Program-made: the position numbers and the translations under genes
Assembly (NCBI GenBank): GCA_945882415.1
Contig: CAMCWC010000021.1
Span: 1-40,182, forward strand
DNA length: 40,182 nt
Source of the DNA: Chthonomonas calidirosea
GTDB taxonomy: Bacteria > Armatimonadota > Fimbriimonadia > Fimbriimonadales > Fimbriimonadaceae
Direction of reading: 5' to 3'
Notes under the pieces: generated by a model
Told to the model about the DNA's origin: nothing
What the model saw: only the letters and a program-made list of their open reading frames with translations
Database searches by the model: none
Shown: positions 1 to 40,182 of the stretch, in pieces
Position numbering within the stretch: position 1 is the stretch's first letter
Layout: each line of letters begins with the position of its first letter

Positions 1-39
1 ACTTCCCTAACGTTTGCCAGTAAAATAAAAGCCAACCGG

Positions 40-127
40 GGAGAGGTGGTAGAGCGGTTGATTGCACCTGTCTTGAAAACAGGAGTGCCGAAAGGCATCA
101 GGGGTTCGAATCCCCTCCTCTCCTCCA
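40..127 (+). tRNA. tRNA-Ser (anticodon UGA)
   Basis: The 5' strand of the acceptor stem (40-46, GGAGAGG) pairs with 117-123 (CCTCTCC), and CCA is encoded at 125-127. The anticodon stem CCTGT/ACAGG encloses loop CTTGAAA, giving anticodon TGA. A long variable arm (TGCC-GAAA-GGCA) marks a class II tRNA, as expected for serine. The T-arm loop is TTCGAAT. The discriminator base at 124 reads T, whereas bacterial tRNA-Ser normally has G73. The gene lies at the left edge of a stretch of accessory genes, a typical place for island insertion, but I found no second copy of its 3' end in the window. Confidence 0.95.
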
Positions 128-138
128 GCAGAATTGTT

Positions 139-265
139 GCGTGAACCCCCTCTCCATTCCGATGGAGAGGGGGCAGGGGGTGAGGAAACCGCCTAGCCAA
201 AACCCGCGTGAACCCCGCCCATTCCGATGGAGAAGGGGTTGGGGATGAGGACTCCGCCCAGCATA
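139..265. repeat. two direct repeats (~65 bp) with internal hairpin
   Basis: Two related copies lie at about 139-200 and 206-264. Both begin GCGTGAACCCC, contain CCATTCCGATGGAGA, and run through a G-rich TGAGGA segment to CCGCC(T/C)AGC. In copy 1 the arms CCCTCTCCAT and ATGGAGAGGG form a perfect hairpin; copy 2 is degenerate. Copy 2 ends at the ATG of the following gene, so it supplies that gene's leader. A reading frame running through copy 2 from a GTG at 208 looks fortuitous. Confidence 0.7.
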
Positions 266-558
266 TGAACCGAGCTACCCAGGCCCTGAACGATCATAGG
301 CTAGAAATCCTTTCATTAGCCGAGCGATATCAGTTGCGAAGCGTGCAAGTATTCGGTTCCGTCGCCCGCGGGTCCGATGACGACAGTAGCGACTTAGACC
401 TGCTCGTCGATGCCCCAGAAGGCGTATCGCTCTTGTCACTCGGGGGCTTCCTTATGGATGTCCGCGATCTTCTCGGAGTTCCTGTAGACGTTACGACCGT
501 CACGATGCTCAAGCCAAGAATCAGAGATCGCGTCCTCCGCGAGGCCGTGCAGCTTTAA
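265..558 (+). CDS. solo MNT-type minimal nucleotidyltransferase
   Basis: A 97-residue protein of the DNA polymerase beta-like minimal nucleotidyltransferase family. It carries GSVARG at residues 31-36 followed by DLDLLVD, with the metal-binding aspartates at about D43 and D45 and a third candidate at D75. Proteins of this kind are antitoxins of HEPN-MNT (type VII) systems, where they modify a HEPN ribonuclease, but that is family knowledge. No HEPN/DUF86 partner is visible on either side: a direct repeat lies upstream and a hairpin-rich repeat array downstream. I chose the ATG at 265; an in-frame GTG at 208 would add 19 residues encoded by repeat DNA. It could be an orphan antitoxin or a stand-alone enzyme. 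Confidence 0.8.
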   Translation: MNRATQALNDHRLEILSLAERYQLRSVQVFGSVARGSDDDSSDLDLLVDAPEGVSLLSLGGFLMDVRDLLGVPVDVTTVTMLKPRIRDRVLREAVQL

Positions 559-610
559 TCGAACCTAGCTGAACACGCAAACCTCGAACGGTTCAAGAGC
601 CGCGTCCCGT

Positions 611-1412
611 AGCTCACCCGTCTCAGGTGAGTTCGAATAGCCGCAAATGAACAACCGGGCCACAATTCGAAACACCCCGGTAGGGGTCAAAGAAGGTAGC
701 CAGGCATTGAAAATGCCTAGTAAGCCAGCCCGCCCCAAAACAAAGCCGAACCCCCGAACAAATCCGAACCAACCCGAACGCAGCGGAAAGTAGCTCACCC
801 GTCCCGGGTGAGTTCGACTAGCCGCAAATAAACAACCGGGCAAAGATTCGGAATACCCCGGCAGGGGTCAAAGAAGGTAGCCAGGCATTGAAAATGCCTG
901 GGCAGCCAACCCGACCCGCAAAAGTCCGAGGAGCCCCGCGACCCCCGCGCGGCCGCAAACCCCCGCCACCAGCAACGTCGTAGCGCAGCCCCCATCAACC
1001 AAAGAGCCGCACCCTCCCCAACACAAACCCGAACCCCCGAACAAATCCGAACCAACCCGAACGCAGCGGAAAGTAGCTGACCCTTCCCGGATGAGACCGC
1101 ACAGCCAAAGCCCGGATCAAAGCCCAAACCTCCCGACCCCGGTAGGGGTCAAAGAAGGTAGCCAGGCATTGAAATGCCTGGAGAGCCAACCCGCCCCAGA
1201 ACAAACCCGAACCCCCGAACAAATCCGAACCAACCCGAACGCAGCGGAAAGTAGCTCACCCGTCTCGGGTGAGCTCGCTTAGCCGAAATAATGCAACCGA
1301 GCCATAACTCGAGATACCCCGGTAGGGGTCAAAGAAGCTAGCCAGGCATTGAAAATGCCTGGTACGCCAACCCGACCCGGAAAAGTCCGAGGAGCGAAGC
1401 GAACCCCGCGCA
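611..1412. repeat. array of four ~180-bp hairpin-rich repeats
   Basis: Four tandem units start at about 611, 792, 1075 and 1253. Unit 2 carries an extra ~100 bp and unit 4 lacks the usual 3' end. Each unit has a 5' palindrome (in unit 4, AGCTCACCCG at 1253-1262 against CGGGTGAGCT at 1266-1275, a perfect 10-bp stem), then CCCCGGTAGGGGTCAAAGAAG, then a second hairpin (CCAGGCAT/ATGCCTGG, perfect in unit 4 at 1342-1362). Units 1-3 end in a common CCGAAC-rich tail finishing GCAGCGGAAAGT. Reading frames across the array repeat one another and follow the palindromes, so I do not call genes here. This covers the gene-free stretch 559-1587; nothing else is evident in it. Confidence 0.85.
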
Positions 1413-1587
1413 AACGGCAAATAACGATCACGCACATTCTGCGGCGCAAGTCTCGTCGCATCGAAGAATAGTCATTAAACCAAGCTCCATGCCTAGCGGC
1501 AGCGGCGTGATTCGTCGAGTTTGATTGCTTGTTAAGAATTGTACAACGTAAACGGTTTAGCGATGGTTTAACTGAAAAGTTGAAAGT

Positions 1588-2733
1588 TTAGTAGTCAGCC
1601 AATATTTTCTGAATTTTCTTAGCGATCAAATCACTCCGGAGCGCAGAGCGCTTGTTTCTGAAAGTCGCGTAGTGAATACCCAAAACTTGTTTTCCATCCT
1701 CCGTCAGCAAAGGGCCACCCGCGGCTCCCGGAGCAGTACTACAGCCATGAGTAAACTCATTTTCATAAACTGATTCGACTCTACAATTCGCAACATTTAG
1801 CACCGCAAGCTGCTGTGCCGATCCCCTTGTTTGAAGAGAGCAAATTTTCTGCAACACTTTCGGCGCGTCTGAAGCCAACTTTAGCCATCCATGCTTACTT
1901 CCTGGGTCACCATTTATCCGAATCAGGGCGAAACCTTGGGGCTCAGAAATAAGCGGTGGGAATTTGACTCTATAACTGCGCGGCGCAGACTCGTCGTCTA
2001 AAGTAAGCTCATACTGCTGGCTGCCATCAATCACAAAATCCATTGTGATTGCAAGGTCCTTGCCGACAAGAAAGGCTGTGCCAGCATTTCCCCTTTGGTC
2101 CGCAGAGCGAAGGTATCCGACTGATCGCGATGCACTACGGAGAGCGTGGTTGGGATCGATACTCGATGCAAGTACGGAGTCATCGCTTCTATTATCGAGC
2201 TCTGGCACGGGCGATGAACTTGGCAATCCTGGTCCGACATCCCCCGCGCGTTGTCTTAGCTTACCTAGCGTGCTTTCATCTAACGTTATTAATTTGGCAT
2301 CTGCTAGCAATAAGAGATTTGCCGCAGCTTGTTTTGACTTATCGGCCTTTTCGCCAGTCCTCATGGCGTCGAGTATCAACGCACCTTGAAGTTTATCCTT
2401 CTCCAATTTTTCCAGTGAACGTTGTTTTATTTCTTCAAGTGCTAGCGTTCGGTCGTGTTGCACCTTCCCGTCAGTCCTTGAGAGATTCCAAGAGATTAGG
2501 GTCCCAATATAGCCGACAAACGCAGTAAGAACAGCCAAAGCAATTGGACTATGCCAAAGAATCGCATTTACCCTTGAATTCAAGGCTTCACGCTTCCGAA
2601 TTTCCAGTTCTACTTCTTTATTGCGCACCTCAAGCTCTTTCAGTTCCCGGTCCAGGTCTCTGGCGGGGTCGGTAGAATCTAGCTGTTGAGTTGCTGGCTC
2701 ATTTCCAATGATAATGGGGTCGTTACTATTCAT
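1588..2733 (-). CDS. membrane-anchored trypsin-like protein, catalytic triad lost
   Basis: A 381-residue protein. Residues 25-55 are charged and likely coiled coil, 61-81 form one transmembrane helix, 90-165 are again helical and charged, and 205-378 resemble the trypsin-like fold of serine proteases. The motif normally read as T-N-A-H-V is T-M-D-F-V near residue 233, the D-(I/F)-A-L position reads GFAL near 267, and the P-G-x-S-G-G-P active-site loop is PGAAGGP with Ala338 in place of serine. All three catalytic residues therefore appear replaced, so it probably binds rather than cleaves. No strong ribosome binding site precedes the ATG. Base composition is visibly more AT-rich than in the arabinose genes. 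It stands alone between a repeat array and a gene-poor stretch, so its role is unknown. Confidence 0.75.
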   Translation of the reverse strand: MNSNDPIIIGNEPATQQLDSTDPARDLDRELKELEVRNKEVELEIRKREALNSRVNAILWHSPIALAVLTAFVGYIGTLISWNLSRTDGKVQHDRTLALEEIKQRSLEKLEKDKLQGALILDAMRTGEKADKSKQAAANLLLLADAKLITLDESTLGKLRQRAGDVGPGLPSSSPVPELDNRSDDSVLASSIDPNHALRSASRSVGYLRSADQRGNAGTAFLVGKDLAITMDFVIDGSQQYELTLDDESAPRSYRVKFPPLISEPQGFALIRINGDPGSKHGWLKLASDAPKVLQKICSLQTRGSAQQLAVLNVANCRVESVYENEFTHGCSTAPGAAGGPLLTEDGKQVLGIHYATFRNKRSALRSDLIAKKIQKILADY

Positions 2734-3616
2734 ATATTTGCAGTTTTTTTTCTAGTGCTTGGCATTTTTTGCCTATATACCTTTGATGCGATAACTTCGA
2801 CTCCAAGCTTTCAAAAGCCACACCTACCAACTAAAGGTTAGCATTCGCAGACATTCTTGAACAGTTCTAAATTGCTCCTCATGATCGAGCATCGCGTTAT
2901 TGCTATACACTTGACAATACATGAACATTCTCTCGTTGAAGTTTAGTATTTTAAGTTCTTATTACAATTATTTCTGCTTCGAGCTTGATGAAGGCCTTTT
3001 GCCGCCCTCGTGTGGCTTTCCGAGCGCGCGCTCACGATCCCGCCAGTAGGATCGCAACATCCTTCATCAGGAGGTGAACGTGCACCGGGCTGGTCAGGCA
3101 GTCGAGCAATGCAAAGCTACAGCGCCCCCAACTTCAACGCCGCCACCAAGGCGGCCGACAAAACCCACAACTAATACCGGTACGGCTCTGGAGCGTGAGG
3201 CAAGAATGGGCAGAATGAGCCAATGAGGCAAACCAACAGCCCATCTTCATCCGCGGCAAAGCAAGCGCTTTCATGGCTCATCACGACACGCTCTATGAAT
3301 CCATCTCACTTGTCAATGCGGCTTCCAACAGCTTGAGTCGGAACACAATCCCGTGGCGCCAACATACAATCGCAAGTAGCTCCCCAGTCTAGACGGAATC
3401 GCTAATTCGCTCCCAACCGCAAGTATTCGCCAACATCCCGATTTTCAAGCGAGGAGAAAACAATTGCTATGGTCGCTTCCAATATCAGCATCATCCAACA
3501 AATATGAGAAAAATCATCTTAAGCGAATATTCTAGTGCATCCTCTCTAATGCTTCGTCGCCTAATCGAGATGTCCCTCTTTAGTCCAATTCTGGAAACAT
3601 CTTGCGAGTTACATGC
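2734..3616. other. gene-poor intergenic stretch
   Basis: No convincing gene is seen here. The part from 2734 to about 2985 is AT-rich and the part from about 2995 to 3430 is GC-richer, so the composition changes abruptly. A 9-bp inverted repeat (TGATGAAGG at 2986-2994, CCTTCATCA at 3061-3069) sits at that boundary. Short protein-like runs after 3109 are broken by in-frame stops (3172-3174 and 3196-3198), which may mean a decayed gene, but I cannot name it. Confidence 0.5.
3080..3226 (+). CDS. possible 48-codon small ORF, doubtful
   Basis: A GTG at 3080 is preceded by AGGAGGTG (3069-3076), one of the best ribosome binding sites in the window. The 48-residue product is rich in threonine, proline and arginine and has no recognisable domain. 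It overlaps, in another frame, a stop-broken stretch that also looks weakly coding. It may be a real small gene, the start of a decayed gene, or chance. Confidence 0.15.
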   Translation: MHRAGQAVEQCKATAPPTSTPPPRRPTKPTTNTGTALEREARMGRMSQ

Positions 3617-6187
3617 TTAGGCATCGCGCTGCTTATACGCCTTAAGCCAATCAACTACTTCGTCTAAATCAGCCTTTAATTCATCCGGGCCTGGAACTTC
3701 GATCGGCGTTTCAAACGGTTGGCTATGTTCATAGTACGAGTATTTTGTCATATATTTTTGAACCAGCTGACAGTCTTCCTTGGTAATTTTTGCGAGCAGA
3801 TCAATTTTGCCCTTGGTATGGATATCTCGACGATAGCGCTGAATTACATCTGCCAAAAGGACGATCTCCACGATACGCTCAATCAGGATCCTAAAATCAG
3901 TACAAATTGCTCTTGCGAGCGGGTAATAGGATTCAGAGTCTTTATCCTCAAACAGCACTTTTCTGGCCTGAGCTAACCGCCGATCCCTCAGATCATTCAA
4001 GGATTTCTCGGGATTTTTTGCAAAGATTGGCACTTCAGCCGGCTGTCCAGTTCCCCAGACCTCTTGTCGCACGGCAATAACGTTGGGGTCCACTTTGTCT
4101 CCCACGATTTTGACAAAACTCAATCGATGGGTCATTACAATGACTTGGCGTTCAGAACTTAAATCGATCAAGCGGTCGATCGTCTTCTCTTCATAATCCT
4201 GATCCAGGGAAGAGATTGGGTCATCGAAGATGAATGGAGCCTTGGTCGGATTCGCCGTGACCGAAGCAAGAAACGCCGCTAGGCTAACTATCCGCTGTTC
4301 ACCTTCGCTTAAAATTTCGCCAGCCTTGTGCTTGTTCGTTCCCTTCAATTGGACTCTATGCTTTACCTGTGCGCGATCCACTCTACGCTTGATCAATTCA
4401 ACTTGAATGCGACCAGCTCCAAGCCGCCGCAACTCCGAATTAAATCTATTCACGTAAGCCTCCGTAATCAGTGCCTCTGACAGTTCACTCGCCTTCCTCG
4501 AAATGCCCGTCGTAGTAGTCTGCTTAGTCCACTCAGTAATCTGAGCTATCAACCCGAGTCGATTAATTTCAGCGTCGATCGCTCTTGCCTGCCCCGCGGT
4601 CCAATACTTCGCTTCAAGCTCTAGAATATCTGTCGTTGTTTTCGTTCCGTCGCAGATCTTGGCGTCCTCCTCGTATTTCAGAGCGTCGGCTTCTGCCGAG
4701 ATCGAAAGTGCATTCAAATGTGCTAGCAATGGACACTCGATGATGTCGATGCCTTCTGGCTTCACTTCCAGTGGGTCGATTCGGAGCAAATTGATGACGG
4801 ACTGGATGTTGCTCCATGCCCTCTTGAGTTGCTCTTCGACATCTTGAGCCAGTCCCGCAGCCTGACATGATGTACCCAATGCTTCCTGATTCGGAATTTC
4901 AGGAAGGGCGTCTAAACGTTGCTTTACTGAGGTTTCAGCTTCTTTCGCAAGAGTCTCTAGTGTCCCCGTGACGAAGCATTCAAAGTCCACAAAGCGTTGC
5001 TTTGATGCTCCATCAAGGTCTTGTTGACAGAGGACGCATTTGGCTCCTTCCTCGATATTTGGAAAAGGCTTTTCCGGGTACACCTCGCCAACGGAAAATG
5101 CTCGGGCGGCTTCCCAAAGAGCTTTCCAGGTCTTTCTCCCAACCCCATCCAAAAGAACGCTGCTAGTGAGTGCTGCTGTTCCTTCGGTCGCAGTTTTGCG
5201 GGCGGCCACGGCCGCCACAGAGAGATCAAAAATCTCTCCACACTTTATCGATGTAACTGCGGCGCGCGCTACCGCTAATTTACTCATTAAGATATTTATT
5301 TGTAATTTTAATGCTCTGCGTTTTTTCGCTTCCTCTGCAGGATTTGTGACGGTTCTCTTGGCATTGAGTTTCTTGAGATTTTCCTTGTCGTCTTCAGTCC
5401 AAGGGTAGAGCGCCGAAAGCTCCGTTCCCGCTATTTTTGCTGACAGCGAAGCGAAAAGTTTTCCGGCTCTTGTCTCTTGAAATGCTGAGGGTAGCGCTGG
5501 CAGTGCTTTCGGTAGAGCGTTTTTTTCGGCGGCAAAGACTACTTCGACACGCTTAGATATCTCAACGAGATCAGAAAAGAAAACGAGTTCCGCTGGACTA
5601 AAAGAAACCTCCGTGTCCGAGTCGAGATAGAGACGACCACTAGCCGAATCAAAGATATCCACTGACTGAAGCTCGGGGATTGGGATGGAATTCACGGCCC
5701 ACTTTCTAGATATTAAGACTCCAGCTGACTCGAAGGCAATAGTGCAGCTTCTATCGGGTGGCTCGTCTTCAAACACATTTGCTCTTAGCTCGGGTGCGCC
5801 TGCTTTTCCACAAGCTCTCTTCAGTATCCTTGCGTATCCCGATTTACCGGAGCCGTTATTCCCATAGATCACAGTCAGATTTCCAGTCGGAAACGTGAGT
5901 GGTCGCCTGGGTGCAAGCTTGTCAACGCCAACAATATCTCCTACCGACGCTAGGCGTAAGGCTGCTGTGCTTCCTCCGCCAACTGCAAACGCTGGATACT
6001 TCCTTGGAGCGGGTTTGGGTGCCTTCGTAGTTGCGACTGGGGTCTTGATAATCGCAACAAGATCAGCAATGTCAATATCGTCTACGGCCCCCTTGGTGAG
6101 AAGCCTTGAAGCAGCCTCTTGTAACCAGAGATGCTGGCTGTTAAGCCAATCTGAAATTACCTTGTTCATGTCTTTTGAGCCTTCCAT
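3617..6187 (-). CDS. AAA_13 family SMC/ABC-type ATPase (PrrC/RloC-like)
   Basis: An 856-residue ATPase. Walker A is GNNGSGKS (109-116), the ABC signature LSEGEQ is near 626, Walker B is FIFDDPISSLD (652-662) and the H-loop histidine is H687. The middle is a long charged helical region with a CVLC (384-387), similar in layout to the zinc hook of Rad50 and RloC. The C-terminal ~90 residues contain RILIE (R766, E770), RYRRDIH and H821. In PrrC/RloC anticodon nucleases an RxxxE plus a downstream His forms the active site, so an RNase-type C-terminus is possible but unproven. The start has a strong GGAGG five bases upstream and directly follows the TGA of the DUF2130 gene, implying translational coupling. 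A role in phage defence is inference from family and context. Confidence 0.85.
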   Translation of the reverse strand: MEGSKDMNKVISDWLNSQHLWLQEAASRLLTKGAVDDIDIADLVAIIKTPVATTKAPKPAPRKYPAFAVGGGSTAALRLASVGDIVGVDKLAPRRPLTFPTGNLTVIYGNNGSGKSGYARILKRACGKAGAPELRANVFEDEPPDRSCTIAFESAGVLISRKWAVNSIPIPELQSVDIFDSASGRLYLDSDTEVSFSPAELVFFSDLVEISKRVEVVFAAEKNALPKALPALPSAFQETRAGKLFASLSAKIAGTELSALYPWTEDDKENLKKLNAKRTVTNPAEEAKKRRALKLQINILMSKLAVARAAVTSIKCGEIFDLSVAAVAARKTATEGTAALTSSVLLDGVGRKTWKALWEAARAFSVGEVYPEKPFPNIEEGAKCVLCQQDLDGASKQRFVDFECFVTGTLETLAKEAETSVKQRLDALPEIPNQEALGTSCQAAGLAQDVEEQLKRAWSNIQSVINLLRIDPLEVKPEGIDIIECPLLAHLNALSISAEADALKYEEDAKICDGTKTTTDILELEAKYWTAGQARAIDAEINRLGLIAQITEWTKQTTTTGISRKASELSEALITEAYVNRFNSELRRLGAGRIQVELIKRRVDRAQVKHRVQLKGTNKHKAGEILSEGEQRIVSLAAFLASVTANPTKAPFIFDDPISSLDQDYEEKTIDRLIDLSSERQVIVMTHRLSFVKIVGDKVDPNVIAVRQEVWGTGQPAEVPIFAKNPEKSLNDLRDRRLAQARKVLFEDKDSESYYPLARAICTDFRILIERIVEIVLLADVIQRYRRDIHTKGKIDLLAKITKEDCQLVQKYMTKYSYYEHSQPFETPIEVPGPDELKADLDEVVDWLKAYKQRDA

Positions 6188-7459
6188 TCAATCCTCCGCT
6201 CCGTCGGACTCTTCTGCCGGCTCAAATCCGGGCAATTCAGGCATTTCGCTTCCTGCGATACCCTTTAAGTCACCCTGAAGCCCAGCCACACTGGCAAGAA
6301 CGCGCTCAATCCTCCGTTCTTGCCTTCGCCAACGGGATTGCGTGGTCCGCTTTTCCGCCAGCAGCTCGTCATGCAGTTCCCTAAACGGCAGAGCAATCCC
6401 TTCAAGAATCGCGCGGAATTCGTTTCCGATCATATAGGCATAAAGCCGCTCCATCTTCGACTCCTTGCCTTCTGCGCCTTGCCTAGCGTCGGCGGTCGAT
6501 ATGATGCCTTGTCGTAGCGCGATTCCAAGGACCACGGAATGAGCCTGCCGCGTCACCCAAACGCCTTCATATGGCCCGAAGTCTTGAATGCCCTTTGGTA
6601 GAACCTCGCTCACGATAATGGCGACCTCCGCCCGAGCTTCGGTCGCGTCCTGCTTGGCTTTCCCCGCCCAATCGCCACCCCAAGACTGTGCTCGTTTGGT
6701 CTCCCAGAAAATCGTTCCGACTGGCCGGCCCATCTGCCCGAGAACCCTCTGCAGAACATCACCCCCTCTAGCTCCGGTCTTTACCGGTTCGACTAAATCT
6801 TGCGGGAAGAACTGTCGGAGCGTGGCCTCGAAGTCCAACTCAAGGACTTCACCTTGCATCTGCTGTGAACCTTGAGTCGCTTTGCGTTGCGCCTCCTCAA
6901 GTTTCGCCTGCATATCTGCAATCGTCTTCTCCCTCTCTGCAATGGGGAGTCGCGCTTTCTCCTCCGCGTCCTTTATCGCTTGTTCCTGAATCGCCTTTCG
7001 TTGCTCATCAACCTTTCGTGCCACCTCCAGATCGAGCGCTTTCGACCTCTGCTCCAACTCATCCCGTTGCTGCCTAAGTGCCAGTTCTGCCTGTTGCGAG
7101 GTTTGAAGCTGGGCAGCCAGATCTAACGCTTTCTTCTTTTCTGCTTCTAGCTCGGGTGCCAGTTCCTTGCGAATGTTCTCGCGCTCGGATTGGGCAATCA
7201 ACTGTCGCTCGGCAGCAATGGCTTGATTGACCGCGCTCTGGATCGACGCCTCGCGGTCCGCAAGTTCCTTCTCTTTTGTCGCTATTTCCGCTTCCTTCGC
7301 GGCTACCGCACCAATCTTCTCTTCTGCTTCTCGTCTGGAGGCACTGACAAGTTTGCTTGCCTCGGCTCGCACTTGGGCAATCATCGGCCCGGCTAGTGTT
7401 TCATCCAGCGGGAACGACTCACCGCAATTCGGGCAACTGATGATTAACTTGTCTTGCAT
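6188..7459 (-). CDS. DUF2130 coiled-coil protein, putative nuclease
   Basis: A 423-residue protein matching the DUF2130 family by its layout. A CPNC knuckle lies at residues 9-12, followed by long alanine/glutamate/lysine-rich coiled coil (about 25-200), then a globular domain (about 203-365). The globular part shows E207 and D209, RGGDVLQ (D234) and FWETK (E253, K255), spaced like a PD-(D/E)XK nuclease core, followed by a W-G-G-D-W segment. RmuC-type and restriction-like nucleases have a similar coiled-coil plus nuclease build; nuclease activity is inferred. It is the first gene of a two-gene operon, its stop codon touching the start of the AAA_13 ATPase gene, which suggests the two products act together. 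Confidence 0.8.
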   Translation of the reverse strand: MQDKLIISCPNCGESFPLDETLAGPMIAQVRAEASKLVSASRREAEEKIGAVAAKEAEIATKEKELADREASIQSAVNQAIAAERQLIAQSERENIRKELAPELEAEKKKALDLAAQLQTSQQAELALRQQRDELEQRSKALDLEVARKVDEQRKAIQEQAIKDAEEKARLPIAEREKTIADMQAKLEEAQRKATQGSQQMQGEVLELDFEATLRQFFPQDLVEPVKTGARGGDVLQRVLGQMGRPVGTIFWETKRAQSWGGDWAGKAKQDATEARAEVAIIVSEVLPKGIQDFGPYEGVWVTRQAHSVVLGIALRQGIISTADARQGAEGKESKMERLYAYMIGNEFRAILEGIALPFRELHDELLAEKRTTQSRWRRQERRIERVLASVAGLQGDLKGIAGSEMPELPGFEPAEESDGAED

Positions 7460-7603
7460 CGTTATCTCAGCCTGTATCCTATCTGATCGTTACCTGTTTT
7501 GTCTACGACTTTTCAATCTTATTGCTAAGGTTTCGGGTCGGAGTCAAATCTCATCCCCAAAAATCCATAGTTGACTTTTTCCCTCCCAACGGCCTGACAA
7601 GGT

Positions 7604-8587
7604 ATGCGACCCATTTTCCTTGAGCGTGCCGGAGAACCAAAGCAGTACGGAACGAAAGACGAGCCCGACTGGCTCGTCCCCAACCTCATCCCCACCCAGG
7701 GCATGGTCGTCCTCGCCAGCGCCCCCAAAGTCGGAAAGACCGTCTTCGCCACTGCCCTTGCCCGCGCCCTATGCCGGGGCGAATCCTTCCTCGGCCATAA
7801 GCTAGAAGCCGCCCCCGTCGTCTGGTGCGCCCACGAAGAATCCCCGCGAGAACGCGTGCCCCTCCACGCCGGACTGACCCCCGAAGACCCGTTCTACATC
7901 GGCTACCGACGCGGAATCCCGCGCCTCGACGACCCCGATTGCTTCCTAAACCAGCCCAAATACGAACCCGACAAAGACCGAACCCACTACGTCTATGTCG
8001 AAGCCATGAAGCTCGGCGCAAAGCTCGTCGTCATCGACTGCCTCCAAGCCGCCGTCGAACGAACCAACCTCGCCGACAACCAATCCGCCCGGCACATCAT
8101 GTCAAAAATCAGCCAGTGGAGCTACTACTTCGGTTGCGCCACCCTCGTCCTGCACCACCTCACCAAAAGCGCGCACCGGGGCTACTACCCCGAGCGCTTC
8201 GCCGATTCCGCCCAAATCCTCGCCACGAGCAGCACGCATCTCTTCTTCGAGAGAATCGGCACCGGAGAAAACCCGCGCCGCTACGCCATCCATGGCCAAG
8301 GCCGCCACCCCGCCCCGCCCGCCCGAGTGGAAGTCGAAAGCCGCGGCTTCTTCGACTGGCGATTAGCCGACGAGACCACCGCCGAACGACCCCAAACCAT
8401 CACCGAACAAATCATGAACTTCCTAAAAGAAGGCCCCGCCACCGCCACCGAAATCTCCGAAGCCCTCGGCCTAAAGCTAGAATCGGTCCGCGTCAACCTC
8501 AGCGTCCTCAGCCGAAAAGGCAAAACCATGCCCCTAAGCACCAACGCACAGTCCAACCCCTACGTCCTCTTAGAAGACCCCGTATGA
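7604..8587 (+). CDS. RepA/AAA_25-like ATPase with C-terminal winged helix
   Basis: A 327-residue RecA-fold ATPase. Walker A is SAPKVGKT (39-46), Walker B LVVID (141-145), and a following LVLHHLTKS (181-189) fits the sensor strand of RepA/DnaB-type ATPases. Residues from about 260 onward look like a winged helix (AATEISEAL-type pattern). Such proteins are replicative helicases of plasmids or mobile elements, or DNA-repair ATPases; the substrate here cannot be told. Codon use is extreme, with C-ending codons and CCC/GCC dominating, unlike the flanking genes. It diverges from the DUF2130 operon across a 144-bp gap with no obvious promoter boxes. The ATG at 7604 has only a weak, very close AAGGT upstream, so the start is uncertain. 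Confidence 0.75.
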   Translation: MRPIFLERAGEPKQYGTKDEPDWLVPNLIPTQGMVVLASAPKVGKTVFATALARALCRGESFLGHKLEAAPVVWCAHEESPRERVPLHAGLTPEDPFYIGYRRGIPRLDDPDCFLNQPKYEPDKDRTHYVYVEAMKLGAKLVVIDCLQAAVERTNLADNQSARHIMSKISQWSYYFGCATLVLHHLTKSAHRGYYPERFADSAQILATSSTHLFFERIGTGENPRRYAIHGQGRHPAPPARVEVESRGFFDWRLADETTAERPQTITEQIMNFLKEGPATATEISEALGLKLESVRVNLSVLSRKGKTMPLSTNAQSNPYVLLEDPV

Positions 8588-8611
8588 AGTAGTTTGAACC
8601 TAGAATGTTGT

Positions 8612-8654
8612 TTAATTAATTAATCTGCCTGGGGGGGGAACGTTAATTAATTAA
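8612..8654. repeat. paired TTAATTAATTAA palindromes
   Basis: Two copies of TTAATTAATTAA (8612-8623 and 8643-8654), each itself palindromic, flank a 19-bp segment with a run of eight G (8631-8638). They lie just after the stop codon of the RepA-like gene in otherwise GC-rich DNA. They could form a hairpin terminator-like structure, mark a protein-binding site, or be the scar of an insertion. Confidence 0.6.
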
Positions 8655-8689
8655 GCCCCGCCGCTTCCGATTTCCACCACAAAAGGCTC

Positions 8690-8800
8690 AGGACTCGAAG
8701 ACACTGGGTTGGCTGAAGAGGTCAGTAAGTGCAGGAATATTCCTCGGCTCCTCATCCAGTCGCCCGCTCAGCCAGTCGTATTCTTCCTTTGTAACAAGGA
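8690..8800 (-). pseudogene. C-terminal remnant of a DUF1778 (TacA-like) antitoxin
   Basis: Read on the minus strand, the last ~37 codons encode LLVTKEEYDWLSGRLDEEP followed by RNIPALTDLFSQPSVFES and a stop. This resembles the toxin-binding tail of DUF1778 antitoxins of GNAT-toxin pairs (pattern L-x(5)-W/F-x(4)-L-D-x-P-P-x-x-I-P-A-L-x-x-L). The expected N-terminal ribbon-helix-helix of about 50 residues is not found upstream: the continuing frame is unrelated sequence. No GNAT toxin is present. I read this as a decayed fragment; the identification rests on recall of the family pattern. The rest of 8588-9026 holds only the TTAATTAA pair and the upstream region of the next gene. Confidence 0.45.
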
Positions 8801-9026
8801 GCAACTGCTGGCTCGCACAGGTGTCGTCTGACATCCAACTGCGTTTCTGCTCCGATTCTGGCTTAACCATGAGAACTCTTGGTTGAAGAATACCGAGCAC
8901 TGCGCACTAGGACCGCGGTCTCGGTTCCGAGAGCTCGCCGATCCAAAACTATTGTTCTCGCCGGAAAATGCCTTCGATTCTTCAGTCCCGCAAACCCAAT
9001 CCAAAAACTCGGAGTATTTTAAAAGC

Positions 9027-9848
9027 ATGATCTTTCTCGCCCTCGCCGCCATGCCCGCCGATCTTGACGCCTACCAAATCGCCGAACTCAAATGGCGGGA
9101 GAATCGCGAAGCCGGGCTGAAGCGGAACACCGGCTGGCTCAGCGTCGCTGGACTCTTCTGGTTGAAAGAAGGCGAAAACACCGTCGGCTCCGAAGGCGAA
9201 GTCAAACTGCCTGACTACACCCCGAAAAACTACGGCACCCTCGTCCGAAACGGCAAAGTCGTCACCCTCAAAGTGCCCGGAGAAGCCGACCGCGTCCTCA
9301 AAACCGACGGCGAGGGAACGCCCGACCGAGTCACCGTCGGAGATGCCATCTTCACCATCATCGAGCGCGGCAGCCGCATCGGCGTTCGGCTCTACGACCC
9401 CAAGTCGAAGTTTCAACAGGAATTCAAGGGCCTCAGGTGGTTCCCCGTCGACGCGAAGTACCGGATCGAAGCCAAGTTCGTCCCGCACAAAACGGTCCGA
9501 ACGCTGAAGATCGCCAACGTCATCGGCGACATCAACGACGTCCCGAACCCCGGCTACGCTGAGTTCAAGTTCGAAGGCAAAACCTGCCGAATGGAAGCCC
9601 AACAAGAAGGCGACGTCCTGTTCTTCAACTTCGTCGACAAAACCGCCGGAAAGGAGACCTACACGCCAGGCCGGTTCCTGTACTCAGAACTGCCGAAGGA
9701 CGGAAAAGTCATCATCGACTTCAACCGCGCCTACAATCCGCCTTGCGCCTTCACCGACTACGCCACCTGCCCCCGGCCACCGAAGGAGAACTTCCTTCCG
9801 GTAGCCATTCGGGCGGGCGAAAAGGACCAACCGGCCCACAAGGACTAA
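9027..9848 (+). CDS. DUF1684 family protein
   Basis: A 273-residue protein of the DUF1684 family, recognised from the N-terminal pattern W-R-x-N-R-x-x-x-L followed by GWLSVAGLFWLKEGENTVGS and the C-terminal RFLYSELPKDGKVIIDFNRAYNPPCAF-type block (shortened here to key residues: the YNPPC motif near residue 231). The family has no assigned biochemical function. I chose the ATG at 9027, which gives a short hydrophobic start (MIFLALAAMPA) that may be a weak export signal. An in-frame ATG at 8883 would add 48 residues of unconserved character. The stop codon overlaps the stop of the convergent permease gene by four bases. Confidence 0.8.
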   Translation: MIFLALAAMPADLDAYQIAELKWRENREAGLKRNTGWLSVAGLFWLKEGENTVGSEGEVKLPDYTPKNYGTLVRNGKVVTLKVPGEADRVLKTDGEGTPDRVTVGDAIFTIIERGSRIGVRLYDPKSKFQQEFKGLRWFPVDAKYRIEAKFVPHKTVRTLKIANVIGDINDVPNPGYAEFKFEGKTCRMEAQQEGDVLFFNFVDKTAGKETYTPGRFLYSELPKDGKVIIDFNRAYNPPCAFTDYATCPRPPKENFLPVAIRAGEKDQPAHKD

Positions 9849-10795
9849 GCCGCTTTCTTCTGGAAAGCCTTCTCAAGCAGCGCGCCGATCAGGATCACAA
9901 ATCCCATGACCGCGAAGTTCAAAGAACTTGGAACGCCAAGCAGGTTGACCAAGTTCTGCAGAACTTGAAGCAAGATCACACCCAGGACAACGCCAATCAC
10001 CGTGCCCTCGCCACCGCGAAGCGAAAAGCCGCCAAGCACCACGGCGGCAACGCCATAAAGCTCGTAGTAGCTACCATGCGAGCTCGGCGCAATCGAGTTC
10101 GTGTAGAACGCGAACAAGATCGCCGCAACGCCAGTACAAACTCCGGCAATCACGTAAGCAATCGTCTCGACGCGTAAAACGTTGACTCCCGCATACCGCG
10201 CCGCCTCGCTGTTCTTACCAACCGCATACAAGTGCCGACCCAGCACCGACTTGTGGAGCAAAACTCCAACCAAAACTGTAACGATCAGGAACAGCACAAA
10301 CGCCGTCGACATGCCCGCCACGCTGCCCGTAGCCAGCTGCTTTAAAGGCTCAAACCCGACCGAGTCGCCGAAACCCTTCGACTCATCCGAAGCCACAAAC
10401 CGCGCCGCACCTCGGTAAAGCAGCAATCCGCAAAGCGTCACGATGAACGGCTGCAGCTTCAACCGGGACACCAAAATCCCATGAAGCCACCCCAAAGCCC
10501 CGCCAATCGCCAAGATTCCGGGAATGACAACTGCCGGTGGCATCTTCTTCTCCACCAGCCCCATCGCCATCAAAACGCCCAAGAGCGCACACATCGATCC
10601 GACCGACAAATCAATCCCGCCGGTGACCACAACCACCGCCACGCCGATGCTGAGAATGCCGTACATCCCAATCTGCCGAGTAATGTTCTGCAAATTAGTC
10701 GGAGACAAAAACTGCGGATTCCGGATGGTTAAGAAAATACAAACCACCACCAGCACCGCAAGCAGGAGCAGTTCTTTTCGATATCGATTCAACAT
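9845..10795 (-). CDS. CUT2 sugar ABC transporter permease (RbsC-like)
   Basis: A 316-residue inner-membrane permease of the RbsC/AraH/MglC family. It has about eight to ten hydrophobic helices and family motifs GGIDLSVGS (near residue 60), LQPFIVTL (near 113) and GRHLYAVGKNSEAARYAGV (near 185). It would form the channel of an importer for a pentose or hexose monosaccharide. It is the last gene of the set binding protein-ATPase-permease; its start overlaps the ATPase stop as TAATG. Placement beside arabinan-degrading enzymes makes L-arabinose the likely substrate, which is inference. Confidence 0.9.
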   Translation of the reverse strand: MLNRYRKELLLLAVLVVVCIFLTIRNPQFLSPTNLQNITRQIGMYGILSIGVAVVVVTGGIDLSVGSMCALLGVLMAMGLVEKKMPPAVVIPGILAIGGALGWLHGILVSRLKLQPFIVTLCGLLLYRGAARFVASDESKGFGDSVGFEPLKQLATGSVAGMSTAFVLFLIVTVLVGVLLHKSVLGRHLYAVGKNSEAARYAGVNVLRVETIAYVIAGVCTGVAAILFAFYTNSIAPSSHGSYYELYGVAAVVLGGFSLRGGEGTVIGVVLGVILLQVLQNLVNLLGVPSSLNFAVMGFVILIGALLEKAFQKKAA

Positions 10796-12276
10796 TAAAT
10801 TGCGAGCCTCATAATGGCGTCCTTAGACAGATGGTCACGTGATAGCTCTCCGGCAACGCCGCCTCGCGAGAACACCAAAACCCGATCGCACTGGGTCAAA
10901 ACTTCGTCGGTATCGCTACTGATCATCAACACCGCCAACCCTTGTTTGGCCAGCGCATCGATCTGGTCGTAAATCTCACCTCGCGCCCCTATGTCAACGC
11001 CGCAAGTCGGCTCATCTAGCACCAAGCACCGCGCATCCTTCGCCAACCACTTGCCCAGCGCCACCTTCTGCTGGTTGCCGCCGCTCAGCGAAGACACCGG
11101 CTGGTCCATCGTGGCGCACTTGATGCTGAGATTCTTGATCTGCGTCGCCGCCATGCTTCGCGACCCCGCCTCGCTCACAATCGGCCCACCCGCATCCTTT
11201 ACCGAAGGCAAGGTGATATTCCGCTCAATGGAGAAGTCCAAAATGACGCCGAGATTCCGCCGATCTTCCGGAACCAGGAACACACCCTTCTTGATCGTGT
11301 TCAACGTATCGCCCAGGCTCAATGGTTCACCGTCAATGGTGACTTCTCCGCCAACCGGACGATCAATACCAAAGATCACCCGCGCGACCTCAGACCGCCC
11401 GGAACCCACTAGCCCGGTAATGCCAAGAACCTCACCCCGCCGAACTTCAAACGAAACCGGGCTGTCCGGATACTTCGTGGTCCGGACATTCGAAACCACC
11501 AGCCGAGCCTCTCCGGCAACTCGCGACTCCGACCGCCGCGCCGCCTCGGTTCGCCCGATGATGCTCTGAATAATGTTCTCCCGCGTCATCTCGCCCCCGG
11601 CTAGATTCCCCGAGTTCTTTCCGTCGGTCAAACTCACGGTCCGAGTAGCGATCCGCAGAATCTCATCAATCCGGTGCGAAACGTAAAGCACCGTCACACC
11701 TTGGCTTCGTAACTCATCGACGATGGTCAGTAGCCGCTCCGCTTCCGTCTCGGACAAGCTCGAAGTTGGCTCGTCCATGATAACGAGCTTCGCGTTAAAA
11801 CTCAGCGCCCGGGCAATTTCCACCATTTGCCGCTGCGCGTTCGAAAGGTCCTGAACCGGAGTCGAAGGCGAAACATCCAACCGAAGCCGGTCCAACACAA
11901 CCTGAGTGTCAGCGTTGAGGCTTCGGTTATCCAAGAACGGCCCAATCTTTGGCTCGCGACCAAGATAAATATTCTCCGCAACGGTCAAGTTCTCGAGCGC
12001 GTGCCGCTCTTGGTGGATAACTGAGATCCCAAGTTGCTCCGAGACCTTGGGCGAAAGCGGACCAACCTGCCTTCCTTCAAAAATGATCGAGCCAGAATCA
12101 GGTGTCACAAGGCCGCATAGGATCTTGATGAGGGTCGACTTTCCAGCACCGTTGGCGCCTAGCAAGCCGACGGTCTCGCCGGTACTGAGCTCCAGCGAGA
12201 CCGTGTCCAGCGCACGAACCCCACCATACGATTTGGTGAGGTTCGACGCTGAAAGCAGCGACTTACTTTCGGCCAC
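10795..12276 (-). CDS. CUT2 sugar ABC transporter ATPase (RbsA/AraG-like)
   Basis: A fused double ABC ATPase of about 493 residues. The first half has Walker A GANGAGKS (40-47), a signature-like LSNAQRQMVEIARAL and Walker B LVIMDEPTSSL. The second half has a degenerate P-loop (GLVGSGRSEV), the signature LSGGNQQKVALGKW and Walker B CLVLDEPTCGVD. This asymmetry is normal for RbsA/MglA/AraG. I chose the GTG at 12276, overlapping the end of the binding-protein gene by 14 bases. An in-frame ATG at 12339 would give 514 residues but add 21 encoded inside the upstream gene. It energises uptake through the RbsC-like permease. Confidence 0.9.
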   Translation of the reverse strand: MAESKSLLSASNLTKSYGGVRALDTVSLELSTGETVGLLGANGAGKSTLIKILCGLVTPDSGSIIFEGRQVGPLSPKVSEQLGISVIHQERHALENLTVAENIYLGREPKIGPFLDNRSLNADTQVVLDRLRLDVSPSTPVQDLSNAQRQMVEIARALSFNAKLVIMDEPTSSLSETEAERLLTIVDELRSQGVTVLYVSHRIDEILRIATRTVSLTDGKNSGNLAGGEMTRENIIQSIIGRTEAARRSESRVAGEARLVVSNVRTTKYPDSPVSFEVRRGEVLGITGLVGSGRSEVARVIFGIDRPVGGEVTIDGEPLSLGDTLNTIKKGVFLVPEDRRNLGVILDFSIERNITLPSVKDAGGPIVSEAGSRSMAATQIKNLSIKCATMDQPVSSLSGGNQQKVALGKWLAKDARCLVLDEPTCGVDIGARGEIYDQIDALAKQGLAVLMISSDTDEVLTQCDRVLVFSRGGVAGELSRDHLSKDAIMRLAI

Positions 12277-13267
12277 GAAGTTCGTCGAGGTTCTTCTTGA
12301 AATCGGCAACGGTGTCTTTACCGATTGCCTTCGTTTCAACGATCATCTTCTTGTCGGCTGGAATCGCGTCGGCCTTTCCACCCTTAACCTCGGACATCAG
12401 TTTCACCGACTGGTAGCCGAACTCAAACGGCTGCTGGACGATCGTGACTTCGATCTCACCCGCCGCAACGCCAGCAAGCGTATCGTCTTCCTCGTCGAAG
12501 CAAACGATCTTGACCTTGCCAACCTTGCCCGCTTCCTTAACTGCGCTGAGGATCGCTGGACCGTTGTAGCTCCAGAGTCCCACGAGGCCAGCAATGTCTG
12601 GTGTGTTGACGAGAGTGTCTTCCACGTTGGCCTTTGCCTTAACTCGGTCGGTGCCGTCGGTTCGAATGTCGAGGATCGTGATCTTGGATCCTTCGATGGC
12701 TTCTTTCAGACCCTTAAACCGTTCGGCTGCGTTCTGAGCATCGGCGTTGCCTACGAAGACCATGACTTTGCCGCCGTTCGGAAGCGCCTTCTTGAGCTCT
12801 TCGCCCGCCTGGCGACCGGCGGCAACATTGTCGGTTCCGACGTAGCAAGCGCGCTGACTGTCCGGCGCGTCGCTGTCCTGGGTGACCAAAAGAACTTGCT
12901 TAGCAACGCCGTCGAGCATCTCGGTCTGGTTCTTGGGGTCAACCGGGCTGATGGCGATGCCATCTACACCCTTGGCGAGAAGGTCATCGACGATTCGCTT
13001 CTGCTCTGCGGCCGTGCCTTCGCTTGGCATCTGGAAGTTGACCTCGACGTTATCGAGTTCGCCATCTGCCTTTTCAACGCCCTTTCGTGCGATGGTCCAG
13101 AAGTCAGATGCGTTGTTCGTAACGAACGCCAACTGGAGCTTTTTGCCCGTCGTTTCGGTTGCCTTGCCGTCTTTCTCGGCGCTCGGCTCAGCGGTAACGG
13201 AGCATCCAAGTCCGGAGAAGAGGACGACGCCACAGAGGAGTAAGGTTGCTAACGTTGTTTTGTTCAT
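12263..13267 (-). CDS. CUT2 periplasmic sugar-binding lipoprotein
   Basis: A 334-residue binding protein of the RbsB/periplasmic binding protein type 1 family. It has a hydrophobic signal with a candidate lipidation cysteine at C22 (FSGLGC, an imperfect lipobox), an acidic linker, then the mature domain. Family marks include FWTIARKGVEKA near 56-67, GVDGIAISPVDP near 104 and the C-terminal DDTLAGVAAGEI. It delivers the sugar to the adjacent RbsC/RbsA pair. Its ATG overlaps the TGA of the secreted GH51 gene (ATGA), with no own ribosome binding site, so translation is likely coupled. Arabinose as ligand is inferred from the neighbours. Confidence 0.9.
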   Translation of the reverse strand: MNKTTLATLLLCGVVLFSGLGCSVTAEPSAEKDGKATETTGKKLQLAFVTNNASDFWTIARKGVEKADGELDNVEVNFQMPSEGTAAEQKRIVDDLLAKGVDGIAISPVDPKNQTEMLDGVAKQVLLVTQDSDAPDSQRACYVGTDNVAAGRQAGEELKKALPNGGKVMVFVGNADAQNAAERFKGLKEAIEGSKITILDIRTDGTDRVKAKANVEDTLVNTPDIAGLVGLWSYNGPAILSAVKEAGKVGKVKIVCFDEEDDTLAGVAAGEIEVTIVQQPFEFGYQSVKLMSEVKGGKADAIPADKKMIVETKAIGKDTVADFKKNLDELRGRK

Positions 13268-15654
13268 GGATTTCGTTTTTTAAGCTCAGCCTGAGATTGT
13301 CGAACCAGATTTTCGCTGGCGGGCACCCGCAAGATTAGCAGAGAATTCGGAGGAAGCGTGATGGTTTTAGCCGCTTTGAGCTTGATTGTACGAGGAATCA
13401 CCACGTTTGGTTGATCTAGGCTATTTTCGGCCGTTGCAAGGGCGTGCGAAAGAATTTGTCCAGACCACATTTCGTTTGGCTTGAAGGATAGTCCGCTCAG
13501 ATTGATCACACGGTCGGAGTTTGCGCCGCTTACAAACTTAAGCACCAACTCTTTGCGCTTGATATCAATGCCGGCAGAAGCGGCCAAGTCCGATGGACCT
13601 GGGCCCTCAGCAAAGGTCTGCAACAGCTTGCCATCCAGGTAGCCAAGAATTTTCTCACCCTGCTTTACCAGGCGGACCTGGTACCACTTTCCAAGTTCGA
13701 TCTTGCCCTTTAGGTTTGCGCCGACTCTTCCGCCGCGCTCAAAGCCGTGCTCGGTGTTATTCCATCCGCCCAGGTTCCAATGAGCGAATTCGCCAGTTGG
13801 CTTGATCGCGAAGGAAGCAAGGAACCCTTCTCGCCCGCTTAAGGTTTTCGCCGTGAACTCGAAGGTCCAATCGTCAGTAGCCTTTGCAGTAATTCCCTTA
13901 ATGACTGCATGTCGGTCTTCAACTTCCGCAGTCTGCCGCAGCGCCCCATCGCCAACTTTCCAATCGCCGCGGACATCGGCAAGATCGGTTAGTTTCGGAA
14001 TCGCGGCAGAGTATTCGGTTTTGCCGTTGATGACGACCTTAACATCCTTAAACTCTGCGGCGGTGTTCCAAGTCTTCAGTCCAAATCCACCTGCGACCGG
14101 CTGCGGTGGCGTTGGCGGGGCAACAGCCTTTGAGTCGAACATCAAGTCGGTTCGATTCGAGGCGAACATCTGCTGCACCCAGTAGCTTGGGGTGCCATAG
14201 CTACGAGTTCCGTCGAACACGATGGCATTTGGGTTCCACTGCCGATTGTTAATGTTTTCGAATAGTGGCGCGTACGATCCCATCGCGACGATGTCGGCGT
14301 TTCGCTCCATCCCGGTCATGAAGGCGGCTTCGCCAAGTGCTCCGGCAAGGCTTCCCCGCCCGTTGTCTCGGGTTACCGCGTACTCGCCGATGTACACCTT
14401 GTTACCGTTCCGGTTGTAGGTGTTGTACCGGTCCTTGTTTGCCCAGAACCAGCGTGGCGTGTCGTAGTAGTGCTCGCTGGTCAGGTCTCCTGGGTTGGGT
14501 ACTTCGACGTTCGAAATCGTAACGATTTCGGGGTGCCTGGCCTTGATGGCTTCGTTAATGAGTTTGAACCGCTCGTAATATGGCGCCGGTCCACCGAAAG
14601 ACCAGGAATAGCCGTTCTCGTTACCGATTTCGACGTACTTCAGGTTGAAGGACTTTGGGTGCCCATTGGCCGCGCGGAGAGCCCCCATCTTTGAGCTCAC
14701 CGGTCCGTTCGCATATTCGATCGCATCGAGCGCGTCTTTGACGTGCCGATCCATCTTGTCCATCGGAGTGATTTCCGAGTGCGACATTCCGCAGTTGATG
14801 ACGAACATCGGCTCTGCCTGAACATCTTCACAGAGCTGCAAGTACTCGTGATATCCGAGACCGTTACTGGATGTGTATCCCCAAAAGGACCGAGGCGTAC
14901 CAGGACGCTTCTCGATTGGAGCCAGAGTTCCGCGCCACTCGAAGGCGTTGCCCAAGTTATTGCCCTCAACGTAGCAGCCACCGGGGAATCGCAAGAAGCC
15001 AGGTTCCAGCTCGGCGATTCGTTCCGCCAAGTCCGGTCGCAGGCCGTTAGCTCGGTTCTTCCAAGTCTTCTCCGGCATGAGCGATGCGTAGCCAATGGAA
15101 ACGCTGCTTCCCTTTTCTGCCGTGATGACCAACTTGGCCCTTGAGTCCGAACTGATCGGAGAGAAAGCGAGCGGAACTTCTTTCCAAGATGAGGCAGCTT
15201 GGACTTTCACCGAGTTCGACACCGCCGCTCCCTTGGCCCCGGCAAGAGCCACCGAAAGACTGCCCGTACCCTTCACCCAAACTGAGCCGGCCAAACGCTT
15301 CCCACTTTTGACTGGGATGCCCCAAAAGCCGCCATTCTCGACCGCAACGGAGGAATCCTTTGCGTCCAAGATGATGGAACCAGCAGAAGCATCGTTGAGC
15401 TTTGTTTGGGAATCAAACGTCACGGACTTGGAAACAGATTTCCAGCCTTCTGGCAGACCAGCGTTTCCGCGCAACATGCCCCGGTTTGAAAGTAACTCGG
15501 CATAGAGACCACCTTCGCCCGCATTGTTGATTTCCTCGAAGAAGACTCCAAACAAGGAACGGGGCACGGCAACGGTCGCCTTATCGAGGTTGATGGAAAC
15601 TGACGGCGTATCCTGGGCGGCCATTGCCCAAGCAGCAATTACAATGAGAGCCAT
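13264..15654 (-). CDS. secreted GH51 alpha-L-arabinofuranosidase
   Basis: A 796-residue exported enzyme that releases terminal arabinose from arabinan or arabinoxylan. A short signal (MALIVIAAWAMAAQ) precedes an N-terminal beta region (about 90-190, carbohydrate-binding-like) and the GH51 barrel. The acid/base glutamate is E346 in EIGNENGYSW and the nucleophile E424 in YIGEYAV. Residues of about 530-700 look like a concanavalin/LamG-like insert inserted before the final beta domain, which makes this much longer than intracellular GH51 enzymes (~500). It begins a separate transcription unit, with two TGAATATTCA palindromes just upstream, and is followed by the CUT2 importer that would take up the released sugar. 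Confidence 0.9.
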   Translation of the reverse strand: MALIVIAAWAMAAQDTPSVSINLDKATVAVPRSLFGVFFEEINNAGEGGLYAELLSNRGMLRGNAGLPEGWKSVSKSVTFDSQTKLNDASAGSIILDAKDSSVAVENGGFWGIPVKSGKRLAGSVWVKGTGSLSVALAGAKGAAVSNSVKVQAASSWKEVPLAFSPISSDSRAKLVITAEKGSSVSIGYASLMPEKTWKNRANGLRPDLAERIAELEPGFLRFPGGCYVEGNNLGNAFEWRGTLAPIEKRPGTPRSFWGYTSSNGLGYHEYLQLCEDVQAEPMFVINCGMSHSEITPMDKMDRHVKDALDAIEYANGPVSSKMGALRAANGHPKSFNLKYVEIGNENGYSWSFGGPAPYYERFKLINEAIKARHPEIVTISNVEVPNPGDLTSEHYYDTPRWFWANKDRYNTYNRNGNKVYIGEYAVTRDNGRGSLAGALGEAAFMTGMERNADIVAMGSYAPLFENINNRQWNPNAIVFDGTRSYGTPSYWVQQMFASNRTDLMFDSKAVAPPTPPQPVAGGFGLKTWNTAAEFKDVKVVINGKTEYSAAIPKLTDLADVRGDWKVGDGALRQTAEVEDRHAVIKGITAKATDDWTFEFTAKTLSGREGFLASFAIKPTGEFAHWNLGGWNNTEHGFERGGRVGANLKGKIELGKWYQVRLVKQGEKILGYLDGKLLQTFAEGPGPSDLAASAGIDIKRKELVLKFVSGANSDRVINLSGLSFKPNEMWSGQILSHALATAENSLDQPNVVIPRTIKLKAAKTITLPPNSLLILRVPASENLVRQSQAELKKRNP

Positions 15655-15685
15655 AGTGCTTTGTTTATTCTAACCACTTGAATCC

Positions 15686-15717
15686 CTGAATATTCATAGC
15701 GGGCAATGAATATTCAG
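15686..15717. promoter_or_regulatory. double palindromic operator before secreted GH51 gene
   Basis: CTGAATATTCA (15686-15696) and TGAATATTCAG (15707-15717) form a perfect 11-bp inverted repeat with a 10-bp spacer, and each half contains the self-palindrome TGAATATTCA. It lies 32-63 bp upstream of the minus-strand start at 15654, with a possible -10 (TAGAAT, complement of 15667-15672) between. The ATATTCA core recurs at the araA and pseudopilin promoters. Binding by the local ArsR-type regulator is inferred. Confidence 0.7.
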
Positions 15718-15753
15718 GCTTTTGTGGACGGGGGTGTCAGAGGGAATTTGTTT

Positions 15754-15776
15754 GGGCTCCCGAAGCACGGGAGCCC
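15754..15776 (-). terminator. strong intergenic hairpin after intracellular GH51 gene
   Basis: GGGCTCCCG (15754-15762) pairs perfectly with CGGGAGCCC (15768-15776) around a 5-base loop. It sits just beyond the stop of the minus-strand GH51 gene. No clear U-tract follows, so it may be a terminator of the GC-rich type or a transcript-stabilising stem. Confidence 0.55.
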
Positions 15777-15787
15777 ATCAGATTGCC

Positions 15788-17284
15788 TTAGGCGACGACG
15801 AACGTTCCACCGAAGGCGGACAGTGGCGGAAGTGAGATCAAAGCAACTCCGTCCCGGAAGATCACTTCATTGAACTCTTCTGACCGGACTTTCTCCGGCT
15901 GTCCAAAGTCATTGAACGCCTTCGGATCGGTTCCGGTGATGATTTCGCCGGAGCTAAGGCTGGTCAGTTGTCGGGTGGACAAGTCAACTCGAACTTCCGC
16001 GCTCTCCGTCGTACTTCGATTCACAAAGAAGCAATACAGCTCATTCTCATTGAGAATCGCGCTCGCGTCAATCTGCTTAGCCGTTGGGTGGGTCTTGCTT
16101 GCGACCGTTGGTCCATCGACTCCAACTTGGAGTGACGTACCAGTTCTTCGATTGGCAAACATTTCAATTGGGTAGAAGATCGACTGAATCACCATCTCAT
16201 CGCCACGGGTCAAGATTGGTGCGATCACGTTCACAATCTGCGCGATGTTGGCTATCTTTACCGAGTCCGCGTGTCGGATAAAGCTGTTCAAGAACTGCAT
16301 GACGACCAATGCATCTTCGAGATTGTAAACCTCCTCGAGAAGTGGCGGCGCGAGCTTTCCTCGACCGTCAACGTGTTCGCCGGATCGTGCGCGATACCAG
16401 ACGTTCCATTCGTCGAAGCTGAGCTTCACGCGCTTCTTGGATCGAGTTTTAGCCTGTACGTAACGAGTCGCGAAATCGAGTTCTTCAATCTGCTTATCAA
16501 TCGCAAGACCAACGGCTAGGAAGTCTTCTGTATCGTTAGCGTCATTCCCAACGTAGCAATGCAGACTGATGTAGTCAACATCGTTGTGACAATACTCCAA
16601 GGCTTTTCGGTCCCATTCCATGTAGGTCGGAAGGTTTACCGCGCATGAACCGCACAAAACCAGCTCTACTTCCGGGTCGCACATCTTCATCAAGCGGGCC
16701 GTTTGTTGGGCTCGAATCGCATACTCTTCCGCCGGAACATGGCCGATCTGCCACGGGCCATCCATCTCGTTACCCAGGCACCAAAGCTTGATATCGTGAG
16801 GCTTATCGTAGCCATGTGAGATTCGCTTGTCTGCCCAGTAAGTGCCGCCCTTGCCATTACAGTACTCGAGCCAGTTGCGCGCCTCAGCCGGCGTGCCGGT
16901 CCCTAAATTAACCGCCATCATCGGCGTCCAATCCATCTCGTTCGACATCTCCATGAACTCATTCGTGCCGAACTGATTGGGTTCGGCGCTCTGCCATGCC
17001 AGATCCATCTTGGTGGGTCGGTTCTCCCTTGGACCAACGCCATCAAGCCAATCGTAGCCGCTCACGAAGTTGCCACCGGGATATCGCATGGCGGTGAACT
17101 TCAACCGCTTCAACGCATCAAGAACGTCCCAGCGAAAGCCTTTGTTGTCGGCGTGAACAGAACCGGGGTGGTAAACGCCTTCGTAAACCGCACGGCCAAG
17201 GTGCTCTAAGAATCCACCAAAAACTCGCGGGTCTACGGTGTCGATGGTAAAGGCAGGATGAAGGGAGATGTTTGTCTTATTCAT
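15788..17284 (-). CDS. abfA: intracellular GH51 alpha-N-arabinofuranosidase
   Basis: A 498-residue GH51 enzyme without signal peptide, the usual length of AbfA-type cytoplasmic enzymes. The acid/base glutamate is E173 in WCLGNEMDG and the nucleophile E292 in SFDEWNVWY; AMRYPGGNFVSGYDW (65-79) is a family hallmark. It would trim imported arabino-oligosaccharides to arabinose. The gene starts 9 bases after the CUT1 permease stop with AGGA eight bases upstream of the ATG, so it is the last member of the pseudopilin/GH43/CUT1 operon. The hairpin at 15754-15776 follows it. Confidence 0.92.
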   Translation of the reverse strand: MNKTNISLHPAFTIDTVDPRVFGGFLEHLGRAVYEGVYHPGSVHADNKGFRWDVLDALKRLKFTAMRYPGGNFVSGYDWLDGVGPRENRPTKMDLAWQSAEPNQFGTNEFMEMSNEMDWTPMMAVNLGTGTPAEARNWLEYCNGKGGTYWADKRISHGYDKPHDIKLWCLGNEMDGPWQIGHVPAEEYAIRAQQTARLMKMCDPEVELVLCGSCAVNLPTYMEWDRKALEYCHNDVDYISLHCYVGNDANDTEDFLAVGLAIDKQIEELDFATRYVQAKTRSKKRVKLSFDEWNVWYRARSGEHVDGRGKLAPPLLEEVYNLEDALVVMQFLNSFIRHADSVKIANIAQIVNVIAPILTRGDEMVIQSIFYPIEMFANRRTGTSLQVGVDGPTVASKTHPTAKQIDASAILNENELYCFFVNRSTTESAEVRVDLSTRQLTSLSSGEIITGTDPKAFNDFGQPEKVRSEEFNEVIFRDGVALISLPPLSAFGGTFVVA

Positions 17285-17293
17285 ATGAGATTC

Positions 17294-18112
17294 CTAGTCT
17301 TTTAAGCCAGAAGAGGTCATGCTTTCGATAATCTGTTTCTGGAACACCAGAAACATGATGAGTAGAGGCAAAGTTGAAAGAAGGCTTGTCGCGATCGTCA
17401 ATCCGTATTGAGTCGAGTAGCTACTCTGGAACAGTGCAATTCCGACCGGCAAAGTATAGTTCGTCACCGATTCCATAAACACCAGCGGTGTGATGTAATC
17501 GTTCCACGAACCAATGAAAGTGAAAACAGCCAAGGTAGCAATTGAAGGGCCGCACAACGGCAAGGTCACTTTCCAAAACACCACCGGCAACGTACATCCG
17601 TCAATCATCGCGGCTTCTTCGATGGCAACCGGAAGATTCCTCATGAACTGACTCAGCATGAACACACCGTAGCCACTTGCCGCTGCAGGAAGAATCAAGG
17701 CATAGGGCGTATCCAACAGACCCATTCGACTAAGGATGACGTACAGCGGAATGAGGAACAGCTGCGCCGGAATCATCATCGTTCCAACGATCATGTTCAG
17801 CAGGAACTTAGCTCCCCGAACGCGGATTCTCGTAATCGCAAAAGCCACGAGCGACGAAAGACAAATCACCAACAGCGTGGTCGCCGACGAGATGAAGACG
17901 CTGTTCACAAACCAAAGCCCAACCGGTGCTTCGACTGAGTTTCGACTCACCGCTTCGTAGTTGGCGAGATCCCAGGTCTTGGGCAAGATCTTATCCGGCT
18001 GTAGGACCTCAGCTTCACGCTTGAACGAAGCAAAGATCATGAAAAGGAACGGAAGGATAAAGAGTCCACCGATCAGAACCATGATCATGCTCGGCAACGG
18101 GTTCCGCTTCAT
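17294..18112 (-). CDS. CUT1 sugar ABC permease (MalG/AraQ-like)
   Basis: A 272-residue inner-membrane permease with about six helices and the EAA loop EEAAMIDGCTLPVVFWKVTLP, which contacts the ATPase. It pairs with the upstream MalF-type permease (ATGA overlap at 18109-18112). Members of this family import oligosaccharides; with GH43 and GH51 neighbours, arabino-oligosaccharides are the probable cargo. No ATPase gene is in this operon, so a shared MsmX/MsmK-type ATPase elsewhere is likely needed. Confidence 0.9.
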   Translation of the reverse strand: MKRNPLPSMIMVLIGGLFILPFLFMIFASFKREAEVLQPDKILPKTWDLANYEAVSRNSVEAPVGLWFVNSVFISSATTLLVICLSSLVAFAITRIRVRGAKFLLNMIVGTMMIPAQLFLIPLYVILSRMGLLDTPYALILPAAASGYGVFMLSQFMRNLPVAIEEAAMIDGCTLPVVFWKVTLPLCGPSIATLAVFTFIGSWNDYITPLVFMESVTNYTLPVGIALFQSSYSTQYGLTIATSLLSTLPLLIMFLVFQKQIIESMTSSGLKD

Positions 18113-18987
18113 CCTTCCACCTGACTTTTCAAGACTCGCGCTTGAATGGAGCTAAACACCAAGATCGCCGCAAATAGGAGCCAACTGATCGCCGCTCCAT
18201 AGCCAAATCGATAGCCATTGAAGGCAGTCTCAAACATGTACTGAACAACGCCTCGGGTGGCAAAAGTGGGCCCGCCGCCCGTAAGAATCGCTGCTTGGCC
18301 GAACATCTGAAACGAAGCAATCGTTGTTGTCACAAATACAAAGAGCAGCACCGGCTTCAGCAACGGAATCATGATGCGGAAGAAAATGTGTTGCCCAGTT
18401 GCGCCGTCCAGCGATGCCGCTTCGAAATACATCTTCGGAATTTGCTGAAGCGCGGTCAGCACCACCACGCTCGTCCCGCCGACCGTCCACCAAAGACTCA
18501 TCAGCACGACGCTCGGCATCGCCATGTTGGCGTCGGTTAACCATGGCACCGGAGTCCCGCCGGCTTTTCGAATCGTGTAGTTGAACAGACCGAACTCGTT
18601 GTTAAAGAACCACTGCCAGAGAATGCCCGTCGCCGCGACGTTCAACATGCTCGGCATATAGACCAGTGCTCGAACCATGTCGCGCCCCTGCGCCATGCGG
18701 TTCATTCCCAGTGCCATCGCCGTTCCCAGCACCAGAACGCTCGGAACCATGAGCAAAGCGAAGCGACCCGTAGCGCCGGTGGCCTGCCAGAAGAAGTCGT
18801 CCTTCAGCGCATCGGTAAAGTTCTGCGCGCCAATGAATGCCGACTTTGAGGCGTTGGTCAGATCCAATTGGACCACGGACAACCAAGCCGACACCAGTAC
18901 TGGAACGATTATAAAAATGACGAACAGGACCAGATACGGGACCAGGAACAGGTAGCCGACCAGCTCCTCTTTTCGTCGCGCGTTCAT
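18109..18987 (-). CDS. CUT1 sugar ABC permease (MalF/AraP-like)
   Basis: A 292-residue permease with about six transmembrane helices. The EAA loop reads EAASLDGATGQHIFFRIMIP, standard for the first permease of CUT1 importers, and residues around 140-160 (WQWFFNNEFGLFNY) are typical of the family. It forms a heterodimer with the MalG-like protein encoded next. The start overlaps the end of the solute-binding gene as ATGA, indicating one coupled operon. Substrate assignment to arabino-oligosaccharides rests on gene context. Confidence 0.9.
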   Translation of the reverse strand: MNARRKEELVGYLFLVPYLVLFVIFIIVPVLVSAWLSVVQLDLTNASKSAFIGAQNFTDALKDDFFWQATGATGRFALLMVPSVLVLGTAMALGMNRMAQGRDMVRALVYMPSMLNVAATGILWQWFFNNEFGLFNYTIRKAGGTPVPWLTDANMAMPSVVLMSLWWTVGGTSVVVLTALQQIPKMYFEAASLDGATGQHIFFRIMIPLLKPVLLFVFVTTTIASFQMFGQAAILTGGGPTFATRGVVQYMFETAFNGYRFGYGAAISWLLFAAILVFSSIQARVLKSQVEG

Positions 18988-20318
18988 GGCTTTGCCTCGC
19001 TTAGATTCGGCGTGGTCGGATACTCGCGACGGTCACGGTCGATGACCGTCTGGGCATTCTTGTTAGCCTCGGCAAGAGCCTCTTTAGGCCCGATCTGACC
19101 GCGCACCACCCGCTCCACCGCCCGATCGAGTTCCAGCATGAACTCGAAAATGACGGGCGTGCGTGGCGGATACATCATGGTAGGAATCTGCTTCGAGAAG
19201 GCAAACTGCACGGGCATTTTTGCAAACTCCGGGTTCTCCCGCACGCTCTTTCTGGCCGGAACTTGGCCCGCACTTGCCCACTCCAAGCTGTGGTCAGAAA
19301 GATATTTCAGGAACCGCCCAGAAGCTTCCCGCTCAATATTCGAAACCGATTTGTTGACGCACAAGACATGCGAGTTTGCCAGCGTCCCTGGCTTGTCGCC
19401 GATCTGCGGAATCGGCGCACCTAAGTATTCGAAATCGTTAAGGCGTGTCAGGTCGCCCAGCATAAAGACGCCGTCCCAAACCATCGCGACACGCTTTGTT
19501 CGGAACCCGAACCAGCCCAGTCCGTTATCTGCCGGAGGTGCCTGCTTGTTCTTTGCGATGCCTGCAAGGAACTCAAGAGCCTTCAAATTCGGCTCGCTAT
19601 CCAGGTCGGCATTCCCTTCTTCATCTAGATATCTTCCTCCGAACTGCGGCATCAAGCTCCTAAAGTTCGCTCCCCAATAGGTAAACGCAAACGCCCACTG
19701 CTTATCTTTAAGATCGCCGCCGGGCTCTCGGGTCGCTTTTTCGATGAAGTCCGTCATCTCAACACGATCTCTCGGGGCACGAGCATTACCGTTCGAATCC
19801 ACATAACCCGCACCTTTCAACATCTGCTTGTTAAGGAACGCACCTTGCGGGTGGATATCGAGCGGCACTCCCTCCAGGTGACCATCAAATTGGACTTGAT
19901 CCACCACAACTTGGTCGAAGTCTTTGATATCGATGGCATCCTTGCCCGTATATAAATCCGAAATATCCGCCACAAACCCGGCCCGGCGAATGCGCGGCAG
20001 GGCGTCGGTATGGACTACGAAGATTTCTGGACCACGGCCATCGCTCCCCGCGACGGTGAGTTTGTTGTAGTAAGTCGCCCAGGGAATTCGCTGCATCGCG
20101 ACCTCAACATCAGGATTTTGCCGGTTGAAGTCTTCGATGATTTTGAGCATCACCACGCCATCGGGTCCGGTGAAGCCGTTCCAGAAGGCCAGACGAGTTT
20201 TCTTGCTCCCGATCCCGCCGCCTAGCATCGACCAACGAATAACGCCCGTGGTCAACACGAGCACGAGTACTCCCAGCACAAGCGCGTGGATATTGAAGCT
20301 ACCGCGCTGTCTGGACAT
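18984..20318 (-). CDS. CUT1 extracellular solute-binding protein
   Basis: A 444-residue family 1 solute-binding protein. Residues of about 12-32 form one hydrophobic segment, but no lipobox cysteine follows, so it looks membrane-anchored through an uncleaved helix or has an atypical signal. The binding domain starts at TRLAFWNGFTGPDG and has family features such as AMQRIPWATYYNKL, WDGVFMLGDL and the C-terminal YPPRTPVIFEF. It hands sugar to the two downstream permeases. The gene overlaps the GH43 gene by 20 bases, linking secretion of the arabinanase to uptake of its products. Confidence 0.88.
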   Translation of the reverse strand: MSRQRGSFNIHALVLGVLVLVLTTGVIRWSMLGGGIGSKKTRLAFWNGFTGPDGVVMLKIIEDFNRQNPDVEVAMQRIPWATYYNKLTVAGSDGRGPEIFVVHTDALPRIRRAGFVADISDLYTGKDAIDIKDFDQVVVDQVQFDGHLEGVPLDIHPQGAFLNKQMLKGAGYVDSNGNARAPRDRVEMTDFIEKATREPGGDLKDKQWAFAFTYWGANFRSLMPQFGGRYLDEEGNADLDSEPNLKALEFLAGIAKNKQAPPADNGLGWFGFRTKRVAMVWDGVFMLGDLTRLNDFEYLGAPIPQIGDKPGTLANSHVLCVNKSVSNIEREASGRFLKYLSDHSLEWASAGQVPARKSVRENPEFAKMPVQFAFSKQIPTMMYPPRTPVIFEFMLELDRAVERVVRGQIGPKEALAEANKNAQTVIDRDRREYPTTPNLSEAKP

Positions 20319-21636
20319 TCTGTTTCACGGCACGAATCACTACACCGGCTTGATTGCGGCCGACCGCATACTGAAATGTCGAGTCCACCCTCAAAGTGTC
20401 TATGAAAGCAGGCTCATTGGGATTCCGGTTGGGCCAAGTAAGAACGAGTTCATCCCCGTCTTGCCGCCAAGTACCCGATTGATCTCGCATTGTCATGGTC
20501 CCATTCTTGGCCAGCTTGACTTCTTGGACGTGTCCGAAATCTACCTGCAGATTCCAATCTCCTACGGCCGAATTCGAAGCGGCCTTTAGATCGATACCAA
20601 CGGGAAGACCAGGCAAGGGCCAACCATCAGCACCCCAGACAAGGTTCCGAATCTGCAAGGTTGGCGCTCCCCAGAGGTCACGAGTCCAGAATTTTCGGCC
20701 GTCATAGTAGTGATAAGCCATGAGAAAGTCTCCCTTCTCATTGGTGAAGAAGTTGCCGCCGCCTGGCCCAAACATGGGAGCCGAACTCCTAAGAAGAACA
20801 GTATTCCCTCCTTCGGTCATCGGCTTACCATCGAATCCGAGAAATGGACCCGTTGGAGACTTAGAACGCCCGCAGACCATCCGGTAAGTACTTCGAATAC
20901 CCTGCGCAGCCAGACCGTAAGTCACGATCAGATAGTAGAACCCCTTGCGATACAGCAACGTTGGAGCTTCCAACGGATTTCCGCGATCTGCCGTGTTGCT
21001 CGCCACATGCAGGGGAGGCGCGGCCGGGTCTTTGAGCGCACCGGTCGCTGGATCGAGCTCAACCTGATACATGCCGGACCAGTACGAGCCATACACCATC
21101 CAATGCCGCCCATCCGGCGCAATCAGAACGTCCGGATCAATCGCATTAAAGTTGGACTCTCCTGCCTTACTCTTGATGAGAAGGCCCTTATCCACCCACC
21201 CCTGGGCGGGTGCACCTGGGTCAAACTTTTCGCATTCAGCATAAGCGATGTACGAGGTATTCGAGCCAAACTTCTCGCTCGCACAATAGTAAATCCGCAG
21301 ACTTTTTCCGACCTTCACGGGCGCCGGAGCCCACACCGAACGATGATCGGGAACGGCCTTCTTTAGCCATTCCGGCTGGTCTGGCAAGACCGGGCCGTGT
21401 GACTTCCAGGTGATCAGGTCTTTTGAAGTGCTGATCGGAGCCAGCTCATTGCCACTCGTGTTGACCATGACGTACGTGTCACCGAACAATAAAATGCTCG
21501 GGTCATGGACATTCCCACCTTCGTAACGCGCTCCGTCAAACGGAAAGGCGGCGTCGAGCGCGGACTCAATGAAGGTGCTCGCAGGCTTTGTCTGCGATTC
21601 GGTGAGCATGAGTGCCATTAGGAGTGCTCCGATCAT
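20299..21636 (-). CDS. secreted GH43 family glycosidase (probable arabinanase)
   Basis: A 445-residue GH43 five-bladed propeller enzyme. The three carboxylates are all present: D45 (NVHDPS, catalytic base), D167 (AIDPD, pKa modulator) and E223 (PLEAPT, acid). The layout best fits endo-1,5-alpha-L-arabinanase or arabinofuranosidase; xylosidase is possible. Residues beyond about 350 add a lipocalin-like beta domain. The N-terminus (MIGALLMALMLTES) is a short export signal. I kept the ATG at 21636; an ATG six codons later has a better GGAG upstream, so the start is open. It follows the small lipoprotein gene by six bases and overlaps the CUT1 binding-protein gene. Confidence 0.88.
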   Translation of the reverse strand: MIGALLMALMLTESQTKPASTFIESALDAAFPFDGARYEGGNVHDPSILLFGDTYVMVNTSGNELAPISTSKDLITWKSHGPVLPDQPEWLKKAVPDHRSVWAPAPVKVGKSLRIYYCASEKFGSNTSYIAYAECEKFDPGAPAQGWVDKGLLIKSKAGESNFNAIDPDVLIAPDGRHWMVYGSYWSGMYQVELDPATGALKDPAAPPLHVASNTADRGNPLEAPTLLYRKGFYYLIVTYGLAAQGIRSTYRMVCGRSKSPTGPFLGFDGKPMTEGGNTVLLRSSAPMFGPGGGNFFTNEKGDFLMAYHYYDGRKFWTRDLWGAPTLQIRNLVWGADGWPLPGLPVGIDLKAASNSAVGDWNLQVDFGHVQEVKLAKNGTMTMRDQSGTWRQDGDELVLTWPNRNPNEPAFIDTLRVDSTFQYAVGRNQAGVVIRAVKQNVQTAR

Positions 21637-21642
21637 TTGAGA

Positions 21643-21828
21643 TCAGTTGCCGGTACCGGGTGCAGTTGCCGGTGCAGTGGTGCCGCCTTGGCGCATCTGC
21701 TCGCGCTGTTTGTCGCGAGCTTCGACAATTTTTGGATCAGGCACGGTCTCGTCGTTGCAACCGACGGTGACGAACGAACCAGCCATGAGCAAGCAGCCCA
21801 ACACGATTAAAGTTGATTTGTTTTTCAT
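21643..21828 (-). CDS. small lipoprotein in the arabinan operon
   Basis: A 61-residue protein. The signal MKNKSTLIVLGCLLMAG leads to a likely lipidation site at C24 (FVTVGCNDE), leaving a mature peptide of about 38 residues with charged and Gln/Pro/Thr/Gly-rich character. The ATG at 21828 has GGAG nine bases upstream; a longer reading from 21870 would run into the preceding hairpin and is less likely. Small lipoproteins of this sort often lie beside pseudopilin genes in Planctomycetes and Armatimonadota, which matches its position between the pseudopilin and GH43 genes. Function unknown. Confidence 0.75.
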   Translation of the reverse strand: MKNKSTLIVLGCLLMAGSFVTVGCNDETVPDPKIVEARDKQREQMRQGGTTAPATAPGTGN

Positions 21829-21871
21829 TTTCTTCACTCCGCTTAAGGAAGGGGTTGTCCCATAAAGCAAT

Positions 21872-21900
21872 ACCCTCGCCGCAAGATATACAGCGAGGGT
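21872..21900 (-). terminator. hairpin after the pseudopilin gene
   Basis: ACCCTCGC (21872-21879) pairs perfectly with GCGAGGGT (21893-21900) around a 13-base loop, 16 bases beyond the stop of the minus-strand pseudopilin gene. The transcript continues into a mildly U-rich stretch. It could be a partial terminator that sets a higher level for the pseudopilin than for the genes downstream. Confidence 0.5.
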
Positions 21901-21915
21901 CGGAAGGCGCGTTTC

Positions 21916-22776
21916 TTAGAGAGCCGAAACGTCGCAGTAGCCGTACGTGTACCAGAAGTTAGTGTTCTCAGGAGTTTCCGTAAGACCGGTGGTGTTTGGC
22001 ACGGTCGCGCCACAGCTCTGGGTCTTGTAGCAAACAGCGTTGCTGCTGATTCCAAAGTTGCGGAACTTGACGCCGGTGCGCTTGAAGTACTTGGCGTGAC
22101 CATCGGCAAAGCCGTAGTTGTCGCCCTTGTCGTAGGTGTTACCCATCCAGCTAAGGTCGATACCGTTACAAGCTGGGCCCGATCCGCCTAGCTCTGGGCT
22201 AGCGAAGTTTGCCGCGAACTGAGTTGGCTGGACGAGGGCTTCTCGGCCGGTGTCGATCTTGCCTTGAATGACGATGAGGCTGGCAACGTCGCTGATCTGG
22301 GTCTGCGACTTGGCCAAAACTACGCCGTTGTAAGCGTAGCTGCCGTTGCCCGCGTTGGCTACGTTCGAGTAACTCCAGGGAACCGTGCCACCGATCTTAG
22401 CGGCGGACGACTTGAAGATGTCGAGGCTCTTCGTGTAAGGGAAAAGCAATCGGCCCCAGTTCTGGTGTGCACCAGGATCCATGAATCCGAGAGCGCAACC
22501 ACCAGTTGCAACGGCGCCGCAAGGCTCTTCCGAACCAGCCGTCCAGAATGGGAAGCCGTTGGCATCTCGGCTCTGATCCGGGAAAATGTCGTCGTAATCG
22601 CCGGCGTAAAGCACGTTCGCAACGGAGAGCTGCTTGACGTTGGAGAGAGAAGAGGTCTTCTTAGCGGCTTGCTTTGCCTGAGCAAACACGGGGAATAGAA
22701 TGGCAGCCAGAATCGCGATGATTGCGATGACTACGAGGAGTTCGATAAGTGTAAATGCTAGTTTTTTCGTGCTCAT
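21916..22776 (-). CDS. pseudopilin with DUF1559-like C-terminus
   Basis: A 286-residue type II/IV pseudopilin-like protein. The type III signal KKLA|FTLIE (cleavage after A7, with the conserved Glu at +5) leads into a hydrophobic helix of about 22 residues. The C-terminal region contains the FADGHAKYF motif typical of the H-X9-DG/DUF1559 pseudopilins that are multiplied in Planctomycetes and Armatimonadota. I chose the ATG at 22776, preceded by GAGGATT; an in-frame start at 22857 would bury the signal. It is the first gene after the regulator and seems to head the arabinan operon, suggesting a role in substrate attachment or enzyme export, which is inference. Confidence 0.88.
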
Positions 22777-22877
22777 AATCCTCACCGATGAGAACATGCC
22801 CACGCGCTGACACGGGTGCCAACGCGATCCTTCTCGTGGCGGACTAAGGTCTGTCACTTAAGGCTATTCCACTATAA

Positions 22878-22906
22878 CACACTTCATAGCCAAGTGTGAA
22901 TATGAA
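22878..22906. promoter_or_regulatory. promoter/operator of the pseudopilin operon
   Basis: CACACTT (22878-22884) and AAGTGTG (22892-22898) make a perfect 7-7-7 inverted repeat. On the minus strand TTCACA and TTATAG, 17 bases apart, could be -35 and -10 boxes. The word TATTCACACTT (complement of 22892-22902) also occurs at the araA promoter, supporting a shared regulator. Confidence 0.55.
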
Positions 22907-22953
22907 CTTCGAAAAATCTTTCAGTGGCAGATTTAGAAACAAATCAAGCAAAA

Positions 22954-23931
22954 CTACTTGGAATCGACAGCTTTGCTCTTCCGCTTCGGTTTTGTTTTCG
23001 CTTCCTGTTCCTCAGTCTCGTGACGAACCCGGAAGATGAGTCCGAGCTGATAGTTTCCGAACGAGCGGCCGTACAAAGTGAATCCACCTTGGTTTTTTGC
23101 GTCTGGCTTCACTCCGATCCGCACCTTCGTCGGAGCCCATGGAAGGATGTTGAGCGAATCAATCTTGACGTCAGAAATCTGGAATCCGTCGATATAGCCG
23201 CCCTCGCCATCCACCAGCCACGTCTTCAAAACGCCCCATTGGTTCATGTTGTCGGGGTACCAACTCGGGTTCAACTGTCCCCGGCTACCGCCAAAGTCTC
23301 CTGGAGACGTCCAGGTTCCAACTTCAACCTCATTCACCCAAACCGTGATGTCTGATGGATATTGGTTGTTGTATCCCGGCGCTTCCGAGCCGAGTTCCAT
23401 CACGAGCTCGATCGACTTGATATGGCAGTTGACTGGAATGGTGTTTGGGAACGCATATTGAACCCAGCCACCGGCTGACCAGAGGATTTCTGCCTGTGAT
23501 CGCTCGGGCAAAAAGAACGAAACCGGGGCGTCAACCAGACCGATGAACTTCTCTTTCGTCGCGAGTCCGCAGGTCGGCCGAACGTCAACATCCGTATACA
23601 TTCCGACCGGCACTTCCGTCTCTGCGAAGCCATCCAGCACCGGAACTTTCGGTGCGAGATCAACCAGTAAGCGCTCGAAAACGCACCGACATCGCTTCTG
23701 AGTTCCCTGCGGTGCGGCGATGTAGTCGCTGACAACGATGCCGGCTTCTTCCAAGATTTGAATGTGCTTCGTCACACTCGGCTGCGTTAGGCCGAGGGCC
23801 AAACTCAGTTCGCCGATGTTCAATTCGCGCTCGGCAAGGAGTTCGATGATGCGCGCTCGAGTGGAAGAACCCAGCGCACGGAACAGCGCCACGCTCTCGT
23901 GCGCGGAAAGTTCCTTGATGTGATGCTGCAT
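22954..23931 (-). CDS. ArsR-type regulator with large C-terminal sensor-like domain
   Basis: A 325-residue protein. Residues of about 12-85 form an ArsR-type winged helix (RARIIELLAERELNIGELS, then a recognition helix around TQPSVTKHIQ). Canonical metal-sensing ArsR proteins end near 100-120 residues; here about 220 further residues form a beta-rich, Trp/Tyr/Gly-rich domain resembling a carbohydrate-binding jelly roll. The C-terminal tail is lysine-rich. It is transcribed divergently from araA across 136 bp and is the only regulator in the locus, so it probably controls arabinose genes in response to a sugar. The ligand and direction of control are inferred. Confidence 0.82.
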   Translation of the reverse strand: MQHHIKELSAHESVALFRALGSSTRARIIELLAERELNIGELSLALGLTQPSVTKHIQILEEAGIVVSDYIAAPQGTQKRCRCVFERLLVDLAPKVPVLDGFAETEVPVGMYTDVDVRPTCGLATKEKFIGLVDAPVSFFLPERSQAEILWSAGGWVQYAFPNTIPVNCHIKSIELVMELGSEAPGYNNQYPSDITVWVNEVEVGTWTSPGDFGGSRGQLNPSWYPDNMNQWGVLKTWLVDGEGGYIDGFQISDVKIDSLNILPWAPTKVRIGVKPDAKNQGGFTLYGRSFGNYQLGLIFRVRHETEEQEAKTKPKRKSKAVDSK

Positions 23932-24004
23932 CTCGCTGATGCGGCACTATACCACGGGGCTAAAATTGTCTCGGTCGTTGATGCAAGCACCGTATGGGCT
24001 AACA

Positions 24005-24050
24005 TTGTCGGTCGCACGAAGTCACGATATATATTCACACTTCGGAATAT
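24005..24050 (+). promoter_or_regulatory. araA promoter with overlapping operator
   Basis: TTGTCG (24005-24010) and TATATA (24028-24033) are 17 bases apart and fit -35 and -10 boxes. The palindrome ATATTC-8-GAATAT (24031-24050) overlaps the -10 and the expected start of transcription, the layout of a repressor operator. It shares ATATTCA with the GH51 site and TATTCACACTT with the pseudopilin site. Confidence 0.65.
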
Positions 24051-24067
24051 AAAAGGAACAGAATTTA

Positions 24068-25555
24068 ATGGCGAATCCTAGCGTTTGGTTTGTTACCGGC
24101 AGTCAGCACCTCTACGGCCCCGAAGTTCTCAAGCAAGTCGCGGAAAACTCCGCGAAGATCGCCCAAGAGCTCGATAGTTCCTCGGATATCCCCGTGGGCG
24201 TCATCTTCAAACCGGTCATCACCGACCCAGAAGCGGTCCGCGCGCTGGTGCTCGCGGCGAACTCCGATCCAGACTGCATCGGGCTCGTGCTTTGGATGCA
24301 CACCTTCTCGCCCGGCAAGATGTGGATCGGAGGGCTGAGCCAACTCAACAAACCGGCATGCCATCTTCACACCCAGTTCAATGCCGAGTTGCCTTGGAGC
24401 ACCATCGACATGGACTTCATGAACCTCAACCAGGCCGCCCATGGCGACCGCGAGGCGGGCCATATTCACACTCGCCTCGGACTGCGCCGAAAGGTCGTGG
24501 TTGGACATTGGAGCCACACTTCCGTCCAGAAACAGCTCGGTGATTGGTCGCGGGTCGCTTTGGCTTGGGCTGACTGGCAGGGAGCCAAATTCGCCCGATT
24601 CGGCGACAACATGCGGTTCGTTTCGGTCACCGAGGGTGATAAGGTCGCCGCCGAAGCCAAATTCGGATTCAGCGTCAACGGCTTCGGCGTGGGCGATTTG
24701 GTGAAGTTTGTTGACGGCGCCTCCGATGACTCGGTCACCCAACTGGTCTCCGAATATGCCGACCTGTACGACATCGCACCGGAGCTCGCAACTGGTGGAG
24801 CGCGACACGATGCGCTCCGATACGCCGCCCGACAAGAAATTGGAATTCGCGCCTTCTTGGAGGACGGAAACTTCAAAGGCTTCACCACAACTTTCGAAGA
24901 CCTGCACGGACTCGACCAGCTTCCTGGCCTCGCCTGCCAGCGCCTCATGGCCGCCGGTTACGGGTTCGGCGGTGAAGGAGACTGGAAGACCGCTGCTCTG
25001 CTGCGCGCATTCAAGACTCTCGAAACAGGCCTTCTCCCCGGCACCAGCTTCATGGAGGATTACACCTACGACCTGGTGCAAGGCGAAGAGCAGGTTCTCG
25101 GCGCGCACATGTTGGAGATTTGCCCAAGCATCGCCAGCAACAAGCCACGCCTTGAAATCCACCCACTCGGCATCGGCGGAAAGTCGGATCCGGTTCGATT
25201 GAAGTTCAGCTCCCGTGTTGGCGCGGCAACGAACACGACGGTCGTGGACCTCGGTCACCGATTCCGATTCATCGTGAACGACGTCACCGCTGTCGAAGTG
25301 CCCGAGATGCCAAACCTTCCGGTGGCAAGTGCCCTGTGGAAGGTCCATCCGAACTTCCAAGAAGGAGTTGCCGCTTGGATCTACGGCGGCGGCGCTCACC
25401 ACACCGTTTACAGCTATAACGTCACGTCGCAACAGGTCCGCGACTTCGCGGAGATCGCGAACGTCGAGTGCCTGGTCATCGACTCCGAAACCAAGCTGAA
25501 CAACTTCAAGAACGAACTCCGCTGGAACGAGGCAGCATACAAATTCAATGGCTAA
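24068..25555 (+). CDS. araA: L-arabinose isomerase
   Basis: A 495-residue enzyme converting L-arabinose to L-ribulose in the cytoplasm. It begins with the family pattern [12 protein letters not shown] and has the metal-binding set in the expected order: a Glu in [10 protein letters not shown], a Glu in HMLEICPS, a His in [11 protein letters not shown] and a His in GGAHHTVYS. Length is normal for the family (~500). AAGGA lies about ten bases before the ATG. It opens the divergent araA-araB-GH51 operon; its end overlaps araB by eight bases. Confidence 0.97.
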
Positions 25556-27179
25556 GCTCACATTAGGTCTGGACTACGGCACGAACAGCGTCCGCGGGCT
25601 CGTGGTGGACGTGGCGACGGGCGAAGAACTCGCTACCGCCGTCTTACCTTATCCCTCCGGCGAGGCCGGCATCCTTCTCGATCCATCGGATCCCCACCTG
25701 GCGCGCCAAAATCCGGCGGACTATATTGCCGGGTTCGTCGCGGTTACAAAGGAAATCGGTCGCAGTGTGAATCTGGAGGACGTCATTGGGATTGGCGTCG
25801 ATACAACGGGTTCTAGCCCGATGCCGGTGAAAGCGGACAACTCCGCGCTTTCCGCCGATCCTGCATTTGCTAATTCCCTTGCCGCAAACGTTTGGCTCTG
25901 GAAGGACCACACCGGCTATGCCGAGGCCTCGGAGATCACCGAGAAGGCAACCGCTCAGGGCCTGCCGTATCTCGCAAAATGCGGCGGCACGTACAGCAGC
26001 GAATGGTTCTGGAGCAAGCTGCTCCGCTGCCTTCGCGTTGCCCCGGAAGTTGTTGAGGCAGCGGCATCTTGGGTAGAGATTTGCGACTGGATTCCGGCGA
26101 CCATTTGTGGAATCACCGATCCAAAACTCGTGAAGCGAAGCCGCTGCGCAGCGGGACACAAGGCTATGTTCGAAGAAGCTTGGGGCGGTTTGCCGTCCGT
26201 CGAGTTCTTAGCTACTCTTGATCCAAAGCTAGCGGAATTTCGCTCAAACCTATACGAAACGGCGCATACGAGCGACGAAATTGCAGGCTATGTGAGCGAA
26301 GCGTTCGCCGCTGAAACGGGATTGAAGGCAGGCATACCGGTTGCCGTCGGAGCGTTTGATGCGCACTTTGGTGCAGTGGCCTCCGGTGCGAAGCCAGGCA
26401 CGCTGGTGAAGATCGTGGGCACCAGTACCTGCGACTGTATGGTGCATCCGCTCGACCAGCCGCTGGCCGACGTGCCCGGAATGTGCGGGATTGTTCGCGG
26501 TTCGGTTCTGCCCGGATTCTATGGTCTAGAAGCCGGACAATCGGCGGTCGGTGATATCTTCAACTGGGTTGCCAAGTTCACCGGCAAATCGCACGAAGAG
26601 CTCAACCGGGACGCCCTGGAACTCAAACCCGGTGAAAGCGGATTGCTCGCGCTTGACTGGAACAACGGGAATCGCACCATCCTGGTCGACCCGCTGCTTT
26701 CTGGTCTGATCGTTGGGCTCACCCTGCACTCCAAACCCGCCGAGGTATATCGGGCGTTTGTCGAAGCCACCGCATTTGGCGCGCTTCGAATCATCGACCG
26801 AATGGAGGAATACGGAGTGGCCGTTGAGCGCGTTGTAGCCTGCGGCGGAATTGCCGACAAGAGCGCGCTGACGATGCAGATCTATGCAGACGTCTTCAAC
26901 CGACCTGTAAACGTTGCGAAGTCCGAACAGACTTGCGCGCTCGGGTCAGCGATCTTTGCCGCCGTCGCGGCTGGCGCCTATCCCGACACCCTTTCCGCCC
27001 AAGAAAAGATGGCCGGACTCAAAGACATCACCTACGTGCCGAAGCCGGAAAACGTAAAGATTTACCAAGAAATCTACACGCTTTACCGACATTTGCACGA
27101 TGGATTCGGCGTCAAGAACTCGAACATTGACCTGTTCCCCGTCATGAAGCGGCTCATCGAAATCCGGAGCGCAGTGTAA
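25548..27179 (+). CDS. araB: ribulokinase
   Basis: A 543-residue FGGY-family carbohydrate kinase that phosphorylates L-ribulose. The N-terminal phosphate-1 motif [16 protein letters not shown], the ribulokinase-type [14 protein letters not shown], and [21 protein letters not shown] near the hinge support ribulokinase rather than xylulokinase, as do the length and the overlap with araA. The next enzyme, L-ribulose-5-phosphate 4-epimerase (araD), is not encoded in the window. The start at 25548 is fixed by the araA overlap. Confidence 0.95.
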
Positions 27180-27184
27180 GCACC

Positions 27185-28657
27185 ATGAGCATCACAAAAA
27201 TCACCCTCCAACCCAAAGACGACGCGCCACTGATCCCGCGCGAAATCTACAGCCAATTTGCCGAGCACCTCGGTAGATGCATCTACGAGGGCGTTTGGGT
27301 TGGCGAAGATTCTCCAATCCCGAACACTCGGGGCATCCGGAACGATGTCGTCACCGCGCTGAAGAACATCAAAGTCCCCGTCATTCGCTGGCCAGGCGGT
27401 TGCTTCGCGGATGAGTACCACTGGATGGACGGAATTGGCCCTCGCGAAGAGCGGCCAAGCATGTACAACTCGCACTGGGGCGGCGTGGTCGAGAACAACC
27501 ACTTCGGTACTCACGAGTTCCTTGACCTCTGCGAGCAAGTAGGCGCCGAGCCGTATGTCTGCGGAAATGTAGGTTCCGGAACGGTGAAGGAGATGTCGGA
27601 CTGGGTGGAGTACATGACTTCCCCGGCACAATCACCGATGGCAAACCTGCGTCGAAAGAACGGACGAGAAGAGCCATGGAAGCTCACCTACTTTGGCGTT
27701 GGAAACGAAAGCTGGGGTTGTGGCGGCAACATGCGCCCTGAGTTCTATGCCGACTTGTACCGCCAGTACAACACCTTCGTTAGAACTTACGGTCCAAACA
27801 AGATCACGCGCTTTGCGTGTGGTGCAAACGTGGCAGATTACAACTGGACTACCGTCCTGATGGATCGCGCTCACACGCACATGGACGGCCTCTCTCTCCA
27901 CAACTACACGATCCTAAACCAGAAGTGGCCACCTAGCGGATCAGCTACCGAGTTCGGCACCCAGGAGTACTACAGCATCCTTCGAGCCGCAATCAATACG
28001 GAGCGATTGGTTGAGCGCCACAGCGCCATCATGGACATCAAGGATCCGGGCAAGCGAATCAACTTAGTAGTCGATGAGTGGGGCACTTGGTATCCGGTTG
28101 AGCCAGGCACCAACCCCGGGTTCCTATACCAACAGAACACCGTGCGCGATGCGCTTGTGGCCTCTGTTCACCTTGATGGCTTCCACCGACATTGTGAGCG
28201 AGTCCGGATGACGAACATCGCCCAGATGATTAACGTCTTGCAGGCGATGATTCTCACGAAAGGTGAGCAAATCATCATGACCCCAACCTATTGGGTGTTT
28301 GAGATGTACGTGCCTCACCAAGACGCCAAGCGCATCCATCTTCAGCTCGAGACCGGCGAAGCCGATACCGGCATTCCGGCGGTCTCGGCGACTGCATCTC
28401 AGAAGGACGGAAAGATCACGGTTTCCGCATCGAACCTGGACATCGCACAGCCTCAGACCATCGAGATTAGTGGTCTGCCGACCTCCGCAAAGGTCGTCCG
28501 CGCTCGTATCCTTGCGGGACCAACGGTGCAGAGCCATAACACATTCGATGAGCCAGAGACCGTGCAGCCGGTGGCGTTCGACGTAACCGCTTCCGAAGGA
28601 CGGATTTCGCTTGAGCTCCCGCCAGCGAGCATTGTGTCGATTGAGCTTGCGGGTTAA
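27185..28657 (+). CDS. abfA: intracellular GH51 alpha-N-arabinofuranosidase (third GH51)
   Basis: A 490-residue GH51 enzyme lacking a signal peptide. Acid/base E175 lies in [11 protein letters not shown] and nucleophile E298 in [23 protein letters not shown] (67-80) and GPREERP are family marks. It differs clearly from the GH51 at 15788-17284 (for example NESW against NEMD), so the two may have different linkage preferences. It follows araB by five bases and would feed arabinose to AraA and AraB in the same operon. A short space separates it from a convergent small membrane gene. Confidence 0.93.
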
Positions 28658-28661
28658 GAGC

Positions 28662-28973
28662 TTATAAGCATCCGCCGCCGGACGAACAAGTAACCATGAT
28701 GCCGATCAGGGCACTGATCGGCATTTGCACTAAGGCCAGAAGAATTACAAACACGATAGGTTTCCAGCGTTTGGTCGCAATCGCAACGCCAACCGCCACG
28801 GTTGAGATCAGAAGTGGTCCGTGGAGTCCAACCGAGAAGAACCCAGGATGAACAAAAGCTAAGAGATAGCCGCCGAACAAACATGCGTACGAAGCGGCCA
28901 GCCATCGCCAGGCAAATCGCTGCAGGCGGTCACGATACCGCCGAGTTGCTTCGTCCTCATACGGCCAAGCCAT
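28662..28973 (-). CDS. small membrane protein, paralog of upstream gene
   Basis: A 103-residue protein with a charged N-terminus (MAWPYEDEATRRYRDR) and three to four hydrophobic helices, ending in CSSGGGCL. It is clearly paralogous to the 103-residue product of 29040-29351: shared features are the DE-x-TR-x-(Y/F)-R-x-R start, an AIAT-x-RW block, LALVQ-x-P and a final GxCL. I know no family name. I chose the ATG at 28973, which aligns with the paralog; an upstream in-frame start at 29006 falls inside the intergenic palindrome. Confidence 0.7.
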   Translation of the reverse strand: MAWPYEDEATRRYRDRLQRFAWRWLAASYACLFGGYLLAFVHPGFFSVGLHGPLLISTVAVGVAIATKRWKPIVFVILLALVQMPISALIGIMVTCSSGGGCL

Positions 28974-28983
28974 GTTGAACTCT

Positions 28984-29034
28984 AGCGGTCTGCTCTGGCT
29001 TTTCAAAGCCAGGTATGAGGAAACTCAGACCGCT
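28984..29034. repeat. nested palindrome between the two small membrane genes
   Basis: Outer arms AGCGGTCTG (28984-28992) and CAGACCGCT (29026-29034) are perfectly complementary. Inside lies a second perfect stem, CTGGCTTT (28995-29002) and AAAGCCAG (29005-29012). It lies between the two minus-strand paralogs and could regulate or process their transcript. Confidence 0.7.
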
Positions 29035-29039
29035 CTACG

Positions 29040-29351
29040 TTAGAGACACTTACCATGGCAACCACACGCAAGAAGGACTCCTACGATAAAAGCCGGCGGA
29101 TACTGGACCAATGCAAGAAACAGAACCCAGCAAACGGTCCGCCATCGACACGTGGCGATGGCAAAGCAGACAGCGAGAACGCTTAGGCAAATTGCCCCGC
29201 TGAAGGCATGGTTCAGAAACGGTTCATGGAAGAAACCAATACCGAAACAAACAATAAGCCAAGCAATCGAGGCAACGAGCCACAGGTACGCGTTTACTTC
29301 AATTCGGTTTCGAAATAAGCGCGTATCCTCGTCTTCGCCCAGGTAGCTCAT
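29040..29351 (-). CDS. small membrane protein, paralog of downstream gene
   Basis: A 103-residue protein with an acidic/basic N-terminus (MSYLGEDEDTRLFRNR), three to four hydrophobic segments and a Cys/Gly-rich end (CGCHGKCL). It matches the product of 28662-28973 in length, helix order and the LALVQ-x-P motif, so the pair arose by tandem duplication. The ATG at 29351 lies inside the kbl-proximal gap, and the gene's upstream end abuts the end of kbl, so it may be co-transcribed with kbl. Function unknown; the C-terminal cysteines are on both copies. Confidence 0.7.
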   Translation of the reverse strand: MSYLGEDEDTRLFRNRIEVNAYLWLVASIAWLIVCFGIGFFHEPFLNHAFSGAICLSVLAVCFAIATCRWRTVCWVLFLALVQYPPAFIVGVLLACGCHGKCL

Positions 29352-29359
29352 TACGACCG

Positions 29360-30565
29360 TCACCCAGCCGACGTGAACCGATCCCGAACCCGCTTGAACG
29401 CCGCAAGCGCAAACTCTAAATCCTCTTGCGTATGCGCCGCAGAAGGCATCGTCCGCAACCGCGCCTTGCCACGACCGACGGTCGGGAACACGATCGCCAA
29501 TGCGTAAACGCCTTCCTCAAACAAAGCCTTCTCCATCGCCTGGGCCGTACCTTCGTCACCGACGTAGACCGGGGTAATCGGCGTTTCACTGCCCATCGTG
29601 TCGAAGCCTTCATCGGCAAGCGCTTGCTTCCACCACCGAGTGTTGTCCCAAAGTCGTTGCATCGGCGTCGGATCGTTCTCCATGATGTTTAGCGCCTCAA
29701 TGAGGGCCGCCGCGACCATCGGAGGGTGTGCGGTGCTAAACAAGTACGGCCGACCACGGTTGATCAGCCAATCCTTCAAAACCGCAGGACCGGCGATGTA
29801 GCCACCGATCACTCCAAGGGCTTTACTGAGAGTTCCAAGTTGAATATCCACTCGGCCATAAAGGCCAAAGTGGCTAGCCGTGCCCGCGCCATTCTTTCCA
29901 AGCACGCCGCTGGCGTGGGCATCGTCCACCATAACGATCGCGTTGTATTGCTCGGCCAGATTCACAATGTCGGGCAGCGGCGCGATGTCTCCATCCATGC
30001 TGAAAACGCCGTCGGTGATGATGAGCTTCTTTTCGAATCCTTTCTCATTCGCCTTCTTAAGCGAAGTTTCAAGGGCATCCATGTCTTTGTGCGCGTAGAC
30101 CCAACCTTCGCTCTTGCGGTACGCCGCGGGCGAAAGTCGAACGCCGTCGATGATGCTCGCGTGGTTCAGCTCATCGCTAATCACCACGTCGTTGCTCGTC
30201 AAAACCGCCGGAATGCAGCCGGAGTTCGCGGTGAATCCGCCGGTAAAAACCAACACCGCTTCGGTGTGTTTGAACTTGGCCAGCCGCTCTTCGAGTTCGT
30301 CGTGAACCGACATCGTGCCGCCGATCCAGCGCACCGCTCCTGCGCCCACTCCCCACTTCTCGATCGCGTCAAGCGCCGCCTGCTTCACGCGTGGATCATT
30401 CGCCAATCCGAGGTAGTTGTTCGAAGACAGGTTGACGACTTCTTTGCCGTTCATCACCACGCGGCCCCCGGCCGGGGTTTCAAGAATCCGTGGGACCTTG
30501 TAAAGGTTCTGGTCCTTCAGCGTGTCAATCTGCCCGGTCAACCAAGTCTGGAACGGCGCGTTCAT
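29360..30565 (-). CDS. kbl: glycine C-acetyltransferase (2-amino-3-ketobutyrate CoA ligase)
   Basis: A 401-residue PLP enzyme of the alpha-oxoamine synthase family. The Schiff-base lysine is K248 in QLGTLSKALG, the cofactor aspartate lies in VDDAHASG (213-220), and SSNNYLGLAND is at 47-56. The length and the start (MNAPFQTWLTGQIDTLK) fit Kbl, which splits 2-amino-3-ketobutyrate with CoA into glycine and acetyl-CoA in threonine breakdown. BioF (8-amino-7-oxononanoate synthase) and serine palmitoyltransferase are relatives and cannot be fully excluded. No threonine dehydrogenase gene is adjacent. Confidence 0.87.
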   Translation of the reverse strand: MNAPFQTWLTGQIDTLKDQNLYKVPRILETPAGGRVVMNGKEVVNLSSNNYLGLANDPRVKQAALDAIEKWGVGAGAVRWIGGTMSVHDELEERLAKFKHTEAVLVFTGGFTANSGCIPAVLTSNDVVISDELNHASIIDGVRLSPAAYRKSEGWVYAHKDMDALETSLKKANEKGFEKKLIITDGVFSMDGDIAPLPDIVNLAEQYNAIVMVDDAHASGVLGKNGAGTASHFGLYGRVDIQLGTLSKALGVIGGYIAGPAVLKDWLINRGRPYLFSTAHPPMVAAALIEALNIMENDPTPMQRLWDNTRWWKQALADEGFDTMGSETPITPVYVGDEGTAQAMEKALFEEGVYALAIVFPTVGRGKARLRTMPSAAHTQEDLEFALAAFKRVRDRFTSAG

Positions 30566-30625
30566 TCCTCTAGTTTATCGGTAGTGGGAATCTGCAGTTT
30601 TGCTCTTATAATGAAAGGCAAGGAA

Positions 30626-31660
30626 ATGGCCCTTCATGCAATGGTTCTGATGGCGATCGTGGTGCCAGACCGAATTTCCGTGCCGGAAATTTGGCGCCTC
30701 AATGGCTCGGCATTCGCGGGCCTTACCATCGGCAAGTCCACGGATGGCGAAGCCAAAAAGCGATTCGCGACCGAAAAAGGAGCAATCCGGCCCGAAGCGC
30801 TTCGCTTCACCAAAGCCAACTCCACCGACCCGACCATTAACGCCCTACTGAACGGACGCGGCGCAAAGGCCGTCATCCAGGGCTTCTGGCTGGACTACTG
30901 GAGCAAAGCGATTTCAGAATCCGACTTCATCACCCAAAGTCACCAAGAGCCCGAACAGCGCTTCATGTCGACCAGACACGAAGACTGGAAATGGCTTCAC
31001 TGGCCAGACAAAGGCGTTGCCGCCGTGGTCCTCAATGGCTGGGTGGTGGGCGTGCTCCTCGCCGATCCGAACAAAATCCGGCGCCAGTTGCAGTATCTTT
31101 CCACCACTCTCACCTCCGTTGTCCCCGTCCCAGACCCAGGTGCCAATTGGGACCGCGTTGCCACCTTTGGGTCGGTCGATGTAGACGAAGACCGTGGCCC
31201 ATACAGATCAGGCTTTACGTACGGCTCGAACTCTATTCCTGACTACACCCGCCGGTGCGTCACCAGCATCGGCCCCTATAAATCCTTTCGACACATCCAA
31301 GATTCAGATGGTGAAGTGAAGGTGACGGTGTCGGTTCGAGAAGTGACGGAAGAGGTCGAAGAAGAAGATCCGAAGACAAAGCGGAAGCGCAAACGAACCG
31401 AGTTTTGCTACGCGAACATCAGCGTGACCGCCAAGGCAACCATTCCCAGCCCCTACGGTTGGATCCAGCGGACGGGAGAAGCGAGCTGCCGACAGTCTTC
31501 AAGATCATACGAACGCAGCATCTACGAGACGATCGACGAAGCGATTGAAAACATGCGGGACCGGATCGTTTACGCCGCCCGAAGCGCCGCTCCGCCATCG
31601 CGCGAGTCGTTCCGAACGGCGAACGTCGACCAAGTTCTGTATGCAACGACCAGAGGCTAA
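30626..31660 (+). CDS. secreted protein of unknown function, paralog 1
   Basis: A 344-residue protein with a short hydrophobic leader (MALHAMVLMAIVVPDR). It is a paralog of the next gene product: both share VPDR-x-x-VPE after the leader, an IGKS/VGKT turn, (T/S)DP near 70, G-x-x-LDY, a W-x-WL-x-WP motif, (T/A)TIP-x-P and a closing V-x-QVL. A basic stretch (KTKRKRKR) interrupts the C-terminal half. I do not recognise a family. The ATG at 30626 is chosen by alignment with the paralog; TATAAT at 30607-30612 could be a -10 box, which would give a very short leader. It diverges from kbl. Confidence 0.65.
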   Translation: MALHAMVLMAIVVPDRISVPEIWRLNGSAFAGLTIGKSTDGEAKKRFATEKGAIRPEALRFTKANSTDPTINALLNGRGAKAVIQGFWLDYWSKAISESDFITQSHQEPEQRFMSTRHEDWKWLHWPDKGVAAVVLNGWVVGVLLADPNKIRRQLQYLSTTLTSVVPVPDPGANWDRVATFGSVDVDEDRGPYRSGFTYGSNSIPDYTRRCVTSIGPYKSFRHIQDSDGEVKVTVSVREVTEEVEEEDPKTKRKRKRTEFCYANISVTAKATIPSPYGWIQRTGEASCRQSSRSYERSIYETIDEAIENMRDRIVYAARSAAPPSRESFRTANVDQVLYATTRG

Positions 31661-31715
31661 GAATGGAAACCCCTCGAACCATCACTCGAATGAATAACCG
31701 GAGTTGGGAGGTCGC

Positions 31716-32834
31716 ATGCCGCTCGTAACTTTGCTGTTGGCCAGCGTGGCAACCGTGCCAGACCGGCTTCGCGTCCCGGAGCCAAGTACATTCGTGACCG
31801 GGAAGTTTGGCGCCTTTCAGGTCGGGAAAACCAATTCACGCGAAGTCGCCGAGCTTTTCCAAGCGGAACAGGTTCGAGAGATTCCAAATCGTCTGCGAAT
31901 CCTGACCCGAGCTGGCAGCGACCCGAAGGTCTACACCCTTTTCGAAGGGAACCAGCCAACTTCAAAACTCCGAGGAATCCATCTCGATTACTCGGCTACC
32001 AGAACCAAAACGGAGTCCATCGCGAAAGTAATGGGATCACAGCCCACTCGTTACTATGCGCCCGAGCGCAAGGAAAACTGGAGCTGGCTCGTTTGGCCGG
32101 AGCACGGAATTGCGGTCGTAGACCTGGCCGGTGCTTGCCAGACCGTGACCTTCCTTGACCCCGCACGGCTAAAGTTCTCTCTGTCCACATTCCGCCCGAT
32201 CGAAACTCCGGTCAGTCGTCCCGCGCCAGTCCCCACTTGGGACGGAAAGCTCAAGTTCGGCAACGTCGAGGTAGTTAAGCATGACGTTCTCAACCGGCAT
32301 GGTCGGTGGGAAAAAGCCTACGACGTCGTCAAGTCTTTTGGCATGCAAAGCGATCTCGCCTTTCAGTCCCAGCACCCCGGAACAATCCGGGTGACCTGGA
32401 CTGGCGGAGAAAGGATCGTTGTCGACACGCCACGATTGCCGCGCCGGTCCGATCAAGACTGCCCGCCACCGCCAATCAACCTCCCGCAAGAGCCACAGGG
32501 GATCGGGCGCAGGTCCGACGCTCCCATTAGAGTTGTGGAAACCGTCAGGACGGTGACCGTCGAGGTGACCATCCCAACGCCATTGGGTGAATTGCAGCTC
32601 AGCAAAGACGTCTACGAATCTTCCCGAAACGGTGAATTCATCGACGAAGTTCGAATGCTGCGCAATGCTCTCCGAATCGCACGCAACGAACTTGTGAAAC
32701 TTCGGGCCGAAATGACATCGAATCACCCGAGCGCGCTTCGCAACAGAGAGGTCGAACAAGTTCTCGATTGGAGCACTCGAAGCGTCTTTCCGCCGGAAGA
32801 GCTTGGCCTTGGATCTTTCGAGATCAACGACTAA
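31716..32834 (+). CDS. secreted protein of unknown function, paralog 2
   Basis: A 372-residue protein beginning with a hydrophobic leader (MPLVTLLLASVATVPDR) and preceded by a strong GGGAGG four bases from the ATG at 31716. It shares with the preceding gene the VPDR-VPE start, VGKT turn, SDP, GIHLDY, WSWLVWPEHG and EVEQVL segments. A proline-rich stretch (near residue 245) lies in the middle of the C-terminal half. The two genes sit in tandem 55 bases apart and probably form one transcript. No family recognised; the leader suggests a periplasmic or surface location. Confidence 0.7.
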   Translation: MPLVTLLLASVATVPDRLRVPEPSTFVTGKFGAFQVGKTNSREVAELFQAEQVREIPNRLRILTRAGSDPKVYTLFEGNQPTSKLRGIHLDYSATRTKTESIAKVMGSQPTRYYAPERKENWSWLVWPEHGIAVVDLAGACQTVTFLDPARLKFSLSTFRPIETPVSRPAPVPTWDGKLKFGNVEVVKHDVLNRHGRWEKAYDVVKSFGMQSDLAFQSQHPGTIRVTWTGGERIVVDTPRLPRRSDQDCPPPPINLPQEPQGIGRRSDAPIRVVETVRTVTVEVTIPTPLGELQLSKDVYESSRNGEFIDEVRMLRNALRIARNELVKLRAEMTSNHPSALRNREVEQVLDWSTRSVFPPEELGLGSFEIND

Positions 32835-32872
32835 CGAGCAATCCGAAGCCGTTGCCGGGAATCATGTAGCCC

Positions 32873-33772
32873 ATGCCCCGAGTTCTTGCTGCCGCCGATA
32901 TCGGCTCAAACACCGCCCACCTCTTGGTTGCGGCCACCGATGGCGAACTCGTGATGCGGCTCGACAACTACAACGAGTGGATCCCTCTCGGCGAAGTCGT
33001 CTCCCGCGTCGGCACGATTCCGAAAGAGATCGTCCAGCAGTTGGTTCTCGTAGTCCGAGAATTTCGCCGAATCAGTACTGCCAAAGCTGCGGAAAATCTG
33101 TATGTCTTCGCTACCGAAGGCATGCGTGCCGCTTCGAATCACGATGAAGTACTCGCTCGAATTAAGGAAGAAACCGGCGTCACCGTCGATCTCATTTCTC
33201 CCCAGCGCGAAGCCGAACTTTCGTATCGCGGCATTCAGCTCGACACGAAGCATCTGCCGATCAGCCTGATGCTGGAAGTCGGCGGCGGAAGCTGCCAGAT
33301 TGGGGTTGTGTCGGACGGCAAGCTGACGGAGAAGCAATCCCTTCCGCTCGGCACGGGACGGGTGATCGCGGAAAGTGGACTCACCACCCCGTGCACTCCC
33401 GAAGCCGAAGCTCGTGCCCGTGCATACATCCGGTCTCAACTTGATAAAGTCAACATCGTGGTCACCGGAGGAATCGCTGCCAGCAGCGGCGGCGTGGGAC
33501 GCGGCCTATGGCGCGCCGTGCATCCCGATGGAGAGAAAACCATCGCCCGAATCGAGCTTGACTACCTTGCCTGGGCTGCCTCTAGGCTCACGATAGATCG
33601 TATCGTTAACCGCTTTAGTGTCAAGCAGAAGCGAGCGGGCACCTTGCTTCCCGGTGCGCTCGTGTATGCCGCGCTCATGGATCATTTCGGCCTCGATGAA
33701 ATAGCAATCAGCGAATTCGGCATCCGAGAAGGAGCGATTTTGGAGATGTTTCGTAAGGAAAAGAGAAAGTGA
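32873..33772 (+). CDS. ppx: Ppx/GppA family exopolyphosphatase
   Basis: A 299-residue member of the Ppx/GppA family of the actin-like ATPase fold. It has the N-terminal phosphate loop AADIGSNTAHLLVA, the conserved EGMRAASN, SPQREAELSYRG and MLEVGGGSCQIG, and the C-terminal VVTGGIAAS. It is a short form (~300 residues), as in many bacteria. It removes terminal phosphate from polyphosphate, or converts pppGpp to ppGpp. It overlaps the ppk1 start by four bases (GTGA), which ties it to polyphosphate metabolism. Confidence 0.92.
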   Translation: MPRVLAAADIGSNTAHLLVAATDGELVMRLDNYNEWIPLGEVVSRVGTIPKEIVQQLVLVVREFRRISTAKAAENLYVFATEGMRAASNHDEVLARIKEETGVTVDLISPQREAELSYRGIQLDTKHLPISLMLEVGGGSCQIGVVSDGKLTEKQSLPLGTGRVIAESGLTTPCTPEAEARARAYIRSQLDKVNIVVTGGIAASSGGVGRGLWRAVHPDGEKTIARIELDYLAWAASRLTIDRIVNRFSVKQKRAGTLLPGALVYAALMDHFGLDEIAISEFGIREGAILEMFRKEKRK

Positions 33773-35829
33773 AAGAAGCCGCCGTACGTTACATAAACCG
33801 AGAACTCAGCTGGCTTGCCTTTAACCAGCGCGTGCTGGAAGAAGCCCTCAACGAATCCAATCCGCTTCTCGAACGCTTGAAGTTCCTGGCGATCTTTGAG
33901 AGCAACCTGGACGAGTTCTACATGGTCCGAGTTTCTGGACTGATTGAGCAGTTCGAAAGTGGCGTACTCGAAACGTCCCCGGACGGGCTCACTCCAAACG
34001 ACCAACTCGCCGCAATCTCCGGCACCGCCCAGCCACTTCGCCAAGAAGCTTCTCGTGTGCTGGTTGAGGAACTCATGCCGAAGCTCGACGAGCACGGCGT
34101 CCAAATCCGCTCGATGGAGTCCCTCAGCGAACGACAACGTCGCGAACTCAATCACTACTTCCAGTCGGACGTCTTCCCGCTCTGCACTCCGCTGATCCTC
34201 GATCCGGCGCCGAGCATGCCGTTCATCTCAAATCGGTCGCTTAACCTTTGCGTCGAGTTGATGAACGAGCGCGGAGAGTCGCTCTTGGCCCGAATCAAGG
34301 TCCCCACCGTCATCCCCCGAGCGGTGCGCCTTGGTAAGCGGAAGAACGAATTTGTCCTACTGGAAGAGCTGATCGCGGCAAACGTTTCCGCCTTCTTCCC
34401 CGGCGTCACGATCAAGGGTGTTCACCAGTTCCGGGTGATTCGAGACGCAGACATCGAAATTCTTGAGCTCGAAGCCGCTGACCTGATTGCCACGATCGAA
34501 GAAACCTTGCGCCTTCGCCGTTTCGGCGATCCCGTTTTGGTCCAGGTTCAACCCACGATGCCCGCGGCGGTGCAACAGACCCTCCGGCAGCTCCTCGAAC
34601 TCGACGAAGAGGACGTTTTTGAAATCGACGGCATGCTGGGGCTCGAAGTCCTTTGGGAACTGACCAAGATTGACAAACCAGCCCTACGCTTCAAGCCACA
34701 TCTTCCCTACGTCAACGATCACCTCTCGAACTACAAGGGCATTTTCGATACCGTCGGCCAGCGTGACGTGCTCATGCATCACCCGTACGATGGTTTCCGC
34801 ACCGTCGAAGAGTTTGTTGCTTCCGCCGCGAAAGACCCCGACGTCATTGGCATTAAGACCACCCTGTACCGGGTCGGAAAGGAATCTCCAATCGTCGAGA
34901 GCCTCCTCGCCGCTGCTGATCAAGGCAAGCAGGTCGCCGCGATGGTCGAGCTCAAAGCACGCTTCGATGAAAGCAACAACCTCGGCTGGGCCCGGGCTCT
35001 AGAACGCGCTGGCGTTCACGTGACGTACGGATTTACCGAGTTCAAAACTCACTGTAAGCTCTGCCTTATCGTCCGGCGCGAGCGCGATGGCGTTCGACAA
35101 TACGCGCACATCGGCACCGGAAACTACAACCCCGCGACGGCGCGACTGTACACCGACATCGGGCTCTTCACCACCGATGAAGCCATCTGTCAGGACATCA
35201 GCGAACTCTTCAACTACCTCACTGGCTACAGCCGGCAAACCAAGTATCGGAAGCTCTTGGTCGCCCCGGTCAACCTACGAGAAGGAATCATCGAGCGCAT
35301 TCGGCGAGAAATTCGAACCCAAAAGCACGGCGGCATCGCTCGAATCATCTTCAAAATCAACTCGCTGGTTGATCCGGAAATCATTGATGCCCTCTACGCT
35401 GCCAGCTCAGCCGGGGTAAAGGTCGATCTTATCGTCCGTGGAATCTGCTGTCTGCGCCCCGGCGTGGAAGGCTTGAGCGAGAACATCATCGTGAAATCAT
35501 TGGTCGGTCGCTTCCTTGAGCACAGCCGCATCTACTACTTCGAGAACGGTGGCGAACGAGACGTACTGGTGGGCAGCGCAGATGCGATGCGGCGAAACCT
35601 GGATCGACGAGTCGAGGTTCTCGTACCAGTAGAAGACCCCACTTTGGTTCACCTGATCCGCGAAAACGTGCTTGAAAGCGCCTTGGAAGATTCGCTGAAG
35701 ACTTGGATCTTAGGCCCAGACGGGGTTTACACGCGCTGCAAGCCGAATCCAGATCGGCCGCTGGACGCGCAGTCGTGGTTTATCACCCACCCGCTCACCA
35801 AGTATCAGTTCCAAAGCAAAGACGCATAG
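33769..35829 (+). CDS. ppk1: polyphosphate kinase 1
   Basis: A 686-residue PPK1 that makes polyphosphate from ATP at the membrane. Family signatures are YINRELSWLAFN (8-19) and ESNLDEFYMVR (44-54). The histidine that becomes phosphorylated is H428 in FKTHCKLCLIV, and the second active-site histidine is H585 in FLEHSRIYYF; HIGTGNYNP follows at 447-455. The GTG start at 33769 is fixed by the overlap with ppx and by the family N-terminus. The two-gene operon couples synthesis and breakdown of polyphosphate. Confidence 0.96.
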   Translation: MKEAAVRYINRELSWLAFNQRVLEEALNESNPLLERLKFLAIFESNLDEFYMVRVSGLIEQFESGVLETSPDGLTPNDQLAAISGTAQPLRQEASRVLVEELMPKLDEHGVQIRSMESLSERQRRELNHYFQSDVFPLCTPLILDPAPSMPFISNRSLNLCVELMNERGESLLARIKVPTVIPRAVRLGKRKNEFVLLEELIAANVSAFFPGVTIKGVHQFRVIRDADIEILELEAADLIATIEETLRLRRFGDPVLVQVQPTMPAAVQQTLRQLLELDEEDVFEIDGMLGLEVLWELTKIDKPALRFKPHLPYVNDHLSNYKGIFDTVGQRDVLMHHPYDGFRTVEEFVASAAKDPDVIGIKTTLYRVGKESPIVESLLAAADQGKQVAAMVELKARFDESNNLGWARALERAGVHVTYGFTEFKTHCKLCLIVRRERDGVRQYAHIGTGNYNPATARLYTDIGLFTTDEAICQDISELFNYLTGYSRQTKYRKLLVAPVNLREGIIERIRREIRTQKHGGIARIIFKINSLVDPEIIDALYAASSAGVKVDLIVRGICCLRPGVEGLSENIIVKSLVGRFLEHSRIYYFENGGERDVLVGSADAMRRNLDRRVEVLVPVEDPTLVHLIRENVLESALEDSLKTWILGPDGVYTRCKPNPDRPLDAQSWFITHPLTKYQFQSKDA

Positions 35830-35859
35830 CTCGCTTTCCTCAGTCGTCAGAATGAAGAC

Positions 35860-38343
35860 ATGGTGGTGATGTGCGCGGCGCTGATGGCGCAGACAACCGG
35901 AATCGATCTGAAATTGGAATCGCGTAAGGGCGTCGCTATATCGGCCTTCGCGGTTCCGCTGGTCAAAGGCACGTGGTTTCAGTATTACGAGCCCGACTGG
36001 AGTGCGGGCTACTACAGCAGCCAGTTCCAAGACCAAACCGTGACAAAGCAAGGAAACGTAACGGTTGTCTCGTTTGTTGGCAAAGACACAAGGGCCTACG
36101 GAACGCAACGATTTGAGCAAGTTGGCAACCAAATCTTGCAAACAAACACCTACGGTTGGAAAGGTCCCAAGCCGGTAAACGTTGAAGCCACCGCCGGAAT
36201 GTTTTGGGTTCCGGCGTTTGCCAATGGCGTGATACGGGTGGATGACCAGGGCGCGCGCGTTTCTCAGACTCCCCCAACCTCGCCGGAAATGCAGGGACGC
36301 CCTATCGGCAAGCCAGGGAACAAGTTCGAATTTGATACTCAACTAGGAAAGGTGGTGGTTCAGAGCGACATCACCCTGGATCTGTTCGACGCTCGTGGAT
36401 ACGGCCAAGACTGGGCGCAAACGGCGCCGCTGCTGTGGCTTGGTGCTGGCGCGATTACGATCCCGCCCAACTCCGAGCGAACTTGGAAACTCACGTGGAC
36501 GCTGCCAAATCAGCCCCCCAACCTTCAGAAGTCCGCACCAACAAAAGTGGCCGCCCCGACGACATCCAAAACCGTGGTGGCGAACGATGAAATCCCAGTT
36601 CTGATTCCCAAGCCGAAAAAGAGCCAACTCAGCTACGAAAAGACGACGCCCATCGGCGGGAAAATCACCTTGCCGGGAGGCCGATTCACGGGCTTCGACA
36701 ACTTCCTTGCCGCCCTAGATCGGTACTACTCCGATTGGAAATCGACACCAGACACCATCGCGATTGACGGTGGTCTGGGAAGGCTTGGCCTTGCTCCCGG
36801 GGGCTATCGAATATCAATCAAACCCGGCTCAGCAAGTGTCATTGGCGAGGATGCGGAGGGTCTGAGAACTGGCCTGGAGCGACTCGCGCGTCTCGCCATC
36901 CGGCGAAACGGAAAGCTGGTTCTTCCGACCGGAATCTTGGTCGATGCGCCGGAACGAGACTTCCGCGGAGTGCACCTCTTTGTCGGTCCTGAGGCTACGG
37001 CGTTCCAAACCAAACTCTGGACCCGGGTCTTACGTCCGCTGGGCCTGAACCAAGTCGTGCTTCAGTGCGAACGCACGGCCTGGGACGCCATTCCCGGAAC
37101 CCAAACCTCAGAGACAATGCGCAAGGAAGACCTCGCCAAGCTCTTCGCAACCTACCGGGCAATGCAGGTGGAACCCACTCCGATGATCCAGAGCTTCGGG
37201 CACATGGAATGGCTTTTCGCCAACCAGAAGAACCTCGATCTTGCGTTCAATCCGGAAGTTCCCTACGCGATCGACCCCCGGAAGCCGGAAGCGCAATCAA
37301 AGCTGGCGGAAATTTGGAGCGAGGCCATCGCTCTGCTAAACCCCAAGAACCTTCACTTTGGGCTAGACGAAGTTGACATGCGGGGATTCCCGGACGACCC
37401 CAAATTGGTCACCGCCTTATGGCAGCAACAACTGCCGTTTCTTGCCGACATCGCCAAAAAGAACGGCAAGAAGATGATGCTGTGGGGAGACAAGGGTCTC
37501 GCACCGGGTGAGGCCATCGATGCCGCCCACGGCCACAACGCAACGGAAGCCGCCGCCCGCCGGGCCGCTATTCCGAAGAACGCCATGATCACGGACTGGC
37601 ACTACCGCGCGGAACCCGAGGCAGAACCGTTCAGAAAGTCTTTGAACGTCTGGGCGAAGAGTGGTCAACGCCCGATCGCCAGCATGTGGTTCCGACCTGA
37701 GAACATTCGAGGCTTCACCCTGGCCGCCAAGGGCTACGGAACTCTGCTAACCACCTGGGCCGGATACACCTCGAATGAGGCAAACATGCTTCGCGAGTTC
37801 CGCCAGTTCTCAGCCATGGTGCTCGCTGCCGACTACGCCTGGAGTGATCGCGGCGAGATGCCCAACGCCCTCGGCTACTACCCAACGACGGTCTTCCGCG
37901 ACCTCTACTTCGGCACGCCGCGAGCAGTAAAGCCTCAGTCCAGAATCGAACAAATCCTAGCCACGCCGGCTAAGGCGGGTTCCATTTTAGATGGAGTCGA
38001 GCCCGCTCCAATCGTCTTGGATCTCGGCAAAACAACTCGTCCTGGATCAAACATTTCCAGCGTTCATCTCCAGCTCGAAACCACCTTTGAAGTCTCTGAA
38101 GGAGAGCTCGTTGCGAACGCAGAAGTCCAATTCGCGGACGGAACCAAGAAGGTCTTGCCGATTCGCTACGGCTGGCACGTCCGTGCGGCCGGAGACACCC
38201 GGCCAACCATCATCTCGCCGACCGCCGGGTTCCTGATCCCGGCCCAAACCAAACCCATCCGACAAATCGTTTTGACCCCGACCAGTCGATACTCCGGTCT
38301 CAACTTGAAGGGCTACGGGATAGAATTCGGTTCATTGCCATGA
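35860..38343 (+). CDS. secreted GH20-like glycosidase (beta-N-acetylhexosaminidase-like)
   Basis: An 827-residue exported protein. A short leader (MVVMCAALMAQT) precedes a beta-rich N-terminal region (about 20-250), a GH20b-like domain (about 270-350) and a TIM barrel. The barrel carries H-F-G-L-D-E-V with D503 and E504 at the position of the GH20 HxGxDE catalytic pair, and FRGVHLFVGP at the barrel entry. The third position of the usual HIGGDE is altered (Leu for Gly). A C-terminal beta domain follows from about 715. It would cleave terminal N-acetylhexosamines; the long N-terminal region is not a family I recognise. It overlaps the SGNH hydrolase gene by four bases. Confidence 0.75.
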   Translation: MVVMCAALMAQTTGIDLKLESRKGVAISAFAVPLVKGTWFQYYEPDWSAGYYSSQFQDQTVTKQGNVTVVSFVGKDTRAYGTQRFEQVGNQILQTNTYGWKGPKPVNVEATAGMFWVPAFANGVIRVDDQGARVSQTPPTSPEMQGRPIGKPGNKFEFDTQLGKVVVQSDITLDLFDARGYGQDWAQTAPLLWLGAGAITIPPNSERTWKLTWTLPNQPPNLQKSAPTKVAAPTTSKTVVANDEIPVLIPKPKKSQLSYEKTTPIGGKITLPGGRFTGFDNFLAALDRYYSDWKSTPDTIAIDGGLGRLGLAPGGYRISIKPGSASVIGEDAEGLRTGLERLARLAIRRNGKLVLPTGILVDAPERDFRGVHLFVGPEATAFQTKLWTRVLRPLGLNQVVLQCERTAWDAIPGTQTSETMRKEDLAKLFATYRAMQVEPTPMIQSFGHMEWLFANQKNLDLAFNPEVPYAIDPRKPEAQSKLAEIWSEAIALLNPKNLHFGLDEVDMRGFPDDPKLVTALWQQQLPFLADIAKKNGKKMMLWGDKGLAPGEAIDAAHGHNATEAAARRAAIPKNAMITDWHYRAEPEAEPFRKSLNVWAKSGQRPIASMWFRPENIRGFTLAAKGYGTLLTTWAGYTSNEANMLREFRQFSAMVLAADYAWSDRGEMPNALGYYPTTVFRDLYFGTPRAVKPQSRIEQILATPAKAGSILDGVEPAPIVLDLGKTTRPGSNISSVHLQLETTFEVSEGELVANAEVQFADGTKKVLPIRYGWHVRAAGDTRPTIISPTAGFLIPAQTKPIRQIVLTPTSRYSGLNLKGYGIEFGSLP

Positions 38344-38993
38344 AAGCGCTTCAACCCGGAACCCGCATTGTCACGATTGGAGACAGCATTACCGACGCTG
38401 GCCGCAACCAGCCGGTCGGTACTGCCGGTTCTGGCCTCGGCAGCGGCTACGTCGCGCTTCTGAACGCCTTTGCGCTGGCCCGCAAGCCAGAACTGGGCCT
38501 GGTCTTCCTCAACACCGGTACGAGCGGCCACACCGTTCGAGATTTGGCGGATCGCTGGCAGCGGGATGTCTTTGATCTGAACCCAGATGTCGTCACCGTG
38601 ATGATCGGAACGAACGACGTCTGGAGGCAGTTTGACTCGCCGCTGTTCCCTGCTGGTCACGTGCTGCCGGATGAGTACGAGACAACATTGCGCGAACTCA
38701 CTAAGCAGACCACGGAACGAGGAATCGACATGCTGCTTGCAACGCCGTTCTATCTGGAGCCGAACCCGGCCGATGCGATGCGGGCGAGGATGGACGAGTA
38801 CGGCGCGATCGTGAAAGCCATCTCGTCCGAATTCGGGACAGACTTTCTAGACACCCAGGCTCTCTTTGCCAGCTTCCTGGATCACTACTATCCCGCGGCC
38901 ATGTGCTGGGATCGCGTGCACCCAAACTTGGCTGGCTCGGTGATGCTAGCTGAGGGGTTCGCTGGCGTCCTGGGCTTTGGCGGCCGCTTCTAG
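38340..38993 (+). CDS. SGNH/GDSL family hydrolase
   Basis: A 217-residue SGNH hydrolase. Block I is IGDSITDAGR with nucleophile S16, block II gives a Gly in NTGTSGHT, block III is MIGTNDVW and block V is WDRVHPN with the catalytic Asp and His. No signal peptide is seen. Members remove acetyl or acyl groups from sugars or lipids. It shares an ATGA with the GH20-like gene, so the pair probably acts on the same acetylated glycan. Its 3' end overlaps the convergent DedA gene by 48 bases. Confidence 0.88.
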   Translation: MKALQPGTRIVTIGDSITDAGRNQPVGTAGSGLGSGYVALLNAFALARKPELGLVFLNTGTSGHTVRDLADRWQRDVFDLNPDVVTVMIGTNDVWRQFDSPLFPAGHVLPDEYETTLRELTKQTTERGIDMLLATPFYLEPNPADAMRARMDEYGAIVKAISSEFGTDFLDTQALFASFLDHYYPAAMCWDRVHPNLAGSVMLAEGFAGVLGFGGRF

Positions 38994-39653
38994 CTCCGCT
39001 TTCGCCGCCTTCTTGGCGTCCATCGTGTGCTTCAGCATTTCGTAAAGTGGCGGCGCGCCCGTCACGACAATAATCGCCAGCATTGCGTACTCAAAGTTAT
39101 TCTTAACCCAAGGAATAGCTCCGAGGAAGTAGCCCGCACCGACGCAGATCCACACCCAGAGAACCGCTCCGATAAAGCTGTACGTAAAGAACTTTTTGTA
39201 CTCCATCGCTCCCATTCCAGCAACGAACGGAGCCAAGGTCCGAATGATCGGCACCCACCGTGCGATGATAACGGCCTTCGGACCATGCTTCTCGAAGAAG
39301 GCCTTCGTAGCTTCTAAGTTCTTCCGACTCAGAAACTTAGCGCCTTCTTTGTTGAAGAGACGCGGCCCAAGGTACTTGCCAACGTGATAGTTCACCGAGT
39401 CGCCAACGAGCGGTGCAATTGTCAGGATGATGAGCAGAAGCCAAATGTTAAAGCCCGCCCGCCCTTCTGGCGGATTGGCAAAGATCCCGGCCGCGAACAG
39501 TAACGAATCGCCCGGAAGAAACGGCATGAAGACCAAACCGGTCTCCGCAAAAATGATCAGGAACAGAATCGCGTAGCTCCACGATCCATACCGGGTGATC
39601 AAGTCTCCAACGTGTTCTGGAACGTGCCGTACGAAATCTAGAATCTGCATCAT
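38946..39653 (-). CDS. DedA family membrane protein
   Basis: A 235-residue inner-membrane protein of the DedA/SNARE-associated family. It has the conserved FAETGLVFMPFLPGDSLLF segment, GDSVNYHVGKYLG and the ARWVPIIRTLAPFVAGMGAM block with its two functionally important arginines, plus about five hydrophobic segments and an Ala/Lys-rich tail. DedA proteins act in lipid-carrier (undecaprenyl phosphate or phospholipid) flipping. I chose the ATG at 39653; an in-frame TTG at 39674 is less likely. It converges on the SGNH gene with a 48-base overlap. Confidence 0.9.
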   Translation of the reverse strand: MMQILDFVRHVPEHVGDLITRYGSWSYAILFLIIFAETGLVFMPFLPGDSLLFAAGIFANPPEGRAGFNIWLLLIILTIAPLVGDSVNYHVGKYLGPRLFNKEGAKFLSRKNLEATKAFFEKHGPKAVIIARWVPIIRTLAPFVAGMGAMEYKKFFTYSFIGAVLWVWICVGAGYFLGAIPWVKNNFEYAMLAIIVVTGAPPLYEMLKHTMDAKKAAKAELEAAAKAQDASEPLS

Positions 39654-39792
39654 TGGAAGCAACCTAGGATACAAGATTAAGAAAATGCCCGGTCATGGGG
39701 TCCCAATTTTCTAAGACCCATAGTTTTCAGAAAAGACCTGTTCTTGCGAATTATCGAACAATTCAAGCTATTTTCGGTCCAAAATGATTCAA

Positions 39793-39817
39793 GGCGAGTG
39801 CCAGCTAGGTACTCGCC
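39793..39817 (+). promoter_or_regulatory. hairpin in the leader of the stalk-domain gene
   Basis: GGCGAGTGCC (39793-39802) pairs with GGTACTCGCC (39808-39817) with one G-T wobble around the loop AGCTA, 13 bases before the start codon. It could modulate translation or mRNA stability. No known riboswitch is recognised. Confidence 0.4.
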
Positions 39818-39830
39818 GAAAGAGAACGAA

Positions 39831-40182
39831 ATGGTAATTAAACAAATTGGCATGAAATACTGCTCGGCGCTTGCCCTGCTTACAATCGGTGCCATTGCCA
39901 CCGCGCAGGAAATCCAGGTTGAAGTTGACGGCCGCCCCGTCAAGTTCGGCGCGACCAAACCCATCCGACAAAATGGTCGAGTCCTGGTCCCAATCCGCGG
40001 CATTTTCGAATCCCTCAACGCTTCGGTCAACTGGAATTCATCCACCCGAACCGTTTCGGCCATGAAAGGCAACAAAGAGATCATGCTTTTCATCGGCAAT
40101 CGAACCGCGAAGGTCGATGGCTTGGACGTCATGCTCGACACCCCAGCGCAGATCATCGGTGGTTCGACGCTCGTACCACTTC
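39831..40182 (+). CDS. secreted copper amine oxidase N-terminal (stalk) domain protein, 5' part
   Basis: An open frame of 117 codons that continues past the window end. A signal peptide (MVIKQIGMKYCSALALLTI to TAQE) is followed by a domain of the copper amine oxidase N-terminal (stalk, PF07833) type: IRQNGRVLVPIRGIFESL and NRTAKVDGLDVMLDTPAQI, and STLVPL near the cut. Such domains occur on surface or cell-wall-associated proteins. AGAGAA just before the ATG is a modest ribosome binding site; M8 (39852) is an alternative start. Total length and other domains are not visible. Confidence 0.85.
   Translation, partial: MVIKQIGMKYCSALALLTIGAIATAQEIQVEVDGRPVKFGATKPIRQNGRVLVPIRGIFESLNASVNWNSSTRTVSAMKGNKEIMLFIGNRTAKVDGLDVMLDTPAQIIGGSTLVPL

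Follow-up and report, generated by a model that had tools for sequence, protein, structure and literature searches.

The locus at positions 3617–7459 of the 40,182-nucleotide stretch of Chthonomonas calidirosea DNA analysed here (the window) raises the question of whether two abutting genes, encoding a DUF2130 protein and an RloC-like ABC/SMC ATPase, constitute one fixed defence system, as proposed in a preliminary description of the sequence. Both genes lie on the reverse strand: the DUF2130 gene (6188..7459, 423 amino acids) has no PADLOC model of its own, and the ATPase gene (3617..6187, 856 amino acids) corresponds to PADLOC candidate PDC-S06. The two reading frames and their stop-to-start coupling were confirmed: the ATPase start codon ATG (at 6187) comes immediately after the DUF2130 stop codon TGA (6188..6190, reverse strand), giving a 0 bp junction (GCGGAGGATTGAATGG), and a GGAGG ribosome-binding-like site lies inside the 3' end of the DUF2130 gene, 8 nt upstream of this ATG. 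The best explanation is a two-gene transcription unit, with DUF2130 as gene 1 and the ATPase as gene 2.

The ATPase is already known in kind. It matched the PADLOC PDC-S06 model PDLC04893 with 925 bits over residues 7–854; PDC-S06, which we take from its name to be a single-gene defence candidate, is matched at full length by a protein whose gene here comes second in a pair with DUF2130. A Pfam search returned AAA_13 (66 bits, residues 555–701, head only, compared with full-length matches of 438–472 bits for RloC-type AAA_13 proteins) and SMC_N (45 bits), and the structural model has an SMC/Rad50 head fold (Z ∼19). The ABC motifs (GNNGSGKS at 109, LSEGE at 626–630, FDDP at 654–657, SSLD at 659–662 and H687) are invariant among relatives, and Walker A, signature, Walker B/D-loop and H-loop are split by a coiled coil, as in RloC. 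The insert carries the CxxC zinc hook, also an RloC feature, as C384-V-L-C387 (5027..5038, reverse strand); CVLC is invariant in 11 relatives and its cysteines in 21. The helical C-terminal domain (residues ∼695–856; 3617..4105, reverse strand), a predicted HEPN-type anticodon-nuclease domain, contains R766-x3-E770-x50-H821, whose R, E and H are conserved without exception in 11 and in 21 relatives. RloC is defined by a C-terminal R-X3-E-X36-52-H and a length of 658–897 amino acids (Davidov and Kaufmann 2008, PMC2610378), and the spacing between E770 and H821 and the 856 residues of the ATPase both fall within these ranges. The CVLC hook and C-terminal RxxxE plus H821 singled out beforehand are therefore conserved across relatives and, together with the split ABC head, bear out an RloC-like ribonuclease layout.

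Further comparisons qualify this assignment. Profile-profile alignment of the ATPase with RloC-type AAA_13 proteins by hhalign gave 99.5% probability over the head and the C terminus, with H821 aligned to the RloC-type histidine; R766/E770, however, lie off its R/E, which counts against the assignment. The HEPN motif R-x4-6-H has a counterpart in K815-x5-H821, where K or R is found in 11/11 aligned relatives, with longer spacing in three. Among the profile models, those for PDC-S06 alone matched the C-terminal domain, and the PDB matches included no solved structure for the C-terminal 130 residues; PrrC- and RloC-like folds were likewise absent from these matches, which is uninformative because SMC heads filled the list. 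PrrC itself (341–416 amino acids, no zinc-hook insert, linked to type I restriction-modification (R-M)) was rejected as an identity, given 856 residues with a hook and no hsd genes recognised nearby. Thus, the ATPase shares with RloC the split ABC ATPase, coiled coil, CxxC hook, C-terminal motif and length, and its relatives, like RloC, are solo or in R-M loci; it differs in that its gene abuts a DUF2130 gene. Overall, it is an RloC-like tRNase candidate and a probable phage-defence enzyme, for which conserved motifs predict tRNA cleavage.

The surroundings of ATPase relatives vary. Close relatives on plasmids and viral contigs are solo, without DUF2130, and keep all motifs; the viral contigs were matched with an alignment (A5), single-sequence patterns having given no match, and a scan of genome contigs with a single sequence returned one locus. 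Several relatives reside in P2-like prophages, another is located after BrxL, and a distant one, the only one in an hsd locus (HsdM-HsdS-x-x-HsdR), is flanked by HsdS on one side and a PrrC-sized AAA_13 gene on the other. Such R-M and prophage contexts are those predicted for ABC-HEPN proteins. The ABC-HEPN proteins of prophages (APECO1_4465 group, PMC3710099) resemble the ATPase in combining an ABC ATPase with a C-terminal predicted HEPN RNase; the ATPase gene studied here, however, is outside any prophage.

The DUF2130 protein matched Pfam DUF2130 (PF09903) with 169.8 bits against a gathering cut-off of 26.7. It begins with C9-P-x-C12, continues in a long coiled coil (∼18–217) and contains a PD-(D/E)XK core (∼200–330) with E207, D234 and E253-x-K255, C-terminal to which is a helical region. 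From the motif spacing first noticed, E207, D234, E253 and K255 proved invariant among relatives (28 and 25 sequences), whereas D209 is variable. The core was modelled by AlphaFold2 with pLDDT ∼90–96, and comparison of residues 198–330 of the model with the PDB (VIA-align) gave top rows that were mostly PD-(D/E)XK proteins (Z 7–10, maximum 10.2), including archaeal Hjc, McrC and Can2. Foldseek results were marginal (best E 0.007), with a Holliday junction resolvase at E < 0.01, and a search for sequence relatives of known structure returned only chance coiled-coil matches. DUF2130 therefore has in common with Hjc, McrC and Can2 the E, D, E-x-K core and the alpha-beta fold at 198–330, and differs from nucleases of known structure in lacking a sequence match to them and in adding the N-terminal coiled coil with CxxC and the C-terminal helices. 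The restriction-endonuclease-like fold of the model and the invariant E/D/E-x-K agree with the nuclease core proposed earlier, and we infer that DUF2130 is a PD-(D/E)XK DNA nuclease, predicted from motifs and model to cleave DNA.

We compared the genes that follow DUF2130. Within the phylum, 11 genes abut DUF2130 on its downstream side, and 10 of them were strong PADLOC matches; among 60 control genes the number was at most 4 (p ∼2e-8). Island clustering is not fully removed from this enrichment, because the controls (five relatives, sampled in 20 stretches of 20 kb in all) were drawn from whole genomes and not from defence islands. The defence-type neighbours that had been expected were thus found, and they were diverse: RloC-like, OLD/GajA, SIR2 plus HerA, Ppl, MBL and 5'-nucleotidase, with PADLOC names including PDC-M48B (MBL) and PDC-S08. 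A sister DUF2130 (∼80% identical) precedes an OLD ATPase, and sister DUF2130s with different partners are well placed by tree support (window/L055, 97/91; L051/L054, 96/94). Consistent with a swap, the window and L055 resemble each other at the DNA level only within DUF2130. Junctions of 0 to −4 bp recur between DUF2130 and several different partners, and DUF2130 is usually promoter-proximal, heading an operon in which its partners are translationally coupled. In other phyla, a complete Gabija lies behind DUF2130 on an Aliarcobacter plasmid, and SIR2 and HerA accompany it in Bradyrhizobium. Gabija, SIR2-HerA, OLD and Ppl thus hold in relatives the position of the ATPase, directly behind DUF2130; to our knowledge, none of them needs a DUF2130 gene. 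Counting against an accessory role, 5 of 19 DUF2130 loci in the family of relatives have no recognised partner, and most DUF2130 genes on Bradyrhizobium plasmids are alone.

The exact pair of DUF2130 and this ATPase was found in this genome only, among 151 relatives. The preliminary description would have counted adjacency confined to this lineage as a refutation; this applies to the pair itself, whereas the architecture recurs at L052 and at L109 (a type III R-M operon) with RloC-type ATPases of other subfamilies. Because ATPase relatives occur solo and the DUF2130 partner differs between close relatives, one fixed two-gene system is unsupported and was rejected; the conserved feature is the partner swap behind DUF2130, not a fixed pair. 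Overall, the preliminary interpretation is partly supported.

The locus had also been described as an accessory region near a tRNA. Its accessory status rests on the synteny break in G014, the nearest relative with synteny, which aligns only from window position 8958 onward and has neither gene, and on the low GC3 of the ATPase gene (0.48, compared with 0.585 for DUF2130 and 0.63–0.76 for flanking genes). The tRNA carries no weight: tRNA-Ser (40–127) is at the contig edge, no second copy of at least 14 bases was detected elsewhere in the window and no integrase was recognised, so a tRNA-linked island is not supported. Integration at tRNA-Ser was dropped, no att repeat having been detected.

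The analysis shows how the two genes are arranged, which families they belong to, which motifs are conserved, that the DUF2130 model has a nuclease fold, and that the partners behind DUF2130 are diverse and enriched in defence genes. On this basis we favour, with a probability of roughly 55%, an RloC-like ribonuclease gene placed behind a modular PD-(D/E)XK nuclease gene that swaps defence partners. The Rad50-type head and zinc-hook coiled coil of the ATPase would sense DNA breaks or phage takeover, and its C-terminal R/E/H domain would then cut tRNA, stopping translation and causing abortive infection. DUF2130, a putative coiled-coil nuclease not dedicated to the ATPase, would be a modular accessory combined by partner replacement with several unrelated defence effectors, and the products may help each other, for example with DUF2130 processing the ends of phage DNA and the effector shutting down translation.

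Alternatively, a solo RloC-like gene and an unrelated DUF2130 gene may be adjacent by chance in an accessory-rich region and act independently. This is possible, since solo ATPase relatives are found on plasmids and viral contigs, the exact pair is limited to one genome and the GC3 values suggest separate arrival of the two genes; it accords poorly, however, with the recurring 0 to −4 bp junctions, the similar pairings in other phyla and the enrichment of defence-type partners, the last with island clustering partly uncorrected. More tentatively still, DUF2130 could be an effector-agnostic immunity component, cooperating with or licensing unrelated effectors exchanged like cassettes. The effectors named for such exchange are RloC-like tRNases, OLD/Gabija, SIR2-HerA, Ppl/TrlF, MBL, 5'-nucleotidase and R-M.

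It is unlikely that DUF2130 is a Holliday-junction-resolvase-like nuclease serving recombination or replication in mobile elements, with defence genes as cargo and the swap arising by border recombination. On phage-like and viral contigs, DUF2130 is often among DNA-replication genes (DNA polymerase A, Enc34 ssDNA-binding protein, PDDEXK_1 nuclease), which fits a general DNA-processing role and counts against the favoured reading; Hjc is among the closest folds, and DNA similarity between the window and L055 begins and ends inside DUF2130. Yet direct repeats, an integrase and shared flanks were looked for and none was found, and cargo need not be translationally coupled behind a first operon gene. 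The dedicated sensor-effector complex of the preliminary description, in which the ATPase would control the DUF2130 nuclease much as in Rad50-Mre11 or SbcCD, is improbable despite the Rad50-like head, the 0 bp coupling, the coiled coils in both proteins and a DUF2130 remnant adjoining a truncated RloC-type gene at L205 as if lost together, because ATPase relatives without DUF2130 retain all motifs and DUF2130 also partners SIR2, MBL and 5'-nucleotidase, which have no SMC-type ATPase.

The literature searched assigned no role to DUF2130, a fold assignment in closed literature on PD-(D/E)XK families being possible, and a partner-swapping DUF2130 appears unreported. Its fold, invariant active site and repeated position before unrelated defence genes make DUF2130 a testable candidate accessory nuclease, and its placement before varied defence genes suggests that bacterial immunity has a mix-and-match accessory that has gone unnoticed. 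Should a single DUF2130 gene work with many effectors, it would be useful bait in searches for unknown defence genes, any unrecognised gene behind it being a candidate, and some systems listed as one- or two-gene units would carry an overlooked helper.

The preliminary description, which proposed a candidate two-gene defence system, was right about the gene arrangement: the DUF2130 gene (PF09903; 6188-7459, minus strand, 423 aa) has the ATPase gene (3617-6187, minus strand, 856 aa) directly downstream, 0 bp away, and both are present in one copy each in their own genome. The junction sequence, GGAGG...GATTGAATGG, places a ribosome-binding-like site of the ATPase gene inside the DUF2130 gene. 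The interpretation proved half right: an RloC-like ATPase and a probable PD-(D/E)XK DUF2130 protein were borne out, but relatives of the ATPase occur solo and the partners of DUF2130 are swapped.

A divergent AAA_25 gene (7604-8587) is found upstream of the DUF2130 gene; on the downstream side, the ATPase gene is followed by a trypsin-like protease gene (1588-2733; low GC, GC3 0.45) and then by tRNA-Ser at the contig edge. The AAA_25 (RepA-like) gene is a repeat (7557-8659) adjoining the DUF2130 gene. A second copy in the same genome (contig C20; 92.6% DNA, 96% protein) adjoins a gene reading like coaX and has another serine-protease-like gene beginning behind it, and a further copy is found in the nearest syntenic relative (G014:C5, L263); a different gene stands behind each copy. 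The stretch from the contig edge to the protease gene contains several diverged direct repeats (609-1411; ∼130-280 bp, 81-89% identical), and G014:C5 has this repeat close to its end. Directly behind the tRNA-Ser gene is a pair of imperfect, GC-rich 59-bp repeats (139-262), and a small MNT-type nucleotidyltransferase (NTP_transf_2; 208-558) has no recognised HEPN partner beside it.

The full length of the ATPase matches the PADLOC candidate class PDC-S06 (925 bits), and its head matches Pfam AAA_13 and SMC_N. The defining features of RloC (PMC2610378) are an ABC head that is split, a hook of the CxxC type, the motif R-X3-E-X36-52-H at the C-terminus and a length of 658-897 aa; all four are found in the ATPase, with a spacing of x50 and 856 aa. 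Alignments of 11 plasmid and genome sequences and of 21 mostly viral-contig sequences show no variation in the ABC motif residues, the hook cysteines, R766, E770, R784 or H821. Its AlphaFold2 model (pLDDT 82.5) comprises an SMC/Rad50 head (Z ∼19) and a helical C-terminal domain, which no SMC structure covered in structure matching; the C-termini of RloC and PrrC are HEPN RNases (PMC3710099). Profile-profile comparison with RloC-type AAA_13 proteins was strong and placed H821 on their His but did not bring R766/E770 onto their R/E, so the active sites may be homologous. The ATPase belongs to a known candidate class, of which it is an RloC-like member.

Relatives of the ATPase on plasmids and in genomes share 26-45% identity. 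Neither near these nor at 25 viral-contig loci was DUF2130 found; on one Bradyrhizobium plasmid, a relative and a DUF2130 gene are ∼8 kb apart. One relative overlaps HsdS by 4 bp in the order HsdM-HsdS-ATPase relative-(PrrC-sized AAA_13)-HsdR, another lies directly behind PglZ-BrxL, and several, as read from gene sequences, reside in P2-like prophages. Its relatives' gene contexts thus mark the ATPase as a solo defence-type gene. The type I R-M locus (L140:3240-12943) holds two putative tRNases, the PDC-S06 ATPase and the PrrC-sized AAA_13 protein, in one R-M operon.

Among 28 diverse DUF2130 proteins, invariant residues include C9, P10, C12, G203, E207, G229, G232, D234, E253, K255, R316, Y342 and F348; of the residues singled out earlier, E207, D234, E253 and K255 are thus invariant, but D209 is not conserved. 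The DUF2130 model (pLDDT 80.4 overall, 90-96 in the core) has a long coiled coil, an alpha/beta core (200-330) and further helices. With an E of 0.007, the Holliday junction resolvase ST1444 was its best PDB match by Foldseek, and VIA-align of residues 198-330 listed mostly PD-(D/E)XK proteins (Z: Tk-TIP26, 10.2; VC1899, 9.7; McrC, 9.2; Hjc, 9.1; Can2, 8.2). Taken with the fold, the sequence suggests that DUF2130 is likely to be a nuclease, probably of the PD-(D/E)XK type.

A search of 291 genomes of the phylum gave 19 DUF2130 loci above the Pfam cut-off. At 14 of them, a co-directional partner with a PADLOC match at E <= 1e-20 abuts DUF2130 or nearly does so. The partner is PDC-S06 in the window and at L052; OLD/GajA at L055 and L045 and, upstream of DUF2130, at the type III R-M loci L041 and L042; SIR2, with a HerA-type gene behind, at L046 and L051; Ppl at L057; the MBL-fold PDC-M48B at L054; and the PDC-S08 5'-nucleotidase at L047, L049, L053 and L050, the last on the strength of its similarity to L047 and L049 rather than of a PADLOC scan. 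Such a partner is absent at five of the 19 loci (L043, L044, L048, L056 and L060). Behind DUF2130, a 249-aa gene without PADLOC or Pfam match (L048:8934-9683) and an unrecognised 172-aa gene without PADLOC match (L056:10379-10897) are candidates for unknown effectors.

In a like-for-like count of genes downstream of DUF2130 (gap <=30 bp, >=150 aa), PADLOC hits, which mark candidate rather than proven defence genes, were found for 10 of 11 partners versus at most 4 of 60 abutting control genes, drawn from stretches of five relatives at large rather than from defence islands (Fisher p ∼2e-8; p ∼1e-7 with the two 5'-nucleotidase loci counted once). Coupling itself was weakly enriched at DUF2130 (11/19 versus 35%, p 0.05). 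In the DUF2130 tree, the 44 rows require 20 neighbour-type changes, and well-supported sisters have unlike partners: RloC-like in the window and OLD at L055 (97/91), and SIR2 at L051 and MBL at L054 (96/94). DNA similarity between the window and L055 is limited to DUF2130, and GC3 is 0.48 in the ATPase gene, 0.585 in the DUF2130 gene and 0.63-0.76 in flanking genes, differing in the same direction at L057 and L052. This pattern fits partner replacement.

Elsewhere, DUF2130 precedes GajA, GajB and a DNA methyltransferase in Aliarcobacter, lies 0.6 kb ahead of SIR2 and HerA-type genes in Bradyrhizobium, and is followed by a DNA methyltransferase and an S subunit in Chryseobacterium. It stands with a type IIG enzyme at L114 and between type III R-M and RloC-type AAA_13 genes on viral contig L109. 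At L205:3900-4000, a short L109-like DUF2130 remnant (RAKTEQSETFRKEYDA) is flanked by a type III Res gene on one side and a truncated RloC-type gene on the other, both DUF2130 and the RloC-type gene seemingly having decayed at this locus. Many Bradyrhizobium copies are alone or adjoin toxin-antitoxin genes, and on phage-like contigs DUF2130 adjoins DNA polymerase A, an Enc34 ssDNA-binding protein and a PDDEXK_1 nuclease.

We found no earlier report of a partner-swapping link between DUF2130 and defence genes in the literature searched. In our sample, centred on one phylum with plasmids and viral contigs added, the association of DUF2130 with defence genes is strong and partner-swapping, and a joint function of DUF2130 and its partner is plausible.
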